From the NCBI RefSeq assembly GCF_900141815.1, contig NZ_FQYR01000004.1, positions 496,001 through 560,000 of the forward strand: a stretch of 64,000 bases of DNA, read 5' to 3'. How positions within the stretch are numbered: position 1 is the stretch's first letter; every line of letters starts with the position of its first letter. A program made the translations under genes and the position numbers. This DNA comes from Rubritalea squalenifaciens DSM 18772. GTDB lineage: Bacteria; Verrucomicrobiota; Verrucomicrobiia; Verrucomicrobiales; Akkermansiaceae. Below the pieces are notes generated by a model. It was not told the origin of the DNA. It did no database searches and saw only the letters and a list, made by a program, of their open reading frames with translations. Positions 1 to 64,000 of the stretch are shown in pieces.

Positions 1-620
1 CAGCAGGTGCTGGTGTTCGTTTCAAAAAAGTGGCCAGTGTCGCTCAAAAGCACGGGCTGACAGGTTTTGAATGGATGGAAGGAATTCCCGGCAATGTAGG
101 TGGCGGACTGCGTATGAATGCGGGGGCCATGGGAACAGAAACCTTCGATCAGGTGGTTGATGTTACCTTCCTTGATGAGGATGGTGAGATCCGTACGCGC
201 ACCCGTTCTGAAATCGAGTCTTTCTATCGCAATGTTCCTGAACTTCGCAGGAACTTCGCGCTCTGTGCCACCTTTGAGGGCAAACCGGCCGACGCTGATG
301 TGATCAATGGCAAGATGCAGGAGTCTAGCCATAAGCGCCGCACTACCCAACCATTAGCTGCCAGTGCAGGCTGCATTTTCAAGAACCCTGAGCTGATGCC
401 AGCAGGCATGCTCGTAGACACTCTTGGATTTAAGAATGAGAGTGTTGGTAAAGCTCGAGTCTCTCTAGAGCATGGCAATTTCATCGTCAACGATGGTAAA
501 GCTACCGCCGACGAAGTCCTTGGCTTGATCGAAAAAATTCGCAAGAAAGCCAGAGAGGAAAAAGCGGTCGAGCTGGAAACTGAGGTGCAGATTATCGGTG
601 AAGATGATTACCTCTTCTAG
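1..620 (+). CDS. murB: UDP-N-acetylenolpyruvoylglucosamine reductase (MurB), 5' end outside the window
   Basis: MurB reduces UDP-GlcNAc-enolpyruvate to UDP-MurNAc with NADPH and FAD in the cytoplasm, the second committed step of peptidoglycan precursor synthesis. The open frame runs in from the left edge (codons from base 3 read AGAGVRFKK). It contains the FAD-binding stretch GIPGNVGGGLRMNAGA and the C-terminal domain with SAGCIFKNP, the segment that carries the active-site acid. That position is Ser in the E. coli enzyme and Cys here, as in some other MurB enzymes. The frame ends with ELETEVQIIG, typical of MurB C-termini. About 206 residues are visible, so roughly the first third is missing. 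A strong terminator follows. It belongs with ddl, ftsQ and ftsA further right, from which it is separated by about 8 kb of unrelated genes. Confidence 0.95.
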   Translation, partial: AGAGVRFKKVASVAQKHGLTGFEWMEGIPGNVGGGLRMNAGAMGTETFDQVVDVTFLDEDGEIRTRTRSEIESFYRNVPELRRNFALCATFEGKPADADVINGKMQESSHKRRTTQPLAASAGCIFKNPELMPAGMLVDTLGFKNESVGKARVSLEHGNFIVNDGKATADEVLGLIEKIRKKAREEKAVELETEVQIIGEDDYLF

Positions 621-664
621 ATGTTAGTAATCTACAAGCTGCTAGCATTCTAAGGTGATTCACT

Positions 665-700
665 AAGCTGTTAGGAGGTTTTTCTCCTAGCAGCTTTATT
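665..700 (+). terminator. Rho-independent terminator of murB
   Basis: A 13-bp stem with one mismatch (arms 665-677 and 684-696) closes over a T-rich loop and is followed by a short T-rich stretch. It sits 45 bp after the murB stop codon. Confidence 0.8.
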
Positions 701-853
701 GTTTAGCTGATGAGTCCACGGTTAGAGTGAGTTGGTTTTTTTGTTATTATGACAATTTATTTTGCGATACGTCTATTGTGTGAATAGGGGGTGTTGAGCT
801 AGCGTTGTGATCCTCTGATGCAGAACACACTCTAATAACATGCATAAAGGGGA

Positions 854-894
854 TTCGGGATGCTCCTTTGGAGCCTTTGGTTTCATTGCCCGAA
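854..894 (+). promoter_or_regulatory. Structured leader upstream of the phosphoesterase gene
   Basis: Within the 370-bp gap 621-990 there is a nested inverted repeat: outer arms TTCGGG (854-859) and CCCGAA (889-894), inner arms GCTCC (862-866) and GGAGC (870-874) around a TTT loop. It lies about 100 bp before the start chosen for the next gene, so it would be in the 5' leader or promoter region. I do not recognise a known riboswitch class. Apart from this and the murB terminator, I see nothing else in the gap. Confidence 0.35.
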
Positions 895-990
895 CCTGTG
901 TAGTTAGGGGGTGTTTGACTTTGGAGAACTCACACCATGGACCTCGTGAAAAATAGAGGTGTCCATGCAACTCATAACATAAACCCTGAG

Positions 991-3900
991 ATGAAAATAA
1001 AACACACACATTTGGTGGAGCCATTAGCTGCATTGGCAATGTGCTCCATGACTACAGGATTGTCTGCTGCTGACCCCTTTGAGGTCGTTATCATTCCGGA
1101 TAGTCAGCATTATTCGCATTTTATGGATGATGGTGGGCCGGATTTGTTTACCCATCAGACTTCCTGGATTCGCGATAATGTGACTAACAGTAACATCGCA
1201 TTCGTGACTCATGTGGGAGACGTGATTCATGATAATACCGGACTCTGGCCATATGCCAGTCAGGCCATGTCTCCTCTGGATGGAGCTGTTCCCTACAGCG
1301 TTACCTTCGGTAACCATGACAATGGTGAGCCCGGTCCATTTGCATCGAGCCGCTATCAATCGTACCCATGGTACATAGGTGCGAGTAGTGATAATCTGGC
1401 TCATGCCCAGACCTTCACGGCAGGAGGGATTACCTTTCTGCATATCAATGTACCACACGATGCGAACAATGCGCAGCTGACCTGGGCTCAGAGCATCATC
1501 ACGGCTAATCCAGGTAAGCCGACCATCATCACAACCCATGGCTATATGGCGGATAATACCTTTGGCCGTGCTACACGTGGTGAGAACATCTGGACGACTT
1601 TGGTGGAGCCTAATACGCAGGTGTTTATGACCTGTAATGGGCATGACTGGGTATCTCGTCACGAAGTGGATACTACGAATGACGGTAGAAAAATCCTCCA
1701 GATTCAGAGTAACTGGCAGCAAGTCATCAACGGTGGTAATGGCTTGTTACAGCGGGTTGTATTCGACCCAGATAATAGCAAGATCACGGTGAAGACCTAT
1801 TCGCCTTTCTTGGATTTATATCATACCGACTATTCGGGTGAGTTCAGTTACTCAGCCACAATGAGCAGTTCTGCGGTGGTGATTGGCAATGAACTGGGTG
1901 CGCCCAAGCGTACCTGGGATGATGGCGCCAAGAAAAACGACAACTGGCAAGACGCCGCAAACTGGGATGGTACTGCACCGTCTGCCGGGGATAGACTATT
2001 CTTTGGAGCGACTGGGAGTGGAAGCTCAGTGAATGACTTTACTGCGGGAACCGCATTCTCAGGAATCGTCTTCAATCCCGGGACTTTCTCTAACGGCTAC
2101 ACGCTTTCAGGAAATAAGGTCAACCTTACTGGGGACATCGTCAATATGGGAACCTATGGCTCCGGAGCAGGTTCCGGTCCAAAGATTAACTTTCCGATTG
2201 AGCTGATCGGTGACCGCCAGTTTAACACGGGTGACTGGGATATGACCGTGAATGGTGTAATCAGTGGCACTGGGTCACTGACTAAAACGCACGGACGAGA
2301 TTACTTTCGCGGGTCTTACGATGGCGGAGTCAACATTGGTGACCTGTATCTGACTCAGGTGAATACCTACACAGGTGACACCAGAGTGAGTGGCGGAGCG
2401 CTGATTCTGGACAACAATAGTTCGAATAACCTCATGCCCTCATCGCCCAATATCACATTGGATTTGAATGCGGTATTGAGAGTCGTTGACCTGCAGAATG
2501 GTACCTTTAACTTGGTCTCAGGCCAGACCCTTAGAGGGTCAGGAAAGGTCTCCGGTCATACCACGGCATCCAGTGGATCTACCCTGGCTCCGGGAAATGG
2601 TACTCAAACTGGACGCCTGAATCTATTTGGTGATTTGGCAATGAGTTCAGGTTCTTCATTGGATCTCGAGCTGGCAGGCAAGGATGATGGTAGTTATGAT
2701 CAAACCTCGATTCAGGGAACGGTGAATCTGGGGAGCGCTACCTTGAACCTCACCAGTCTTGCAGGCTATACACCAGCGATCGGTGATCAGTTGATCATTT
2801 TACAGAACGATGGAGTGGATGCGATTAGTGGAACCTTTACGAGTGGCAGTGGCTCCGACCTCACTCTGGGGACCGCGCTGGGTGAAGGTGTAGCAGTCAG
2901 CACCAATTTCCTGGGTAGTGGATACACCGCGCGTATCAGCTATGCGGGAGGCGATGGGAATGATGTGAGCATCGTTGTGCTTCCGCCTCCTGGAGCTCCA
3001 GTCTTTATCACTGATCCTATCGTGAAGACAGGAGCTGAACCTGGCACGGCCTTTGTTGCCTCTATTGCTGGCAGCTCTCTGGACGGTGACGGTGATACTC
3101 TAACCTACAGTAAGGTGAGTGGACCGTCTTGGTTGACTGTTTCTTCCAATGGCGATCTTTCGGGCACGCCTGGCGCTGGCGATGCTGGGACAAGCGTGCA
3201 GTTTACGGTACAAGTTTCCGATGGCAATGGAGGGAGTGATACGGCATTACTTCAGGTCGATGTTTTGCCTCTGGTTGGTCTTTGGAAGTTTGATGATCCG
3301 GCTGATTTAGCTAAAGCCAGTATCGGTCAGGACTTAGTGCTCACAGGAACAGATCAAGCTGTCGCAGGCTTTGATGCTGGTGATGGCGCCGCGAGAATTG
3401 GTGTGGGCAGTCATTATGCTCTTGCCAATACCATTGGAGCCAATGGTGGTGGTAGCTATACCAATGAATATACCTTGGTCTTTGATGTCAGCTATCCGGC
3501 CAGTAGCGAAAATAGCTGGATGAGTTTCTTCCAAACAGCACCTAACAATGGAAATGATGCGGACTGCTTTGTTCGCGGTTCTCAGGGAACGATTGGTGTT
3601 TCAGGCACTGGCTATAGTAGCTGGGTATTGCCTAAAGAGACCTGGGCTCGAATTTTTGTCAGTGTTGATAACGGTTCCTTCTATCGAATCTATGCCAATG
3701 GAAGTCAGATCCTTAATGGATCAATCCAGAGTGTGGATGGAACCTATGCGCTGGAGTCGACGCTTCTTCTGTTCGCAGATAACAATGGTGAAGATAACGC
3801 GATGGATGTGACCTCGGTGCGTCTGTTTGATCGTGCTTTGACTGCTGCTGAGTGTGCGGCTCTGGGTGGAGTGCCTAGTTCAACCAGCTCTTCGGACTCG

Positions 3901-4749
3901 GATGGTGACGGCCTCGATGATAGCTGGGAAATTACTCATTTCGGTAGTCTTGCTGTCTCTGATGGAACTGGGGATGCGGATAGTGATGGATTGGCAGATC
4001 TGGAGGAGTTTACCCTAGGGACTAATCCGAATGCAGCCGATAGTGATGGTGACGGCTACGGCGACGCACTAGAAGTGGCTGTAGGAACAGATCCACAGGA
4101 TAACCAAGACCAGCCGGCTGCTGCTTATGCGGGACTTGTTGGTTGGTGGAAGTTCGATGATGCTCAGGATCTCACCAAGGCGGCACTGGGTCAGGACTTG
4201 GGATTAGTGGGTAGTCACCAGACGGCCACTGGTTATGGTCCCGGTGATGGGGCCGCTCGTATCGGAGTGGGTAGTCACTATCAAATGACGCATGGCATCG
4301 GAGCCAATGGTGGAGGTAGTTATACCAATGAGTACACCTTGGTTCTGGATATTCGTTATCCAGCTAGCAGTGCCAATACTTGGATGAGTCTGTTCCAGAC
4401 TGCTTCCAGTAATGCTAACGATGGGGACTGCTTCATCAGGAACTCAAATGGCACCATCGGCCTCTCCGCTACAGGTTATAGTAGTTGGTCGCTGGCGTCT
4501 GATACCTGGGTGAGGCTCGTCGTTTCCGTGGACAATGGTTCTTCCTACAAGATCTATGCTGATGGAACTCAGATTCTCAATGGATCTACCCAGACGGTAG
4601 ACGGTAGATTTTCACTGGAATCTGTGCTGCTCCTGTTTGCAGATAACAACGGTGAAGACAACCCGATTGATGTGACCTCGGTCAGAATTTATGATCGGGC
4701 GCTAAATGCCACAGAGGCTGCTAATCTCGGTGATGTAGAAGGCTTCTAA
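991..4749 (+). CDS. Secreted metallophosphoesterase with beta-strand repeat, Ig-like, LamG-like and TSP3 modules
   Basis: About 1252 residues. An in-frame ATG at 937 exists, but the ATG at 991 opens directly into a signal peptide ending near LSAADPF, so 991 is preferred. Calcineurin-type phosphoesterase motifs follow within the first 280 residues: IPDSQHY, HVGDVIHD, FGNHD, THGYM and NGHDWVSRH. A beta-rich domain with an autotransporter-associated repeat signature (NTYTGDTRVSGGALIL) occupies roughly residues 310-690. Then come an Ig-like putative domain (near 700-770), a LamG-like domain, a thrombospondin-3-type Ca2+ segment (DSDGDGLDDSWE, DSDGDGYGDALE), and a second LamG-like domain. No C-terminal sorting tail is visible. 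The likely role is extracellular phosphoester or polymer degradation; the substrate is unknown. The next gene is a shorter paralogue. Confidence 0.85.
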   Translation: MKIKHTHLVEPLAALAMCSMTTGLSAADPFEVVIIPDSQHYSHFMDDGGPDLFTHQTSWIRDNVTNSNIAFVTHVGDVIHDNTGLWPYASQAMSPLDGAVPYSVTFGNHDNGEPGPFASSRYQSYPWYIGASSDNLAHAQTFTAGGITFLHINVPHDANNAQLTWAQSIITANPGKPTIITTHGYMADNTFGRATRGENIWTTLVEPNTQVFMTCNGHDWVSRHEVDTTNDGRKILQIQSNWQQVINGGNGLLQRVVFDPDNSKITVKTYSPFLDLYHTDYSGEFSYSATMSSSAVVIGNELGAPKRTWDDGAKKNDNWQDAANWDGTAPSAGDRLFFGATGSGSSVNDFTAGTAFSGIVFNPGTFSNGYTLSGNKVNLTGDIVNMGTYGSGAGSGPKINFPIELIGDRQFNTGDWDMTVNGVISGTGSLTKTHGRDYFRGSYDGGVNIGDLYLTQVNTYTGDTRVSGGALILDNNSSNNLMPSSPNITLDLNAVLRVVDLQNGTFNLVSGQTLRGSGKVSGHTTASSGSTLAPGNGTQTGRLNLFGDLAMSSGSSLDLELAGKDDGSYDQTSIQGTVNLGSATLNLTSLAGYTPAIGDQLIILQNDGVDAISGTFTSGSGSDLTLGTALGEGVAVSTNFLGSGYTARISYAGGDGNDVSIVVLPPPGAPVFITDPIVKTGAEPGTAFVASIAGSSLDGDGDTLTYSKVSGPSWLTVSSNGDLSGTPGAGDAGTSVQFTVQVSDGNGGSDTALLQVDVLPLVGLWKFDDPADLAKASIGQDLVLTGTDQAVAGFDAGDGAARIGVGSHYALANTIGANGGGSYTNEYTLVFDVSYPASSENSWMSFFQTAPNNGNDADCFVRGSQGTIGVSGTGYSSWVLPKETWARIFVSVDNGSFYRIYANGSQILNGSIQSVDGTYALESTLLLFADNNGEDNAMDVTSVRLFDRALTAAECAALGGVPSSTSSSDSDGDGLDDSWEITHFGSLAVSDGTGDADSDGLADLEEFTLGTNPNAADSDGDGYGDALEVAVGTDPQDNQDQPAAAYAGLVGWWKFDDAQDLTKAALGQDLGLVGSHQTATGYGPGDGAARIGVGSHYQMTHGIGANGGGSYTNEYTLVLDIRYPASSANTWMSLFQTASSNANDGDCFIRNSNGTIGLSATGYSSWSLASDTWVRLVVSVDNGSSYKIYADGTQILNGSTQTVDGRFSLESVLLLFADNNGEDNPIDVTSVRIYDRALNATEAANLGDVEGF

Positions 4750-4776
4750 AGAGCTTCTATAAACACATCATACTTA

Positions 4777-4808
4777 CCCGCTGGATGGATCTCATTCAGC
4801 GGGTTTTT
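4777..4808 (+). terminator. Rho-independent terminator
   Basis: Perfect 7-bp GC-rich stem, CCCGCTG (4777-4783) and CAGCGGG (4797-4803), followed by TTTTT. It separates the two paralogous phosphoesterase genes into different transcription units. Confidence 0.85.
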
Positions 4809-4893
4809 GCTGTTTTGACAGTAAAGTTTGCATTCCAGCCATTGTTTCCGGAATATCCTAGGTGCTAGCATTCTTAGCCTTTGAGCAGATACT

Positions 4894-4911
4894 TTCTATC
4901 TGAGGATAGAA
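4894..4911 (+). promoter_or_regulatory. Short inverted repeat in the leader of the second phosphoesterase gene
   Basis: TTCTATC (4894-4900) and GATAGAA (4905-4911) form a perfect 7-bp inverted repeat with a TGAG loop, 28 bp before the start codon. It could be an operator or a leader hairpin; there is no further evidence. Confidence 0.3.
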
Positions 4912-4939
4912 GCTTACTTTATATAGAGCAGACAAACCA

Positions 4940-6928
4940 ATGAATCGATCCAAGAGACTTTCTTCTATTTTCCTGACTGGGTGTTTGTGCGCTGCGGCAC
5001 ACAGCTCCCTAGCCAAACCTTTTGAGATGGTGATTATGCCGGATACTCAAAACTACTTTACCGTGATTCGTGAGGGCGGTCCTGACTTGTTCACGAATCA
5101 GACGGAGTGGATACGTGACCATGTGAAGAAAGAGAACATCGTATTTGTGACTCACGTCGGTGACGTCATTTTGGATCGCAAGGTGTTGTGGGAAGATGCA
5201 GGCAAGGCGATGTCTCTGCTTGATGGAGCCGTTCCCTACAGTGTGACTTTTGGGAATCATGATGGAGGTGCTCCGGGAACATTTACTTCAGCACGCTACA
5301 AGGACTACCCATGGTACCTAGGTGGCAGTGATGACAGCATGGCTCATGCTCAGCAGTTCAGAGCTGAGGGCATAAGCTTTCTTCATCTCAATCTGCCGCA
5401 TAACCCCAAGCCCAAGCATCTCGATTGGGCCAAGGGCATGCTGGAGAAGTTTAAAGGGAAGCCAACCATCATCTCCACCCACGGTTACATGGCGGACAAC
5501 AGCAAAGGGAGAAGTGGAAATGGAAACCGAATCTGGAATACTTTGATCGATCCATACCCGCAGGTATTTATGACCTGTAACGGTCATGATTGGGTTTCAC
5601 GGCATGAAGTGGATACCACCTCGAAAGGGCGGAAGGTCTTACAAATCCAGAGTAACTGGCAGCAGAGCATGAATGGCGGAAATGGCTTCCTGCAGAGAGT
5701 GGTTTTTGAGCCAGAGAAGAATCAAATCAGGGTGGAGACCTATTCGCCCTTCATTGATGCCTACCACACAGACTACTCGGGGGCATTCGCTTACCGCGCG
5801 AAGTTCAGCAAGAGTGGGATCGAGATTGGTGAAGAGCTAGTGGCCCCCATGAAAACCTGGTCAGGTAAGGGGCAAGAAGGAAAGTGGAGTGATGGGGGAA
5901 ACTGGGGTGGAGATGCCCCTCAAAAAGGTGATCTGTTAGTCTTCGGGGCGCAAGCTAGTGGTGCCCTGCAAAATGATTTGGCGAGCGGTACCAGCTTCGC
6001 TGGAGTGGTTTTTCAGCCTGGAAGGTTCTCAGGGAAGTATGCATTCTCTGGTAATGCCATCACTCTAACAGGTGATGTGGTGAATATGGGGACCTACGGG
6101 CCAAAGGGTGCTCGCAGTGGTCCCAAGTGGGATCTGCCTATCAAGCTAGAGGGAGACAGGCAGTTCAACACAGGTGACTGGGATATGGTCATTAACGGGG
6201 AGATCAGTGGGGATGGATCCCTGACCAAGACACATGGACGCGATTACTTCCGTGGTTCTTATGATGGTCGAGTTTATATCGGTGATTTGTATCTCACGCA
6301 GGAGAATAGCTATACAGGAAATACCCGGGTGACAGGTGGAGCTCTGGTGCTAGAGCATGCTGAATCCCAAAATATCATTTCGGGATCTCCAGTCATCACC
6401 GTTGATTTTAACTGTTTGCTTAAAGTCGATGGATTGAGAGAGGGGACTTTTGTCTTGGCTCAAGGCCAGACATTACGGGGGCATGGAAAAGTACTGGGTA
6501 AGCTCAATGCTGGTAAGGAGACTACCGTTTATCCCGGGCGTGACAAGGTCGTCGGAAGTCTTCTTATCAAGGGAGACGTGTCTCTTGCAGCAGATTCCTT
6601 GCTGAATATCAGAATGGCAGGCAGCAGTCCTGAGCAGACTGATTCTGTGCAGGTCGAGGGAACGGTCAAGTTGGATGGTGCTACATTGAATTTAGCGGGT
6701 ATTGATGGCTATAAGCCGAAGTCAGGAGATCACTTGGTCATTATTCAAAATGACGGTGATGAGGCGATCAGTGGCCAGTTTGTGAGTGGAGCTGGCTCCC
6801 AGCTGAATTCTGGAACCACACTGCCCGAAGGCGCGACGATTAGCCGCAACTTCCTGGGGAGTGGAAGAGCGGCGAAGATAAGTTACAAGGGCGGTGATGG
6901 GAATGATGTGAGCATTGCTGTGCAGTAA
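4940..6928 (+). CDS. Secreted metallophosphoesterase with beta-strand repeat domain (short paralogue)
   Basis: 662 residues with a signal peptide ending near AAHSSLAKPF. The phosphoesterase motifs match the upstream gene one for one: MPDTQNY, HVGDVILD, FGNHDGG, STHGYMAD, NGHDWVSRH. So does the beta-repeat domain (SLTKTHGRDYFRGSYDG and NSYTGNTRVTGGALVL). The protein stops at GGDGNDVSIAVQ, exactly where the larger paralogue passes from the beta-repeat domain into its Ig-like and LamG-like tail. The pair therefore arose by tandem duplication, with later gain or loss of the C-terminal modules. Likely exported; the substrate is unknown. The gene has its own terminator. Confidence 0.85.
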   Translation: MNRSKRLSSIFLTGCLCAAAHSSLAKPFEMVIMPDTQNYFTVIREGGPDLFTNQTEWIRDHVKKENIVFVTHVGDVILDRKVLWEDAGKAMSLLDGAVPYSVTFGNHDGGAPGTFTSARYKDYPWYLGGSDDSMAHAQQFRAEGISFLHLNLPHNPKPKHLDWAKGMLEKFKGKPTIISTHGYMADNSKGRSGNGNRIWNTLIDPYPQVFMTCNGHDWVSRHEVDTTSKGRKVLQIQSNWQQSMNGGNGFLQRVVFEPEKNQIRVETYSPFIDAYHTDYSGAFAYRAKFSKSGIEIGEELVAPMKTWSGKGQEGKWSDGGNWGGDAPQKGDLLVFGAQASGALQNDLASGTSFAGVVFQPGRFSGKYAFSGNAITLTGDVVNMGTYGPKGARSGPKWDLPIKLEGDRQFNTGDWDMVINGEISGDGSLTKTHGRDYFRGSYDGRVYIGDLYLTQENSYTGNTRVTGGALVLEHAESQNIISGSPVITVDFNCLLKVDGLREGTFVLAQGQTLRGHGKVLGKLNAGKETTVYPGRDKVVGSLLIKGDVSLAADSLLNIRMAGSSPEQTDSVQVEGTVKLDGATLNLAGIDGYKPKSGDHLVIIQNDGDEAISGQFVSGAGSQLNSGTTLPEGATISRNFLGSGRAAKISYKGGDGNDVSIAVQ

Positions 6929-6957
6929 GCTCCATGATGCCCAGATCTTGATTCAGG

Positions 6958-6989
6958 CGGATGAGTGCCGAGAGGCTCATCCGTTTTTT
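6958..6989 (+). terminator. Rho-independent terminator
   Basis: Perfect 8-bp stem CGGATGAG (6958-6965) and CTCATCCG (6976-6983) followed by TTTTTT, about 30 bp after the phosphoesterase stop. Confidence 0.85.
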
Positions 6990-7047
6990 CATTCAGTATG
7001 TAGAGTTGTTCTTTTCTCGTCCTGTTAGTTTGTGGTAAGCCTTAAGG

Positions 7048-8553
7048 GTGAAGAAGTCCTCTCATCACCATTCCGATCAGGAGCCCAAATATATTACCGA
7101 GGCCAAGGATTCCTGGTTGAGGTCCCAGTACCCGGCTGAGGATGTGGACAGGACGGACATGTTTAAGCCTTTCTGGCGCCGGAAGAGAACTTGGCTGGTT
7201 CTGCTTGCCGTGATGCTTTCTGCTTTGTGTTACTTTTTTCTTCCTCTGGATAAAGAGGCTCTCTCTGAAGACGGGCTGGAGCCAGAGATGGTGCGCAGAG
7301 GTTTGTCGGTTTTTGTACTGATCGCCGCCCTGTGGTTGACCGAAGCGATGTCGCTGGCGGCGACTGCCTTGCTGGTTCCGGTGGTAGCCGCCTTGTTCGG
7401 TCTCTCACCCATGGAGAACACACTGAAGAGTTTTGCGCATCCCCTGATCTTTCTTTTCTTGGGAGGCTTCGCTTTGGCTTCAGCCATGGCCTATCAGGGG
7501 ATCGACCGTTGGATAGCGGGAAAGTTAATTCGGCTAGGAGGCGGTGGTTTTGTCCCGGTTGCTTTGCTGATGTTTTCTGGAACTGCTTTGCTGTCGATGT
7601 GGATGAGCAATACCGCGACGGCTGCCATGATGGTTCCGCTGGTGATTGGAGTCTTGCGGCAATTGCCCAAGGAGGCGATTAAGCACAAGGGGAATGCCTA
7701 TTTCATGCTGCTCGGAGTGGCTTATTCCGCCTCTATAGGTGGGATGGGGAGCTTAGTTGGGTCACCGCCTAATGGGATTGCGGCGAGTGCGCTAGGGGTG
7801 AGCTTTCTGGGCTGGCTCAAAGTAGGTTTGCCCGCGGTCCTTCTCCTGTTGCCTCTGATGTGGTTGGTGTTGTTTAGCCTGTGCAAACCTACGCGTGGAG
7901 TGAGGGTGGAATTCCCGGAGGAGAAATTCCGCTTTAACAAGCAACGGGTGACGATGTTGGTCTTGTTTGCCTTCACTGCCTTAGGCTGGGTCTTCAGCCG
8001 CCAGTTAGGGACTTTGGTTGGCGTAGCCAAGGGGATGGATACAATGGTGGCCTTACTGGCTATCTTCCTGCTTCTCTTTCTTCGTGTGGTGCGATGGCGG
8101 GATATCGAGAAAGGTTCGGACTGGGGAGTACTCTTGCTCTTTGGTGGAGGTATTGCGCTCTCGGGAGTGTTGGGTAGCTCGGGCGCCAGTGCCTTTTTGG
8201 CTGGGCAATTGGAAAGTTTGGTCAGACAGTGGCCCGCCTTGGCATTGGCCCTGGCCGTGACCTTGTTCGTCATCTTTCTTACCGAGCTTTCCAGTAATAC
8301 GGCATCAGCAGCCTTGTTGGTGCCGATTTTTATGACGGTGGCGACGGACATCGGATTGGAAGCTTCAGCCTTGGTCGTACCTCTGGCTCTGGCTGCTTCC
8401 TGTGCCTTCATGCTGCCCGTGGCGACTCCGCCGAATGCCATTATCTTCGCCACTAAAAAGGTTCCTCAGCGGGAAATGATGAAAGTGGGACTGGTGCTGA
8501 ATATTGTTTTCGCTCTCGCCTTGGCGGTCTATGCCAAGCTCTGGCTCATGTGA
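7048..8553 (+). CDS. SLC13/DASS-family anion:Na+ symporter
   Basis: 501-residue polytopic inner-membrane protein with a GTG start. It carries the twin family signatures: WMSNTATAAMMVPL and SSNTASAALLVPIF (the SNT motifs in the two inverted halves), and GSLVGSPPNGI and LPVATPPNAI (the matching PPN motifs). These bind sodium and the substrate carboxylate, sulfate or phosphate in this family. The ~50-residue N-terminus before the first membrane segment is hydrophilic and His-rich at its very start. Family members import dicarboxylates, citrate, sulfate or phosphate; the sequence alone does not decide which. It sits after the secreted phosphoesterases, so a phosphorus-related role is conceivable but only inferred from position. 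No clear ribosome binding site is present; an in-frame ATG lies at 7159. Confidence 0.88.
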   Translation: MKKSSHHHSDQEPKYITEAKDSWLRSQYPAEDVDRTDMFKPFWRRKRTWLVLLAVMLSALCYFFLPLDKEALSEDGLEPEMVRRGLSVFVLIAALWLTEAMSLAATALLVPVVAALFGLSPMENTLKSFAHPLIFLFLGGFALASAMAYQGIDRWIAGKLIRLGGGGFVPVALLMFSGTALLSMWMSNTATAAMMVPLVIGVLRQLPKEAIKHKGNAYFMLLGVAYSASIGGMGSLVGSPPNGIAASALGVSFLGWLKVGLPAVLLLLPLMWLVLFSLCKPTRGVRVEFPEEKFRFNKQRVTMLVLFAFTALGWVFSRQLGTLVGVAKGMDTMVALLAIFLLLFLRVVRWRDIEKGSDWGVLLLFGGGIALSGVLGSSGASAFLAGQLESLVRQWPALALALAVTLFVIFLTELSSNTASAALLVPIFMTVATDIGLEASALVVPLALAASCAFMLPVATPPNAIIFATKKVPQREMMKVGLVLNIVFALALAVYAKLWLM

Positions 8554-8629
8554 TTTCAAGGAGTGAGGTCAGAGAGGCTACTTTTCTCGCATTAAAAGAG
8601 AGTTTTGCTGGAAATGACGGGGGAAATCG

Positions 8630-9562
8630 GTGTATTATTTAAGCATGCTTAAGGATATGAAGATCGCGGTGGCGATGGGAGGCCCTGGCTCGGAGCATGA
8701 TGTATCAATGGCATCCGGCAAGGCAGTTCTCAAAGCCCTACAAGATGAAGGTTACGATGCCATCCAGTTGGTGGTTGAAGGACCTCACATCACCGTGCCG
8801 GAAGGTGTCGGCCTGGTCTTCAATACCATCCATGGCACCTTTGGTGAGGATGGCCAGCTGCAGTATGAGCTGGAGAAGCAAAATGTTCCATACACCGGAG
8901 CTGGTTCCAAATCTAGTGAGCTCGCCTTTGATAAGGTGGAGAGCAAGGTACAATTCATCCATGCTGGCGTGCCGACTCCTGAAAGCGAGATTGTCGATTG
9001 CACTCACGGCTTAAAGATGCCTGAGATGAAGCTTCCTTACGTGGTAAAGCCGGCTCGTGAGGGGTCCAGCGTCGGTGTACACATCGTGCGTGAGCAGGCT
9101 GAGGCGGAAGCCTCCATCGAAGATGCAGCACGTTACGGCGGTCAGGTGCTGGTCGAACAATTTGTAGAAGGCAAGGAGCTGACTGTTGGTGTTCTTGATG
9201 GAGAGGCTTTCCCAGTCGTACACATCGCACCTCGCAGTGGCTTCTACGATATGAGCAATAAGTATCCTTGGATGACTGGCGAAGGTGGTACAGATTACTT
9301 TTGCCCAGCTGATCTGGATGAGGAGACCACCAGGAAGGTGCAGGAGGCTGCGGTTGCGGCTCATAAGGCATTGGAGATTGAAGTTTATTCCCGTGTTGAT
9401 GTACTGTTGGACGCCGACGGTAATCCTTATGTGTTAGAGGCTAACACGATCCCGGGGATGACTGAGAGCAGTCTTCTTCCTAAAGCGGCGCGCGAGGCAG
9501 GATATTCTTTCCCGGCGCTCTGCTTGAAAATTGCAGAAATTTCCCTGAATACGAAACGATAG
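8630..9562 (+). CDS. ddl: D-alanine--D-alanine ligase
   Basis: Ddl joins two D-Ala with ATP to make the dipeptide end of the peptidoglycan stem. About 310 residues, normal for the family. ATP-grasp signatures are present: AMGGPGSEHDVS at the N-terminus, KPAREGSSVGV, and VDVLLDADGNPYVLEANTIPG with the Mg2+-binding Glu and Asn. A GTG at 8630 has a purine-rich GGGGGA five bases upstream. The ATG at 8657 (MKIAVAMGG) matches the usual family start better but lacks a well-spaced binding site. It is followed one base later by ftsQ, so the two are cotranscribed, continuing the cell-wall/division cluster that murB begins. Confidence 0.96.
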   Translation: MYYLSMLKDMKIAVAMGGPGSEHDVSMASGKAVLKALQDEGYDAIQLVVEGPHITVPEGVGLVFNTIHGTFGEDGQLQYELEKQNVPYTGAGSKSSELAFDKVESKVQFIHAGVPTPESEIVDCTHGLKMPEMKLPYVVKPAREGSSVGVHIVREQAEAEASIEDAARYGGQVLVEQFVEGKELTVGVLDGEAFPVVHIAPRSGFYDMSNKYPWMTGEGGTDYFCPADLDEETTRKVQEAAVAAHKALEIEVYSRVDVLLDADGNPYVLEANTIPGMTESSLLPKAAREAGYSFPALCLKIAEISLNTKR

Positions 9563-9563
9563 G

Positions 9564-10460
9564 ATGTTTAAGAAAAAGACAACGCGGGTAAAAAATCGAT
9601 CTGACCGGAAGCTTCATCTCCAGGTCAGCTCGCCGCGTATTGTTTTTTTCCAATCCATTCGTGCGCTGCAGGGCATGATCAAGTTGGTGGCGGTTTTGAT
9701 CATCGTGGGGATCGGGGTGTATCTCGGCGGCCGTGCCATTCGGGATCACTTCGTCAACAACGAGGAATTTTTACTGCGCGAACTCAGCTTAGAGACTAAC
9801 GGCTATCTCACCTATGAGCGTGTGGTGGAAATCGGAGAAATCAATCTCAATGGTACCATCTTTGAGGTGGATATCGATGAACTTGAACAAAAGCTCATGG
9901 ACAGGCCTGAGGTGGTCACTGCGACCGTCGAGCGCAAGATGCCAGGAAAGATTGAGGTGAAACTGCAGGAGCGTGTGCCCGTGGCTTGGGTATCCTGTCG
10001 CCAGTTAGGTTTGGCGGGTAGGAATCCTTTGTCCGGGATACTCATGGATGAAGACGGCGTAGTTTTCCAGTGTCAGGGTGACCTGTGGAATGTGGCTAAA
10101 GATCTTCCCGTGTTTGAACTTCCTGAAGCCGAAGAGGGGGCTTTCCAGCTAGGAGAGAAGATGAATCACAAAGAGGCTGAGCGTGCGCTAAGCTTGCTGA
10201 ATCTGATTAACAGCAAACTTGGTGAGGAGGCTGACTGGGCGGTTAGCCGGATTACGGTATTAAATTTTCACTCAATGATGGTGACTTCCACTGACCACGT
10301 GGACGCCACCTTTGACATGTATGATCACGAGCGTCAGCTCAGTGACCTTCTGGATGCTAGGCGTCACGCCCGCGAGACGGGCCGTGAGTTGGCCTGGATT
10401 AATTTGCTGCCGAGGCACAATATTCCCGGCGGCTTTAAAGGAGAAAATGGCGCGGAGTGA
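9564..10460 (+). CDS. ftsQ: Cell division protein FtsQ/DivIB
   Basis: 298 residues. A basic cytoplasmic N-terminus (first ~35 residues) leads to one membrane segment (IKLVAVLIIVGIGVYLGG), then a POTRA domain (LLRELSLETNG to LQERVPVAWV) and a FtsQ beta domain in the periplasm. FtsQ bridges early and late divisome proteins. The position between ddl and ftsA is the classical place for ftsQ and supports the call, since sequence conservation in this family is low. The start codon lies one base after the ddl stop region, implying tight coupling. Confidence 0.9.
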   Translation: MFKKKTTRVKNRSDRKLHLQVSSPRIVFFQSIRALQGMIKLVAVLIIVGIGVYLGGRAIRDHFVNNEEFLLRELSLETNGYLTYERVVEIGEINLNGTIFEVDIDELEQKLMDRPEVVTATVERKMPGKIEVKLQERVPVAWVSCRQLGLAGRNPLSGILMDEDGVVFQCQGDLWNVAKDLPVFELPEAEEGAFQLGEKMNHKEAERALSLLNLINSKLGEEADWAVSRITVLNFHSMMVTSTDHVDATFDMYDHERQLSDLLDARRHARETGRELAWINLLPRHNIPGGFKGENGAE

Positions 10461-10522
10461 AAAAGAGTGGTAAGAAACTTGCGTAAATGAAATTCAGAGA
10501 TAGCAGGTAGGAATCATTTTCA

Positions 10523-11740
10523 ATGGCAAAGTCAAAGATACATGTAGGGCTTGAGATAGGCACCAGCAAGACATGCATGGTGGTAGGTGAGGTGAAGGTA
10601 GATGGCTCCGTGAAGATTCTCGGAGTCGGAGAGACGAAATCCGTCGGCGTGAGGAAAGGTGAAATCTCGGATTACGCACAGGTTCGCACCTGTGTGCGTG
10701 AAGCTTTGCTCGAGGCGGAGGATGTTTGCGATGTGGATATCAATAGTGTCTTTCTCTCGGTGACTGGATCCCATATCAAGGGAGTGAACAATCGCGGTAC
10801 CTACCGTCTTCCGGATGATGAGCAGGAGATTCTTCCCGAGCACGTGGAAGAGGCCAAGGAGATTGCGCGGGATATCGCTATCCCGACAGATGATGTCTAC
10901 CTGCACAATGTCGTACGCCAGTATTGGCTGGACGGTGAGGAACATTCCACGACTCCAGTCGGTCTGCTTGGCCGTACCTTGGAGGCGGACTTCCATATCA
11001 TTCACGGGATCCGTACCCGCATCCAGAATAGCATCAAATGCGTGCGTGAAATTCCATTGGATGTGGATGATGTTGTCTTTGCGCCGATCGCCAGTGCGCA
11101 GATCGCTCTCAACCGCCAACGCAAGGATGCGGGAGCGCTCGTGATCGATATTGGCGGTGGTACGACTGACTATGTGCTTTATCTTGACGGAGCGATTGCT
11201 GCCTCAGGATGTATTCCTGTGGGTGGAGATCACGTGACCAATGACATTCACCTGGTGACTCACATGCCTCTCTCCAAGGCAGAGAAGGTGAAAAAGACGG
11301 AGGGAGATGCCTCTGGAGATCCTGCACGTTCCGTAGGAGTGGTTACGATTCCTGATGAAAAAGGTTTCCCGGAGCTGGAGGTAAAACGCCAGCTGCTCAA
11401 CGACATTATCCGTGGTCGTCTTGAAGAAACGCTCAATCTTGTGAAGGAGAGACTCCCAGAGGGAGCCCTCCAAAAGATTGGTACCGGAGTTTTCCTGACT
11501 GGAGGGACCAGTCTGATGCGAGGCTTCGGCGAATTGGCTAATGAAGTCTTCAATCTTCCAATCTACCGCCCTGAGCAACCTGAGGTGAGTGGAGTGCATG
11601 CCTATTTCCGCGATCCTCAGTATTCCACTGCTGTGGGCTTGATCCGATACGCCCAGCTGATGGACGAAGATCGCCCTAAAAAGAGCACCGGTGGCCTCTT
11701 CGGAGCCTTGAAAAATATGGTCTGGCCCTTCGGAGCCTAA
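10523..11740 (+). CDS. ftsA: Cell division protein FtsA
   Basis: 405 residues, actin-like ATPase that tethers FtsZ filaments to the membrane. The phosphate-1 motif (GLEIGTSKTCMVVGE) and phosphate-2 motif (IDIGGGTTDY) are clear, with the SHS2/1C region between. The protein ends in FGALKNMVWPFGA, which looks like the usual amphipathic membrane-targeting helix. ATG start with a TAGGA-type site about ten bases upstream. It closes the ddl-ftsQ-ftsA run. In most bacteria ftsZ comes next; here the next gene is typA and no ftsZ fragment is visible in the 169-bp gap. Confidence 0.96.
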   Translation: MAKSKIHVGLEIGTSKTCMVVGEVKVDGSVKILGVGETKSVGVRKGEISDYAQVRTCVREALLEAEDVCDVDINSVFLSVTGSHIKGVNNRGTYRLPDDEQEILPEHVEEAKEIARDIAIPTDDVYLHNVVRQYWLDGEEHSTTPVGLLGRTLEADFHIIHGIRTRIQNSIKCVREIPLDVDDVVFAPIASAQIALNRQRKDAGALVIDIGGGTTDYVLYLDGAIAASGCIPVGGDHVTNDIHLVTHMPLSKAEKVKKTEGDASGDPARSVGVVTIPDEKGFPELEVKRQLLNDIIRGRLEETLNLVKERLPEGALQKIGTGVFLTGGTSLMRGFGELANEVFNLPIYRPEQPEVSGVHAYFRDPQYSTAVGLIRYAQLMDEDRPKKSTGGLFGALKNMVWPFGA

Positions 11741-11828
11741 TAGTCAGCGTTTATTGACTGAATGTCAGTTGGTCACGTGCTGTGACTAAAATGGCACAGC
11801 TGCGCCTTGGAGGCGATTTTTCATAAAT

Positions 11829-11864
11829 CGGTGATTGTGATGAGATTATGATTGCCAATCACCG
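11829..11864 (+). promoter_or_regulatory. Stem-loop in the typA leader
   Basis: Perfect 9-bp inverted repeat CGGTGATTG (11829-11837) and CAATCACCG (11856-11864) around an 18-nt AT-rich loop, ending 45 bp before the typA start. There is no T-run after it, so it is unlikely to be a terminator. A leader hairpin or operator is more plausible. Confidence 0.45.
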
Positions 11865-11909
11865 GAATCTGGAGATGGTGCGCGGCAGAAAAATCAATTT
11901 CAGTACCAC

Positions 11910-13733
11910 ATGACCGAAAACATCAGAAACATCGCCATTATTGCCCACGTTGACCACGGCAAGACCACGCTCGTGGACAAGCTTCTGGAGGCAGGCGGAG
12001 CCTACCGCGAAAACCAGGAGAAGGTGGAGCGCGCGATGGATTCCATGGATCTTGAAAAAGAGAAGGGGATCACCATCAAATCCAAGAACACCTCGATTCA
12101 CTGGAACGACCACACCATCAACATTGTGGATACTCCCGGTCACGCCGACTTCGGTGGTGAGGTAGAGCGTGTGATGAAGATGGTGGACGGTGTACTACTT
12201 GTGGTAGATGCCTATGAAGGTCCTCAGGCCCAGACACGTTTCGTCTTGCGCAAGGCGCTTCAGGAAGGACTGCACCCGATTGTGGTTGTAAACAAGGTTG
12301 ATCGTGATTTTGCACGTCCAGAGGAAGTGCACGACATGGTTCTTGAGCTCTTCCTTGAGCTAGAAGCTACTGAAGAGCAGTTCGAAGCTCCGTTCTTCTA
12401 CGGTTCAGCCAAGAATGGTTTCTTCGTGGCCAGCCTCAATGATGATCAGGTGGACATGACTCCTCTCCTCAAGGGCATTGTGGACAATGTACCAGCTCCA
12501 GAAGCGAAGGCAGAAGAACCATTCCGCATGCTCGCCTCCAACATCGACTGGGACAACTACGTAGGTCGTGTGGCTCTCGGTAAGGTGGTATCAGGCCAGG
12601 TTCAAAAGGGTGACAACGTATGGTTGCACCGTAAGGACGGCACCAAGGTACGCAGTAAGATCACTAAAGTATTTGAATACGGTGCGAATGCCAACGCTGA
12701 GAGCACCGTGGCTACTGCTGGTAACATCGTCGGTGTAGCAGGTTTTGAAGACATCGATATCGGTGAGACATTGGCCGCCTCTGAGGATGCCGAGCCTCTT
12801 CCATTCGTCAGTATTGATCCGCCGACGATTTCTATGCAGTTCAGCATCAATACTGGTCCATTCGCTGGCCGTGACGGTAAGCATGTGACCTCTCGTGCGA
12901 TCCGTGACCGTCTTCTTCGTGAAGTGAAGACCAACATCTCCATTGAGGTGAGCGATTCCGATCAAGCGGGTGTCTTCAACGTGGCAGCTCGTGGTGCAAT
13001 GCAGATCGCCGTTCTCGTGGAGACCATGCGTCGTGAAGGCTACGAAGTGCTTGTTTCTCGTCCTAGCGTGATTGAGAAGCGCGTCGAAGGTAAGCGCATG
13101 GAGCCATTTGAAACTCTCTACGTGGAGTGTCCTGAAGACGCTCTCGGTGGTGTGATGAAGACGCTGGCCAACCGCAGAGCCCGCGTGGAAAACATGGGCA
13201 GCAATGCTCACGGCTCTACTCTGGAGGCAACGATCTCTACTCGTGGTCTGATCGGCTTCGAATTCGAACTTCTCAACCTGACTAGTGGTCACGGTATTAT
13301 GTCCCACCTCTTCAAGGAGTACGCTCCTCATTGTGGTGAGATCAGCACCCGCTCTACCGGTACACTCATTTCCATGGCGACTGGTACAGCGATGACCTAC
13401 TCACTCCTTCCTCTTGAAGATCGTGGTAAACTCTTCATCAGCCCTGGTGACGAAGTGTACGAAGGTCAGGTGATCGGTGAAAACCCACGTAAGGTGGACC
13501 TCGCTGTGAACCCGGTTAAGGAAAAGGCTCTGACCAACCACCGTTCCGCTGGTAAGGACAATACCACCACTCTCGCTCCACCAATCAGAATGGACCTTGA
13601 GCGTGCGATCGAATACATCAACGAAGACGAGCTGGTTGAGGCCACTCCTAGCTTCCTCCGTATCCGTAAGCGCATCCTCTGCCCGCACGAGCGCAAGCGC
13701 GCCGAGCGTAAGTCCAAGGCTGTTGAAGCCTAA
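11910..13733 (+). CDS. typA: Ribosome-associated GTPase TypA/BipA
   Basis: 607 residues, the usual length. G-domain motifs are intact: AHVDHGKTTL (G1), DTPGHADF (G3), NKVDR (G4). The EF-G-like domains follow, and a C-terminal TypA-specific domain starts near GLIGFEFELL. TypA acts in ribosome assembly and stress adaptation, often at low temperature. It is transcribed alone, with a strong terminator, and a 9-bp hairpin sits in its leader. Confidence 0.97.
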   Translation: MTENIRNIAIIAHVDHGKTTLVDKLLEAGGAYRENQEKVERAMDSMDLEKEKGITIKSKNTSIHWNDHTINIVDTPGHADFGGEVERVMKMVDGVLLVVDAYEGPQAQTRFVLRKALQEGLHPIVVVNKVDRDFARPEEVHDMVLELFLELEATEEQFEAPFFYGSAKNGFFVASLNDDQVDMTPLLKGIVDNVPAPEAKAEEPFRMLASNIDWDNYVGRVALGKVVSGQVQKGDNVWLHRKDGTKVRSKITKVFEYGANANAESTVATAGNIVGVAGFEDIDIGETLAASEDAEPLPFVSIDPPTISMQFSINTGPFAGRDGKHVTSRAIRDRLLREVKTNISIEVSDSDQAGVFNVAARGAMQIAVLVETMRREGYEVLVSRPSVIEKRVEGKRMEPFETLYVECPEDALGGVMKTLANRRARVENMGSNAHGSTLEATISTRGLIGFEFELLNLTSGHGIMSHLFKEYAPHCGEISTRSTGTLISMATGTAMTYSLLPLEDRGKLFISPGDEVYEGQVIGENPRKVDLAVNPVKEKALTNHRSAGKDNTTTLAPPIRMDLERAIEYINEDELVEATPSFLRIRKRILCPHERKRAERKSKAVEA

Positions 13734-13759
13734 GCCGACTAACAGACTTTTTTAAAAAC

Positions 13760-13788
13760 AAAGGCCCGGAAATCTCCGGGCCTTTTCT
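13760..13788. terminator. Bidirectional terminator between typA and arsJ
   Basis: Stem AAAGGCCCGGA (13760-13770) and TCCGGGCCTTT (13774-13784), with T-runs on both strands. It serves the two converging genes. Confidence 0.9.
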
Positions 13789-13809
13789 TTGGTCTCCAGA
13801 GGCGAAAGC

Positions 13810-15039
13810 TTAATCGTATACTTTCTCAGGGAATCTCATTGCCGTCAGCGCGGCGACTAGGATGGTGGCAGCAGAAGTGTAGAGGCAGGCTTGAAGGCCG
13901 CCCAGGAGGTAGGCGGTGCCGGAGAGGAGAGTGCCCATGAGGCGGCCGCAGGCATTGGCCATGTAGTAGAAGCCCACGTTGAGGGAAACGGAGTCTGAAT
14001 CCGTATATGCGAGAATGAGATAGGAGTGCACGGAGGAGTTTACGGCGAAGATGAAGCCGAACACAAAGAGGCCGCCGACGAGGATGTAGGTCGGGTAGAA
14101 ATTGAAGGCGAGCGAGAGTGCCATCAGGACGCAGAGCCCGGCTAGAGGAAAGGACCAGCCGCGGGCGGCGTGAACGGCGCGTTCCAAAGCATCGGGCGCA
14201 CCTTTCTTGATTTTGACTATCTTCGGGGCGATGGCTTGAATGAATCCGTAGCCAATGACCCAACTGGCCATCAGGGTGCCCACTTGTGTAAAGCTCCAGT
14301 CGAGTACATCATGCAGGAAAATGGGTAGGCCGACGACAAACCAGACATCGCGTGAGGCAAAGAGAAAGGCACGAGCAAAGGAGAGAAGATTGATGGCGCG
14401 CGATTTGGAGAAGACGCTGGTGAACTTGCTCTTGCTTTTAGACTGCCCGAAGTTGCCGCGGATGCTCAGCAGGGAAAGGATGAGGATAACGGCGATCAAT
14501 CCGGCCATGGCGTAGAGGGCATTGTTGAAGCCGAGGGTGGAGAGGAGTAGACCGCCGACGAAGAAGCCGACGCCTTTGATCGCGTTTTTGGAGCCTGTTA
14601 GGGCGGCGACCCATTTGAAGAGAGCTGCTTGGTGAGACTGGTCTTCACTTTCCTTGACCAGTAGCTTGACCGATGACTTGGAGGACATCTTGGTGAGGTC
14701 CTTGGCGACCCCGGACATGGCTTGAACCAGCATGACGAAGCCCACGGAGAGTGCAGCGCTCCAGTCAGGTGAGACGAGGGTGAGGCCAAGCAGGGCGACA
14801 ATTTGTAGGGCCAAGCCTGAGAATAAAGTGATCTTGAGGCCGTAGCGAGAGCCGATCCAGCCTCCCGTGAGGTTGGTGACGATACCTGCTACTTCGTAGA
14901 GCAGGAAGAGAAAGGCGAGCTGGACTGGATTGTAGCCCAGCTCGTGAAAGTGCAGCAGCACGAGCATGCGCAGCGCTCCATCGGTAAGCATGAAGAACCA
15001 GTATGCTAGGGTAACTAGGATGTAGGAGAGCTTGCTCAT
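13810..15039 (-). CDS. arsJ: Organoarsenical efflux MFS transporter ArsJ
   Basis: 409-residue major-facilitator protein with about twelve membrane segments. The cytoplasmic loop GVAKDLTKMSSKSSVKLLV followed by TGSKNAIKGVGFF matches the ArsJ group. In this pathway a dedicated GAPDH makes 1-arseno-3-phosphoglycerate from arsenate and glyceraldehyde-3-phosphate, and ArsJ exports it; the product then hydrolyses outside, giving net arsenate efflux. The neighbouring GAPDH and ArsR genes on the same strand confirm the assignment (gap 16 bp). It is the last gene of the arsR-gapdh-arsJ operon. Confidence 0.93.
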   Translation of the reverse strand: MSKLSYILVTLAYWFFMLTDGALRMLVLLHFHELGYNPVQLAFLFLLYEVAGIVTNLTGGWIGSRYGLKITLFSGLALQIVALLGLTLVSPDWSAALSVGFVMLVQAMSGVAKDLTKMSSKSSVKLLVKESEDQSHQAALFKWVAALTGSKNAIKGVGFFVGGLLLSTLGFNNALYAMAGLIAVILILSLLSIRGNFGQSKSKSKFTSVFSKSRAINLLSFARAFLFASRDVWFVVGLPIFLHDVLDWSFTQVGTLMASWVIGYGFIQAIAPKIVKIKKGAPDALERAVHAARGWSFPLAGLCVLMALSLAFNFYPTYILVGGLFVFGFIFAVNSSVHSYLILAYTDSDSVSLNVGFYYMANACGRLMGTLLSGTAYLLGGLQACLYTSAATILVAALTAMRFPEKVYD

Positions 15040-15055
15040 GCTGCTGGTTTGAATG

Positions 15056-16057
15056 TTAGCTGATGGATTTGGCGACCTTCTGGGTAAGCTCCATCATGCG
15101 GTTGGCGTAACCAACTTCGTTATCGTACCAGACGAAGAGCTTCAGCATGGTTCCGTCGACGACCATGGTGGATGGAGCATCGATAATCCCGGAGCGTGTG
15201 TCGTTAGTGTAGTCTGCGGATACGAGTGGTTTCTCCTCGTAGCCGAGGATGCCTTTGAGTTCACCCTCTGCAGCTTCATTGAGCAGTGCATTGACCTCTT
15301 CTTCGGTTACCTCGCGGGAGAGTTCAAAGACGCAGTCTGTTAGGGAAGCGTTCAGCATCGGTACGCGGACGGCGTGACCGTTGAGTTTTCCTTTGAGCTC
15401 TGGGTAGATGAGAGTGATTGCGGTGGCGGAGCCGGTTGTGGTTGGGATCAGGGAGTTGACCGCAGAACGGGCGCGGCGGAGATCCTTGTGCGGAGCATCG
15501 ACAATGACTTGGGTGTTTGTCAGGTCGTGCAGGGTGGTGATGGTGCCGCGGACGATACCGATCTTTTCGTGCACGACCTTGATGGCTGGGGCGATGCAGT
15601 TGGTGGTGCAGGAGGCGGCAGTGACGATGTCGTATTTCTCTGGATCGTAGAGGTGGTCGTTGCAGCCCATGACTACGTTGAGTGCTGCGGGATCTTTGAC
15701 GGGAGCGGCGACGACGACCTTCTTTACGCCTTGGTCGAAGTAGGCTTGCAGTAGCTCCGGGGTGCGGAACTGACCGGAGGCTTCGATGACGATATCGCAG
15801 CCGGACCAGTCAGTGTCGGCGATGTTGCGGTTGTGAGTGACGGCGATCTGCTGCCCATCGACGGTGATGGAGTTGTTGTCGAAGCTGATGTCACGTGCCC
15901 AGCGGCCGTGAACGGTGTCGAACTCCAGCAGGTGGGCTGCAGTTTCGGCAGTGCCGCCTAGTTCGTTGATCTGGGTAATGCTGTATTCCTGGTGGTCGAA
16001 GCCAGCGCGGAATCCGAGGCGGCCCATGCGGCCAAATCCGTTGATACCAATGTTCAT
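15056..16057 (-). CDS. ArsJ-associated glyceraldehyde-3-phosphate dehydrogenase
   Basis: 333 residues counted from the ATG at 16057 ([13 protein letters not shown]); the frame is open further upstream, but that extension overlaps arsR and has no dehydrogenase features. The Rossmann motif [10 protein letters not shown] and the active-site ASCTTNC are intact. It would use arsenate in place of phosphate to form 1-arseno-3-phosphoglycerate for export by ArsJ. Position between arsR and arsJ, not the sequence core alone, distinguishes it from the glycolytic enzyme. Sequence features such as [20 protein letters not shown] also fit the ArsJ-linked type. Confidence 0.93.
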
Positions 16058-16082
16058 AGTGTCTTGTATGTTTGTGAAAGTG

Positions 16083-16403
16083 TTAGCAGCATCCTTTGTT
16101 AGGATTGCAGAGTTCGGGACGGCCCTGACAGCAATCTTCAGTGAGGAAGTGGACAAGCGAGCTCATTCCTGAGATCTCCAGTGAATAGATGATACTGCGG
16201 CCTTGTCGCTCAGAGCGAATGAGGCCGGCTTGGGTCAGTTCCTTAAGGTGGAAGGAGAGGGTGTTGGGCTGGATGGTAGTCTGCTCAGAGATTTCGCCAG
16301 CGCTTAGGCCTTGTTCGCCATGGCGTGCAAGAAGACGGAAGACCTCCAGGCGTGTCTCTTGGGCGAGAGCATTGAGTTTCTTAATGGCGTCTTCCGTTTC
16401 CAT
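16083..16403 (-). CDS. arsR: ArsR-family arsenic-responsive repressor
   Basis: 106-residue winged-helix repressor. The DNA-binding helix region is [18 protein letters not shown]. The C-terminus carries vicinal Cys91-Cys92, then Cys99 and a terminal Cys105-Cys106. This resembles the C-terminal As(III) site of Acidithiobacillus ferrooxidans ArsR (a CC pair plus a nearby third Cys) rather than the CVC site in the recognition helix of the plasmid R773 type. It would leave DNA when As(III) binds and release the gapdh-arsJ genes. An 8-bp inverted repeat overlaps its start codon and predicted -10 element. Confidence 0.92.
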
Positions 16404-16438
16404 ATTTCGAGAAATATCGAAATAATTAGAAATGTCAA
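16403..16438 (-). promoter_or_regulatory. arsR promoter and operator
   Basis: Minus strand: a perfect TTGACA (-35; plus-strand 16433-16438), a 16-bp spacer and TATTTC (-10; 16411-16416). A perfect 8-6-8 inverted repeat, TATTTCGA (16403-16410) and TCGAAATA (16417-16424), is centred exactly on the -10. The expected transcription start falls on or next to the ATG at 16403, so the mRNA would be essentially leaderless. ArsR bound here would block RNA polymerase. Confidence 0.6.
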
Positions 16439-16589
16439 CCCGCCTGCATGTGACAAATCAGTCAGTAGTGGCGGAGTGTGCTTCTCTGGGCAAATTGAAA
16501 TAAAGCCAGTGCATCGGTAGATTGCTAGAGAAGTGTAAAAATTGACTAATGGCTGGAGAAGTCGCTGATTTGCTGCGTATAGAGACTGT

Positions 16590-16982
16590 ATGAAATATTT
16601 CTTCTACACGATGACAGGTTTATTTCTGCTGTTCACCTATTGGCAGTTGAATGATGCCACTCAGTATCACAACCACGATAACTGGTTCTGGATCGTGTAT
16701 TATCTCTGCGCTGCTGTACTGACCTTTCTGGAAGCCAGAAAGGAGCAGCCCACGGCCGTCTACACGGGCATGATCGGTTTTTCCGTGGGAGCCGCATTGT
16801 TCCGCATGCAAGACGGGGTGGGAAATTTTGATTTTAGCACCCCATTGCGTGCTACTGCCATCCCGTCTCAGATGAATGCGACCATTCAGGCTCCGAATGA
16901 AACTGGCGGACTGCTTTTGGTGGGAGCGTGGTTCATCTTTCTGGCCATCCGTGCGGCGAAGCGCCGCAAAGAGGCTCAGTAG
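16590..16982 (+). CDS. TMEM220-family small membrane protein
   Basis: 130 residues with three to four predicted membrane segments (starts at residues ~3, ~32, ~56 and ~106). The N-terminal pattern YWQLND followed by WIVYYLCAAVLTFLEA matches the transmembrane-220 family, whose function is not known. It stands alone between the divergent ars operon and the convergent nrdR operon. The loop DGVGNFDFSTPLRATAIPSQ is probably extracytoplasmic. Confidence 0.75.
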   Translation: MKYFFYTMTGLFLLFTYWQLNDATQYHNHDNWFWIVYYLCAAVLTFLEARKEQPTAVYTGMIGFSVGAALFRMQDGVGNFDFSTPLRATAIPSQMNATIQAPNETGGLLLVGAWFIFLAIRAAKRRKEAQ

Positions 16983-16997
16983 CTAGATGTATCTAGC
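16982..16997. other. Small perfect hairpin between convergent genes
   Basis: GCTAGAT (16982-16988) and ATCTAGC (16991-16997) form a 7-bp palindrome with a 2-nt spacer, between the ends of the TMEM220 gene and the nrdR-operon gene. It could contribute to termination on either strand but has no T-run. Confidence 0.3.
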
Positions 16998-17001
16998 CTA
17001 C

Positions 17002-17568
17002 TTATGGCAGGGTCACCGGGCTGAGGTTCCTTACGTTAGCCCGGATGCGGTAACCTTGTCTCTCTGGCTGGGTGCCTACTTTTTGCAGCCAGTCCAGGAT
17101 GTCTGCTTCCAAGTGGGCGCAATCCTCATTCCAGTCTTCGCATTGCTTGAGGATGCGGACACAGGATTCGATGTCGCAGAAGTAGACCTCTGAGGCACCG
17201 TAGCCTTTCAGCTCGTTAAGCTCCTCCTGAAGCTCTTTGAAGAAGGCTAGCTCAAACCCTAATCCGGCATCACGAGCCGCACGCTCCAGAGAGATGGTCA
17301 CGGCAGGTGCTTCCGGCTCCAAGGAGAAGGCGATGGAGGCATAGCCGATGCGCTTGAGCATGTGACGGACGCGCTCGTAGAGTTCCTCGATCCTTAGGAG
17401 CCTGAGTGGGCAGGTTTTTTCCAAGTAGTGGATAACTCCATCATAGACATCGTCTACGAAGGCAAAGTCGCCAAGGCCGGCGCGGTCCGCGGCCTTTTCG
17501 ATGCTGCTGTGAATACAGCGGGTATCGTAACCGCTCACTTGGTGGCGGCCGATCTGGAGTACGGGCAT
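17002..17568 (-). CDS. Conserved-type hypothetical protein in the nrdR operon
   Basis: About 188 residues from the ATG at 17568 (MPVLQIGRHQVSGYD); an ATG at 17589 is also in frame but has no ribosome binding site. I do not recognise a named family. The N-terminal half is a helical, soluble-looking region (SSIEKAADRAG, HYLEKTCPLRLLRIEELYER). The C-terminal half contains GFELAFFKELQEELNELKGY and several Cys residues, including CDIESC. No signal peptide or membrane segment is visible. It begins about 50 bp after nrdR on the same strand, so cotranscription and a link with deoxyribonucleotide supply are possible. That link is inferred from position only. Confidence 0.7.
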   Translation of the reverse strand: MPVLQIGRHQVSGYDTRCIHSSIEKAADRAGLGDFAFVDDVYDGVIHYLEKTCPLRLLRIEELYERVRHMLKRIGYASIAFSLEPEAPAVTISLERAARDAGLGFELAFFKELQEELNELKGYGASEVYFCDIESCVRILKQCEDWNEDCAHLEADILDWLQKVGTQPERQGYRIRANVRNLSPVTLP

Positions 17569-17616
17569 GTTTCCAACGATACAGATCATAATGTAATGAT
17601 TTGGGGGTTAGGGGTA

Positions 17617-18108
17617 TTAGTCTTTGAAGAGTGGGCGTTGTAGCGGATTGGTGTGGGAGCGTTTTTCGAGTTTCTGGATTTCGCGGATGAACTCACCGAC
17701 GTCCTCGAACTGGCGGTAAACCGAGACGTAGCGGACGTAGGCCACCGGATCGATATCGTGCAGCTTGTCCATGACCTTGGCTCCGATGATATCTGATGGG
17801 CATTCCGCAAGGTGGTCCTTGTGGAGCTCGGCGAGAATTTCTTCGACCGCGCGGTCCAGACGATCCATCGAGACCGGGCGCTTCTCACAGGCTTTGACCA
17901 GGCCGCGGAGGAGTTTCTCGCGGTTGAGCGGCTGGCGCGTGCCGTCTCGTTTGACGACGCGTAGCTCAGTACGCTCGATTTGTTCATAGGTCGTATAGCG
18001 GTAGCCACATTGAAGGCACTCGCGGCGACGGCGGGTAGTCGTGCCGTCTTTGGACATCCGGGAGTCGATGACTTTATCTTCGAGTGATCCGCATTGAATA
18101 CAGCGCAT
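17617..18108 (-). CDS. nrdR: Transcriptional repressor NrdR
   Basis: 163 residues. An N-terminal zinc ribbon (MRCIQCG and CLQCGYRYTTYE) is followed by an ATP-cone (VVKRDGTRQPLNREKLLRGL). NrdR senses dATP/ATP and represses ribonucleotide reductase genes. Two sites resembling the NrdR box lie 65-112 bp upstream of its start, 32 bp apart centre to centre, suggesting autoregulation. The hypothetical gene downstream probably shares its transcript. Confidence 0.95.
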   Translation of the reverse strand: MRCIQCGSLEDKVIDSRMSKDGTTTRRRRECLQCGYRYTTYEQIERTELRVVKRDGTRQPLNREKLLRGLVKACEKRPVSMDRLDRAVEEILAELHKDHLAECPSDIIGAKVMDKLHDIDPVAYVRYVSVYRQFEDVGEFIREIQKLEKRSHTNPLQRPLFKD

Positions 18109-18172
18109 GAGGAGGTCGGTTTTTAGTTCCAGAGGAGTCGCTGGTGCGGCTCCGTGCTCATTTCTGCTTATA

Positions 18173-18220
18173 AGACTAAATGTAGGGGTGTCGACGGAAT
18201 TTTTATCCCATATATTGATG
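18173..18220. promoter_or_regulatory. Tandem NrdR-box-like sites
   Basis: Two sites match the core of the published NrdR box (CWATATATWG within a 16-bp palindrome). CTAAATGTAG at 18176-18185 matches 8 of 10, and CCATATATTG at 18208-18217 matches 9 of 10. Their centres are 32 bp apart, leaving 16 bp between the full boxes, which is the normal spacing for paired NrdR boxes. They lie between divergent nrdR and ctaB. The rest of the gap (18109-18342) shows nothing else clear. Confidence 0.5.
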
Positions 18221-18342
18221 AATGCTAGATAATAAAGGGAACTTAATCAAACTTTTGAGAAGCCCGGATGGCTCTTGTTGAGGAATGATTTCATGGGCTC
18301 GAAATTTCAAAAAATATTCGGTCTTGGCAAAGGGGGAAGAGG

Positions 18343-19293
18343 GTGCATGATGCCGCGCAAATGAGCGCTGGCGAGTCCAAGAAGGTTGAGAAAACCGAAA
18401 CAGTTTCCCTGCAGAAGGATCTGATGGTCCTGACGAAGGTGAAATTGAATGTCTTCGTGCTGATTACCACGGTGTTTGGTTACGTGCTGGCGTCCAAGAC
18501 CTTCAGTGAGGCAGGGGCCTTCTGGAAGTCCTTTGATTTTCTGACTCTGTTCCACACTGTGCTGGGAACAGGCGCGGCGGCTTTTGGCTCTGCGGCTTTC
18601 AACCAGCTGATGGAGATTGAGCAGGACCGCAAGATGGGGCGTACCGCGAACCGGCCACTCCCAGCAGAGCGCATGAGTGTGACGACGGCCTTTGCAGTAG
18701 GTTTCGTTCTCTCTGCTTTTGGTGTGATTCATCTGGGGAACATGGTCAATGTTGGTGCTGCTTATTTGGCGGCCGGTACGATTGCCCTCTATGTATTCAT
18801 TTACACCCCGATGAAGCGACAGAGCTCTGCGAATACCTTGGTTGGTGCCGTGCCTGGTGCGATTCCTCCGGTCATTGGTTGGGCTGCGGCAGGTGGCAAT
18901 TGGTATGATCCGGCTGCCTGGTATCTCTTTGCCTTTCTTTTCCTGTGGCAGATGCCGCACTTTGTCGCCATCAACTGGTTTTGCCGCGAGCAATACGAAG
19001 AAGCAGGCTACGTCATGTGGTCCAATGGTGATGTGAGCGGGAAGAAGACTGCGAAACTGGCATTGATTTTCAGTATCCTGCTGACCTTGCTGTCTCCTTT
19101 GGCTCTTTTACCTGGTATTGAGTTTACCGGCTGGCTTTATGGTGTCGGTGGTACCTTGGCTGGTGTCTACATGTGCTGGCTGAGCATCGATTTTGGTAAA
19201 AAGGGAGATCGCCCGAGTTCCCGGAAGTTGTTCCTCTATACGCTCTTGTACCTTCCTTTGGTGCTGGGATTGCTTGCCATTAGTTGGAACTAG
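18343..19293 (+). CDS. ctaB: Protoheme IX farnesyltransferase (heme O synthase)
   Basis: 316-residue UbiA-type prenyltransferase with about eight to nine membrane segments. The active-site signature is NQLMEIEQDRKMGRTANRP, in which Glu replaces the first Asp of the usual DxxxD. Such substitution is seen in other CtaB groups. It converts heme B to heme O for heme-copper oxidases. GTG start at 18343 with a strong purine-rich site (AGGGGGAAGA) just upstream; an ATG at 18361 is less likely. It heads a cluster with two SCO-like proteins and a DUF420 protein, all pointing to cytochrome oxidase assembly. Confidence 0.94.
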   Translation: MHDAAQMSAGESKKVEKTETVSLQKDLMVLTKVKLNVFVLITTVFGYVLASKTFSEAGAFWKSFDFLTLFHTVLGTGAAAFGSAAFNQLMEIEQDRKMGRTANRPLPAERMSVTTAFAVGFVLSAFGVIHLGNMVNVGAAYLAAGTIALYVFIYTPMKRQSSANTLVGAVPGAIPPVIGWAAAGGNWYDPAAWYLFAFLFLWQMPHFVAINWFCREQYEEAGYVMWSNGDVSGKKTAKLALIFSILLTLLSPLALLPGIEFTGWLYGVGGTLAGVYMCWLSIDFGKKGDRPSSRKLFLYTLLYLPLVLGLLAISWN

Positions 19294-19297
19294 GGTT

Positions 19298-19339
19298 ATG
19301 TGCCTCTTGTGGCCGCTAAGGGCCGATGCAAATTTATGA
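19298..19339 (+). CDS. Possible 13-codon leader ORF before the SCO-like gene
   Basis: An ATG at 19298, five bases after the ctaB stop, opens a 13-codon frame (MCLLWPLRADANL). Its TGA stop overlaps the ATG at 19336 as ATGA. This would couple translation of the next gene to the leader. It may be chance, since the peptide itself has no recognisable features. Confidence 0.22.
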   Translation: MCLLWPLRADANL

Positions 19340-20226
19340 AAGCGACTGAATTGGAACCAGCCGAGCGCGATCCAAAGGCAATTCGCCGTACGGTGATTAT
19401 TCTCATTATCCTCATGATTGGTGGGGGTAGCCTCATTTGGTGGAAGTACCAGCAGAGTGAGAAAGAGAAGATGGTGGAGGTCGAAAAAGGGCGCTCACCG
19501 ATCATTGGTCGCCTGACCTCTAACTTTAAAGCGATTGCTCAGGATGGCAAGGCGAGGGACTTGTTTCAATTGGAAGGTAAGCTCTGGGTAGTAGCTCCTA
19601 TTGTTGCCAGCCAGCCTGAAGAGAATGAAGTGGTCTTCCGCGAGATGAAGCGTTTGGCGGATCACTATAAAGACGAAGAGCGTTTCCATCTTGTTTGTCT
19701 CTCCGTAGAAGATCCGAACAAGGTCGGCTACGAAAAGCTCGCCGAGGTAGCCGACAAGGTAGGGGCGGATATAGACCGCTGGTGGTTCCTGGCAGCCGAT
19801 CAGAAAGAGATCCGCGGCTATATGAAGGATAACCTGAAGATTGGCCTCGTCACTGAACACAAAGGAGATGATATCCAGAAATACGGGAAACTAGATGTTC
19901 CGGCCAAGCTGCGCATCGTGGATCAAAGCCGCCGCCTTCGTGGTAAGGTAGAGCATTACGATTTTGATATCGCTAAGAACATTGAGCTGAGAACCCGGGA
20001 TGAGATCGCTAAAGATCCCGAATTGGCGAAGCGTCCTGAGTCCGCAGTCTATCTCAATATGACCCAGGAGTTCCAAAAGCGTATGGTCAAGGTCATCGAC
20101 TACACGCTTGAGGAGAAAGAGAGTGACAAGGATCCAGACTACAAGACGGCTTTGCTGGTCGTGATCGCGATTGTTCTCTTTATCATCATTCAGGGCATCC
20201 GCTTGCGAAAGCGAGTAAATGGGTAA
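19336..20226 (+). CDS. SCO-like membrane-anchored protein lacking the metal-binding cysteines
   Basis: About 296 residues from the ATG at 19336; a GTG at 19300 would add 12 residues. It has a membrane anchor near the N-terminus (VIILIILMIGGGSLIWW), a thioredoxin-fold/SCO-like domain facing outside, and a second membrane helix near the C-terminus (ALLVVIAIVLFIIIQGI). The following gene aligns with it around VSLSVEDP/VTVDPEF and WWFL/WWML. Where the paralogue has CSMC, this protein reads VAPIVASQPEEN with no cysteine. It therefore cannot bind copper or do disulfide exchange in the usual way. A chaperone or scaffold role next to the second SCO-like protein is inferred. Confidence 0.7.
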   Translation: MKATELEPAERDPKAIRRTVIILIILMIGGGSLIWWKYQQSEKEKMVEVEKGRSPIIGRLTSNFKAIAQDGKARDLFQLEGKLWVVAPIVASQPEENEVVFREMKRLADHYKDEERFHLVCLSVEDPNKVGYEKLAEVADKVGADIDRWWFLAADQKEIRGYMKDNLKIGLVTEHKGDDIQKYGKLDVPAKLRIVDQSRRLRGKVEHYDFDIAKNIELRTRDEIAKDPELAKRPESAVYLNMTQEFQKRMVKVIDYTLEEKESDKDPDYKTALLVVIAIVLFIIIQGIRLRKRVNG

Positions 20227-20250
20227 TAGTTCCGCAACATTAGACCAGCC

Positions 20251-20991
20251 ATGGAAAAACAGAACAAACAGATCGTCATGATTTACGCAGGGGTCGCTAT
20301 GATTGCGGTCGCCCTCGTAGTCGGCTTTGCCTTCATTGCTAAAGCGCGTAATCAACAGGCTCAAGAAAGTGAAGAAAGGCGACAGTCTCTCCGTCATCCG
20401 ATGATTGTGGAAACGATCCAGCCACTCACTGAACTGGACAAGCAATTGACTGAAGACCTGCGAGGTCGCAACCAAGATGGTGAAGAGGTAGGACTTTATG
20501 ACCTCAAAGGTAAAGTCGTGGTGTTTGCCCAGTTTTATAGCCGTTGCAGCATGTGCTTGGGTCACAACAGGATCATCATGCAGGATCTGCATGAGTCATT
20601 GCAGGGGAATCCAGATGTGCAGTTCGTCACGGTGACTGTGGATCCGGAGTTTGATTCACCGGAGAAGCTCAAGGAAATGGCCGAACTCTGGGGTGCGAAG
20701 AGCGACAGCTGGTGGATGCTCAACGTTCCCAAGGATAAGCTTGAGCCATACTGCCGTGAGCAAATGTGGTACGTCGATTTCAAGGAGAACGAGAACGCTA
20801 CAAGTATTGCTGATGGGATCATGCACGACATGGGAATCGCGGTGATTGATCCAACTTCCAAGATGCGAGCCAAGGTAAATCTCTATGAGTTGAAAGTGAA
20901 CGAAAAGGAAGACGAGTACCAAGCCCGTAAGGCTCAGCTTCTCGAGGTCATCGAAAATGCTCTGAAGGCAAAATCAACAGCCACAAACTAA
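20251..20991 (+). CDS. SCO1/SenC-like copper or redox protein with a CxxC site
   Basis: 246 residues, N-terminal membrane anchor (IYAGVAMIAVALVVGFAFIA), then a SCO-type thioredoxin fold. The metal/redox site is SRCSMCLGHN (Cys99, Cys102), a CxxC instead of the CxxxC of classical SCO proteins. A conserved His candidate is in GIMHDMGIAVID. SCO proteins deliver copper to or reduce the CuA site of cytochrome c oxidase. Its stop overlaps the ATG of the next gene as TAATG. It lies 24 bp after a Cys-less paralogue. Confidence 0.8.
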   Translation: MEKQNKQIVMIYAGVAMIAVALVVGFAFIAKARNQQAQESEERRQSLRHPMIVETIQPLTELDKQLTEDLRGRNQDGEEVGLYDLKGKVVVFAQFYSRCSMCLGHNRIIMQDLHESLQGNPDVQFVTVTVDPEFDSPEKLKEMAELWGAKSDSWWMLNVPKDKLEPYCREQMWYVDFKENENATSIADGIMHDMGIAVIDPTSKMRAKVNLYELKVNEKEDEYQARKAQLLEVIENALKAKSTATN

Positions 20992-21599
20992 TGTCTGAAT
21001 ACAAAGAGTATCTTCAGCGTAAGCCAAAGCTAGCTGAAGGGCGTAAGATGAAATGGGTAGCCTGGGTGCTGACTGCAGTAGTGCTCATTTTGGTCGGCAT
21101 GATGCGCAGACCTGAGCTCAAGTTTGCTTTGCCAGAGGGTGTCGAGTTCAGTTTTCTTCCGCCCATTCATGCTGCGCTGAATACCATCGTAGCGATGGCT
21201 TTGATGATTGCTGTCATGGCTATCAAGGCGAAGAAGGTGGTCTTGCACAAGCGTGCCATCGCAGTGGCGATGACTGCCTCAGTGCTGTTTTTGCTTTGCT
21301 ATGTGGCCTATCACTTCACCACCATGGAGACGATCTATGGTGATTTTGATAAGAATGGCAAAGTGGACGATATCGAGCTGGCTCGTGTAGGGATCATGCG
21401 TGGCGTCTACTTGATTGTCCTTTTCAGTCACATCGTTTTGGCGGGAGTTAGTCTGCCATTCATTCTCTATACATGGATCTACGGGATGACGAATCAGTTC
21501 GCCAAGCACAAGAAGATGGCGAAGTGGGTCTTTCCTGTCTGGCTCTACGTGGCAGTTACGGGGCCGGTTTGCTACTTTATGCTGAAGCCGTTTTACTAG
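20991..21599 (+). CDS. DUF420-family membrane protein with an EF-hand loop
   Basis: 202 residues, about five membrane segments. The pattern FLPPIHAALNTIVAMAL, followed by helices with YVAYHF and LFSHIVLAGVSLPF, matches DUF420 proteins, a family that includes the cytochrome aa3 maturation factor CtaM of staphylococci. A loop between helices carries DFDKNGKVDDIE (residues 118-129), a complete canonical EF-hand Ca2+ loop. Its ligands would be D118, D120, N122, D126 and E129, with Gly at position 6. I do not know this insertion from ordinary DUF420 members. Start overlaps the previous stop by one base. Confidence 0.8.
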   Translation: MSEYKEYLQRKPKLAEGRKMKWVAWVLTAVVLILVGMMRRPELKFALPEGVEFSFLPPIHAALNTIVAMALMIAVMAIKAKKVVLHKRAIAVAMTASVLFLLCYVAYHFTTMETIYGDFDKNGKVDDIELARVGIMRGVYLIVLFSHIVLAGVSLPFILYTWIYGMTNQFAKHKKMAKWVFPVWLYVAVTGPVCYFMLKPFY

Positions 21600-21636
21600 G
21601 CCGTAGCTACGTGTTAGAAAATTTCCCAGATAAGTT

Positions 21637-22926
21637 ATGAAGGTTTTACGATTTGATGATGCTGGATACAGCGACTTTGTCAGTGAGCTGGATCGTCAGG
21701 CGATGCCAGGCACAGATCTCTACGAGACTGTGGCTGCCATCGTGAATGAGGTGAAGCAACGCGGCAATCAGGCGGTGTTTGAGTACACCTCCAAGTTTGA
21801 TAAGCTCGACCTCACTGAAGAAACCATGTTTGTGAGCGAGGCTGAACTAGCTGAGGCAGAGGCTCAGGTAGAAGACTCCGTGAAGGAGGCGGTTGCTGCC
21901 AGCAAGCGCAATGTGCATTCCTTTGCCAAGCTGAGCATGCGTCAGGACTGGACGTCCACCAATGCTGAGGGGGCTCAGGTCGGGGAGCGCTTTGTTCCTT
22001 ATGACCGAGTTGGTGTATACGTCCCCGGAGGTAAGGCTCCGCTCGTATCCACAGCATTGATGACGGCTGCTATCGGTCAGGCTGTTGGAGTGAAGGATAT
22101 TCTGGCAGCGACTCCTGCGGGTCCAGATGGGAAAGTGAATCCTTCCTTGCTCTACGCGCTTAAGGAAAGTGGAGCGACCCAGATTATCAAGGTAGGAGGT
22201 GCTCAAGCAATCGCAGCCATGGCTCTGGGTACCCAGACGGTGAAGCCGGTGGAGAAAATTTTTGGACCGGGCAACAGCTTTGTGGTGGAAGCCAAGCGTC
22301 AGCTGGTTGGGGCTGTTTCCATCGATCTCTTGCCGGGACCGAGTGAAGTTCTGGTGATTGCTGATGACTCTGCGAATCCGGCATTTGTGGCTGCGGATCT
22401 ATTGGCGCAAGCCGAGCACGGTGGAGACAGTGTCGTCGGTTTTGCAACGCCATCTGAATCCTTGCTGGAGAAGGTCAAGGTCGAGCTGGAGAAGCAATTG
22501 GCTCAGCTTAGTCGTGCAGATTACATCCGTCAGGTACTCGATGCGGGAACCTTCGTGCTGATCACCAAGGATCTGGAGGAAGCGGTGAACATCTGCAACG
22601 TCTTCGCTCCTGAGCACCTTTCTCTCATTGTCGAGAACGAGGATGCTTGGTTAGACAAAGTAAAGACTGCTGGCGCGATCTATGTGGGTAACTACGCTGC
22701 TGTAGCAGTCGGTGATTTCCTCGCCGGGCCTAGTCACACTCTGCCTACAGGCGGCAGTGGCAAGTCCTTCTCAGGGATTCGTGCCGACCAGTTCCAGCGC
22801 CGTACCAGTATTGTGCGTATGGACAAAGCATCCGTGCAGAAGTCTGAGAAATACGTGGCAGAGTTTGCTCGAGTCGAAGGCCTGGATGCTCACGGCGCCT
22901 CCGTTTCCATTCGCGCGAATAGCTAG
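21637..22926 (+). CDS. hisD: Histidinol dehydrogenase
   Basis: 429 residues, full length. It oxidises L-histidinol to L-histidine in two NAD+-dependent steps using a catalytic zinc. Family signatures are clear: YVPGGKAPLVSTALM, GGAQAIAAMALGT, GPGNSFVVEAKR, LPGPSEVLVIADDSA, LLAQAEHGGDS and the C-terminal GPSHTLPTGG. It follows the oxidase assembly genes by 37 bp and could share their transcript, though its function is unrelated. Strong terminator downstream. Confidence 0.97.
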   Translation: MKVLRFDDAGYSDFVSELDRQAMPGTDLYETVAAIVNEVKQRGNQAVFEYTSKFDKLDLTEETMFVSEAELAEAEAQVEDSVKEAVAASKRNVHSFAKLSMRQDWTSTNAEGAQVGERFVPYDRVGVYVPGGKAPLVSTALMTAAIGQAVGVKDILAATPAGPDGKVNPSLLYALKESGATQIIKVGGAQAIAAMALGTQTVKPVEKIFGPGNSFVVEAKRQLVGAVSIDLLPGPSEVLVIADDSANPAFVAADLLAQAEHGGDSVVGFATPSESLLEKVKVELEKQLAQLSRADYIRQVLDAGTFVLITKDLEEAVNICNVFAPEHLSLIVENEDAWLDKVKTAGAIYVGNYAAVAVGDFLAGPSHTLPTGGSGKSFSGIRADQFQRRTSIVRMDKASVQKSEKYVAEFARVEGLDAHGASVSIRANS

Positions 22927-22956
22927 ACCAGTTATCTCGACAGAATTTGATGACAG

Positions 22957-22987
22957 AAAAGCCAGCCTGTTTCAGGCTGGCTTTTGT
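22957..22987. terminator. Terminator between hisD and the PEP-CTERM gene
   Basis: Perfect 13-bp stem AAAAGCCAGCCTG (22957-22969) and CAGGCTGGCTTTT (22973-22985) with a TTT loop. It works for hisD and possibly for the converging minus-strand gene. Confidence 0.9.
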
Positions 22988-23015
22988 TATTTGTGTGTTG
23001 TTTGTGTGAGAAAAT

Positions 23016-23741
23016 TTAGCGTCTCCTACGCAGCAGGAAGCTGAGCCCGGAAAGTCCAATGAGAGCAGTGGAAGATGGCTCAGGAACAGCTGTTAGCTCA
23101 ATGTTCTGGATAAAGCTCGCTTTCGCTTGAGAGCCAGAGTTGTCATGCACGGAGAGTCTGAATTCAATGGTGGAACCATCTGCGACTGCTCCAATCCCGC
23201 TCAGGTCGATGCTAGGGGTGATCTTAGGGCTGAATTCGGAAACGTTAGCGGTCACTCCAGTCGGAGATTCCGCAGCAAATGTTGAACCGATGGTGCTGAA
23301 CCCGCCTCCATCTATCTGATAGTAGAGCTGGAATTCGGCGATGATGAACTGATTGGCATCATTAGTGACGCTGATAGCATCAAAGCTGAAGGCGTCCAGG
23401 TTGAGACCGGTTCCTGAGTTGTTGGTGACTGTGAAGCCATAGTAGTCAGAATCAGAGTTGGCCGAACCTCCTGTATAGGCGCCTCGCTGGAAAAGCCATT
23501 CACCGGTGGCCCCGGGAATGTCATTGCCTGCACCAAATTCGGTGCGTGTAATGACTGATCCTGTCTGAAAGCCGTTAGCAGTCAGATTGGATACCGAGTA
23601 GTCAGCTGATACTGGCGCATTGTTCGTGGTTAGAGCCAGGTCATCGGCGTCAGTGCCGTCAACGAAGTGGACTAGAGTGGCTGCCTGAGAGCTCAGTGTA
23701 GCCGTGAGTAGGGTGATTGAAGTGAGAAGGGTATTTTTCAT
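23016..23741 (-). CDS. Secreted PEP-CTERM-type sorted protein
   Basis: 241 residues. Signal peptide MKNTLLTSITLLTATLSSQAA, a Ser/Thr/Gly/Asn-rich beta domain, and a C-terminal tripartite sorting tail: VPEPSS, hydrophobic ALIGLSGLSFLL, then RRRR. Such tails direct export and covalent processing by an exosortase, probably for attachment to the cell envelope or extracellular matrix. No exosortase gene is in this window. The substrate or binding role of the beta domain is unknown. The gene stands alone. Confidence 0.85.
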   Translation of the reverse strand: MKNTLLTSITLLTATLSSQAATLVHFVDGTDADDLALTTNNAPVSADYSVSNLTANGFQTGSVITRTEFGAGNDIPGATGEWLFQRGAYTGGSANSDSDYYGFTVTNNSGTGLNLDAFSFDAISVTNDANQFIIAEFQLYYQIDGGGFSTIGSTFAAESPTGVTANVSEFSPKITPSIDLSGIGAVADGSTIEFRLSVHDNSGSQAKASFIQNIELTAVPEPSSTALIGLSGLSFLLRRRR

Positions 23742-23815
23742 GTGTCATATATATCATGCGACACGTTGGGGGAATTGGGTAGTAGGTGCTTGCGTCAAAG
23801 TAGTTTACGTTTTTG

Positions 23816-24271
23816 TTATTGCGACTCCTGAGCTTCGGTTTCAAGGGGGCTCCTAGAATAACCGAAATGCAGGCACTCAAAAAGGTAGGTTTTAAGGAAT
23901 GCCTTGAGTGAACCAAAGCGCTCATATTGGGCTGTGTGGACGAGCTCGTGCCTCAAGAGTGAAGGGTTCCCGGAGTAGCGCTCGTCTAAATAAATGCCAT
24001 AGCGGAAACAGATGCCGGCAGCTGAGCCCACGGGGAAACCGAACTTTTGGCATAGCCTCTCTAACCAACAAGGCACGGGGCTGGGAACTCGAGCGACGAT
24101 TTTTACTCGAATGTCCTCCGCGTGCTGAATACCTAGCTTTTGACAGTGCTCTAGCTCTTTCTCGTTAAGTCTGCGTCCAGTGCTGCGGATGATGACTTCA
24201 TGATGGCCGACCCACAGGGCGGCTATGGGGGAAGAAAGATAGCTAAGTGTGTGTGCTAACCATGCCTGCAT
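23816..24271 (-). CDS. Putative zinc peptidase-like protein with HELVH motif
   Basis: 151 residues, no obvious signal peptide. RHELVHTAQYERFGS carries HExxH, a potential zinc site, with candidate third ligands in the C-terminal SPLETEAQ. The N-terminal region is short and has no other domain. The layout (LLRHELVH, an aromatic-rich helix, then a Pro-Leu-Glu-x-Glu-Ala end) is that of small uncharacterised metallopeptidase-like proteins. Activity is not shown by sequence. It lies between the PEP-CTERM gene and a Cys-rich protein, all on the minus strand. Confidence 0.65.
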   Translation of the reverse strand: MQAWLAHTLSYLSSPIAALWVGHHEVIIRSTGRRLNEKELEHCQKLGIQHAEDIRVKIVARVPSPVPCWLERLCQKFGFPVGSAAGICFRYGIYLDERYSGNPSLLRHELVHTAQYERFGSLKAFLKTYLFECLHFGYSRSPLETEAQESQ

Positions 24272-24312
24272 CGCGGTAAGCTTAGCACACGATGTTAGAT
24301 TTTTCGAACCGA

Positions 24313-24780
24313 TTAATCGATGCGGCCAGGCTGAGGAGGTGGGCAGATCATGCCCATGATCATGGGGCGGTCAATAGGGGGAGCTTTTTCCTCCTTCAAT
24401 TCCGGTTCGATCTTTAGCTCGGGCTTTTCTTCAGTGGTTTTGGTTACTTTCTCTTCCTTGGGTGCGGGCTGGGTATGTTTTACCGGTGCTTCTTTGGCAG
24501 GAGGGATGTACTCGCCCACCACAATGCTGTCATTGTTCGTGGGGTGGCAGGCTGCCAGTGAGAGGATGCTTGCTCCCAAGGCAGTTGAGGCTCCCAGGCG
24601 GAACATGCCGCAGAGGCGGCCTTTCTGCTTTGCGTGCAGGAGGTCGATCTCTTCGAGGGTGAGTCCTGTCAGGTCGTGAACATGATGCTGGCACTTGTCG
24701 CAGTAGCGTTTTTGTTCGTCTCCTGACATGCAGTTCCAGTTCTCGCTACACGGGGTCTTGATGAGTTCATGTGGTTCCAT
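24313..24780 (-). CDS. Cys-rich protein with a central hydrophobic segment and Pro/Lys/Glu-rich tail
   Basis: 155 residues from the ATG at 24780 (MEPHELIKTPCSENW). The frame is open much further upstream, but that stretch has no features and overlaps the next gene's end. The N-terminus carries Cys in a CSENWNC and YCDKCQHH arrangement, resembling a metal ribbon, followed by VHDLTGLTLEEIDLL. Similar N-termini occur in envelope-associated proteins of several phyla. A hydrophobic stretch STALGASILSLAACHP could be a membrane segment or a late lipobox-like site. The rest is a Pro/Lys/Glu-rich linker. Function unknown. Confidence 0.6.
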   Translation of the reverse strand: MEPHELIKTPCSENWNCMSGDEQKRYCDKCQHHVHDLTGLTLEEIDLLHAKQKGRLCGMFRLGASTALGASILSLAACHPTNNDSIVVGEYIPPAKEAPVKHTQPAPKEEKVTKTTEEKPELKIEPELKEEKAPPIDRPMIMGMICPPPQPGRID

Positions 24781-24856
24781 ATCGTCTATTGAGGGATGGT
24801 GGGGATTTTGTGACACGAAATGGGGATTTTTTTCGCTTATTCCTATGGAGTGATGC

Positions 24857-25321
24857 TTAGCCTTTCTTGCGCGAGATAATATCTGCAGAGCTGGGGGAGA
24901 CCTGGAGCTTCCATTTCTTACCGTCCCGGTAGGCTTCGATCGACCAATTGGATTGCTTGAATTCGACCTCCGAAAGGAGGTAGCCGTCTTTCTCAAGTGA
25001 TTGTGCAATGGCTGAGAGGGGCATCATGTTTTTGCCCGGGTGTTCTTTGCCTCTGCCGTCCCGGTCGGTATCCAGGATGGCGCCAGTTTTTGATTTTACC
25101 TTGAGTTTGAAATGTCGCTCTTGCTTCATGGCCTTCATTCTCCATTCATCGCTGCTCAGAAGGTCTCTGTCATGCCGTGCCTCGGTGATGAGATAACCGC
25201 GGCTTTCAATTTGAGAGGCGACTGTAGATAGCGGCAGAGCTTTAATGTCTGGCTTGTCTCCCGCAAAGACGGGGATGATCAGGGTGGATAGCAGCCACAG
25301 GTATAGGCTGATGATTTTCAT
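24857..25321 (-). CDS. Secreted protein with two PepSY-like repeats
   Basis: 154 residues with a signal peptide ending near IPVFAGDKP. Two repeats share the pattern LPLSTVASQIESRGYLITEA...W.....HFKLKVKSKTGAILD and PLSAIAQSLEKDGYLLSEVEF...WKLQVSPSS, which is the PepSY-like layout. PepSY domains occur in periplasmic inhibitors or regulators and in metal or redox-linked proteins. It is the first of a minus-strand pair with the Cys-rich gene, 76 bp apart. Confidence 0.68.
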   Translation of the reverse strand: MKIISLYLWLLSTLIIPVFAGDKPDIKALPLSTVASQIESRGYLITEARHDRDLLSSDEWRMKAMKQERHFKLKVKSKTGAILDTDRDGRGKEHPGKNMMPLSAIAQSLEKDGYLLSEVEFKQSNWSIEAYRDGKKWKLQVSPSSADIISRKKG

Positions 25322-25441
25322 GGCTTGGATGGGTTAGGGTTAAAATAGAATCTCAAAAGAGAGAATGGCCATCATAACATGCTCACTATGTGTGTGAAAG
25401 AACTCTTGGGTTCAACTGCTGATCTAAATTCTATGGGAAAC

Positions 25442-25468
25442 AAAAAAGCACCTCATCTGAGGTGCTTT
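25442..25468 (-). terminator. Terminator of argG
   Basis: 11-bp perfect stem AAAGCACCTCA (25445-25455) and TGAGGTGCTTT (25458-25468); on the minus strand it is followed by a T-run. It ends about 30 bp after the argG stop. Confidence 0.85.
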
Positions 25469-25500
25469 GAAAATGATTGGGTAAGGAGACTGGTCTCCTA

Positions 25501-26790
25501 TTACTTGCCTTGCTTCTGGCGAGCGCTTGCCTTGAGGCGGAGTGCGTTGAGGGCGATGAAACCGGAAGCATCGTTCTGGTTGTAGGCTTCCTCGGCGCCA
25601 CCTTCCATGGTTGCCACGTCCTCGTCGTAGAGAGAGAGGGGAGACTTGCGGCCAGCCTGGATGCAGTTGCCCTTGTATAGCTTGAGGCGAACTTCTCCAG
25701 AGACAGTCTGCTGGGTGGAGGTGATGAGGGCCTGGAGGGCCTCACGCTCTGGAGAGTACCAGAATCCGTTGTAGATGAGCTGTGAGTACTTAGGAATGAG
25801 GCTGTCGCGCAACGCCTGAGCCTCACGGTCCATGGTGAGAGTCTCAAGATCCTGGTGAGCTGCAAGCAGGATGGTGCCGCCTGGTGTCTCGTACACGCCG
25901 CGGGACTTCATGCCGACGAAGCGGTTTTCCACGATGTCGATACGACCAATGCCGTGCTTGCCACCGAGGGCGTTGAGTACGCGCATCACGCCGTATGGGT
26001 TGAGTAGGGTGTAGCCGTCCTGTGTGCCTTCAGCCTTTACGTCGCCAAGTTCAGCGATGAGTGCGTCAATGCCCTCGTACTGGAGGCCGATGACGTTGCC
26101 TTTCTCAAAGAGGAACTGCACGTACTCAGGAGTGTCTGGAGCTTCTTCAGGAGAAACGGAGAGAACATACATGTCTTTGTCTTCCTCGCCGGAGGCATCG
26201 TGCCAGGTGTCTTCCATGTTGCCAGCCTCGAAGGAGATGTGGAGCAAGTTGCGGTCCATGGAGTATGGCTTCTTCATGGAAGCTTTCACGGGGATGTTGT
26301 TCTCCTCAGCGTAAGCGATCATTTCAGCGCGGCCTGGGAACTGAGCGCGGAACTCATCGTCACGCCATGGGGCGATGCACTTGATGTCTGGTGCAAGGGC
26401 GGCGGCTGAGAGTTCGAAGCGAACTTGGTCGTTACCTTTACCGGTGGCACCGTGAGCGATGGCATCTGCACCTTCCTTGATAGCGACTTCCATCATGCCC
26501 TTGGTGATGCATGGGCGGGCGATGGAGGTGCCGAGGAGGTAACGGCCTTCGTAGAGGGCGTTGCCCTGGAACATTGGGAAAATGAAATCGCTGGCAAATT
26601 CTTCCTTCAGGTCACCGATGTAGCATTTGGAAGCACCGGTAGCGAGAGCCTTGGCTTCGAGGCCATCGAGTTCTTCGGCCTGGCCTACGTCTGCACAGTA
26701 GGCGATTACCTCAGCGTTGTACTTGTCTTTGAGCCATTTGAGGAGGACGGAGGTGTCGAGACCTCCTGAATATGCGACGACGATTTTCAT
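25501..26790 (-). CDS. argG: Argininosuccinate synthase
   Basis: 429 residues. ArgG condenses citrulline and aspartate with ATP in arginine synthesis. The N-terminal P-loop of the adenylating type ([15 protein letters not shown]) and [16 protein letters not shown] are diagnostic. Stand-alone gene with its own terminator; its start faces the cysJ promoter region across a 255-bp gap, so the two are divergently transcribed. No other arginine gene is in the window. Confidence 0.97.
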
Positions 26791-26905
26791 AGTTCTATCT
26801 TGGTTTGGGGAGCGCTTGTTCCCTGTTGAAATCTTCTACGGGGGAGGAAAGCAGGGATGCCAAATGCGGGCAAGTGGAATTGTTTACTCAGATAACCTTA
26901 GTTAG

Positions 26906-26944
26906 CTACTCTGGATAAACGCCCGTTTACTGGAGTAGTTGACA
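26906..26944. promoter_or_regulatory. Interrupted palindrome abutting a candidate cysJ promoter
   Basis: Arms CTACTC + TAAACG (26906-26911, 26916-26921) and CGTTTA + GAGTAG (26924-26929, 26933-26938) flank a CC centre: twelve paired positions split by short unpaired bits. A consensus TTGACA follows immediately at 26939-26944, with TAGGTT 16 bp further as a weak -10. This looks like an operator for the cysJ operon or for argG on the other side. The regulator is unknown. Confidence 0.45.
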
Positions 26945-27045
26945 CAGGTTTTGTGAAAAATAGGTTGCCTCTTCCAGAAAGTGAGGGAATACTCCGGTCA
27001 GCGAAACCTAATAAACTTTAGCAATAAAATAAAGTATTCACGGCG

Positions 27046-28809
27046 ATGATACCAGAACACGCACCTTTCGATACCAATCAGCGCGCTGCATTGACGGCGT
27101 TACTGCCGACCCTCTCACCTGAGCAACGCGCTTGGCTGAGTGGATTTTTGGCTGCATCTCCAGCAGGTGCGGTGGTAACTTCAGCCGCAGGCGGCAAGTC
27201 TCTGACCGTGCTTTATGGTACAGAGTCTGGCAACAGCGAAGGTCTTGCCGATAAGACAGCAAAGGCTGCGAAGAAGAAAGGTTTCAAGGTCGCGATGAAG
27301 AACCTGGCGGATATCTCCGTGGAGGATCTTAAGAAGTTTGAAAACGTGGCTCTTATCGTGAGCACCTGGGGTGACGGTGAGCCACCGGAAGCCGTGGAAG
27401 GTTTCTACAAGGCCTTCATGAATGGTGCTCCTGAACTTAAGGGATTGAAGTTCTCAATCTGTGCTCTCGGTGACACCAGCTATGACAAGTTCTGCCAGAC
27501 AGGTAAGGACTTCGACGATCGTTTTGAATCACTGGGCGCCGAGCGTCTCGTTCCACGTCAGGACTGTGATGTTGATTTCGACGATGCCCATGCTGCTTGG
27601 GAAAAGTCACTTTTTGATGCTCTTGGATCTGCAGATGCAGGCGGGGCAGCCACTCTTGCAGCTCCAGTATTTGCTCCAGCAGTAGAATACGGACGTAAGA
27701 ATCCATTCCCTGCGGAAGTGCTTGATAACGTACTTCTGAACGGTACAGGATCCGCTAAAGAGACAATCCACCTTGAGCTGGATCTAGATGGATCTGGTCT
27801 CGCTTATGAAGCTGGTGACGCTCTAGCCGTAGTTCCTGTGAATGCTGAGGACGTAGTAGCTGCACTACTCAAGGCCGCTGGCTTCACTGGTGATGAAGTC
27901 GTGACACTCAAGGGTGAAGAACCATGCAGCCTGAAGGAAGCCTTTACTTACAAGCTGGATATCACAGGACTTTCCCGTGCTGTCATCAAGAAGTACCAGG
28001 CACTTGCCAAGAGTGAGGAACTCGAGAAGCTGCTTGCAGATGATGCCAAGGATGACTTCAAGGTCTGGACTTGGGGTCGTGAGATCATTGATCTGCTTGA
28101 AAACTACCCGGTTGAGGGCCTCGAAGCTCAACAGCTGGTGGACATCATGCGCAAGCTTCCTCCTAGACTTTACTCCATAGCTTCCAGCCCGAAGGCGCAC
28201 CCAGGTGAAGTGCATCTCACCGTAGCCGCTGTCCGTTATCACGGTCACGGCAAGGAGCGTAAAGGCGTAGCTTCTACCTACATCGCTGACAAAGCAAAGT
28301 CTGGTGAGAAGGTGCAGGTCTACGTGCATTCCAATAAGAATTTCCGTCTTCCAGAAGATGATGCTAAGCCTGTCATCATGGTTGGCCCAGGTACTGGTAT
28401 TGCTCCATTCCGTGCATTCATCGAAGAGCGTGGCGAGCGTCAGGCTAAGGGCGATACCTGGTTGTTCTTCGGCGACCAACGCTACACATTCGATTTCCTC
28501 TATCAGCTTGAACTGCAGGATCACCTCAAGAATGGAGCGCTCACCAAGCTGGACGTCGCATTCTCCCGTGACCAGCCGGAGAAAGTCTACGTGCAGGACA
28601 AGATGCGCGAGCAAGGCGCCGAGATCTACAAGTGGCTTGAGCTCGGTGGTTACTTCTACGTCTGTGGTGATGCCGAGCGCATGGCAAAGGACGTGCATGC
28701 CGCACTCATCTCCATCGTAGCCGAGCACGGCAAGATGAGTGAAGACGAGGCTGTGGCCTACGTGGATGGCCTCAAGAAAGACAAGCGTTACCAGCGTGAC
28801 GTGTACTAA
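27046..28809 (+). CDS. cysJ: Sulfite reductase flavoprotein subunit (CysJ)
   Basis: 587 residues. The order is a ~50-residue N-terminal helix region, a flavodoxin-like FMN domain (VLYGTESGNSEGLA, STWGDGEPPE, ALGDTSYDKFC), then a FAD/NADP+ reductase domain (PRLYSIASSP for FAD, MVGPGTGIAPFRAF and FGDQRYTFDFLY for NADPH), ending KDKRYQRDVY. It passes electrons from NADPH to the hemoprotein CysI for the six-electron reduction of sulfite to sulfide. The next gene is cysI, 77 bp away. Confidence 0.95.
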   Translation: MIPEHAPFDTNQRAALTALLPTLSPEQRAWLSGFLAASPAGAVVTSAAGGKSLTVLYGTESGNSEGLADKTAKAAKKKGFKVAMKNLADISVEDLKKFENVALIVSTWGDGEPPEAVEGFYKAFMNGAPELKGLKFSICALGDTSYDKFCQTGKDFDDRFESLGAERLVPRQDCDVDFDDAHAAWEKSLFDALGSADAGGAATLAAPVFAPAVEYGRKNPFPAEVLDNVLLNGTGSAKETIHLELDLDGSGLAYEAGDALAVVPVNAEDVVAALLKAAGFTGDEVVTLKGEEPCSLKEAFTYKLDITGLSRAVIKKYQALAKSEELEKLLADDAKDDFKVWTWGREIIDLLENYPVEGLEAQQLVDIMRKLPPRLYSIASSPKAHPGEVHLTVAAVRYHGHGKERKGVASTYIADKAKSGEKVQVYVHSNKNFRLPEDDAKPVIMVGPGTGIAPFRAFIEERGERQAKGDTWLFFGDQRYTFDFLYQLELQDHLKNGALTKLDVAFSRDQPEKVYVQDKMREQGAEIYKWLELGGYFYVCGDAERMAKDVHAALISIVAEHGKMSEDEAVAYVDGLKKDKRYQRDVY

Positions 28810-28886
28810 TTAGTGATTAGTTAAAGGTTAATAGACAATAGGAACCAATGCGGCTCTGGTGAGCCGAGAAAAGAAAGATTTAGACG

Positions 28887-30611
28887 ATGAGCGAAGAGAA
28901 GAAATTATCCGCCAACGAGTACCTCAAGATTGAGAGTAATTATCTCCGCGGCACCCTGGCTGAAGAGCTTGCTGATACCTCCACCGGTGGTATCTCCGAA
29001 GGCGCTGGCCAAATGATCAAGTTCCACGGTTGCTACGTGCAAGACGACCGCGACCTGCGTGCCAGCCGCCGCCAGCACAAGCTTGAGAAAGCCTACAGTT
29101 TCCTGATGCGTGTACGTATCCCAGGTGGTGTGGTGTCTCCCAAGCAGTGGCTGCAAATGGACTGGATCTCTGAGAACTTTGCCAACCACACACTCAAGCT
29201 GACTACTCGTCAGGCATTCCAGCTGCACGGCGTAATCAAGACTCAGCTCAAGCGCACCATCCAGGAAATGGATAAGGTGGCTCTCGACTGTATCGCCGCT
29301 TGTGGTGACGTGAACCGTAACGTGATGTGCAACCCGAACCCACACCTCAGCGAAACACACGCTGAGACTGTGAAGCTGGCGCGTGACATCTCCGAGCATC
29401 TTCTCCCACAAGGTGGTGCTTACCACGAGATTTTCCTCGACCAGGAAAAGGTGATTTCCTCTGAAGAGGTGGTAGAGCCGATCTACGGTAAGACCTACCT
29501 TCCACGTAAATTCAAGATTGCGATCGCTGTTCCTCCGAGCAACGACGTCGATATCCACGCGAACGACCTGTCTTTCATCGCGGTTCAGGATGAGAACAAC
29601 AAGCTTCTGGGCTACAACGTAGCTGTTGGTGGCGGCATGGGAATGACACACGGTGTGGATGCGACCTATCCACGTCTCGCAGACATCATCGGTTTCGTGA
29701 CTCCAGACAAGGCCGTCGATGTGGCTGAGAAAGTGATTCTCGTGCAGCGTGACTTCGGTGACCGTACCGACCGTAAGCATTCCCGTCTGAAGTACACCAT
29801 CGATGACCGCAGTGCTGACTGGTTCCTAAAGACACTCAACGAGTATCTTGGTTATGACCTTGAGCCAGTGCGTGAGTTTGAATTCACTACCAATGGCGAC
29901 AACTTCGGCTGGCATGAAGACGAGCGTGGCATGTTCCACCTCAACCTCTTCATCCAAGGTGGCCGTGTGGTGGATAGCCCTGCTTTCCCGATCAAGACAG
30001 GTCTTCGTGAGATCGCTAAGATCCATGATGGTGAGTTCCGCCTTACGGCGAACCAGAACCTTGCCATCTCTAACATTTCTCCGGAGAAGCGCCCAGAGAT
30101 CGAGAAGCTGCTTGAGGAATACAAGATCCTCAAGAGCCACGAGCGCAGTGCACTTCGTCTTCACTCCATCGCCTGTGTAGCCCTTCCGACATGTGGCCTC
30201 GCTCTCGCAGAAGCCGAGCGTTACTTGCCTGACGTGATCACCGAGTTGGAGGAAGTTGTCGAGGAATGTGGTCTTCGTCACGACGCGATCACCATCCGTA
30301 TGACTGGCTGTCCTAACGGCTGTGGCCGTCCGTTCCTAGCGGAGATCGGCTTTGTAGGTCGTGGCCCAGACAAGTACAACATGTACCTGGGTGGTGGCCA
30401 TGCAGGCCATCGCTTGAACAAGCTTTATCGTGAGTCCGTTCCGGGCTCTGAAATCAAAAACGTACTCAGACCAATCATCGAGGACTACGCCAAGTCTCGC
30501 GAAGAGGGTGAGAAGTTCGGTGACTTCGTGATCCGTGCCGGCTATGTGGCCGCTACAGTGAACGGCAAGGACTTCCACAAGAACGTGAAGACTGAAGTGG
30601 TAGCCTCCTAA
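28887..30611 (+). CDS. cysI: Sulfite reductase hemoprotein subunit (CysI)
   Basis: 574 residues, full length. The siroheme/[4Fe-4S] ligands are in CVALPTCGLALAEAERY and MTGCPNGCGRP (Cys pairs C-x5-C and C-x3-C). The two ferredoxin-like halves are present (TTRQAFQLHG near the N-terminus and LTANQNLAIS in the second half). It reduces sulfite to sulfide with electrons from CysJ. Only 13 bp separate it from cysH, so cysJ-cysI-cysH form an operon. Confidence 0.96.
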   Translation: MSEEKKLSANEYLKIESNYLRGTLAEELADTSTGGISEGAGQMIKFHGCYVQDDRDLRASRRQHKLEKAYSFLMRVRIPGGVVSPKQWLQMDWISENFANHTLKLTTRQAFQLHGVIKTQLKRTIQEMDKVALDCIAACGDVNRNVMCNPNPHLSETHAETVKLARDISEHLLPQGGAYHEIFLDQEKVISSEEVVEPIYGKTYLPRKFKIAIAVPPSNDVDIHANDLSFIAVQDENNKLLGYNVAVGGGMGMTHGVDATYPRLADIIGFVTPDKAVDVAEKVILVQRDFGDRTDRKHSRLKYTIDDRSADWFLKTLNEYLGYDLEPVREFEFTTNGDNFGWHEDERGMFHLNLFIQGGRVVDSPAFPIKTGLREIAKIHDGEFRLTANQNLAISNISPEKRPEIEKLLEEYKILKSHERSALRLHSIACVALPTCGLALAEAERYLPDVITELEEVVEECGLRHDAITIRMTGCPNGCGRPFLAEIGFVGRGPDKYNMYLGGGHAGHRLNKLYRESVPGSEIKNVLRPIIEDYAKSREEGEKFGDFVIRAGYVAATVNGKDFHKNVKTEVVAS

Positions 30612-30624
30612 GGAGGAGAAAACA

Positions 30625-31359
30625 ATGTGTGTACTGAATATGGAAAGCACTCTGACAGAAGCAGAATTGATCGCGACAAACATGCAGTCTCGTAAAGCTG
30701 GCGAAAGACTCGCCTGGCTCTACGAACAGTATGGAGATCGTGTGGTTGCAAGTTCCAGCTTTGGATTGCAGGCTGCGGTGATGCTTCACCTCATCAGTGA
30801 GCACGCTCCCAAAATTCCTGTTGTGTTCGTAGATACTGGTTACCTCTTTAAGGAGACTTACGAATACATCGAGCAGCTCAAGAACAAGCTGAACGTAGAC
30901 CTTCGCACCTATGTGCCAGAGCTTACTGCAGCACGCCAAGAGGCGCTCTATGGTAAACTCTGGGAAGGTGGGGCTGATGAGCAGCAGAAGTATGCGGTGA
31001 TCAACAAGATCGAACCAATGAACCGTGCACTCCGCGAAATCGGCGGTGATATCTGGCTCAGTGGAGTACGTCGTGCTCAATCCAGCACGCGTAAAGATCG
31101 CTCTTTTGCGGAAAAGCAGACCAAGACAACCAAGGTCTACCCGATCCTCGATTGGGCGGATGCTCAGGTGAATGCTTACTTCGCTCAGAACGACCTGCCA
31201 AGGCATCCGCTGGAAGCTCAAGGTTATCAGACCATGGGTGACTGGCATTCCACAGTGCCGGTGGCTGAGGGTGAGAACGCGGAAGCTTCCCGCTTCAACG
31301 GCCAGAAGTATGAATGTGGTCTCCACCTCGATTCCGGGGTTCAGGATTTCCAGATCTAA
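30625..31359 (+). CDS. cysH: Phosphoadenylyl-sulfate reductase (thioredoxin type)
   Basis: 244 residues. PP-loop-type nucleotide-binding segment VVASSSFGLQAAVMLHL, the arginine-rich GVRRAQSSTRKDR, and a C-terminal KYECGLH with the catalytic Cys. The extra Cys pairs that bind [4Fe-4S] in APS reductases are absent, so this is the PAPS-using, thioredoxin-dependent class. It reduces PAPS to sulfite for CysJI. The start is set by a strong AAGGAGGAG site. No ATP sulfurylase or APS kinase genes are in the window. Confidence 0.93.
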   Translation: MCVLNMESTLTEAELIATNMQSRKAGERLAWLYEQYGDRVVASSSFGLQAAVMLHLISEHAPKIPVVFVDTGYLFKETYEYIEQLKNKLNVDLRTYVPELTAARQEALYGKLWEGGADEQQKYAVINKIEPMNRALREIGGDIWLSGVRRAQSSTRKDRSFAEKQTKTTKVYPILDWADAQVNAYFAQNDLPRHPLEAQGYQTMGDWHSTVPVAEGENAEASRFNGQKYECGLHLDSGVQDFQI

Positions 31360-31467
31360 TCTGCTAGTAGGTGGGCTTCCTGAGTATTTGACAGAAATTT
31401 TTGTTGGGTGATCGGTGAGACCTGCTAGTACTAGTCCGTTCCTTTGAATTTTTTATAGCCAAGCATT

Positions 31468-32433
31468 ATGAGTAAACTTGCAAACAACATGGTAGAAACA
31501 GTGGGTAACACTCCACTGATTAAACTGAACAAGCTCACTGAAGGCCTTGAAGCTGAGGTCTACGTGAAGGCTGAGTTCTTCAACCCACTCTTCAGCGTTA
31601 AAGACCGTATCGGTAAGTCAATGATCGAGGCTGCAGAGCGCGAAGGTAAGCTCAAGCCAGGCGGCACAATCATCGAGCCAACTTCTGGTAACACCGGTAT
31701 CGCTCTTGCTTTCGTAGCCCGTGCTAAAGGTTACCGCTGTATCCTGACCATGCCTGAGAGCATGTCTATCGAGCGTCGAGTTCTTCTCCGCATGCTTGGT
31801 GCTGAGATCGTACTTACTCCAGCAGCCAAAGGCATGGGTGGTGCGATTGCTAAGGCTAAGCAGCTTCTTGAAGAAAATCCGGATGCGTTCGGTCCTCAGC
31901 AGTTCGACAACCCGGCTAATCCACAAGCTCACCGCGAGACTACAGCGGAGGAGATCTGGGAAGCTACCGAAGGTGGCATTGATGCTTTCGTAGCCGGTGT
32001 CGGTACTGGTGGTACGATCACTGGTGTTTCTGAAGTGATCAAGCAGCGCAAGGCTATCAAAACTTTCGCAGTTGAGCCTACAAACAGCCCCGTTATCAGC
32101 GGTGGCCAGCCAGGCCCACACAAGATCCAGGGTATCGGTGCTGGCTTCATTCCTAACAACCTCAATGTCGACATCATCGATGAGGTGATTCAGGTGACTA
32201 ACGAAGACGCTTTCGAAACCGCTCAGCAGCTTGCTCAGCTTGAGGGTATCCCAGCGGGTATCTCCACAGGTGCTAACGTCTGGTCTGCTATTCAGGTTGC
32301 TAAGCGTCCTGAGTTTGCCGGTAAGAAGATCGTGACTGTAGGTTGCTCTTCCACTGAGCGTTACCTCTCCACGCCACTTGCTGACAAGGTGCGTGAGGAG
32401 GTGGCTCAGCTTCCAGTATCTGACGTCGAGTAA
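31468..32433 (+). CDS. cysK: Cysteine synthase A (O-acetylserine sulfhydrylase)
   Basis: 321 residues, a fold-type II PLP enzyme. Key motifs: [19 protein letters not shown] with the PLP Lys, [11 protein letters not shown], and [13 protein letters not shown] for phosphate binding. It makes cysteine from O-acetylserine and the sulfide produced by CysJI. The 108-bp gap to cysH allows its own promoter; TTGACA occurs at 31388-31393 but without a convincing -10. Strong terminator downstream. Confidence 0.96.
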
Positions 32434-32451
32434 TTCGATTTCTCATTTTCC

Positions 32452-32487
32452 AAAAGCCTGTTGGTGTTTCACTGGCAGGCTTTTTTG
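32452..32487 (+). terminator. Terminator of cysK
   Basis: AAAAGCCTG (32452-32460) and CAGGCTTTT (32476-32484), with partial extra pairing inside, followed by T-rich sequence. Confidence 0.85.
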
Positions 32488-32536
32488 TTTTTAGGGTTGG
32501 TGTGCCTCAGAAAAGGGGTGTTAGTATCCCCCCGTC

Positions 32537-33580
32537 ATGGATGCAGTGATTACGCACGTCGAGAATGGTGAGGAGCTTTCTGCTCAGGAGATCAATGTTG
32601 TAGCTGAGTTCTTGCTGGATGAAACTGCCAGCTCGGAAAAGAAGGCTCGCTTCCTGAAGGCCTTTTCCCTGAAGGGGGAGACCGCTGCTGAGATTTCAGG
32701 TTTGGTGGAGTGCTTCCTGGACCGTGCGCTGGATCCGGGCGTGGCTGGCATGGAGCTGGATGGTCCGACCATCGATGTCTGCGGGACGGGTGGTGACAAA
32801 CTGGATCTTTTCAATGTATCCACCACGAGCATGTTTGTGATCGCAGCCGGGGGGGCGACTGTCGTGAAGCACGGTAACCGCGGAATTACCTCGAAGAGTG
32901 GTGGTGCTGATGTGCTGGAGGCTCTGGGAATCAAGCTGGATATTCCTCCGGCGCAATTCCGTGATTGTTTAAGTAAGGCAGGTTTGGGCTTCCTCTTTGC
33001 TCCTATGTATCACCCTGCATTCAAGGCTGTCGGCCCAGTGCGCCAGGAGTTGGCTAAAGAAGGGGTAAGAACCGTTTTCAACTTGATTGGTCCATTGCTG
33101 AATCCTGCCAGACCTCAGTGCCAGCTGGTCGGGGTTTTCGATGAGAGCATGAATAGCATTTTTGCGGACATCCTGGGCAGACTTGGCCGCGATTCGGCTT
33201 GGGTCGTGAATGGTAAGACAGCCGATGGCTTGGCTGTGGACGAGATGAGTCTCATGGGGCCAACCCGCATCTGTAAGTCTGGTAATTTCCAGGACAGCGT
33301 GGATGAGGTCGTGACCCCAGAAGATCTAGGTCTCTCCCTTGCCAAGGTAGAAGATCTTCAGGGCGGTGATGCGACAGTCAATGCTAAGATCCTTGAGGAA
33401 ATCCTGATGGCGAAAGACAAGGGCCCGAAGCGAGATATGGTAGTGCTCAATTCTGCTGCAGGTCTAGCCTGCGCAGGTCTCGCAGATGATCTGCTGAAAG
33501 GTATTGATCTCGCCAGAGAGTTGATCGACTCCGGCGAGGCTTTGAATCGTCTCAGATTGCTGCAAGACGCTGCCAGCTAG
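32537..33580 (+). CDS. trpD: Anthranilate phosphoribosyltransferase
   Basis: 347 residues. TrpD transfers phosphoribosyl from PRPP to anthranilate in tryptophan synthesis. Motifs DVCGTGGDKLDLFNVST, KHGNRGITSKSGGADVLEALG and NLIGPLLNPA are diagnostic. It stands without other trp genes. Its TAG stop shares the CTAG tetranucleotide with the stop of the converging subtilisin-like gene. Confidence 0.96.
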   Translation: MDAVITHVENGEELSAQEINVVAEFLLDETASSEKKARFLKAFSLKGETAAEISGLVECFLDRALDPGVAGMELDGPTIDVCGTGGDKLDLFNVSTTSMFVIAAGGATVVKHGNRGITSKSGGADVLEALGIKLDIPPAQFRDCLSKAGLGFLFAPMYHPAFKAVGPVRQELAKEGVRTVFNLIGPLLNPARPQCQLVGVFDESMNSIFADILGRLGRDSAWVVNGKTADGLAVDEMSLMGPTRICKSGNFQDSVDEVVTPEDLGLSLAKVEDLQGGDATVNAKILEEILMAKDKGPKRDMVVLNSAAGLACAGLADDLLKGIDLARELIDSGEALNRLRLLQDAAS

Positions 33581-35108
33581 GGTAGGAGTGGGAGTAGTCG
33601 GTAGAAGACTTTGTCGGTTCCCGGAGGTGAATTGTCCGTGTAGCTGTCACTGCTGGTGGTCGGGACGAGTGGGGCGATATTACTCCAGGATGTCTCAGAA
33701 AAGGTCGTTGATCTCTGCACGTAGTAGTCGAGATTTGGCTGAAGGTTCAGAAACGAGAGCTGAATGTCTGACGGATTTCGGCTCAGTGCGGTGAGGACCG
33801 GATTCGCCGGTGCGAAATCCACATGCCAGGCCAGGGAGAAGGAGCTTTCTCCGCTGTTACTGGTGACTTGAAGGCTGTAGGTGGTATTGGGCTGGAGCCC
33901 CGTATTCCAGATGTGCTCTACATTGTCCTCGGAGCTGTCACTGGCTTGAATGAGACTGTCTCCAGAATCCAACAACTCTAGCCTGAGATTATCGAGTGAT
34001 TGGTAGCTGTAGGTGATATTGGATACTTCTCTTTGCCAGATAAGCGCAGCGGAGAGCCTGATCTCACCTGCTGGATAATTTGGTGTCGTGAAAGTGTAGG
34101 TGCGAACCTGATTGTTCGGGTTGCCACTCGTGGTTACGGAGTTTCGCGCCCAACCTCGGTGTGAGACATTGCCAGTGGAAGATTCCGCTTCTTCGATGAT
34201 GCGGTAGCTGTTGTAGATATTCAGCTCTCCTGCGCCGAAGGTGGAGTCCAGTGGTCTTGCCTCAGTCTGGGACCAGTTTGGAAATTCATCTTTGGTCGCG
34301 CCAGCGAGTAGACAGGCCTTGATCGTGTCCGGGTGGGAAGCGTCTGAATTGCCGGAAGAGAGAGCTTTATCTCGGATCAATTTCGCTGCACCAGCAGTGG
34401 CGCCTGTCGCGTTACTAGTCGATGTGAGTGGTCAGGTTTCTGCCGCCCTGTGCTGCCGGCATCATTCTCGAAGGTAGTATTGGTCAAGCCGTGGGAGTGG
34501 AGACCATCGGTACGACCTACGCTAATCGCGTTGTAGTTGCTGCCCCAAATGGGAGGGATGGCGGAATTGGCTCCATTGGCAACACCCACCACATTGACGA
34601 CATCTGAATCGATACAGAAGAAGTCGAAACGGGCGAGCAGGGCTTTGATGGTTTCTACTGAGTTTGAACCTTGGTAGGAGATGTAGGCATGAGAGATGAC
34701 ATCCGCGTTCGTGCTGCCTACGACTGGAGACCCGATAAAGGTGCTTAGAAAATGATTGGCGTCTCGCACACCAATCGTTTCCGTGTCCGGGGAGAGGCTG
34801 TAGGTGTTGCCAAAGAAGAGAGCGCCGACAGAGGTGGCGTGTCCTGAAGTTCCCGAGCTCGTATTGGAAATATTGGTGATGGTCTTCCCTGAAAATCTGG
34901 AATCACCGACATTGGGCATGTAATCGCCGTTGCTATTCGGAGCTTCAATGAGTTCAACGGTTGTGGACGCCCCGGACGGTAGTGAGTTTCCGTAATACCC
35001 GTTGTAGCCAAGCAGATCAAAATAGCCGACATCCTCCCGCCATCCGGCGTGAGCCAAGCCGGCTGTCAGTGTAAAAGTGAGGATGAGGTAAGATGAACAG
35101 GGTTTCAT
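33577..35108 (-). pseudogene. Frameshifted secreted subtilisin-like (S8) serine protease
   Basis: Two adjacent frames on one strand make a single S8-like protein. The first (35108 to 34377, 243 residues) has a signal peptide (TFTLTAGLAHAGW), the His motif SGHATSVGALFFGN, and the Asn region VGVANGANSAIPP. It loses frame after STGRQKPD. The second frame, open above a TTG at 34380, supplies TSTSNATGATAGAAKLI with the catalytic Ser, then a beta-rich C-terminal region to 33577. Removing two bases near 34433 (GACCACTC to GACCTC) restores KPDLTSTSNATG, the expected S8 sequence. The usual Asp of the triad appears as VELIEA. It is either a true recent inactivation or a sequencing error. Confidence 0.75.
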
Positions 35109-35131
35109 GTATTGGCAATGAAGCCCTGTTC
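35095..35131 (-). promoter_or_regulatory. 14-bp inverted repeat enclosing the protease start codon
   Basis: Arms 35095-35108 and 35118-35131 pair at 13 of 14 positions around a 9-nt spacer. In the minus-strand mRNA the AUG (35108-35106) is the first codon of the downstream arm, so the start would be buried in a stem. No ribosome binding site is visible. Confidence 0.5.
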
Positions 35132-35170
35132 CACATTGAAATCAAGCGGGAAAAAAGCGCTTGAAAGTCA

Positions 35171-36121
35171 TCAATCCTTAGAAGCCTTGGGATCCAAAGC
35201 ATCTCGCAGTCCGTCCCCAAGGAAGTTCAAGGCGAGTAGGGTGAGGGAGAAAAATGCTGCTGGGAAGGTGAGTTGCCAGAAGTTTGCTTCCATGCGGTCG
35301 GCGCCTTCCTTAATAAGGATGCCCCATGATGAGTTTGGGGGTTTCACGCCAAGTCCAAGGAATGAAAGTACTGACTCAAGTAGCATGATGCCTGGGACGG
35401 CAAGAGTCGTGTAGACAATGATTGGGCCGATGACATTCGGGAGAATGTGTCTGAATAGGATACGAGACCTAGTCAGTCCGAGAGAGACAGCAGCTTCAAC
35501 GAACTCTTGTTTTTTATATGACATGACTTGGGCGCGAACGATTCGGGCGATTGTCAGCCATCCGATGGCACCAATAGCCACAAAGAGAGGAATCAGTGTT
35601 GTAATCGGAGCGACGACCTCTCGCTCTAGTCCAGAAATTTCAATAATCCATTCAGTGAAATGGGAAGCAGGTTCGTCGACTACCATTGAGAACAAGATCA
35701 CAAGTACCAGGAAAGGGAGTGCGAAAAGGATATCGACTGCTCGCATCATTAAATCGTCAACTTTGCCGCCAGCATAGCCGGAAATAGCACCATAGATAAG
35801 CCCGATGAAAACAGCTACTGCTGTGGCCACAAGTCCCACTAGAAGCGAGACTCGTCCACCGTAAAGGACACGAGAAAAGAGATCTCTACCCAGGTGGTCT
35901 GTGCCAAAGATGTGATCTACAGAAGGTCCTGCAGCCACGTTTTCCAGATTGATGGCGTTTGGTGGTTTTACAAAGGGGAAAAATGGAATGATGAAGCAAA
36001 GGATCAGCATGATCAGAATAACGACCAAGCTAATCATGGAGGCTTTATTTTTTTTCAACCTGATCCATGCGTCTTTCCAGAGCGAGGTGCCTTCTTCGAT
36101 TTTTAAATTCTCGGAGCTCAT
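35171..36121 (-). CDS. oppC: Oligopeptide ABC transporter permease OppC-type
   Basis: 316 residues, about six membrane segments, with a short cytoplasmic N-terminus. The EAA loop that contacts the ATPase is EFVEAAVSLGLTRSRILFRHILPN, shown here only by its ends (EFVEAAVSLG and ILFRHILPN). It ends GDGLRDALDPKAS, typical of OppC/DppC. With the adjacent oppB-type permease and binding protein it forms a peptide importer; no ATPase genes lie on this strand. The last gene of the oppA-oppB-oppC order. Confidence 0.92.
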   Translation of the reverse strand: MSSENLKIEEGTSLWKDAWIRLKKNKASMISLVVILIMLILCFIIPFFPFVKPPNAINLENVAAGPSVDHIFGTDHLGRDLFSRVLYGGRVSLLVGLVATAVAVFIGLIYGAISGYAGGKVDDLMMRAVDILFALPFLVLVILFSMVVDEPASHFTEWIIEISGLEREVVAPITTLIPLFVAIGAIGWLTIARIVRAQVMSYKKQEFVEAAVSLGLTRSRILFRHILPNVIGPIIVYTTLAVPGIMLLESVLSFLGLGVKPPNSSWGILIKEGADRMEANFWQLTFPAAFFSLTLLALNFLGDGLRDALDPKASKD

Positions 36122-36133
36122 TGAAATGGTAGG

Positions 36134-37051
36134 TTAGGCGTTACGGAGGCGTGGGTTGAGAGCGATTTGTGCGAGGTCCACCAGTAGGTTGGCGACCACG
36201 ATGAGGAAACCGTAGAAGAGGACTAGACCTTGAATGAGGAAGTATTCGCGGTCATTTGCTGCATTGATGAAGTGTTGCCCCATGCCTGGTACTTGAAAGA
36301 TGGTTTCGATAACAAAGGATCCAGAAATCATGGCTGCAAAGGCTGGGCCAAGGAATGAGACTGATGGTAAGAGGCCGCCGCGTAATGTATGCTTCCAGAT
36401 AATGGTTTTTAGAGGTACGCCTTTAGCGTGTGCCGTGCGCACGTAGTCTTGGGATAGTACGTCTAGCATTCCTCCTCGAGCCAGGCGTGCAATGTAAGCT
36501 GCGTTTACCATTCCTAGTGTGATAGCTGGTAGAATCCAGTCAGTGGGAGAGTTCCAGCCAGCTACATTGAGGGACTTAAAGCCAAGGCCGCCAATGATGG
36601 CCAGAAGTGGTCCAATAACAAAGCTGGGGAGGCAGATGCCCAGCATGGCCAAGGTCAAAGAGCCATAGTCAATCCAGGTGTTTTTCTTAACGGCTGAAAT
36701 GACCCCAATAGGGATGCCTACTAGAATGGCGATGCCGATCGATGCGATACCCAATGAGAGAGAGACTGGGAAAGACTGAGAGATGATGTCCATGACCGTG
36801 CGCTCACGCTTAATCATGACTCCCAGATCTTGTTTCAAAACAAGATTGGATAGGTATTTGCCATATTGAACAGGGACAGGTTTATCCAAGGCAAAACGTT
36901 CCATCATTTGTTTCTCAACGTGGGGGGGGAGAGCTCTTTCCTCTGTGAATGGGCTGCCAGGCATGAGGCGCACGAGTACAAAGGTGATGGTGAGTAGCAC
37001 AAATAGAGTGACTATCCCCTGTACAAGTCTAGTTAATATGATCTTGAGCAT
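36134..37051 (-). CDS. oppB: Oligopeptide ABC transporter permease OppB-type
   Basis: 305 residues, six membrane segments. N-terminal LKIILTRLVQGIVTLFVLLT and the following PGSPF are typical of OppB. The EAA region reads DYVRTAHAKGVPLKTIIWKH, and the C-terminal membrane helix leads to ALNPRLRNA. It pairs with oppC, 12 bp downstream, and follows oppA by 12 bp, so the three are one operon. Confidence 0.93.
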   Translation of the reverse strand: MLKIILTRLVQGIVTLFVLLTITFVLVRLMPGSPFTEERALPPHVEKQMMERFALDKPVPVQYGKYLSNLVLKQDLGVMIKRERTVMDIISQSFPVSLSLGIASIGIAILVGIPIGVISAVKKNTWIDYGSLTLAMLGICLPSFVIGPLLAIIGGLGFKSLNVAGWNSPTDWILPAITLGMVNAAYIARLARGGMLDVLSQDYVRTAHAKGVPLKTIIWKHTLRGGLLPSVSFLGPAFAAMISGSFVIETIFQVPGMGQHFINAANDREYFLIQGLVLFYGFLIVVANLLVDLAQIALNPRLRNA

Positions 37052-37063
37052 GGTGTGGAAAAA

Positions 37064-38941
37064 TTACTTGGCTGCTGGAATAAGTTCGATCTGCTTGTAT
37101 GGATGGTTGTCCAGTAGAAGAGGTGTGTAGTTTTTCACCGCAGGGTGGATGAGATAGTTACGAGAGTACCAGGCGACAGGCATGATTGCATGGCTCTCCA
37201 GAAAAATACGTTCAGCTTCTTGAAGTTTAGTAAACCTGGCCTCTTCATCGGCGATCTTGCCAGCTTCTTTTAGTTTGCCTTCGAAGTTCGCATCAGCAAA
37301 GCCGGTATTGTTGTTCGCATTGCCTTCCGTCCACATCTCCAGGAAAGTGAGAGGGTCAAGGTAGTCTCCAATCCAGCCACCACCAGCGATGTCGTAGTCG
37401 CCTTCATGCATGGCTGTTAAGTAAGCGGCCCACTCTTTATTTTCGATTTCAACGTTGATGTTCAAGTTCTCTAGGAAAGATGCTTGGACGGCTTCAGCCA
37501 TAGTACGTGCAGTTTCTCTTGAGGCGATGAGTATTTTGATTCTAGGGAAGCCTTCTCCATTTGGATAGCCCGCGTCGGCCAACAATTTCCTAGCTTTTTC
37601 GATGTCGTAGTCGATTACATGTGGTGGGTCATAGCCTTCCATCGGAGGTGTTATGGCATAGGCTGGCTTGTAGCCACGGAGAATCTTTTCACTAATTGTG
37701 TTTTTGTCGATACAGAGGGATAAAGCTTCTCTGACTCGAACGTCATCCAGAGGTTTACGTTTTGTGTTACAACGGTAGAAGATACAGCCTACGTAGATGT
37801 CTTGTCTGAGTAATTCTGGCTGCTTGACCTTGATCTCATCAATGACTTCTGAGGGGAGTCCGCTGGTGATGTGGACTTGCTCGTCCATAAACATGCGAGC
37901 TTCAGTGTAGAGATTATTGATGGGAAGGAAACGGACTCCATCGAGCTTTACATTCTCCGCGTCCCAGTAGTGTGGGTTGCGCTCGGTGTCCACGGAGTGG
38001 TTCATTCTCCATGATTTCAGTTGGAAGGGGCCATTGCTCACCATGTTTTCTGGCGATGTCCATTCTGTGAAGTAGGCGCTCATGTCGCCCTTGCCCAAGT
38101 CCATTATGAGATGCTTGGGAACGGGGTACCAAGTGAAATGCTTGGTTAGCTGGGGTAGGAAAGTTGTGGGGCCTCGTAGCTCTAGTTTTAGAGTGTATTC
38201 ATCAAGGGCTGTTACGCCGACATGGGCTTTGTCCCAGAGGTCAACACCCTCCGCTTGTCTGTATTCAATCAGGCGATCTAGAATTAAGTTCTGAGTCTCT
38301 GTGCTGATAGTGTCGGGCCATGGGAAACTGGCCAGATTAGCTTTAATAGATTCTAGGTCTTTCAGTTCGAGGTTGTCTAGGCCAGTCTTTGCGTATTGAT
38401 TCTCTGCATCCTCTGAGGGTTGGAAGGCGATCTCTTTGAGGGTGTCCCACTTGACTGGGAAATTCGGATCTTGGCCGCAAAGGATGAAGCCGAGCTCAGA
38501 TCGATTGTATTGTTTGGCATTCTTGAGGAAGTACAGCATCTCGACGAATGGGGAAGCCGTCTCTGGACGGAGCATGCGATGGTAGGCAAATACAAAATCT
38601 TCGGAAGTTACAGGGGTTCCATCGGACCATTTTGCATTCTTGCGTAGATTGAAAGTCCAGACAGACTTGTCCTCATTGTGAGTCCAGCTCTCAGCTGCAC
38701 CGGGAAGCTGAGATTTGTCGTGTACTGGGTCATCCTGGACGAGGCCTTCAAACAACGCTCTGAGTATTTTACTTTCGGTGACTCCGGAAACACGGTGTGG
38801 ATCCAAACCTTTAGGTTCGTTTCCGTTACCCATGATGAGGATGTCTTCTCTGTTAGCTGTAGTGATTTGAGTCTCCTTTTGGCAGCTCGAGAGCAGAGAA
38901 AACGCCAGTCCTGTGGCTAAAATGGATGTGAGAAATCGCAT
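37064..38941 (-). CDS. oppA: Oligopeptide-binding lipoprotein (SBP family 5)
   Basis: 625 residues. A lipoprotein signal with lipobox LLSSC puts the mature N-terminal Cys at residue 20. Family-5 binding-protein features: EPKGLDPHRVSG, LRKNAKWSDGTPVTSEDFVFAYHRML split as two motifs (KWSDGTPVTSEDF and AYHRML), MVSNGPFQLKSW, and WIGDYLDPLTFLEMW. It is about 80 residues longer than typical OppA, with extra sequence near residues 145-225. It would deliver peptides to the OppB/OppC permeases on the same operon. Confidence 0.92.
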   Translation of the reverse strand: MRFLTSILATGLAFSLLSSCQKETQITTANREDILIMGNGNEPKGLDPHRVSGVTESKILRALFEGLVQDDPVHDKSQLPGAAESWTHNEDKSVWTFNLRKNAKWSDGTPVTSEDFVFAYHRMLRPETASPFVEMLYFLKNAKQYNRSELGFILCGQDPNFPVKWDTLKEIAFQPSEDAENQYAKTGLDNLELKDLESIKANLASFPWPDTISTETQNLILDRLIEYRQAEGVDLWDKAHVGVTALDEYTLKLELRGPTTFLPQLTKHFTWYPVPKHLIMDLGKGDMSAYFTEWTSPENMVSNGPFQLKSWRMNHSVDTERNPHYWDAENVKLDGVRFLPINNLYTEARMFMDEQVHITSGLPSEVIDEIKVKQPELLRQDIYVGCIFYRCNTKRKPLDDVRVREALSLCIDKNTISEKILRGYKPAYAITPPMEGYDPPHVIDYDIEKARKLLADAGYPNGEGFPRIKILIASRETARTMAEAVQASFLENLNINVEIENKEWAAYLTAMHEGDYDIAGGGWIGDYLDPLTFLEMWTEGNANNNTGFADANFEGKLKEAGKIADEEARFTKLQEAERIFLESHAIMPVAWYSRNYLIHPAVKNYTPLLLDNHPYKQIELIPAAK

Positions 38942-39089
38942 TGCGTGTGCAACTTGGATGATTGTTGGACGCGATGCAGCCTTTTTCTTTGGGAATTTTT
39001 AAAGAAAGCGGTTCTTGATTTCGTAGAAACTGTGTCATAAAAGCCAGCACATGGCTCGCCACTGTGCTTGGTGGACCTTATTTTTTTAT

Positions 39090-40445
39090 ATGAAAGCCTA
39101 TTTCATAAGACGATTTTTGTTGGTGATTCCTACGTTGCTGGGAATCACATTAATGGTATTCACCGTATCGAGATTCGCTCCTGGAGGACCCTATGAGCAG
39201 GCATTACAGGCCGCCGCCGCTGGTGCCAGTGAAGGTGGTGGAAAAAGTTCAGGTGATGGGAAGAGTGATACCCTCTCCGAAGACCAGAAGGAAAGTCTCG
39301 AAGAGCAGTTCGGTCTAGATAAGCCTTTGCTCATTGGCTATCTCCAGTGGTTGGGACTGAAGCCCAAAGAGGATTTAATCTCCAAAAAGGAATATGGTGG
39401 GGAGTCTATCGATGATGAAGTAGACACTAATAGTGAAGTTCGTTTTGTTCTGAAGGGGAGTGATCGCTTGGTGTCCGCAAAGATTATAAGACAGGACGGC
39501 TCTGCTGAACTGGAAAGTTTCAAATATCTTGATGGCGATGGCGGTGACCCCGCTTCCGATGGATGGGAAATCCGCATCGAGAGTCCGCAGGATCGTAAGG
39601 AGAGATGGTCTCGACGTGAGAAAAGGCCAGCCAATGAGTGTCCTAAAGTCTATGATTTCAGAGCTGTAGCTTATCAGAACAGATTCTCAGGGGTGCTGCA
39701 GGGGGATTTTGGCGAATCTAATGTTTATGGAGAGCCTGTTTGGGATCTTATCCTACAGCGTATTCCCATTGCTTTGTACTTTGGTATATTATCTACAATC
39801 ATTATTTATGGTACCTGTATTCCTCTGGGTATTTTTAAGGCGATCAACCATCGTTCGATCTTTGATAACCTGAGTTCGGTCTTGATTTTCATCGGTTATG
39901 CGATTCCCGGGTATGCCCTAGGTGCTGTACTTGTTGTTTTCCTAGGTGCTCGTATGGGATGGTTTCCAATCTTCGGTCTAGTGAGTGAGAATTTTTCGGA
40001 GTTGAGTGTATGGGATCAGATAAAAGATCTCGCTCATCATACAGTGCTACCTCTGGTTTGTTATGTAATTAGTGGTTTTGCTTTCCTGACGATGATGATG
40101 AAAAACAACCTGATGGACAATCTCTCAGCGGATTATGTTCGTACTGCGATGTCTAAAGGTGTGACTTTCCGCAAGGCTGTGATTGGTCACGCTTTCAGGA
40201 ATTCTTTTATTCCTATTGCGACAGGTCTTGGGCATTTGGTCTCTCTTTTTGTAGGTGGTAGCATGTTGATCGAGAATGTTTTCGATATTCAGGGATTTGG
40301 TTTGCTCCAATTTCAAGCAGTGTCAGCCAATGACACTGAGGTGATCATGGGAACGCTCACAATCAGTGCATTCCTCATGTTGATAGGTAACATTCTCTCT
40401 GACTTCATTGTTGCTCTAGTCGATCCTCGTATCAAATTCAACTAA
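39090..40445 (+). CDS. yejB: YejB-type peptide ABC permease with a ~100-residue periplasmic insert
   Basis: About 451 residues from the ATG at 39090 (MKAYFIRRFLLVIPTLLG), the usual YejB start; an ATG at 39051 would add 13 residues with no clear function. After APGGPYEQ and a linker comes the family segment LEEQFGLDKPLLIGYLQWLGL. Then an insert of roughly residues 90-192 (KEDLISKKEYGG to PKVYDFRAVA) precedes YQNRFSGVLQGDFGESNVYG, where YejB normally continues directly. Five further membrane segments and the EAA loop DYVRTAMSKGVTFRKAVIGH follow. The insert lies in the first periplasmic loop. The system imports peptides; Yej in E. coli also takes up microcin C. Confidence 0.88.
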   Translation: MKAYFIRRFLLVIPTLLGITLMVFTVSRFAPGGPYEQALQAAAAGASEGGGKSSGDGKSDTLSEDQKESLEEQFGLDKPLLIGYLQWLGLKPKEDLISKKEYGGESIDDEVDTNSEVRFVLKGSDRLVSAKIIRQDGSAELESFKYLDGDGGDPASDGWEIRIESPQDRKERWSRREKRPANECPKVYDFRAVAYQNRFSGVLQGDFGESNVYGEPVWDLILQRIPIALYFGILSTIIIYGTCIPLGIFKAINHRSIFDNLSSVLIFIGYAIPGYALGAVLVVFLGARMGWFPIFGLVSENFSELSVWDQIKDLAHHTVLPLVCYVISGFAFLTMMMKNNLMDNLSADYVRTAMSKGVTFRKAVIGHAFRNSFIPIATGLGHLVSLFVGGSMLIENVFDIQGFGLLQFQAVSANDTEVIMGTLTISAFLMLIGNILSDFIVALVDPRIKFN

Positions 40446-40501
40446 CCAGCTCCGCGCTGGACGAATTACGTCATTATACTTCTCTCAACGAACTTTCAAT
40501 C

Positions 40502-42091
40502 ATGCGCAAAATAGCTTGGTTTCTGATAATTATCTCTGTCCTGTCGGCCATTGCTGAGCCGTTAGGCTTGAAGCTGCCCACCGTTAGTTGGGCTTTTAAT
40601 ACATGCTATAATACCGACTTTCTGATGGCCACTTTTGGCGAAGGAGAGTCTGCCTATAAGTTCGCATGGTTCGGTTATTTAGTCAGCTTGGTGGGGATAG
40701 CTGTTGCAGTGTTCCTCTTGATAGAATTTCCTAAAGGTAAGGAGCTGTTACCGACAACAAAGCGCCGTATACAGCGCTTTAAAGACAATACACGCGGAAT
40801 GGTGTCTCTGGTAATCATTGCAGTGATGGTCTTCTTGGCTAGCTTGGACCAACTAGTTGTAGGGAAGAAGGCTCTCTATGTTAGTTATCAGGGGCAGACC
40901 TATTGCCCGGCTTTCATGAGAACTGTGCTCTATGGTAAAGATCTGGGAGTGACTGGCGATATGGCAGGTGCTGAGGTAAATTATCGTAAGCTTAAGAAGC
41001 GTTTTGAAGAAGAGGGCAGCGGCACAGTCATCATGCCTCTAATTCCCTACGACCCAACTCAGGATACCGCGAAGGTGCCTGCTAAAAAGCTAAAGACCAA
41101 TGAGGGTAAGCTTTTGGACGAGAAGGGCAATCCTCTGGATGGACGTGCGGCAACTCTCTATGACGACGACTCCGAGAGGCAGAAGCTGATCTACGAATAC
41201 CGTGAAGGTGTGCGTCAGGGACGTGTGGAAGGCCGCGACGAAAAAGGGGGGCGAATCTATGAGGCATACTATGATAAAGGTGAACTCGTAGAAGGGTCTC
41301 AGCGATTCAGCGGGGAAGGGATGACTATGGAGGAATATCTGTCTTCTGGAGACAATACGCTCTACAAAGTGTTCTTCCATGCAGCACCGCCTATGCCGAG
41401 CAGTGGCCATTTGCTCGGGACAACAGGGAAGGGCAGTGATCTGGCGGCCTATCTTTATGGCGGTTTGCAGGTGAACATCCGGGCTGCTCTCATTTACATA
41501 CCGGCAATTTACTTAATCGGGATCACCTTTGGCCTATTGATGGGCTTTTTTGGCGGTTGGTTTGATCTGATCTTTCAGCGTATCATTGAGATTTTCTCTA
41601 CGATACCGTTTCTATTCGTTGTGATCATTTTCAGTAGTTTGGTTCCCTCAAATAACCGTGGACTGATGATGATTTTGCTAATCTTGGTAGCCTTTGGCTG
41701 GATGAGTATGACTTATCTAATGCGTACTGCGGCTCTGAGAGAGAAGGCTCGTGACTACGTGGCTGCAGCGCGCGTTTCTGGAGCATCAACAAACAGGATT
41801 ATTTTCAGCCATATTCTCCCTAACACCGTAGCTATTCTGGTGACACTAGTTCCTTTCAGTGTGTCTGGCATTATTATGTCTCTGACGGCGCTCGATTATC
41901 TAGGCTTTGGTTTGCCACCGGAGTACGCGACTTGGGGTACACTGCTCAAAGAGGGGTTGAATAGCTTTTCCAAACCTTGGTTGGTGACATCTGCGTTTAC
42001 GGTCTTGGTTTCAACGCTTATCCTTGTGACTTTCGTGGGCGAAGCGGTGCGGGATGCCTTTGATCCTAAGAAATTTACAACCTATAAGTAG
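40502..42091 (+). CDS. yejE: YejE-type peptide ABC permease with N-terminal and MORN-like inserts
   Basis: 529 residues, against about 340 in E. coli YejE. Extra features: an N-terminal extension with two membrane segments (residues ~1-85), and a ~100-residue insert (about 185-292) in the periplasmic region before SSGHLLGTTGKGSDLAAYL. The insert includes tandem MORN-2/YwqK-like strands (YEYREGVRQGRVEG, YEAYYDKGELVEGSQRF). The permease core is normal: membrane segments, EAA loop DYVAAARVSGASTNRIIFSH, and the end EAVRDAFDPKKF. It follows yejB by 56 bp and precedes the binding protein by 12 bp. Confidence 0.88.
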   Translation: MRKIAWFLIIISVLSAIAEPLGLKLPTVSWAFNTCYNTDFLMATFGEGESAYKFAWFGYLVSLVGIAVAVFLLIEFPKGKELLPTTKRRIQRFKDNTRGMVSLVIIAVMVFLASLDQLVVGKKALYVSYQGQTYCPAFMRTVLYGKDLGVTGDMAGAEVNYRKLKKRFEEEGSGTVIMPLIPYDPTQDTAKVPAKKLKTNEGKLLDEKGNPLDGRAATLYDDDSERQKLIYEYREGVRQGRVEGRDEKGGRIYEAYYDKGELVEGSQRFSGEGMTMEEYLSSGDNTLYKVFFHAAPPMPSSGHLLGTTGKGSDLAAYLYGGLQVNIRAALIYIPAIYLIGITFGLLMGFFGGWFDLIFQRIIEIFSTIPFLFVVIIFSSLVPSNNRGLMMILLILVAFGWMSMTYLMRTAALREKARDYVAAARVSGASTNRIIFSHILPNTVAILVTLVPFSVSGIIMSLTALDYLGFGLPPEYATWGTLLKEGLNSFSKPWLVTSAFTVLVSTLILVTFVGEAVRDAFDPKKFTTYK

Positions 42092-42103
42092 TCGAATAGA
42101 TTT

Positions 42104-44230
42104 ATGAAGTTTTTTCTCGCTATCACACTCTTCGCATCACTGGTCCTCATGTCTACCTCTTGTAAGAAAGAGGTAGTCGTAGTTGAGCGCGAGTCTCGTT
42201 TTGAGCCTTTTGTGAAGAAATACAACCGTCACATCAGTGAGTGGCTGAAAGAAAAGCACAAAGCAGCTAAGGAGACTGAGGCAGAGATTCGTGAGAAAAT
42301 TGCGAAGGCTGAGACTCCCAAGCAGAAGGCTAAGTTGGAAAAGGAATTAGCCAATCACATGCGTGAAGTTGAGAAATACGAATATCGTATCTCTCTTGGC
42401 GATTATTTTTCCTTCAAGACTCCAGGTGATCTGCCAGAAGGTCTGGTATGGGAAAATGGGATGGATAACCCTGTTATCGGTGATCCAGCTGCCAAGAAGG
42501 GCGGAACTTTTAATACATGGATTTTGGATTACCCTCCGTCCTTAAGAGCCTTTGGTCCTAATTCTAATAATAGCTTCCGAAGTGAGCTATACGACAATAT
42601 TGAGATCGGTCTGGTAGGTATGCATCCAATTACAGGTGGCTTTATTCCCGGTGTGGCTAAGGAATGGGCTCTAGGTGAGGATGGAAAGACTGTATTCTTT
42701 AAGTTGGATCCTGATGCAACTTACACTGATGGTGTACAGGTTAAGGCTAAGGATTTCATGTTCTACCTCTATGTAAGGCTGTCTGATGATGTTTCTGCTC
42801 CTTTCCAGAAGCAGTATTTCAAAGAGCAGTTTGCAAATATTACGGTTTATGACGAGAGCACTTTGTCTATCAGTTTGCCTGAACCAAAGCCATTGTTACC
42901 CTTTTTTGTAAATATCACTCCTGCTCCTCCACATTTCTACAGTGAATATGGTCCAGACTTTGCTGAGAGGTACAATTGGCGCGTGCAACCTACGACGGGT
43001 GCTTATACTGTTGACCCTAAGGATATAAAGAAAGGTCGCAGTATTAGTCTTACCCGCGTGAAGGATTGGTGGGCTAAGGACAAGAAGTTCTACAAGTACT
43101 CTTATAACGTGGACAAAATTTTCTATTTGAAAATTGCGGAGCCATCCAAAGCATTTGAATTATTCCGTTTGGGTAAGCTTGATAGTTATAGTCTAGGTGA
43201 CCCTAACTACTGGTATGATCGCATGGAAATCCCTGAGTACTTCAATGGTTATATTGAAAAAGTGCAGTTCTACAACGTCTACCCTAGGCCTCCATGGGGC
43301 TTTCATCTCAATGTAGCGGAGAAGCCTTTGGACGATAAGAATATTCGTATTGGTCTCTCTCATGCTTTGAACTTCGATAAAGTGAACACTATCATTTATC
43401 GTGGTGATTCTGAGCGTCTCAAGCAGTTTAGTGAGGGGTTCCAGGAATTTACGGATCCTAGTATCGAGCCGCGTGAGTACTCAGTAGTGAAGGCAGAGGA
43501 AGCCTTCTCTAAGGCAGGGTATACTAAGCGTGATAGTGAAGGTTTCTTGGTGAATGATCAGGGGCAAAGACTTCAGGTTGAGATGTCTTGGTCCACGCAA
43601 CCATTACGAAATCAAATGATGGCCTTGCTGAAGGAAGATGCGCGGAAGGCTGGTGTGAATCTTCTACTAGATGCCCAGCAGCCTACTGTCAGCTACCGCA
43701 AAGTGATGGAGAAGCGCCATAAGGCAGTTTATACAGCTTGGGCGGTCACACCTCCTTTTCCTCGTTACTTCCAGTTCTTCCATTCGGAGAACGCATTTGA
43801 TGAAAAAGGTAACAAGGTGCAGCAGACGAATAATCTGATGATGTACAGTGATCCTGAGATGGACCGCTTGTGTGAGGCCGTTCGCTTCGCTAAGACCAAA
43901 GATGAACTAAAAGATGCAGCATGGAAAGTGCAGAACATTGTTCATGATGAAGCACTATTCATCCCCGCATTGAAGAATAGTTATTCAAGACTAGCACATT
44001 GGAGGTGGATGAAGTGGCCTGACACAAAATATTATGAGTTCTGCTCACCGATTACAGCTATTCCCAGTGAAAGCTATTTATATTGGATTGATGAAGAGCT
44101 GAAGGAAGAGACTCTCAGAGCCAAGAAGGATGGAGTCAAACTTCCTGAAAAGAATAACCTCTTCGATCTCTATCGAGATGGCATTCCATCAGTTGAGATA
44201 TTGGAGCAGCGTGAAGTCAAAAAGAACTAA
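42104..44230 (+). CDS. yejA: YejA-type peptide-binding lipoprotein with a coiled-coil neck
   Basis: 708 residues. Lipobox LMSTSC gives a lipidated Cys20. A strongly helical, charged stretch (about residues 38-100, for example KAAKETEAEIREKIAKAE) looks like a coiled-coil neck between the lipid anchor and the binding domain. The binding domain starts LPEGLVWENGMDNP and contains GGTFNTWILDYPPSLRAFGP, typical of YejA. It is about 100 residues longer than E. coli YejA. Together with extended YejB and YejE it suggests a taller periplasmic complex. Confidence 0.88.
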   Translation: MKFFLAITLFASLVLMSTSCKKEVVVVERESRFEPFVKKYNRHISEWLKEKHKAAKETEAEIREKIAKAETPKQKAKLEKELANHMREVEKYEYRISLGDYFSFKTPGDLPEGLVWENGMDNPVIGDPAAKKGGTFNTWILDYPPSLRAFGPNSNNSFRSELYDNIEIGLVGMHPITGGFIPGVAKEWALGEDGKTVFFKLDPDATYTDGVQVKAKDFMFYLYVRLSDDVSAPFQKQYFKEQFANITVYDESTLSISLPEPKPLLPFFVNITPAPPHFYSEYGPDFAERYNWRVQPTTGAYTVDPKDIKKGRSISLTRVKDWWAKDKKFYKYSYNVDKIFYLKIAEPSKAFELFRLGKLDSYSLGDPNYWYDRMEIPEYFNGYIEKVQFYNVYPRPPWGFHLNVAEKPLDDKNIRIGLSHALNFDKVNTIIYRGDSERLKQFSEGFQEFTDPSIEPREYSVVKAEEAFSKAGYTKRDSEGFLVNDQGQRLQVEMSWSTQPLRNQMMALLKEDARKAGVNLLLDAQQPTVSYRKVMEKRHKAVYTAWAVTPPFPRYFQFFHSENAFDEKGNKVQQTNNLMMYSDPEMDRLCEAVRFAKTKDELKDAAWKVQNIVHDEALFIPALKNSYSRLAHWRWMKWPDTKYYEFCSPITAIPSESYLYWIDEELKEETLRAKKDGVKLPEKNNLFDLYRDGIPSVEILEQREVKKN

Positions 44231-44248
44231 GTCTAGGAGGAAGATAAA

Positions 44249-45250
44249 GTGGGAAAATTAGAGAACATTTTAGAGGTCAAAGATCTAGTTACCGAGTTCA
44301 AAACCGATGGTGGATGGCTTAGGGCTGTTGACGGCGTTAGTTTTAATGTACCCAAAGGAAAGACCATCGGGATTGTCGGGGAGTCAGGTTGTGGTAAGTC
44401 CGTGACTTCTATGTCCATCGTGGATCTGCTTCCTAAACCGATGGGGCACGTACGTGGTGGTGAAATCTTTTTTAAAGGACGCGACATCCGGAAAGTGCCA
44501 CATCAGGAATTCTACAAGATACGTGGTGGGCAGATTGGAGTGATTTTCCAAGAGCCGATGACAGCTCTTAATCCGGTTCACAAGATCGGACGTCAGCTCA
44601 TGGAAGTATTACTTCTGCACCGTAAGCTTTCCAAGCAGGAGGCACGTGAGCGAGCGATTGAGATCTTGGACAAGGTTGGTATACCTGCGCCAGAGCGTCG
44701 TGTGGATGAATATCCGCACCAGCTTTCTGGTGGTATGCGTCAGCGTGTGGTGATTGCCATGGCTTTGGCATGTAAGCCAGATCTCATTATTGCCGATGAG
44801 CCGACAACGGCTCTGGATGTGACCGTCCAGGCGGAGATTTTGGATCTGATCAATTCCCTGCAAAAAGAAATGGGAATGTCTGTTATCATGATTACCCACG
44901 ACCTAGGTGTTATTGCTGAGACCTGTGATGAGGTGGTGGTGATGTATGCCGGACGCGTTGTAGAACGTGGACCAGTTAGGGAAATTTTTAAGGATCCAAC
45001 ACACGATTACACACGTTCACTCCTAAAGTCTATTCCATCACTAGATGCTAAGCAGAAATCGGTTCTGGCTACGATTCCTGGTACTGTGGCTTCAATCAAT
45101 AATTTCGTGGAAGGGTGTCGCTTCTGTCAGCGCATGGAACGTAATGAGCTGGACCAACAAAACAAGCGCCCGGCGTTTATTCAGCTTTCCAATGATCACT
45201 GGGTAGAAGACTGCCCAGTATGTAATGCTCAACACCAAACAGTCTCCTAA
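44249..45250 (+). CDS. oppD: Peptide ABC transporter ATPase OppD-type
   Basis: 333 residues. GTG start, with AGGAGGAA six bases upstream. Walker A GESGCGKS, signature LSGGMRQR, Walker [10 protein letters not shown] and switch His in ITHDLG are intact. The C-terminal OppD extension carries four Cys as two CxxC pairs (CRFCQR and CPVC). In other OppD/DppD proteins this region holds four Cys, in some cases an Fe-S cluster, but with different spacing. It is cotranscribed with yejA and oppF and may also energise the minus-strand Opp permeases, which lack their own ATPases. Confidence 0.93.
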
Positions 45251-45260
45251 CATTACGGCC

Positions 45261-46286
45261 ATGTCTAATCTTCTCGAAGTGAACGATCTTAAAATGCACT
45301 TTCCCGTGAAAGGGGGTGTGTTTTCACGCCAGGTTGCCGCAGTGAAAGCTGTAGACGGGGTGTCTTTTCATGTGAAGCCAGGGGAAACACTTGGCTTAGT
45401 CGGTGAGTCTGGTTGTGGTAAGTCGACTCTTGGCAAATGCTTAGTGCGACTATACCAACCAACTGCTGGTAAGATTCAGTTTAGAGGCCAAGATATCAGC
45501 AATCTAAATCAGGGTAGTCTCAGACCTTTGCGCCGTGATTTTCAGATGATGTTCCAAGATCCTGCTGATTCTCTAAACTCCCGTTTTTCGGTCCGCCAGA
45601 TTGTTCGTGAACCTTTAGATATCCAAAAAATTGGAGATAGAGCTTCTCGTGATGCCAAGGTTGACGAATTGCTTGAGAAAGTTGGTTTGCCGAAGTCTGC
45701 TGCTGATCGTTTCCCTGCAGAATTTTCAGGTGGTCAGCGTCAGCGTATCGGTGTTGCACGTGCCATCGCATTGAATCCAGATCTATTAGTCCTGGATGAG
45801 CCGGTGTCTGCGTTGGATGTATCTGTTCAATCCCAGGTTCTCAACTTGCTGGTGGAGCTTCAGAAGGAGATGAACATGGCTTATATCTTCATTGCCCACG
45901 ATTTGGCGGTGGTGAAGCACATCTCAGATAGAGTGGCGGTCATGTACCTTGGCAAGATTGTCGAGCTGGCTGACTCTGAAACGATTTACCGCAATCCTCG
46001 CCACGGCTATACCAAGGCATTGCTCTCGGCGATTCCTCATGCGGATCCGGATCATCATGGTCAGCGCATCCGTCTGGAGGGCGATGTGCCGTCTCCGATC
46101 GATCCACCTAAGGGGAGTGCCTTTGGTCACCGTATCGGTCATCCGCGCTATGAAGAGACCATCGGCCTGGACATGGGGCTGGTCGAAATAGAGCCGGGCC
46201 ACTTTGTCTCCGCTGACCCGTGTAGCCTTACCGAGGAGGACTGGGCGAAAGCCAAGGGGCTGATGAAGGCTCCGACTGCAGTCTAA
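45261..46286 (+). CDS. oppF: Peptide ABC transporter ATPase OppF-type
   Basis: About 341 residues from the ATG at 45261 ([19 protein letters not shown]); a start at 45225 would overlap oppD and adds unconserved residues. Walker [10 protein letters not shown], signature FSGGQRQR, Walker [10 protein letters not shown], switch IAHDLA. It forms the ATPase heterodimer with OppD for peptide import. Last gene of the yejB-yejE-yejA-oppD-oppF operon, followed by a terminator-like hairpin. Confidence 0.94.
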
Positions 46287-46305
46287 TTCATTCTAAGATT
46301 TGATC

Positions 46306-46348
46306 TTGCCCTGCAGGCTGAGTACGGCTTGTAGGGCAAACTTGTTTT
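46306..46348 (+). terminator. Probable terminator of the yej/opp operon
   Basis: TTGCCCTGCA (46306-46315) and TGTAGGGCAA (46330-46339) pair with one wobble; T-rich sequence follows. Confidence 0.6.
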
Positions 46349-46401
46349 CTGGTTTTAGTTGCCTGATGGCCGGCTAACTGATTTGTTATTGAGCAATCAT
46401 T

Positions 46402-47283
46402 ATGGCTATACCTCAAAGTACGATTGCGCTTGTTTACGACTATGACCAGACCTTGAGTCCGCGCTACATGCAGGACGAGGTGCTCTTCCCGGAATTCGGG
46501 ATCAACCCGGCTTCCTTTTGGGAGAAGTGTAATAATTTGGTCAGGGAGATGAGCTGGGACGGTGAGCTGGCCTACCTGAAGTGCATGCTGGATTATCTAG
46601 CGATGGATGGAGTTTCCAATGAGAAGCTCAAGCAGCTGGGCGCGAACCTTAGCTTCTTCCCGGGACTTCCAGACATGTTCGAGGAGATCGAAGATGCCTG
46701 CCTGAATGCAGCCCACAAGGCAGCAGGGGTAAAGATCGAGCACTACATTGTTTCGTCTGGTCTCAAGGCTCTCGTGGATGGATCCAGTCTGGCGAAGTAT
46801 TTCAAGAAGGTCTATGGCTGTGAGTTTGGTGAGGATGAGAACGGCGTGATCAGCTTTCCGAAGCGGGCAATCTCCCACACGACCAAGACGCAGTATCTGT
46901 TCCGCATAAACAAAGGGCTTCTGGAGTATGGTCAGGATGTGAATGACCACATGCCCTCAGAGCTACGCCCGATTCCTTTTGAGAATATGGTCTATGTGGG
47001 GGATGGACCTACAGATGTGCCCTGTTTCACGGTGATGAAGAAAAACGGAGGTCATGCCATCGCTGTTTACAACCCTGAAGATGAATCCCGCAGTAGCTTC
47101 AAGAAGTGCTTCCAGCTCAGTGCCAGCGCGGATCGCGTGAAGCACATTGCTCCTGCTGACTACAGGAAGGGGAGCCATCTGCGATTGATTCTGGAGCAAT
47201 TGGTTACTGATATGGCGGACCGTATCCTCCTCCACAGGCAGGAGGAGAAGGACAGCAAGACGATCTCGGCGCCGACATTCTGA
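46402..47283 (+). CDS. HAD-superfamily phosphatase
   Basis: 293 residues, cytosolic. HAD motif I is VYDYDQTLSP (nucleophile Asp and acid Asp, DxDxT), motif II is in HYIVSSGLKAL, and motif IV is VGDGPTDVPCF. These residues support phosphohydrolase or phosphoserine-phosphatase-like activity. The physiological substrate cannot be read from sequence. It lies between the peptide-import operon and mpl on the same strand. Confidence 0.8.
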   Translation: MAIPQSTIALVYDYDQTLSPRYMQDEVLFPEFGINPASFWEKCNNLVREMSWDGELAYLKCMLDYLAMDGVSNEKLKQLGANLSFFPGLPDMFEEIEDACLNAAHKAAGVKIEHYIVSSGLKALVDGSSLAKYFKKVYGCEFGEDENGVISFPKRAISHTTKTQYLFRINKGLLEYGQDVNDHMPSELRPIPFENMVYVGDGPTDVPCFTVMKKNGGHAIAVYNPEDESRSSFKKCFQLSASADRVKHIAPADYRKGSHLRLILEQLVTDMADRILLHRQEEKDSKTISAPTF

Positions 47284-47380
47284 GTGGTTCACAGTGAGAG
47301 ATTCGTGATCAGTAGGCAGGATGTGACGTTTTGGTGTTGCTTTGCCGCCTGAAGCTGCGTGTCATGGGGCATCCGAGACG

Positions 47381-48790
47381 ATGAGCGAGAAGAAGAATTT
47401 TCATTTTGTGGGAGTTTGTGGCACGGCCATGGGCTCAGTGGCGGCTGCGATGAAGGCGAAGGGGTACCGTGTCACAGGTTCTGACCAGAACGTGTACCCG
47501 CCCATGTCTACTTTTCTTGAGCAGCAGGGGGTGGAGATTTCTTCCGGATTCAAGGCAGAGCATCTGCCTGAGGATGCCGACGTCATCGTGATCGGCAATG
47601 CCATCAGTCGAGGAAATGAAGAGGCAGAGGCCGCGCTGGATCGCAAATTGCTTTACGTTTCCTTACCTGAGGTGCTGAAGGAGCACTTCCTCCGCGGTAA
47701 GCGCAATTTTGTAGTCAGTGGCACCCATGGGAAGACTACCACGACCTCCATTCTTACTTGGATTTTTGAATCGGCCGGAAAGAATCCCAGCCACATGATT
47801 GGTGGTATTCCACGTAATATGGGGCAGGGCGCGCGCTTCACGGATTCCGATTTTGTGGTGCTGGAAGGTGATGAGTACGATACGGCCTTCTTCGACAAAC
47901 GTTCCAAGTTCCTGCACTACCTGCCGGAAGTCGTGGTGGTGAACAACATCGAGTTCGATCATGCGGATATTTACAACTCACTTGATGAGATCAAGCTGAC
48001 TTTCCGCCGACTGCTGAACATCGTCCCACGCAATGGCATGGCTTTTGTCAATGGAGACTGTCCGAATAGTCTCGATGTTGCTCAGGGGGCTCCCGCTCCA
48101 ATGACGACCGTTGGTCTAGCTGATAGCTGTGATATCCAAATCAAGGATGTCGCCTACGAGGGAGTGACCAGTAGCTTCACTCTTGAGGGCGAACGTTACT
48201 CGATTCCAATGTCTGGTGAGTTTAATGTGAGAAATGCAGCCATGGCTGTATGCTCGGCACTCTTTGCTGGTCTGACTCCGGATGAGGTTCGTGTAGGCTT
48301 GCTTGGCTTTGAGGGTATCGCCCGTAGGCAGGAACTTCGTGGCGAAGCGCGCGGGGTTAAGGTGGTCGATGACTTTGCGCACCACCCAACAGCGATCCAG
48401 CAGGCAGCGGATGCCATCAGGCAGAAATACGATCCCAAGCGTCTCTGGGTGATTTTCGAACCGCGCTCTAACACAACCAGGAGAAATGTTTTCCAGAATG
48501 AGCTGGCAGATGCCCTGTCTCGCGCTGATCTGGCGATTGTGGCTGCAGTGCCCAATCCTGAGAAGGTGGCAGAGAGTGACCGACTCAGTCCAGAGAAGCT
48601 GATTGCAGATATTGAGGCTCAGGGGACCCACGGGTGGTTCCTTCACACCGTGGATGAGATTGTTGCCAAAGTCACCGAACTAGCAGAGGAAGGTGATGTC
48701 GTGGCAGTACTCAGCAATGGTGGTTTCGGTGGCGTGCACGACAAATTGTTGGCATCCTTGGAAGCCTCTGCTAAGCAGGGTGCACTATGA
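47381..48790 (+). CDS. mpl: UDP-MurNAc:L-Ala-gamma-D-Glu-meso-DAP ligase (murein recycling)
   Basis: About 469 residues from the ATG at 47381; a TTG at 47342 is in frame but unlikely. Mur-ligase ATP motif SGTHGKTTTTSILTW. The features GVCGTAMGS, TGSDQNVYPPMS, EGDEYDTAFFDKRSK and LSNGGFGGVHDKLL distinguish Mpl from MurC. It joins recycled murein tripeptide to UDP-MurNAc. It lies next to peptide-import genes, which fits uptake and reuse of murein peptides, as inference. Its TGA overlaps the next ATG as ATGA. Confidence 0.95.
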   Translation: MSEKKNFHFVGVCGTAMGSVAAAMKAKGYRVTGSDQNVYPPMSTFLEQQGVEISSGFKAEHLPEDADVIVIGNAISRGNEEAEAALDRKLLYVSLPEVLKEHFLRGKRNFVVSGTHGKTTTTSILTWIFESAGKNPSHMIGGIPRNMGQGARFTDSDFVVLEGDEYDTAFFDKRSKFLHYLPEVVVVNNIEFDHADIYNSLDEIKLTFRRLLNIVPRNGMAFVNGDCPNSLDVAQGAPAPMTTVGLADSCDIQIKDVAYEGVTSSFTLEGERYSIPMSGEFNVRNAAMAVCSALFAGLTPDEVRVGLLGFEGIARRQELRGEARGVKVVDDFAHHPTAIQQAADAIRQKYDPKRLWVIFEPRSNTTRRNVFQNELADALSRADLAIVAAVPNPEKVAESDRLSPEKLIADIEAQGTHGWFLHTVDEIVAKVTELAEEGDVVAVLSNGGFGGVHDKLLASLEASAKQGAL

Positions 48791-49245
48791 TGAAATCATT
48801 TTTTGCTGCCTGTGCAGCAGTGTCGCTATTCTCAATGGTCTCTGCTGCCGAAGTGCAGACCAAGGAGGGCAAGTGTGTGCTCCAAGAGAGCAATGGCTTC
48901 GACAAGGACAAGGTGGTCCAAGTGGAAGTGGGTAAGGTGGTGAAGGGAACCTGTAAGTTCTATCTTTCCGATTTCTTCGGTAAAAAGATCATCAATGCCA
49001 ATATAGACATTAAGAACACCGCTGATAAGCCGATGCACTGCCATTACTACGTGGCGTTTTTCAGTGAGTCAGGTGAGCTCATCGGTTGCGCCGGACAGGG
49101 GAGTTTCAGTAAAGAGGGACTAGCCGCTGGTGAAAAAACGATGCTAGGTTCTTGCCTGATTCCCGTGCCAGAGGGCTTTCACGAAAAAGCGGTCAGCTAC
49201 AAGATCACCTTCTACGAAGACGAGAAGCAGATAGGGAAGAAGTAG
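48787..49245 (+). CDS. Secreted protein of unknown function coupled to mpl
   Basis: 152 residues with a signal peptide ending near VSAAEVQ. The mature part is a beta-rich single domain (for example NANIDIKNTADKPMHCHYYV, FYEDEKQ) with several Cys, resembling soluble extracellular sandwich folds. I recognise no family. It overlaps mpl by ATGA, so it is translationally coupled to a murein-recycling enzyme; a periplasmic or cell-wall role is inferred from that. Confidence 0.75.
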   Translation: MMKSFFAACAAVSLFSMVSAAEVQTKEGKCVLQESNGFDKDKVVQVEVGKVVKGTCKFYLSDFFGKKIINANIDIKNTADKPMHCHYYVAFFSESGELIGCAGQGSFSKEGLAAGEKTMLGSCLIPVPEGFHEKAVSYKITFYEDEKQIGKK

Positions 49246-49344
49246 AGTGTATTCTCAGCTTGGCTAAGCTGCTACTGTGAGATTTATCGAGACTTGATCT
49301 TTATTTGATAGTCTCAGTAAACTGCGTGATAAGTTCTATAGAGT

Positions 49345-49872
49345 ATGGGGGCTGACAGATACATCTATTGGGTCAAAAATTCCCACGTAAGCCGGATGAT
49401 GGACAATTATTCTCCCGAAGTTGGGTGGGTGAGTAATGTGAGTAAATTAGCAGATGAAGGGGTATATGGTGGTAAGATTCTAACCGAAACTAAGGTCTGG
49501 TATGGTTGTGTGTTGAATCTACTGAATAATATCCATCCTACATCATCGAATGAATCGGTCAGGAATCTAACTGAGATATTTGAGATTATTCAGCATTGCC
49601 CGACAAAGAACAATCTAGATGGAGTTGAGCTATTTCTAGATTGGGAAGTTTATAATGAGGATTGGGATATCTATAATTATGCCTTAGATCTTGAGAGAAG
49701 TAGGCATCTTCAAATGCTGGCTAAATCAATATTGGTATCGGATGTCATTTCCTGTTTCTCTCGGGAAAATTTTAGCTACTTACAGAGATGTGAGCGCGAT
49801 ATTCACAATTTGGTGCATGCTTTGTATTGGAAGCCGCATGACGCGCATGTAGTTTTCTGCGTATGTTGGTAA
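49345..49872 (+). CDS. Orphan protein of unknown function
   Basis: 175 residues, no signal peptide, no membrane segment, no motif I recognise. Rich in Asn, Trp, Tyr and His, and the coding sequence is clearly more AT-rich than the neighbours. It stands between mpl's coupled gene and a converging isomerase gene. The local composition suggests an acquired or fast-evolving gene. It could also be a non-functional remnant, but the open frame is intact. Confidence 0.5.
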   Translation: MGADRYIYWVKNSHVSRMMDNYSPEVGWVSNVSKLADEGVYGGKILTETKVWYGCVLNLLNNIHPTSSNESVRNLTEIFEIIQHCPTKNNLDGVELFLDWEVYNEDWDIYNYALDLERSRHLQMLAKSILVSDVISCFSRENFSYLQRCERDIHNLVHALYWKPHDAHVVFCVCW

Positions 49873-49943
49873 TTTTAAGCTCAGGTTACCACTTCTTCTT
49901 GATTGGTAAGCTATGAGCATTTCCTGAGATCATGGAATGATAG

Positions 49944-50870
49944 TTACAAAGTCTCAGGAAAAGCAGCTTTCCAGACTTCAAGGGCCTGCTTGATTTCTTC
50001 CTTGTCGCGGGATGGGCTGAGTTCCCAGGTGTGCGGGAGTGAGGGGTCTACGTGCTGGAGGAGAGATTTAAAATCCAGTTCTCCGGTGAGTGGGACGCGG
50101 TGATCGCGTTTCGGTGGGTAGACGTCGTGCACGTGGCAGCCGATCAGGTAGGGCTCCATAGTTGCCAGCCATTCCTTGTGGTCTAGCAGATGGATGTTGT
50201 GCTTCAGTTGGACGTGTCCGAAATCATGCCAATAGCCAACCCAAGGATTGTCCTTGAAGTGCTCTTGGAGAGCGATCATCTCAGTCTCTGTGGGCATGTC
50301 CTCGTAGCGGGAGCGAGACTCGACAGCGAGTCTAACACCCAGTTCAGCAGCTTTCTCGGCGATTTGCTCGAGTGCCTCGATGGCTCGGCTGTAGTAGAGT
50401 TTACCTTTCTTGGCACGTCTCTTGATGAACTTGGCTTTGAGTCTTTCGTACTTCTTTGTCTCGTCTTGCTCCTCCTCGACCATGGCGGTGAGCTTCTTGG
50501 TCCAGCGGGCAGGATTCATGGGGACGGATCCCATGTGGAGCACCATGTAGTCGGCCTCGAACTGGGCGGCTACATCGAGAGTCTTGAGTGTGAGTTCCAT
50601 CGCCCGTTTGCGATCGTAGGGGCGGTGGGAGGTATACTCGTAGGCGTCAGGCGCATCGATCATGACCTCCACGGGGGAAGGGAAGTAGTTGTGCACGCCA
50701 CAGCAGTTAAACTTGCCTGCCTTGAAGGCGCTCTGCAGGCCGGGTAGCTTGGTGATCATCATGCCGTGCGAGAGCTCGATGTTGGTGAAGCCCATTTCGA
50801 CAATTTCATCGATCATTTCCTCGCCACAGGTGTGGCGGGAGTTGTTCCAGCATGTAGAGAAAGATAACAC
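49944..50870 (-). CDS. Sugar phosphate isomerase/epimerase-like TIM barrel
   Basis: 308 residues. Xylose-isomerase-like/AP-endonuclease-2 fold: N-terminal FTNIELSHG, the likely metal ligands in AVESRSRYEDMP (Glu), WHDFGHVQ (Asp, His), GCHVHDVYPP (His) and TWELSP (Glu). These proteins isomerise or epimerise sugars or related compounds; the substrate is unknown here. It is the last gene of a minus-strand group with bamD, lptE and rsmI. Confidence 0.8.
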   Translation of the reverse strand: MLSFSTCWNNSRHTCGEEMIDEIVEMGFTNIELSHGMMITKLPGLQSAFKAGKFNCCGVHNYFPSPVEVMIDAPDAYEYTSHRPYDRKRAMELTLKTLDVAAQFEADYMVLHMGSVPMNPARWTKKLTAMVEEEQDETKKYERLKAKFIKRRAKKGKLYYSRAIEALEQIAEKAAELGVRLAVESRSRYEDMPTETEMIALQEHFKDNPWVGYWHDFGHVQLKHNIHLLDHKEWLATMEPYLIGCHVHDVYPPKRDHRVPLTGELDFKSLLQHVDPSLPHTWELSPSRDKEEIKQALEVWKAAFPETL

Positions 50871-50921
50871 TTCGGGTGATTAAGAATGGTAGCGCCGAGG
50901 ATGCAAGCTAGAAGCGCAGGT

Positions 50922-51587
50922 TTAGCTGGACGGAGCGATGAGAAAGACGATCTCCCCCTTGGCTTTGTGGTGGCTGAAGTGCTCGAAAAGCTCCTGGGCG
51001 CTGCCGCGGTGATACGTCTCGAATTTCTTGGTGAGCTCTCTGGCCACACAGACACGCTGGTCTGGTTTTTCTTTGGCCAGAATCTCCAGAGTGGAGAGGA
51101 TACGGTGAGGAGACTCGAAAAAGAGAGAGGTATGCTCCGCTTCGCAGGCCGCTAAGAGAGCCTTGCCGCGTTTGCCCTTCTTCACCGGGAGGAATCCTCC
51201 AAAGTAGAAGGCGTGTACAGGAAAACCTGAGCCGACAAGTGCCGTAAGGACGGCTGACGGACCCGGAAGGACGGTGTATTCGACTTCGTGTTCGATGCAG
51301 GCAGTGAGCAGGCGGTAGCCTGGGTCAGATACGGCAGGCATGCCAGCATCTGTGATCACCGCGATCTTGGCCCCTTCTTTGGCTTTCTCTATTAGCTCAG
51401 GTACTTTCTTAGCCTCATTGTGATCGTGCAGGGCCACGACAGGTTTAGCGACACCGTAATGCTCTAGCAGCGGACGTGAATGACGGGTGTCCTCACAAGT
51501 GATCAGGTCTGCCTCTAGCAGGGTATCGATAGCTCGGCGGGTGATGTCGTCACGGTTGCCGATGGGTGTGGGTACGAAAGTGACCAT
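50922..51587 (-). CDS. rsmI: 16S rRNA (cytidine1402-2'-O)-methyltransferase
   Basis: 221 residues. Tetrapyrrole-methylase fold with RsmI signatures VPTPIGNRDDIT, DTRHSRPLLEHYG, DAGMPAVSDPGYRL and LPGPSAVLTAL. It 2'-O-methylates C1402 of 16S rRNA using AdoMet. It is shorter than the ~280-residue E. coli enzyme and lacks the C-terminal domain, which is common in some phyla. Confidence 0.93.
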   Translation of the reverse strand: MVTFVPTPIGNRDDITRRAIDTLLEADLITCEDTRHSRPLLEHYGVAKPVVALHDHNEAKKVPELIEKAKEGAKIAVITDAGMPAVSDPGYRLLTACIEHEVEYTVLPGPSAVLTALVGSGFPVHAFYFGGFLPVKKGKRGKALLAACEAEHTSLFFESPHRILSTLEILAKEKPDQRVCVARELTKKFETYHRGSAQELFEHFSHHKAKGEIVFLIAPSS

Positions 51588-51630
51588 AGTCGTTTGTAGT
51601 CAGCGGATTTCAGGGGTGGAGCGAAATGCG

Positions 51631-52137
51631 CTAGAAGCCGTTAGCCAGACGGGAGGCCATTTTTTCCGTAGCGTTTTTGACTGCATCCGGAAGTGAGTTT
51701 TCTCTGGAGAGCTGCAAGTTAGCATCTACGAAGAACTTGGTCTCCCCGTGGTCGCGACCTGAGGCCAAGACCTTGCCCTCAGGTGACTTGAGCTGCCAGT
51801 CGATGTAAATGGTCATCTCCAGTTCCTCAGGTTTGAGGGTGTCGAGACGTTGTGAGCGGAACTCATCGTAATCGAGTTTGGAAATGGTGGCGTAGAGAGT
51901 GGCATCAGAGCTACCATTGGAGCCGATACGATAGGAACCATCCCTGGTGATGGCGTCGATGCATGAGTTGGTAGCGAGCACCGCGAGGCGTTGTTCCTGA
52001 GTATCATTCTTAAACAGGGGTACGCTAATGGTACGTACTTCCTGCAGGTGAGCCGGTTTGCTGTTACCTAGGCGATAGCCGGCACATGAGCTGAAGGTCA
52101 GTAGAATGGCCAGAGAGGCAAGAATTCTCAGGATCAT
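51631..52137 (-). CDS. lptE: LPS-assembly lipoprotein LptE
   Basis: 168 residues. Lipobox TFSSC (Cys18) followed by AGYRLG, the usual LptE start, and the pattern ISVPLFKNDTQEQRLAVLATN. LptE plugs LptD in the outer membrane for LPS insertion. It begins 12 bp after bamD on the same strand. Presence implies a Gram-negative outer membrane. Confidence 0.85.
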   Translation of the reverse strand: MILRILASLAILLTFSSCAGYRLGNSKPAHLQEVRTISVPLFKNDTQEQRLAVLATNSCIDAITRDGSYRIGSNGSSDATLYATISKLDYDEFRSQRLDTLKPEELEMTIYIDWQLKSPEGKVLASGRDHGETKFFVDANLQLSRENSLPDAVKNATEKMASRLANGF

Positions 52138-52149
52138 GACTCTGCTAGT

Positions 52150-53097
52150 TTATTGGGAAACCTCGGCGAGGCGTTGTTTCGCAAGCTTGTTGAGCTCGGT
52201 GCCAGACTTTGTCTTCTTGATGACTTCACGGTAGTAGAAGGCAGCGGATGCGTACTGCTTTTTACCACGGTAAAATTCAGCAATGTCATAGCTGCGTTGT
52301 AAATCCTGGGAGCCAAGTTGCGCCAGCTTGCTCTTGGCTGCCTTGGCTTGCTTGGAGCCAGGGTAGAGCTGGCGAAGGTCAATGAAGACGCTGCGCGCTT
52401 GATCCAGGTTGGCCTGGTTCTGGTTGCCCTCATCCGCTTCATTCATCAACATGGTGCCAGCACGGAAAAGAGCTTCAGGAGCAAGGCTGCTCTTGGGGTA
52501 GCGCAACTGGACTTCCTGATAAGCTTTGATGGCTTTTTCCTCGTTGCCTCTTCGCTGCCAGAGATCGCCGATAGCAAATTGGGCTTTCGGTGCTGAGGCG
52601 CCATAAGGGGCGTTGTCCCTTACTTTGATCAGCATCTCTTCAGCGGTCGTGGCTGCTACACTGGATTTGAGTCCAAGGAAATTGTGTTTGAGTTCACCTG
52701 TGGCTGCGGAATGAGCGACTGCTTCTTGTTTGGCCAAGGCATCACTGTAGTGGCGAGTGCCATGGTAGGAGGTGATGAAATCTTGAAAGGCTTTGAACGA
52801 TTTAACGAGGTCGCCAGTCTGATAGAGCAGGTCTGCCTGACGGTAGCGAGCTTCGGCGGCCTCTTTGGCGAGTGGGTATTGGTTTGCCAAGGACTCGTAG
52901 TGCTTGATGGCTTTGGTAGTTTTACCAGCTTGTTCATAAGCATAGCCTTCGGCATAGAGTTCAGCAGACGTACCAGCGTGCGCGGCGCTAACGGTGCCGT
53001 CGGCGAGTCTGATTTCTTCTGGTGAGTTACCGCAGGAAGAGATGAGACACACGGCGGCAGCAGAGGAGAGGAGGGTGAAAGCTCTTGCTTGGTTCAT
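52150..53097 (-). CDS. BamD/YfiO-type outer-membrane assembly lipoprotein with TPR repeats
   Basis: 315 residues. Lipobox LISSC (Cys22). Tetratricopeptide repeats run through most of the protein: YAEGYAYEQAGKTTKAIKHY, EARYRQADLLYQTGDLVKSF, ALFRAGTMLMNEAD and AEFYRGKKQYASAAFYYREV. The last resembles the C-terminal BamD pattern, in which trimming of the repeats fits outer-membrane protein assembly. The TPR spread also resembles the wider YbgF/BamD group. It precedes lptE by 12 bp in one operon. Confidence 0.82.
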   Translation of the reverse strand: MNQARAFTLLSSAAAVCLISSCGNSPEEIRLADGTVSAAHAGTSAELYAEGYAYEQAGKTTKAIKHYESLANQYPLAKEAAEARYRQADLLYQTGDLVKSFKAFQDFITSYHGTRHYSDALAKQEAVAHSAATGELKHNFLGLKSSVAATTAEEMLIKVRDNAPYGASAPKAQFAIGDLWQRRGNEEKAIKAYQEVQLRYPKSSLAPEALFRAGTMLMNEADEGNQNQANLDQARSVFIDLRQLYPGSKQAKAAKSKLAQLGSQDLQRSYDIAEFYRGKKQYASAAFYYREVIKKTKSGTELNKLAKQRLAEVSQ

Positions 53098-53306
53098 GCT
53101 GAAAAACTAGCGGTACTCTCCAGAATTGCCAATGCAAAATTCGGCCTTCTGCTATGCATGAGGCTTAGGTCCCACAAGCAAGTGGGTTCGATGTATCATG
53201 CCTCTCTTTCAGGCGTACTCTGGATTGGCTTTCTTTCCCTCCATTGCAAACCAGTCTGCTAGCTCATATAGAGCTGAAACTCATGTGCATAAGTAGGTGT
53301 GCAAGC

Positions 53307-53372
53307 TGTGGGTAATTAGTGAATAAGCTGACAATAACTCTGTGAATAAGCTGAGTATAAACTGTGAACAGC
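53307..53372 (+). repeat. Imperfect ~22-bp tandem repeat with DnaA-box-like cores
   Basis: GTGAATAAGCTGA recurs at 53319 and 53342 and GTGAAC at 53364, a 22-23 bp period. TGTGGGTAA (53307-53315) and TGTGAATAA (53341-53349) each differ by one base from the DnaA-box TGTGGATAA; AGTGAATAA (53318-53326) differs by two. The rest of the ~300-bp gap (53098-53306) shows nothing I can name. Confidence 0.35.
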
Positions 53373-53395
53373 CATCACAGTACCAGCTAGCAGAG

Positions 53396-53878
53396 TTACT
53401 TATTATTCCAGGGGTCTTGCACGAACTCTATGCTGCGGATGAGGGGAACGCCGTCTTGTAGGACTGCTTTGGTGAGAATGTAGATGGATCTGCCGCCGAT
53501 GTTGACGGCTTCCTGCCGCTCGGAGTGAGAGAATTTGAACTGTGTGCCATTCCAGCCGTAGACTGTAGCGGAGAAGATGGCACTTCCGTGGCCGCCGGAC
53601 CAGAAGCAACGCACTTGTTTTTTCTTCGCATAGGGTAAAGGATTGACCGAGAAAGTAAGTACCTGGTCTTTGTGGTACTCATTGGTGTCAGGGTCAAAGA
53701 TGTAGACGTCGTAGCGGTCTGCCTTGCCGTTTTCCATGACCTTGACGCGGTAGTCCAAGTGGCCGTCGAAGTTGAAGTCGTACTCTTCCTTCTGTACTTG
53801 TTTCTGCGGCTGGGCGTAGCAGAGCGTGGTGGAGACTACGAGTAGGGTGGGGATTTTTCTTAATAGACTCATACCCAA
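53396..53878 (-). CDS. Secreted protein with a Ca2+-loop-like segment
   Basis: 160 residues; signal peptide ending near TTLCYAQPQ. The segment YDFNFDGHLDYRVKV and VYIFDPDTNEYHKD fits small secreted proteins of the XAC2610/FG-GAP-like type, which have an FNFDG Asp-rich loop and aromatic beta-strands. Function unknown. It is a single gene on the minus strand next to ridA. Confidence 0.6.
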   Translation of the reverse strand: MGMSLLRKIPTLLVVSTTLCYAQPQKQVQKEEYDFNFDGHLDYRVKVMENGKADRYDVYIFDPDTNEYHKDQVLTFSVNPLPYAKKKQVRCFWSGGHGSAIFSATVYGWNGTQFKFSHSERQEAVNIGGRSIYILTKAVLQDGVPLIRSIEFVQDPWNNK

Positions 53879-53941
53879 GGGTACGTGGAAAAACGGGAAT
53901 TGGTATCAGGCTATTATTTGATAGGTGGATAAGCGGCAGGA

Positions 53942-54295
53942 TTAAGCGATCTCGGCTGCAATCACAGAGACCTCTACCAAGAGTTCCGGGCGGGCCATGC
54001 GGGCTTCCACGCAGGCGCGGGCAGGAGCGTGACCCTCAGGTACCCAAGCGTCCCAGACCTCGTTCATGGCGGCGAAGTCTTTCATGTCTCGCAAGTAGAC
54101 CGTGGCGCTGAGCATGTTCTGGCGGTCTGAGCCAGCCTGGAGCAGGAGGGCATCCACTTTGTCCAGCATGGTCTGGGTTTGTTCGCGGATGTCTTTGCTG
54201 GCGTCTGCGCAGACTTGGCCACAGAGATAGATGGTGCCGTTGTGTTTGACGATGCGGCTCATGCGTTGCTTGGTTTCTTGACGTTCGATAGGCAT
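53942..54295 (-). CDS. RidA-family enamine/imine deaminase
   Basis: 117 residues. The family end [23 protein letters not shown] carries the conserved Arg and Glu of the RidA active site; shown here as [20 protein letters not shown] in part. The N-terminal [19 protein letters not shown] is also typical. RidA proteins hydrolyse 2-aminoacrylate and other reactive imines. The start is 100 bp from the divergent HEAT-like gene. Confidence 0.9.
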
Positions 54296-54394
54296 GTCGG
54301 GGTGGTAAGGGAAATCGGCAGGCAGTTCAATAATCGCTTTGCCGCATCGCGAAATGACTTGAATGCTGGTGAGGAGTCTGCGGGAAATGCAGCT

Positions 54395-54817
54395 ATGGCA
54401 GATGCTTTATGGATGCGGCTGAGAGAAGTGCGCTGGGGGGATTATGAAGTTTCCACCGGCAAGGCGGAGCGTCTGGACAAATTGCTCCAGGATCTGGCAT
54501 CCCGTAAAGAGGCCAGGGCCATGCGTGCCAGCCAAGATGTCTGGCGCCTGCTATGTAGTGGCGGCATCCGCTCAGCTGCTGTTCCCGTGATACCCTTTCT
54601 CGTGGAGATTATCGATGTGTCTGGGGACAATGTTCGCTGTGAAATCCTGGATATTCTAAAAAGCTGTGCCTTGGGAGTGGACAAGCTAGAGTCTGCGCTG
54701 GGAGAGCAGCTGAGAGAGGCTCTTATCACAGCAAGAAATGATCTCTTCTGGCTTCGCCGCAAGGCGAAGGGGGATGTTGCTATTGCTGTGGAGAGTTTCT
54801 ATGATGCGGCTGTTTGA
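54395..54817 (+). CDS. HEAT-like repeat protein
   Basis: About 140 residues from the ATG at 54395 ([19 protein letters not shown]); a GTG at 54302 would add 31 residues. The layout, a Trp-containing start, [21 protein letters not shown], then [13 protein letters not shown], matches small HEAT-like proteins with the recurring AVPFLLELL-type strand. They are widespread with no fixed function. It is divergent to ridA. Confidence 0.6.
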
Positions 54818-54965
54818 TCAGTAGATCAGTTGTGTTGCTCTCATAGAGGGTGCTCGTGGTAACTCCTCGCTGTATGGGTAATACAATCAACAATGACTCT
54901 TAAAGCAGGGGTGATCTGTTGTGTTAGTGTTTCTTGTGTAATAAGATGAACTCAAGTGGTTTTGT

Positions 54966-54998
54966 TATAATTTATAAACGTGTGATAACTGGTTTATA
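54966..54998 (+). promoter_or_regulatory. AT-rich promoter-like region before the giant secreted protein gene
   Basis: TATAAT (54966-54971) and a perfect 7-bp inverted repeat, TATAAAC (54973-54979) with GTTTATA (54992-54998), about 110-140 bp before the start codon. No good -35 at 17 bp. The other parts of the 289-bp gap (54818-55106) show nothing clear. Confidence 0.3.
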
Positions 54999-55106
54999 GT
55001 TTAGTCCATGTGAAGGTGTTTAGCCTGAGTGGGGTATATGTGTTTATAGTGAGAGTTATGACCTATCTGAGTTTCTTGGCTCGGTAGGGGAAACCCACAC
55101 ACTAAC

Positions 55107-58100
55107 ATGAAAAACACACTAAACCCACCTAGTAGTAGGAGGGGCTATCTCTTGTGTTGGATAGCTCTGCTTACTCTGACAGGAATTTGGAATACAGCCA
55201 AGGCTCAGCTCCCCGAGTCTTTTGTTGTCAACGTTGATAAGGGGGGAGGGCAGATCGTAGAGCTGAACCTGCATAAGCATTCAGTGAGATCGGCCAACTT
55301 CAGGGTGCAGTCCTGGGATACGGTGAATGGCTACGTGGAAGAACACACGGCCCAGAATCCCGCAATGCCCGTACGTACGTACCGTGGCTACGTCACGGAA
55401 AACCCGAACGAGCTGGTGACGGCTATCGTGGATACAAGTAATGAATTGCATGCCACGGTGCACAATGGTGCCGGTCGTATCTGGACGGTGGCGAACATAG
55501 ATGTGACCACGGAGATCGGCAACGGTACATCCATCACACCGCCTCCGGCTCCCTTAGCTACTGGTAGTGCTCCGGCTGGGGCTTTGCTTCCTCCAGTAGG
55601 TCTCTATAAAGCGCACGGTGTGTATGATGTGCCGAGCTCCCAGTACAAGGGATCCGTGGATGAGACGCTGGTTTACATCGAGTACCAGTGGAACGTTCAC
55701 GATTTCTTCAATACGAGGGACGCCAAACTCAACATGGAGCTTAGCGAGGTGATCATTCGGAAGGAACAGTTCTATACTCCAACCAGCGGAAATGCCGGTC
55801 AGTTCAGTTCCATGCTGAGGTCCGAGTGGCTTGCCCAAGGGCAAAATGAGCGTGGTTATATTTGCAGTTTCTTCCCCTCTGGCTTCACCTTTGCGGGTGG
55901 CTACGCTAGTGGTAACAATTTCTATAATCCGGGCGGCGAGGCCGTGGCAGTAAATGCCCTCTACCACGAGGTAGCTCACAACTGGCGCGCTCAGCACTAC
56001 TACTATGGTAAGGACACCATGTCTGGCTCTCACCCGGCTCACGGTGAGATGAATACCATGCGTATTCTAACAAAGAGGCAGCAGGAGATTGATGAAGGTG
56101 ATCTGCAGCTTACACCTTCCTACGCGACGAACATGCACCCGCGTGCTTTTCTGGATCTCGCCTCTACCGCGGTGAATACCGCGGTAAACATCGACCCACT
56201 GGCCAATGACTGGGATGCCAACGGCGATGCTATTTCTCTCAAGTACTATACCGCTAATACCGTGCAAGGTGGTACCGTGACCGAGTCCGGCGGAATGCTG
56301 ACCTACACTCCTGCTGCCGCTTATGTGGGCAAGGACGTGATTGTCTACGAAGTACAGGATACAGCAGGCCTTTACACCCAGGGGCTGATCCATATCGAGG
56401 TAATCAACCAGGGGCTTGCGGCTCACTGGGCAATGGAGGAGACCTCTGGAACAAACGCAGCGGATGGCAGTGGCCATGGGCATGACGGCTACCTAGTCGG
56501 TGTCGACTTCGGCGCGAACACCATTGATGGTCCTGTGGGCAAGGCCCTGCAGCTGGACAGAGGTAGTTACATCGTAGCTGATGCTACAGACCTGATTGCG
56601 GAGCCTGAGACTTACTATCCGTTAGAAAATGCAGCGAGTAATTTCTTTGACCCTATGGATCAGAGCTTCACGGCGACATGCTGGTTCAAGCTGGATAATT
56701 CCGGCGACACGGCCATCCTGATGAGCAAGCGAAATCCGGGCTTCTTCGGCTACCATCTGGTGGCCAGCCCAAGTGGACTCTCCGCCACCGTACGAGCCTG
56801 GGATGGAGACATCGGCTGGCAGACGGTATCCAGCGGCGCTCTGGTGAGTGATGCCTGGTACCATGCGGCGATGGTGATCAACCGTTCCGACAACACCCTG
56901 CGCCTTTACCTCAACGGCCAAGAAGTGGGGACAGCGGCTAGCCTGCCTGCAGACCTTTTCATTTTCAATGGACGTGAGGACTTGAAGCTGGGCGGCGACG
57001 CTGCAGTAGCCCTAGACGAGGCTCAAGTATATACCAAGGCTCTCAGCCTTTCAGAAGTACAGGCCTTGCACGATGCGGGTGAAGTGCCGGCAGCTCCGGT
57101 TTTCCCTGCAAATGATTCCCTGAACATAGCGGTGAACGGTACCGTACTCTCCTGGCTTGCCGGTAACAGCAGCTACCAGCACGATGTGTACTTCGGTACT
57201 GATGCAGCTGCTGTGGCCAATGCCACCACTGCCTCTCCAGAGTATCAGGGCCGCCAAAGTGCGACCAGTTTTGATCCTGGTACGCTGGACCTTTCCAAGA
57301 ATTACTTCTGGAGGATCGACGAGGTGGACGGCTCCACCATCATTGGTGGCGGTGTATGGAAATTCAGCACCGCTGCGAACTCCTTGGCATCTGGCATGGT
57401 GCTTCATCTTTCCATGGATGACTCTGATGTACAGACAGCCAACGGCACCATCCACACCTATGATGATACCGCGCTGCCAGCGCAGGATTTCCAAGTGATC
57501 AATACCCCGTCAACCATCGCAGGTGTAATTGGTGATGCGATTGATCTTAGCGGGGCTGACGATGCACTGCGTTCTTACATAGCAAGCCCTGTGAAGAAGC
57601 CCAGATCCGGCGGAGTATCCGTATCCTTCTGGCTGAATACGAGCTCCACACAGAACAGTGGAGAGAAGGTCTACGATATAGGCGGCGCGTATTTCATGCG
57701 TTACTATAATGGTGACCTTCAGCCTGTCTATGATGGTAGCACAGGGGGGGCAGTCGTGTTTGACACGAACCTCAACGACGGCCAGTGGCACCACGTGGCT
57801 GTGATCAACAACGGTGCGGGTCAAACCACGCTCTACATCGATGGTGCCCAGTTCGGCACACAGTCTGAGAGCCTCTATGATGTGGCTTCCCTGCAAAGAA
57901 CGGTATCTATCGGCGCAATCTACAATGGTACTTCTGAGAATATTGAGGCGGCTTATGATGACTTTGCTGTGTGGGAGAGAGAGCTCTCTGGCCCGGAAGT
58001 CAGTGATATCTATACAGAGGGTTTGTTAGGTAATTCAGTGAATGCTGAGCCTGTGTTAGTGGACACCAGCTTTGAAGTTGCTGACGGCTTCACAGGCTTC

Positions 58101-61100
58101 CCGAGCGGTGGCACTGGCAGCGTCGGTACCGTAGTGGATAACGACGGGGTGACTTGGACGGAGGTGACCGATGTGAAGATCTGGAACAGGACGGACATTC
58201 CTCCGGCAGGAGTGCAGACACTTACCCTCGGACTGAGTTCTTCCAACCCGATCTGTGATGTTAGCATTCCGGGGGCCGATCACGGTATTGGAACAGTCAG
58301 CTTCGACTACGCCGCTTTCTCTTCCTCCACGAACACGGAGTTCAGCGTGCAATATAATGCGGGCAGCGGTTGGGTAGAAGTATGGTCCACACAGATGGTG
58401 GGATTGGACCCTAATTTCTCCACTAAGCCATGGAGAACCGTGGAGCTGGCGCTCAATGTGCCAGGCGACGTGGCCCTACGATTCGAAGCCCTTGGCAGCA
58501 AGGGGCCAATGATCGATAATCTGCGCATCACAGGCGTGAGTGTCTCTAACCTCGCACCTGTAGTGAACGACCAGACATTCTCTGTGGCTGAGAATGCAGT
58601 CGCTGGTATTTCTGCTGGAACAGTCGCAGCAAGTGATCCTGATGCGGGAGATGCCCTGAGCTACGCCATCACCGCAGGTAATGCGGGTGGTGAGTTTGCC
58701 ATCAATGGCAGTACTGGAGAAATTACCACTACGACGGTACTCGATTACGAGACGACTAACAGCTACGGCTTTACGGTCACCGTGACGGATGCTGGCGGTC
58801 TGACAGATACGGCGCTTATCACCGTGGACGTTACGAATGTGAATGAGGCCCCAACAGCTGTCGAAGCGAGTGGCAGTGTGGCAGAGAACAGTGCCGTAGG
58901 CACTACTGTGGCCACTGTGACATCCACTGACCCTGATGCTGGAGACAGCGTTACTTACGTCATTACTGCGGGTAATACGGGCTCCGCCTTTACGATCGAT
59001 GGTAACACCGGCGCGGTCAGCACCAATGCCGTGCTGAACTACGAGGTGGCCAGTAATTATCAGCTTGCCGTGACGGCAACAGACGCAGGAGGTCTCTCCG
59101 ATACCGTTTCCGTTAGTGTCAGCGTGATTGATGTGAACGAGGCTCCGACAGCAGCAAACGGCAGTGGTAGCATTGCTGAAGATGCGACCGTTGGCTCCAC
59201 AGTGACTACCGTTTCTGCCAGTGACTCGGATGCCGGGGATACCCTGAGCTACTCCATTACTGGCGGGAATACGGGCGGTGCATTCCTCGTAAACAGTTCC
59301 ACAGGAGTGATCACCACGGCTGCTTCGCTAGATCATGAGTCTAATAGTAGTTATACACTCACGGTGAGCGTGACCGATGCCGGAGGATTATCCGACACAG
59401 CGGCTGTGAATGTGACTGTGAGCGATGTGAATGAAGCTCCTGTTGCCAGTAATGGCAGTGGTAGTATCAATGAAGATGCTGCTGTGGGTAGCACCGTGCT
59501 TACAGTGGCTGCCAGCGACCCTGATGCCGGAGATACACTCACCTATGCTATCACGGCAGGTAATGCTGGCGGGGAATTCTCTATCAATGCCAGCACGGGT
59601 GAAATTACCACTGCTACGGAGCTCGACTTCGAAAGCACCGCTGGCTACAGCCTGACTGTTAGTTCTACGGATGCAGGCGGACTGAGTGACAGCGCGACCA
59701 TTGCTGTAACTGTAAACGATGTGAATGAGGATCCTGTTTTTGCCAATGATCCTATCACTGGAGATAACGCGATTCTTTATGCCGAATACAGTGGCACCCT
59801 AGATGGTGAGGCTACGGATCCGGACACGGCAGACACCGTGACCTATTCCAAAGTAAGCGGTCCAGCATGGCTGAGCGTCGCCTCAGACGGTACATTGTCC
59901 GGTACTCCAGGTGATGGAGATGAAGGGCTAAACAGCTTCGAGGTAGAAGCCGCAGATGGTAACGGCGGCTCTGCGCAGGCTACACTAGAGATCATGGTCG
60001 CTACCAGTGGCGTGGTGTACTCCGATGACTTCGAGGACTACGATATCGAGAACCCATCCGACTTCTCCGTGGGAGGTGTCGTGACTGGAAACTGGGTAGC
60101 CAGCAATACGGCATCCAATGCTACTCGTACCTTTAGCACCACTAATTTCGGAGGCACGCGTCTTTGGATTAGTAATGTGGACGGAACGAGTATCACCAGT
60201 AATGGTATTCAGGTCGGTAACGCCAACTACACGATGTCTGTGGTGATGGTCACCGAAACTGCCACCGCTGGCCGCCAGTTGAATGCGACCTACGATATCC
60301 TAGCCGGGCAGACCGCTGCCACAGCGACAAGTATCATCGGTGGACCACAGGCAGTGGTTACGGATGGTGACAGCTGGAGCATTGATGATTCCAAGACAGA
60401 CCATGTCTACACCGAAAGCTTCAGCACTGCCGGTCTGGCACAGGGAGATAAGCTCTTCCTGCGCTTCGAACGTGTCAGTGTAGCCGCGAACGGCGGATGG
60501 TTTGGTGTGGATGATGTTAAGCTGGAACTGGATGGCATGAACACGGCTCCAGTGCTTGGCGATGCTAGCTTCTCCGTAGACGAGAATGGAGCGGGTGCCC
60601 TAGTGGGTACAGTCACCGCGACGGATGCGGATGCCGGGGATATCTTGAGCTACGCCATTACCGCAGGTAATGCGGGTGGTGAGTTTGCCATCAATGGCAG
60701 CACTGGAGAAATCACCACCACCACTGCACTCGATTACGAGACTGCTGGCCAGTACGTGCTGACCGTGGAAGTGACGGATGCCGGCCTTCTTAGCGATACA
60801 GCAAGCATCACGGTGAACGTCAATGACGTCAACGAAGCTCCTGTGGCCAATGATGTAAGCGGATCTGTCTCTGAAGATGCTGCAGTAGGTAGCGCTGTGG
60901 TCGCCGTGACCTCAAGTGATGTGGATGCGGGCGACAGTGCAAGCTATGCTATCACCAGTGGTAACGTTGGAGGAGCTTTCTCCATCGATAGCACGACAGG
61001 TGAGATTACCACCGCTGCTGCCCTCGACTACGAGGTGACTACTTCCTACTTGCTGACGGTCAGTGTCACCGATGGAGGTGGACTCACGGACACGGCCTTG

Positions 61101-61589
61101 GTGGATATCACCGTGATTGATGTTGCTGATGTGGTTAGCACCTATAGCAGTGATGCCGAGCTGGTTGTTTCAGGGCTCCTGTTCTCAGGAAACTACTTGG
61201 ATACGGTAAGCTCTAACAATGTGTATGAAGTGCTTCAGGAGGAGAAGACTTCAGGCAAGCCCAGTACACGAGTCTCCAGCTTGGAGCACACCTGGAGCTT
61301 CGACATCGGAGCAGCTGGTGCCCTGGTGGAGCTGAGTGTGGAAGCCTACCATAGTTCCAATAATGAGGGTGATGACTTCGTCTTCGGGTACTCTACGGAT
61401 GGTATCGTCTTTACCGACGTGATCACCGTGACCAAGACCTCGGATGATAATACCGCGCAGGTTGCTATGCTTCCAGCGGATATCAGTGGAACCGTCTACA
61501 TTCGAGTGAAGGACACCGACCGCACCGTGGGCAACGGATCCCAGGACACCATCAGCATTGATCAGCTCAAGCTGGAAGTGACCCGCTAG
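55107..61589 (+). CDS. Giant secreted metzincin-like metalloprotease with LamG, cadherin-like and Ig-like repeats
   Basis: 2160 residues with a signal peptide (LLTLTGIWNTAKAQL). The metal site YHEVAHNWRAQH (His287, His291, His297) fits HExxHxxxxxH; Arg replaces the conserved Gly of classical metzincins. DTMSGS may be the Met-turn. After it come a cadherin/Ig-like module (~350-430), LamG-like domains (~435-650 and ~755-970), four cadherin-like repeats (~1150-1548, each with the ASDPDAGDxLxYAIT pattern), an Ig-like module (near 1550-1635), a beta domain, two more cadherin-like repeats (~1812-2010) and a C-terminal beta domain. No sorting tail is visible. It probably degrades or binds proteins or glycans outside the cell. 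Confidence 0.85.
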   Translation: MKNTLNPPSSRRGYLLCWIALLTLTGIWNTAKAQLPESFVVNVDKGGGQIVELNLHKHSVRSANFRVQSWDTVNGYVEEHTAQNPAMPVRTYRGYVTENPNELVTAIVDTSNELHATVHNGAGRIWTVANIDVTTEIGNGTSITPPPAPLATGSAPAGALLPPVGLYKAHGVYDVPSSQYKGSVDETLVYIEYQWNVHDFFNTRDAKLNMELSEVIIRKEQFYTPTSGNAGQFSSMLRSEWLAQGQNERGYICSFFPSGFTFAGGYASGNNFYNPGGEAVAVNALYHEVAHNWRAQHYYYGKDTMSGSHPAHGEMNTMRILTKRQQEIDEGDLQLTPSYATNMHPRAFLDLASTAVNTAVNIDPLANDWDANGDAISLKYYTANTVQGGTVTESGGMLTYTPAAAYVGKDVIVYEVQDTAGLYTQGLIHIEVINQGLAAHWAMEETSGTNAADGSGHGHDGYLVGVDFGANTIDGPVGKALQLDRGSYIVADATDLIAEPETYYPLENAASNFFDPMDQSFTATCWFKLDNSGDTAILMSKRNPGFFGYHLVASPSGLSATVRAWDGDIGWQTVSSGALVSDAWYHAAMVINRSDNTLRLYLNGQEVGTAASLPADLFIFNGREDLKLGGDAAVALDEAQVYTKALSLSEVQALHDAGEVPAAPVFPANDSLNIAVNGTVLSWLAGNSSYQHDVYFGTDAAAVANATTASPEYQGRQSATSFDPGTLDLSKNYFWRIDEVDGSTIIGGGVWKFSTAANSLASGMVLHLSMDDSDVQTANGTIHTYDDTALPAQDFQVINTPSTIAGVIGDAIDLSGADDALRSYIASPVKKPRSGGVSVSFWLNTSSTQNSGEKVYDIGGAYFMRYYNGDLQPVYDGSTGGAVVFDTNLNDGQWHHVAVINNGAGQTTLYIDGAQFGTQSESLYDVASLQRTVSIGAIYNGTSENIEAAYDDFAVWERELSGPEVSDIYTEGLLGNSVNAEPVLVDTSFEVADGFTGFPSGGTGSVGTVVDNDGVTWTEVTDVKIWNRTDIPPAGVQTLTLGLSSSNPICDVSIPGADHGIGTVSFDYAAFSSSTNTEFSVQYNAGSGWVEVWSTQMVGLDPNFSTKPWRTVELALNVPGDVALRFEALGSKGPMIDNLRITGVSVSNLAPVVNDQTFSVAENAVAGISAGTVAASDPDAGDALSYAITAGNAGGEFAINGSTGEITTTTVLDYETTNSYGFTVTVTDAGGLTDTALITVDVTNVNEAPTAVEASGSVAENSAVGTTVATVTSTDPDAGDSVTYVITAGNTGSAFTIDGNTGAVSTNAVLNYEVASNYQLAVTATDAGGLSDTVSVSVSVIDVNEAPTAANGSGSIAEDATVGSTVTTVSASDSDAGDTLSYSITGGNTGGAFLVNSSTGVITTAASLDHESNSSYTLTVSVTDAGGLSDTAAVNVTVSDVNEAPVASNGSGSINEDAAVGSTVLTVAASDPDAGDTLTYAITAGNAGGEFSINASTGEITTATELDFESTAGYSLTVSSTDAGGLSDSATIAVTVNDVNEDPVFANDPITGDNAILYAEYSGTLDGEATDPDTADTVTYSKVSGPAWLSVASDGTLSGTPGDGDEGLNSFEVEAADGNGGSAQATLEIMVATSGVVYSDDFEDYDIENPSDFSVGGVVTGNWVASNTASNATRTFSTTNFGGTRLWISNVDGTSITSNGIQVGNANYTMSVVMVTETATAGRQLNATYDILAGQTAATATSIIGGPQAVVTDGDSWSIDDSKTDHVYTESFSTAGLAQGDKLFLRFERVSVAANGGWFGVDDVKLELDGMNTAPVLGDASFSVDENGAGALVGTVTATDADAGDILSYAITAGNAGGEFAINGSTGEITTTTALDYETAGQYVLTVEVTDAGLLSDTASITVNVNDVNEAPVANDVSGSVSEDAAVGSAVVAVTSSDVDAGDSASYAITSGNVGGAFSIDSTTGEITTAAALDYEVTTSYLLTVSVTDGGGLTDTALVDITVIDVADVVSTYSSDAELVVSGLLFSGNYLDTVSSNNVYEVLQEEKTSGKPSTRVSSLEHTWSFDIGAAGALVELSVEAYHSSNNEGDDFVFGYSTDGIVFTDVITVTKTSDDNTAQVAMLPADISGTVYIRVKDTDRTVGNGSQDTISIDQLKLEVTR
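58661..58752 (+). repeat. Near-identical 92-bp cadherin-repeat segment, copy 1
   Basis: Encodes part of the first cadherin-like repeat. It matches 60650-60741 with only a handful of differences (mostly silent), although the repeats lie about 2 kb apart and other repeats in the gene have diverged much more. Points to recent duplication or gene conversion. Confidence 0.75.
60650..60741 (+). repeat. Near-identical 92-bp cadherin-repeat segment, copy 2
   Basis: Second copy of the segment at 58661-58752, in the fifth cadherin-like repeat. Confidence 0.75.
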
Positions 61590-61612
61590 TCCTGCTTAAC
61601 TCAACAATTCCA

Positions 61613-61647
61613 AGGCTGCTACGATTCATGCGTAGCAGCCTTTTTTT
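61613..61647 (+). terminator. Terminator of the giant protein gene
   Basis: Perfect 11-bp stem AGGCTGCTACG (61613-61623) and CGTAGCAGCCT (61631-61641) followed by TTTTTTT. Strong intrinsic terminator. Confidence 0.92.
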
Positions 61648-61693
61648 GTGGGCATAGGTGAGTAGCGTTAGATCTCCAAAAGGTATAAGCTCC

Positions 61694-61734
61694 AAAAACA
61701 ACTCACCCGAGGTCTACGTGCAGAACTCGGGTGA
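61694..61734 (-). terminator. Terminator of the truncated tRNA-Phe
   Basis: On the minus strand, a perfect 9-bp stem TCACCCGAG (61734-61726) and CTCGGGTGA (61711-61703), followed by GTTGTTTTTGG. It starts two bases after the CCA of the tRNA fragment, so it is the native tRNA terminator. Confidence 0.75.
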
Positions 61735-61735
61735 A

Positions 61736-61780
61736 TGGTGGCTCATCTCGGATTCGAACCAAGGACACACGGATTTTCAA
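61736..61780 (-). tRNA. Truncated tRNA-Phe (GAA), 3' half only; probable attachment-site remnant
   Basis: The minus strand holds the anticodon loop TTGAAAA, a variable loop, a T-arm (CTTGG / TTCGAAT / CCGAG) with GTTCGAATCC, the acceptor 3' strand ATGAGCC, discriminator A and an encoded CCA at 61738-61736. The matching 5' half (acceptor GGCTCAT, D-arm, anticodon 5' stem) is not present to the right within any plausible distance. A tRNA fragment from the anticodon loop to CCA is the standard scar left by integrative elements at a tRNA attachment site. Confidence 0.78.
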
Positions 61781-61931
61781 ATTGATGCCAGCTTTCCGGA
61801 GTTTAACGAACCTTGATGAAATAACGGCTCTGAGGGTAGATGGACTAAAAAGTGTTCCTATGTTTGGGCTCATTTACAGAACTGCGGTGGTCAACTGGAG
61901 GTGGTCAATAAGAGAGCTTCGAACATAGTGC
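61781..61931. other. Non-coding junction next to the tRNA fragment
   Basis: No gene or tRNA 5' half. A 9-bp direct repeat GGTGGTCAA occurs at 61886-61894 and 61900-61908. If the tRNA fragment is an att site, this is the first DNA of the element. Confidence 0.4.
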
Positions 61932-62108
61932 CTAATTTGTAGACGTCTCCTCAAGAATTATGTCGTCGTCGCTGGTGGCGCCGTCGGGGCCAAGGGAGCG
62001 GTTGGCGTCTCTGGGGACTTGTTTCATGACGGCAGCCCATTTTGCCCCAGTAGGAAGGGCTTCGGGACGTTTGACGAAGGCTTCCAGTAAGGCGCAATAG
62101 AACATCAT
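61932..62108 (-). CDS. Small ORF coupled to the DUF3299-NicO gene
   Basis: 58 residues (MMFYCALLEAFVKRPEALP at the start), beginning at an ATG that overlaps the upstream TGA as ATGA. A soluble, mixed-charge small protein ending in an acidic tail. I recognise no family. The 4-bp overlap suggests it is a translated partner rather than a chance frame. Confidence 0.45.
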   Translation of the reverse strand: MMFYCALLEAFVKRPEALPTGAKWAAVMKQVPRDANRSLGPDGATSDDDIILEETSTN

Positions 62109-63634
62109 CTGAAGGTTTCGAATGTAGTACAAGTGAGAACGAAGAGTGTGCAGCCAATCATCAGGATAGCAGCGGCTCCTGCGATTCGTGCTCTTCTGGA
62201 AAAGCGTTTCGTAACTCCTTCGCTTGTCTTGAGATCAAGGGCTTGCCGTCCTAGCAGGGCCAGTACGCCGATACCGCTCATCGCCACCGCCATGCCGGCG
62301 GAAATGGCTGCCACCAGAAGAATCGCGGTACCCAGAAGGTTGTTAGCCATGCCGAAGAGCAAAACTAGCAGTGCTCCGGTGCAGGGAACCGAGCCGACGG
62401 CTAGTGCGAGCCAGCCCGCTGCCCCTTGGTTTTTCTCAACGGCGGCGCAGGTCTTGCAGCCATCGTGATGGTGATGGTGATCGTCCTGCGAATGTTTCGA
62501 CGCACGTAGCGCTTTCCACAACATCCAAGCTCCGATCACAGCGATGAAGGCGTAGCTAGCGAGTTTTACCGCACGATAGTCTGAAGGTGCGGCTCCCGTC
62601 GTTTGACGTACGGCGAAGTCCATAAGCCAGACAACCATGACAGCTGAGAAAACATGAAAAATTGCAATCCTGGTGCCCATCGTTACGCCGCGTTTCAGGC
62701 TTCCGCCTTCGCCGACAAAGTAGGAAATCACCACAGCCTTTCCGTGTCCGGGTCCGAGTGTGTGGACAAGTCCATAGAGAAAGGAAACTAGCAAGCCCCA
62801 CCACAACGGTCCGGAGGAATCCCTGTCGCGGATCGAGGTCATGGTTTTGGTGAACATGAGCGCCACCCGAATTTGGAGGGCCTCAAACCAGCTGTGCTCG
62901 TCGCCGATCTCAGGTGCTTCGACTTTGGCAAGGATATCAGAGTCATCGGGTGAATAGTCCGAGAGCCGATCGGTGGTCATGGAAAAGGAGACCTTCACCC
63001 GGGCACTGCCATCGACGAGGAAGAGGTCGTATTCCTCAGGCTTCAATTCAAGCTTCCCCTCGAGCCAGAGAGCTGCGAAACGACCACGATCTTTGGTGCC
63101 TCCTGGCACGGTCACATGGATCATCTGATTTGGCGGTGGTGGTGGTGTGTGAACGCAGGCGCCGACCCAGGGAACGAGAAGAAATTCCATGATCCCACTC
63201 TCGTCACTACGAAGCGGAAGCATGTAGCCGGGTATCCGAATCTCTTGCCCGACCAAAGACTCATCGACCTGCGTCATGCGTCGTTCCCGTCTACGGGTTA
63301 CGCGCTCGCGTTGTGATAGAATCCAATCCACGTCGATGCCGACTTCGGCGAACTCTGCGATTATCGTCTCGACCTGTTTCGCGGTCGCTCCGTCAGAGGG
63401 GATGGCATCCTTTTCTCGAAGACGCCGGAAGCGCGCGACCCGACTAAGATCTAACAACTGTTCTTCGCTGAGCTTTGCGAAAGGATCATCGAAGGGCTCC
63501 TCTGACTCGGGCAGCAGTTGCTCCCACGAGGTTTCCTTAGGTGTTGGCTCCTGAGCCGTGGCAGTGCTGGCCACCAGCACCAGCGCCAGTGTTATCCAGA
63601 TTGGACAAATCAGCGATTGGGAGAACGAAACCAT
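62105..63634 (-). CDS. DUF3299-NicO fusion membrane protein with a His-rich loop
   Basis: 509 residues. A signal peptide (ALVLVASTATAQEP) and a charged linker are followed by a periplasmic DUF3299 domain near residues 130-225 (IPGYMLPLRSD, GACVHTPPPPPNQMI). Then a NicO/RcnA-type metal-transporter domain with about six membrane segments contains YGLVHTLGPGHGKAVVISYF and AVGSVPCTGALLVLLFG. Between membrane segments is a His-rich loop (DDHHHHHDGCKTC), as in Ni2+/Co2+ export or handling proteins. The metal is not decided by the sequence. It overlaps the upstream partial gene by 25 bp and the small ORF by 4 bp. Confidence 0.85.
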   Translation of the reverse strand: MVSFSQSLICPIWITLALVLVASTATAQEPTPKETSWEQLLPESEEPFDDPFAKLSEEQLLDLSRVARFRRLREKDAIPSDGATAKQVETIIAEFAEVGIDVDWILSQRERVTRRRERRMTQVDESLVGQEIRIPGYMLPLRSDESGIMEFLLVPWVGACVHTPPPPPNQMIHVTVPGGTKDRGRFAALWLEGKLELKPEEYDLFLVDGSARVKVSFSMTTDRLSDYSPDDSDILAKVEAPEIGDEHSWFEALQIRVALMFTKTMTSIRDRDSSGPLWWGLLVSFLYGLVHTLGPGHGKAVVISYFVGEGGSLKRGVTMGTRIAIFHVFSAVMVVWLMDFAVRQTTGAAPSDYRAVKLASYAFIAVIGAWMLWKALRASKHSQDDHHHHHDGCKTCAAVEKNQGAAGWLALAVGSVPCTGALLVLLFGMANNLLGTAILLVAAISAGMAVAMSGIGVLALLGRQALDLKTSEGVTKRFSRRARIAGAAAILMIGCTLFVLTCTTFETFR

Positions 63635-63999
63635 CCGAATGCGGCGATGATGTTGAGCAAAGTTCCGTAGGTGTTGATGGCTACCCCAACCCCCCAGGCC
63701 GTTAGGGAGGCGTATCGGGCGAGCCCCTCTAACGCTAAGGACAGGATATTTCCAATCACGCCGCCACCGCCAAAGATCAGTAAGGCAGGGATCATGGCGA
63801 TGCGGTAGAACTTGATGTGTCCAAAGCGGGGCAGAAACAGGCAGCAGGAATACACGGCGAAGGCAGAGAGCGAGAAGACCACCGGGGCGGCGCTGAGGCC
63901 GGTGCCAGTGGACGATTTGAGATACCCGCTAATCAGCAGATAAGTGATCGAAGCTACTGAATACAAGGCCTGCAGCAAAAGCAGCCATTTCAGCTCGAG
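63610..63999 (-). CDS. Membrane protein, 5' end outside the window
   Basis: The frame is open to the right edge of the window (read LELKWLLLLQ at its limit), so the start lies beyond it. The visible ~130 residues have about four membrane segments (for example ALYSVASITYLLISGY, AAPVVFSLSAFAVYSCC, ALLIFGGGGVIGNILSLAL and GVAINTYGTLLNIIAAF) and a basic end. No family recognised. It overlaps the DUF3299-NicO start by 25 bp, implying one operon. Confidence 0.65.
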   Translation of the reverse strand, partial: LELKWLLLLQALYSVASITYLLISGYLKSSTGTGLSAAPVVFSLSAFAVYSCCLFLPRFGHIKFYRIAMIPALLIFGGGGVIGNILSLALEGLARYASLTAWGVGVAINTYGTLLNIIAAFGWFRSPNR

Positions 64000-64000
64000 T

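Follow-up and report, generated by a model that had tools for sequence, protein, structure and literature searches.

A two-state, locally switching EF-hand-type loop in a subfamily of DUF420/CtaM-like membrane proteins

The DUF420/CtaM-like protein encoded in a 64,000-nucleotide stretch of the Rubritalea squalenifaciens DSM 18772 genome (contig NZ_FQYR01000004.1; the whole stretch analysed is hereafter called the window) carries a complete EF-hand-type loop between its third and fourth predicted membrane helices (TM3 and TM4). As judged by comparison with its relatives, this loop is one of two alternative states between which a DUF420 subfamily switches locally. No paper on an EF-type loop in DUF420 was found in the openly licensed PMC literature.

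The gene lies directly downstream of ctaB and two SCO-like genes, and the first base of its start codon is the last base of the stop codon of the SCO1/SenC-family gene preceding it. The features of this region, in window coordinates, are as follows.

18343..19293, + strand: ctaB, heme O synthase, neighbour (TIGR01473 above cut-off)
19300..20226, + strand: SCO-like protein lacking a cysteine pair, neighbour (SCO1-SenC match weak, E 0.027, under the Pfam cut-off)
20251..20991, + strand: SCO1/SenC-family protein with a CxxC pair (CSMC), neighbour
20991..21599, + strand: DUF420 (CtaM/YozB-like) membrane protein, 202 aa, five long predicted helices (ORF, Pfam profile, AlphaFold)
21237..21320, + strand: predicted membrane helix 3, residues 83-110, with His108 close to its outer end and His86 close to its inner end
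21342..21377, + strand: EF-hand-type 12-residue loop DFDKNGKVDDIE, residues 118-129
21345..21386, + strand: 14-residue insert dividing the long and short DUF420 forms, residues ~119-132, edges alignment-dependent
21369..21389, + strand: predicted exit helix, residues 127-133, beginning at loop position 10 (AlphaFold)
21393..21488, + strand: predicted membrane helix 4, residues 135-166, with His147

The window protein is matched by the PF04238 (DUF420) profile with an E value of 5.3e-38 and 130.7 bits, against a curated cut-off of 30.5, and the adjoining ctaB and SCO-like genes link it to heme A/oxidase assembly. Profile match and neighbours together bear out the DUF420/CtaM-like identity proposed in the initial annotation. 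In the alignment, positions 1-130 of the 130-position profile correspond to residues 56-198 of the protein (143 aa), indicating that it carries extra length outside the PF04238 consensus. Matches to COX1, COX2 and CtaA are present elsewhere in the same genome, and the window also contains what we take to be hisD, a name read from the ORF and not from a profile. The two upstream SCO-like proteins differ from each other in their cysteines, the first having no pair and the second a CxxC. SCO-like proteins at loci of the same family mostly carry CPxC, and CxxxC, the usual SCO spacing, was found at four Pirellulaceae loci (L061, L062, L066 and L071) as well as at L102 and L107.

The loop DFDKNGKVDDIE places oxygen ligands at EF-hand positions 1 (D118), 3 (D120), 5 (N122), 9 (D126) and 12 (E129), with G123 at position 6 and the hydrophobic V125 at position 8, confirming the full ligand set that had been noticed earlier. 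The loop is beyond chance. Across the six-frame stop-to-stop ORFs of at least 60 aa in the window, the strict EF pattern occurs once, in this loop, and it appeared in 0 of 200,000 shuffles of the window DUF420 protein, whose only four Asp residues all lie inside the loop. No Pfam EF-hand profile matched the window protein at E values up to 10, and EF-hand is absent among the 25 families listed, of 47 in all, when 16 long-form members were searched against Pfam. A canonical EF-hand domain was rejected because both an entry helix and a profile match are missing. A dockerin was also rejected, because the window protein has one strict motif only. Dockerin F-hands consist of a loop and an exit helix without an entry helix, occur as two repeats in a soluble module and bind cohesins; the window protein is alike in loop and exit helix, but has a single loop and is a membrane protein.

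To place the loop among its relatives, 233 loci were gathered with one DUF420 protein from each, and 210 distinct sequences were kept once identical cores and extractions shorter than 120 aa had been removed. In 205 of these sequences the TM3-TM4 loop comes in just two lengths: 35 residues, from Tyr107 through residue 141, in 92 sequences, and 21 residues, without the motif, in 113. The five sequences with other loop lengths are all from outer families. The long form equals the short form plus 14 residues at a single place. Position 12 is Glu and position 8 is L, V, I or M in all 92 long loops, position 1 is Asp in 90 (Asn and Glu in one each), position 3 is Asp/Asn in 90 (Ser in two), position 5 is Asp/Asn in 89 (Ser in two, Val in one), and position 6 is Gly in 71. 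Entropy in the 92 long loops is 0-1.2 bits at positions 1, 3, 5 and 12, and 2.1-3.1 bits at the non-ligand positions 2, 4, 7, 10 and 11. Since the ligand positions are fixed while the other positions drift, the long loop looks, from its pattern of conservation, like an EF-type calcium loop under selection. Among 38 long representatives below 70% identity, position 12 is Glu in 38 and position 1 is Asp in 36; among 16 below 60% identity, the corresponding counts are 16 and 14. The strict EF pattern fits 68 of the 92 long loops, the 24 misses being mostly due to a non-Gly residue at position 6, and the relaxed pattern fits 89, all except L010, L018 and L170. Position 1 has been lost in two distinct long loops, NLDADTALSEEE of L010, a congener of the window, and ETDGVKGLSDAE of L018, so the added length can outlive a ligand.

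In the survey of the window's family, a DUF420 match was found in 156 of 260 genomes, of which 135 were fetched and 134 had their loop read; fetching favoured long-looking matches, and hence the remaining 21 genomes were judged by match length. The loops that were read are 67 long and 67 short, and the unfetched genomes comprise 17 short by match length and four weak partial matches. The family total is therefore 67 long against 84 short (67 read and 17 by match length), with five genomes unread. Both forms were read within four genera, including Rubritalea (g1; two long with the window included, nine short and one not covered), g7 (seven long, 11 short), g12 (two long, two short, and nine more short by match length) and g13 (15 long, 34 short, and two more short by match length). 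Among readable genomes, the long form only is present in g9 (23 genomes), g16 (12), g6 (three), g8 (two) and g2 (one). Of the 16 genera of the family that were sampled, g3 is the sole one without any DUF420 match.

The initial annotation had held that a loop not conserved in close relatives would speak against its reading. Within the genus this is indeed the case, as nine of the 11 readable Rubritalea genomes (window included) have no loop and L010 has lost its position 1 ligand. In the wider set the objection is overturned, because a loop with the same ligands recurs in 67 genomes of the family and in Bacteroidota. Going by taxon labels, which may be wrong for metagenome bins (the titles of Lewinella sp. 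W8 and Neolewinella maritima mark them as isolates), the forms are seven long and 14 short at Saprospiraceae loci (two not extracted), four long at Lewinellaceae loci, one long each at Crocinitomicaceae and Flavobacteriales loci, two long and five short in Bacteroidota without a family name, and one short each at Chitinophagales and Saprospirales loci, the Bacteroidota sample being the best 80 loci of one scan and the ratio of forms in it not a census. Opitutales- or Opitutia-labelled loci are four long, and the Pirellulaceae loci are four short.

In a phylum-wide Verrucomicrobiota sample of 337 genomes, 105 have DUF420, and 91 of these are outside the family. The match spans the loop in 75 of the 91, with the expected short-loop length in 58; the 17 remaining matches and three more were fetched and their loops read, and the motif was found in none. 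The other 16 matches break up at the loop, and the stretch between their pieces is 12-14 residues shorter than in the long-form profile. No long loop was thus seen in this sample outside the family. Since the Pfam consensus is short as well, and no motif was seen in the outside-family genomes of this sample, comparison of the sequences indicates that the short loop is the DUF420 norm and the long loop most likely derived. The same two observations uphold the earlier remark that ordinary DUF420 proteins have no such loop.

The mixed distribution was followed on trees. On a 199-row tree built by a quick method from 174 columns, with the loop columns removed, at least 20 form changes were counted, a figure that is likely inflated, as many nodes of this tree are weakly supported. 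A tree built with more care from 49 g7 and g13 sequences, a group picked after the first tree had been seen and with the short g13 sequences thinned to 15, gave seven form changes and rejected a single long clade (p 0.017). Seventeen long-short pairs with separate paths can be drawn. In the closest case, the long L147 compared with the short L264 and L265, identity along the flanking genes was mostly 74-93% per segment, and in the segment containing the loop it was 64-65%, the lowest inside the stretch, with the outer ends of the alignment as low or lower. The same segment is 92% identical between L264 and L265, both short, and a finer-scale comparison gave the same local drop at the loop. On these alignments, the form switch between L147 and L264/L265 is local. 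Whole-gene transfer as the origin of mixed forms is not favoured in this case, because the flanks are similar and identity is low at the loop. At a larger scale, the DUF420 subfamily has likely moved between phyla by transfer; in similarity to the window protein, the Bacteroidota loci are roughly on a par with many members of the family and surpass most, though not all, same-order genomes of other families.

The residues beside the loop differ between the forms as well. At residue 141, 84 of 91 long sequences carry Leu, and 81 of 108 short ones carry Phe. Sixteen close long-short pairs were set against 86 long-long and 58 short-short pairs with comparable overall divergence. The flanks of the long-short pairs differ in amino acids by 0.56 on the 5′ side and 0.49 on the 3′ side, those of the same-form pairs by 0.13-0.29, a ratio of 1.7 to 4.2, with the reservation that the pairs are not independent. 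Far from the loop, the difference is 0.15 in long-short pairs versus 0.12 and 0.13 in same-form pairs. Where the residue is the same, codons in long-short pairs differ by 0.43 and 0.54 beside the loop versus 0.39 far away; in same-form pairs, the value beside the loop is 0.31-0.43. The clustered changes in the flanks may reflect exchange of a small segment or co-adaptation with the loop, and the best reading of the whole is that the loop has been gained, lost or swapped locally.

The AlphaFold prediction for the window protein with 55 relatives (pLDDT 96.5, pTM 0.90) gives helices at residues 3-8, 14-38, 56-79, 83-110, 127-133, 135-166 and 170-201, of which five are long, in keeping with a multi-pass membrane protein whose membrane insertion is read from the sequence. 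The short form of R. profundi is predicted to have helices at residues 3-8, 14-38, 57-80, 84-111, 122-153 and 157-188 (pLDDT 94.8). In these models, the long and short forms share one scaffold, and only the TM3-TM4 linker differs. Helix 3 stops at residue 110, seven residues ahead of the loop, leaving no entry helix directly before it; loop position 10 is where the predicted exit helix begins, which is also the case in EF-hands and dockerins. Four His residues are conserved among the 210 sequences, His86 and His147 in all, His173 in 209 and His108 in 208. Going by the predicted helix boundaries, His86 and His173 lie close to the inner ends, and the outer part holds His108 and His147. Mean K+R counts in 91 long forms are 4.2 in the N-terminus, 4.0 in loop 2 and 3.9 in loop 4; loop 1 averages 2.5 and the EF loop 2.7. 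Read by the positive-inside rule, these counts, from which alone the membrane topology was derived, put the EF loop probably outside the membrane.

Foldseek returned no fold relatives at E values up to 1e-3. With VIA-align, the four-helix part of the window protein (residues 54-202) gave Z up to 10.6 for COX3 (rmsd 4.5) and 7.8 for cytochrome b561 (rmsd 3.2), a likeness that is not significant, as helical bundles can attain such Z values through their arrangement alone; this weak likeness is a lead on the role of CtaM. A sequence profile search of the PDB yielded 13 weak hits, the best at E 0.0017 and most of them to GPCR constructs; they were taken as chance due to membrane composition.

The best explanation, and one that we regard as reasonably probable, is that the long loop serves as a structural site for Ca2+, in the form of a half EF-hand that caps a copper/oxidase assembly factor on its outer face. 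The extracytoplasmic turn between helices 3 and 4 would have been lengthened by 14 residues into a Dx[DN]xDG or half EF-hand loop, that is, a loop and exit helix without the usual entry helix, which would keep a single Ca2+ bound nearly all the time on the outer side, where this ion is abundant. The bound ion would stiffen a cap above the outer end of the helix bundle, near His108 and His147 in sequence, so that the outer face would keep the shape it needs to handle metals or partners together with the SCO-like proteins encoded alongside. We infer both Ca2+ as the ligand and the structural role of the loop. The suggestion in the initial annotation that the loop could make oxidase assembly Ca2+-dependent found no support. 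Short-loop orthologues in the family have the same SCO-like neighbours and the same predicted scaffold. The loop is therefore dispensable on the evolutionary scale, favouring a structural role over a switch.

Alternatively, the acidic loop might mainly contact a partner, such as an SCO-like protein or an oxidase subunit, or be a site for another metal, with Ca2+ being incidental. In agreement with this, the TM3-TM4 loop has a mean of 5.9 acidic residues in long forms versus 1.7 in short forms, and the flanking residues change along with the loop. However, near-fixed residues are found only at the EF ligand positions and position 8, whereas a docking surface should conserve exposed non-ligand residues, and none of the five genes sought in the DUF420 neighbourhood (ctaB, two SCO-like genes, DUF420 and hisD) tracks loop form within the family, making this alternative unlikely. 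Slightly less likely still is a regulatory role, in which the loop would act as a sensor of external Ca2+ and put copper handling or oxidase assembly under Ca2+ control. The loop is absent in 84 of the 151 sampled family genomes with the gene, more than half, with the same SCO-like neighbours where checked, which argues against an essential Ca2+ switch. The window protein, moreover, has a single loop, while EF-hand sensors usually use paired loops, and external Ca2+ is normally not a fast-changing signal. On the other side, the ligand set is complete and conserved, the loop is near the conserved His108 and His147 in sequence, and such roles are known for other Dx[DN]xDG loops, according to passages of PMC3123361. 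A signalling role for the loop has no support so far.

A more elaborate and rather improbable reading is that related bacteria exchange a calcium-binding cassette, comprising the loop with some ten flanking residues at either end, as a single unit, with its Ca2+ occupancy gating or tuning copper delivery to the respiratory oxidase; if this were true, external calcium or the state of the envelope would be linked to assembly of the respiratory chain. An acidic insertion that arose at random and merely resembles an EF-hand is highly improbable and, as an account of the whole set, refuted, since the patchy presence of the loop and the two copies with a lost ligand would suit it, but the near fixation of ligands in the 38 representatives below 70% identity and at loci of two phyla, and the outcome of the shuffles, do not, although it could still hold for single eroded copies.

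The structural calcium site proposed here can be set beside known systems. CtaM is described as needed for aa3/caa3 oxidases in Bacillota, and proposals for its biochemical role include copper export to Sco, CuB assembly and another late step (passages of PMC13344008 and PMC9145763); a passage of PMC4958251 also bears on its role in oxidase/copper assembly. DUF420 has been proposed as ancestral to heme A synthase (in part of PMC8239418), which is disputed in a passage of PMC12808453. CtaM/YozB of Bacillus and Staphylococcus belong to the same Pfam family, PF04238, and have several membrane helices, and the S. aureus CtaM gene is next to ctaB, as in the window; they differ in that the Pfam consensus is short in the TM3-TM4 loop, whereas the window protein is long. 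The word calcium is absent from the main text of PMC9145763, and the passages of PMC13344008 consulted here mention no calcium loop.

The window loop resembles the Dx[DN]xDG calcium loops treated in passages of PMC3123361 in ligand spacing and in its probable extracytoplasmic setting. It differs in lying between two membrane helices of a DUF420 protein, a setting that those passages do not name. Homologues switching between short motif-less and longer Dx[DN]xDG loops are described there in general, and the authors call their own trees of limited use for tracing the origin of the motif. The DUF420 subfamily provides a densely sampled case of such a loop appearing and disappearing inside one protein family, and the presence or absence of the loop in closely related backgrounds offers ready matched pairs. 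In addition, a natural site of putative calcium type in the outer turn of CtaM marks this turn as a place where structure matters.

Some further observations were made in the same genome. Between COX1 and COX2, a 573-aa ORF (L276:8100-9821) reads like a COX3 into which a charged stretch, several hundred residues long, has been inserted between the first and the last membrane segment. The window itself encodes, at 937..4749, a large protein of secreted type; around residues 1010-1070 it has Asp-rich repeats of the DSDGDG type, which resemble thrombospondin type 3 repeats and give a weak NCBIfam match below the cut-off. The only two Pfam EF-hand_5 matches of the genome at E values up to 0.001 (L274 and L275; G000:C5 near 375 kb) are located about 14 kb from the oxidase gene COX2.

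Follow-up and report, generated by a model that had tools for sequence, protein, structure and literature searches.

A displaced tRNA-Phe 3′ end marks a recombinase-free island in Rubritalea squalenifaciens, with the tip of an ISL3-type insertion sequence from a clade frequently found behind tRNA genes

In this study, we examined a 64,000-nucleotide stretch of the Rubritalea squalenifaciens genome (the window; contig C4:496001-560000 of genome G000) and related an orphan tRNA-Phe fragment near its right end to the chromosome beyond. Very probably, this locus is the tRNA-Phe integration scar of a 5.6-kb element whose recombinase was lost or acted in trans, followed by a later insertion of a tRNA-homing ISL3 insertion sequence. 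The island itself is ordinary; of greater consequence is the tip of the insertion sequence at its edge, which belongs to a clade repeatedly positioned behind tRNA 3′ ends.

The displaced tRNA-Phe end and its direct repeat

The features of the locus within the window are as follows.

61692..61735, minus strand: intrinsic terminator after the displaced fragment, from fold and repeat; a second copy lies behind the intact tRNA
61736..61780, minus strand: tRNA-Phe 3′ part, displaced, from nt 32 through CCA; forms the island's distal end; from sequence and identity with intact C4:563332-563407
61781..64000, no strand: left part of the island, from direct-repeat geometry; continues to C4:563376 (nt 32 of the intact tRNA-Phe), 5,596 bp in total
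62105..63634, minus strand: cargo gene, fusion of DUF3299 and NicO (nickel/cobalt transporter-like), 509 aa; Pfam PF11736 and PF03824
63610..64000, minus strand: cargo open reading frame, 145 aa in full (L007 4610-5047, exceeding the window end); no Pfam or NCBIfam match

A preliminary description had reported a 45-bp stretch from anticodon loop to CCA on the minus strand, and its position and length are borne out by the sequence: TTGAAAATCCGTGTGTCCTTGGTTCGAATCCGAGATGAGCCACCA, read on the minus strand from 61780 to 61736, runs from the anticodon loop (GAA, hence Phe) through CCA, with the 5′ half absent. The right limit given there, 61931, has no meaning in the sequence. ARAGORN called no tRNA in the whole window and Rfam at its gathering threshold returned no match; a relaxed Rfam scan matched a tRNA weakly at 61739-61812, with 18.7 bits versus a gathering score of 29. 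Here and at the other loci we recognised tRNA fragments by eye and by pattern; covariance models are poor at half tRNAs. The terminator hairpin at 61692-61735 (−21.1 kcal/mol, z −4.5) is followed by GUUUUU. The same description had read this terminator as the native one, marking the original downstream side; it is indeed present, but with a terminator in both repeat copies, each of which folds, it does not tell which side is native. Immediately to the left of the scar, at window 55107-61589, lies a gene for a 2160-aa protein with many cadherin/Ig-like repeats.

A search of its own genome with the orphan stretch gave a second copy at C4:563296-563376, aligned over 81 of 91 query bases (98%, E 1e-33). 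At that place it supplies the 3′ end of a complete tRNA-Phe (C4:563332-563407). This gene lies beyond the window to the right on the same strand as the orphan, shares its 45-nt 3′ end as had been anticipated, and is the sole tRNA-Phe among the 41 tRNA matches of the genome. Together the two copies form a direct repeat of about 89 bp (L007 2692-2780 and 8288-8376, where L007 is C4:555001-575000 and window positions are L007 + 59000), with a start-to-start spacing of 5,596 bp. Between copies the 45 nt of tRNA are identical and the terminator shows a few changes. Integrases are known to cross over within tRNA genes at the anticodon loop, the T loop and the T/acceptor junction (PMC4383910), and the repeat begins at tRNA nt 32, the first base of the anticodon loop. 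Thus two elements of the Islander definition are present, an intact tRNA with a correctly oriented cognate displaced fragment and a crossover at a known subsite, and the island DNA lies between the copies, to the right of 61781, where the element had been proposed. In two congeners (G005 and G010) tRNA-Phe lies near the same upstream gene, parB, and is followed by neither orphan nor cargo; the genes downstream are not common to the window. To the left of the orphan, comparison with relatives revealed no conserved neighbours, so no empty site was identified.

Cargo, recombinase and related scars

From orphan to tRNA-Phe, the island holds a short remnant, the DUF3299-NicO gene, the 145-aa reading frame, a split amidohydrolase, a second amidohydrolase and 400 bp of debris that terminates in the insertion-sequence tip. 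The remnant beside the orphan (76 aa, L007 about 2934-3165) is unmatched in Pfam, NCBIfam and plasmids. The first amidohydrolase gene (L007 5040-6414) is interrupted by a frameshift, unless this is an assembly error, and the second resembles Xaa-Pro dipeptidases, with an NCBIfam match below its cut-off. The G+C content of the island is 53%, versus 51-52% in its surroundings. Among 58 sampled genomes the DUF3299-NicO protein was matched in three, namely its own (two copies) and, weakly and in the DUF3299 part only, two congeners; the full fusion thus occurs in its own genome and is not matched in full in any of the other 57. A scan of the genome collection added one good relative, on a contig of an uncultured member of Verrucomicrobiales (L142), and one partial N-terminal match. 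Since the uncultured contig carries a similar cluster of a transporter and two amidohydrolases in a tRNA-free vicinity, the cargo is not tied to tRNAs.

The tyrosine recombinase that had been expected to the right of the window is absent. Annotation of the island's proteins revealed no recombinase, none of the five PF00589 matches of the genome lies within 150 kb of the island, and no integrase remnant was found in it with three integrases of related islands as queries. The island is therefore decayed or non-autonomous, and as the Islander definition includes an integrase gene inside, it is to be regarded as a relic or cargo-only form rather than a complete member of that type.

Three further scars with the same anatomy are present in this genome, those at tRNA-Arg and tRNA-Met found in a survey of up to 20 kb downstream of each of the 41 tRNA matches.

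C5:104842-111111 (L098 4842-11111): tRNA-Thr(TGT) island, 6.2 kb; orphan and terminator 64 bp, 98%
C2:1097589-1100830: tRNA-Arg(CCG) island, 3.1 kb; repeat 89 bp, 90%
C3:99548-120494: tRNA-Met(CAT) island, 20.8 kb; repeat 93 bp, 99%

The crossover lies in the anticodon arm for Phe, Met and Arg and in the T loop for Thr, both of them sites at which tyrosine integrases are known to act (PMC4383910). The tRNA-Thr island lacks an integrase and carries the second DUF3299-NicO copy, 60% identical to that of the tRNA-Phe island and adjoined by an amidohydrolase; related cargo has thus entered this genome at two different tRNAs. Just three genes, matching PADLOC Hp1-Hp2-Hp3, make up the tRNA-Arg island. 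As the T stems of its two repeat copies differ by changes that preserve pairing, their sequences suggest that the halves derive from different hosts. The tRNA-Met island contains genes that by eye resemble restriction-modification genes, and its orphan adjoins a weak PF00589 match below the Pfam cut-off. At all four scars the repeat extends past the tRNA into the sequence behind it, which includes a strong terminator for Phe, Thr and Met, so that the integrase-less cargo islands of this genome carry more than a tRNA 3′ end.

The same tRNA-Phe site is occupied in a sister-genus genome (G022) by an 8.2-kb island (L090/L048, C1:440943-449258) that likewise shows an anticodon-arm crossover and a displaced fragment on the far side. 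In contrast to the island studied here, it holds a PF00589 integrase, adjoining the orphan, together with a primase and unrelated cargo; moreover, the terminator that follows its orphan is missing behind its intact tRNA, whereas here both copies have one. Taken together, the anatomy shared with the Thr, Arg and Met scars and the integrase-bearing island of the sister genus identify the tRNA-Phe scar as an ordinary trace of integration, left by an element that at present lacks an integrase. It resembles Islander-type islands in being marked by a restored tRNA and a displaced 3′ fragment and in the use of an anticodon- or T-loop crossover, and differs from them in lacking the required integrase gene, in the terminator inside its repeat and in its size of only 5.6 kb (PMC4383910). 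Tycheposons are also cargo islands bordered by tRNA genes, but they carry a tyrosine recombinase (PMC10872708), and none was found in the tRNA-Phe island.

An ISL3 clade positioned behind tRNA genes

Directly behind the terminator of the intact tRNA-Phe lies GGGTCTACACCAAAGTTTG with about 90 bp of sequence also present, in the same genome, behind the genes for tRNA-Val, tRNA-Gln and tRNA-Ser. The recurrent stretch comes from the right end of an insertion sequence of the ISL3 family; its reading frame ends in the transposase C-terminus.

C4:563201-563288, minus strand: ISL3-type tip behind tRNA-Phe, at the tRNA-proximal end of the island, beyond the window
C5:281884-281971; C3:83868-83957; C4:354472-354561; C8:14305-14323; C3:180599-180617: other ISL3-type tips in the genome

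Allowing up to three mismatches, all six tips of the genome lie 43-202 nt behind tRNA 3′ ends in one orientation. Three of the remnants, at C5, C3 and C4:563201, sit at different tRNAs and break within a few bases of one point, inside the final transposase codons, so that the end of about 90 bp looks like a unit in its own right; a fourth runs about 50 bp further.

A full-length transposase is found in a congener (G002). The PF01610 (DDE_Tnp_ISL3) domain that defines the family scores 216 bits there (locus L041) and 201 bits in a second element (L174), compared with 25.5 bits for the remnant in the genome under study (C4:354421-354489). Where both ends could be located (L041 and L174), the element is about 1.27 kb long, with a single transposase reading frame and imperfect inverted ends. 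Exact 8-bp target duplications flank two copies (GAAAGAAC in L174; ATAAGAAA in L183), again as in the ISL3 family, and none was seen in L041. The TnsB/TnsC/TniQ gene set of Tn7-like elements and CASTs is absent from the L041 and L174 elements. In L041 (2150-3726), an orphan tRNA-Tyr 3′ fragment with its terminator lies between the full ISL3 element and a tyrosine integrase.

Beyond this genome, the exact tip is present in 17 of 387 genomes of the order. Among the matches listed, 25 of 28 distinct loci have a tRNA sequence ending 2-223 nt before the tip, a tRNA gene at 18 and a 3′ fragment, judged from the sequence, at 7, and at some of the 28 several tips are stacked at a single spot. A test independent of the tip used the G002 transposase as query against 384 genomes of the class, with locus lists comprising the best 30 matches. 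Among these, 18 of the 23 clade transposases with a readable downstream end face a tRNA 3′ end or fragment in one orientation; the tRNAs faced are Lys, Gly, Ser, Thr, Gln, Val, Leu, Asn, Arg and Tyr, and the transposase ends 94-423 nt from the intact ones. The chance of such a count under random placement is about 1e-41, for matches that are not fully independent. As a control, 30 PF01610 transposases were sampled across the phylum (21-32% identical to the query), and a tRNA was found at one of the 26 with enough sequence. The four distant matches of the G002 search all lacked a tRNA, and a tree separates the tRNA-facing clade from other ISL3 transposases (99/98).

We therefore consider it likely that this class contains a single-gene ISL3 clade that homes to the immediate 3′ flank of tRNA genes, across many isoacceptors and in a single orientation, by which it differs from the other ISL3 elements sampled. 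Its transposase, alone or with a host factor, would recognise the 3′ half of the tRNA gene or something bound there, and the element would insert close behind it, at a distance that varies but with its orientation fixed. Tips also adjoin fragments that lack a 5′ half; targeting may therefore need neither the 5′ half nor the promoter, although an insertion sequence older than its island would give the same picture.

Proposed history, alternatives and implications

Regarding the order of events, we infer that a crossover of the tyrosine-integrase type, within the 7-nt anticodon loop, joined the 5′ half of the host gene to a 3′ half borne by the element. The element would also have supplied a terminator copy, so that the sole tRNA-Phe gene was made whole again, transcription end included, while the host's own 3′ half and terminator would have been displaced to the far side of the island. 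Presumably the recombinase was lost or the element was mobilised in trans. Later, an ISL3 insertion sequence of the tRNA-homing clade would have inserted behind the restored terminator, of which about 90 bp of the right end are left.

It is quite unlikely that the 89 bp were instead copied by recombination or repair, as a local duplication or gene conversion, with ordinary chromosomal genes in the 5.6 kb between. The absence of a recombinase from the island and its host-like G+C would fit such an event, and a recent duplication could also have left two almost identical terminators. However, the repeat starts exactly at the anticodon loop, a known integrase crossover subsite (PMC4383910), the same anatomy recurs at three other tRNAs at anticodon or T-loop positions, and the DUF3299-NicO fusion is absent from the other relatives sampled. 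We rejected the ISL3 element as maker of the island, that is, the possibility that, sitting behind tRNA-Phe, it used one-ended or adjacent transposition to carry the tRNA 3′ end together with the terminator to a new place, because the tRNA-Phe orphan and the Thr, Arg and Met repeats have no insertion-sequence tip. That origin appears highly improbable even though a tip marks the tRNA-proximal end of the island and tRNA 3′ fragments adjoin tips elsewhere (7 of 28, among the matches listed); the orphan fragment in G002 with an insertion sequence beside it also adjoins a tyrosine integrase.

For the positions of the tips, survival bias would offer an account without targeting, in that intragenic insertions are purged, and mobile elements are known to find a safe haven beside tRNA genes (PMC11406308). 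Against it stand the single fixed orientation, the stacking of tips at the same spot and the difference between this clade and the other ISL3 elements of the phylum (18 of 23 versus 1 of 26, among the matches listed); we thus regard this explanation as unlikely, and homing to tRNA 3′ flanks as the better reading.

In the open-access literature searched we found no account of ISL3 elements targeting tRNAs or of this clade's preference for tRNA 3′ flanks, and a large survey of insertion-sequence neighbours does not mention tRNA (PMC9208149). Bacterial transposition directed to tRNAs has been described for Tn7-like elements, which employ several proteins (PMC11406308). Like Tn7-like elements and CASTs with tRNA attachment sites, the clade would direct DDE-type transposition to tRNA genes; unlike them, with their TniQ/TnsD or guide RNAs, it consists of about 1.3 kb with one transposase gene (PMC11406308).

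In conclusion, if our reading is true, a single 350-aa transposase that finds tRNA genes would provide a simple and testable targeting system. The tRNA-homing ISL3 clade would then be the bacterial equivalent, built on one protein, of the Ty elements of yeast and the TRE elements of Dictyostelium.
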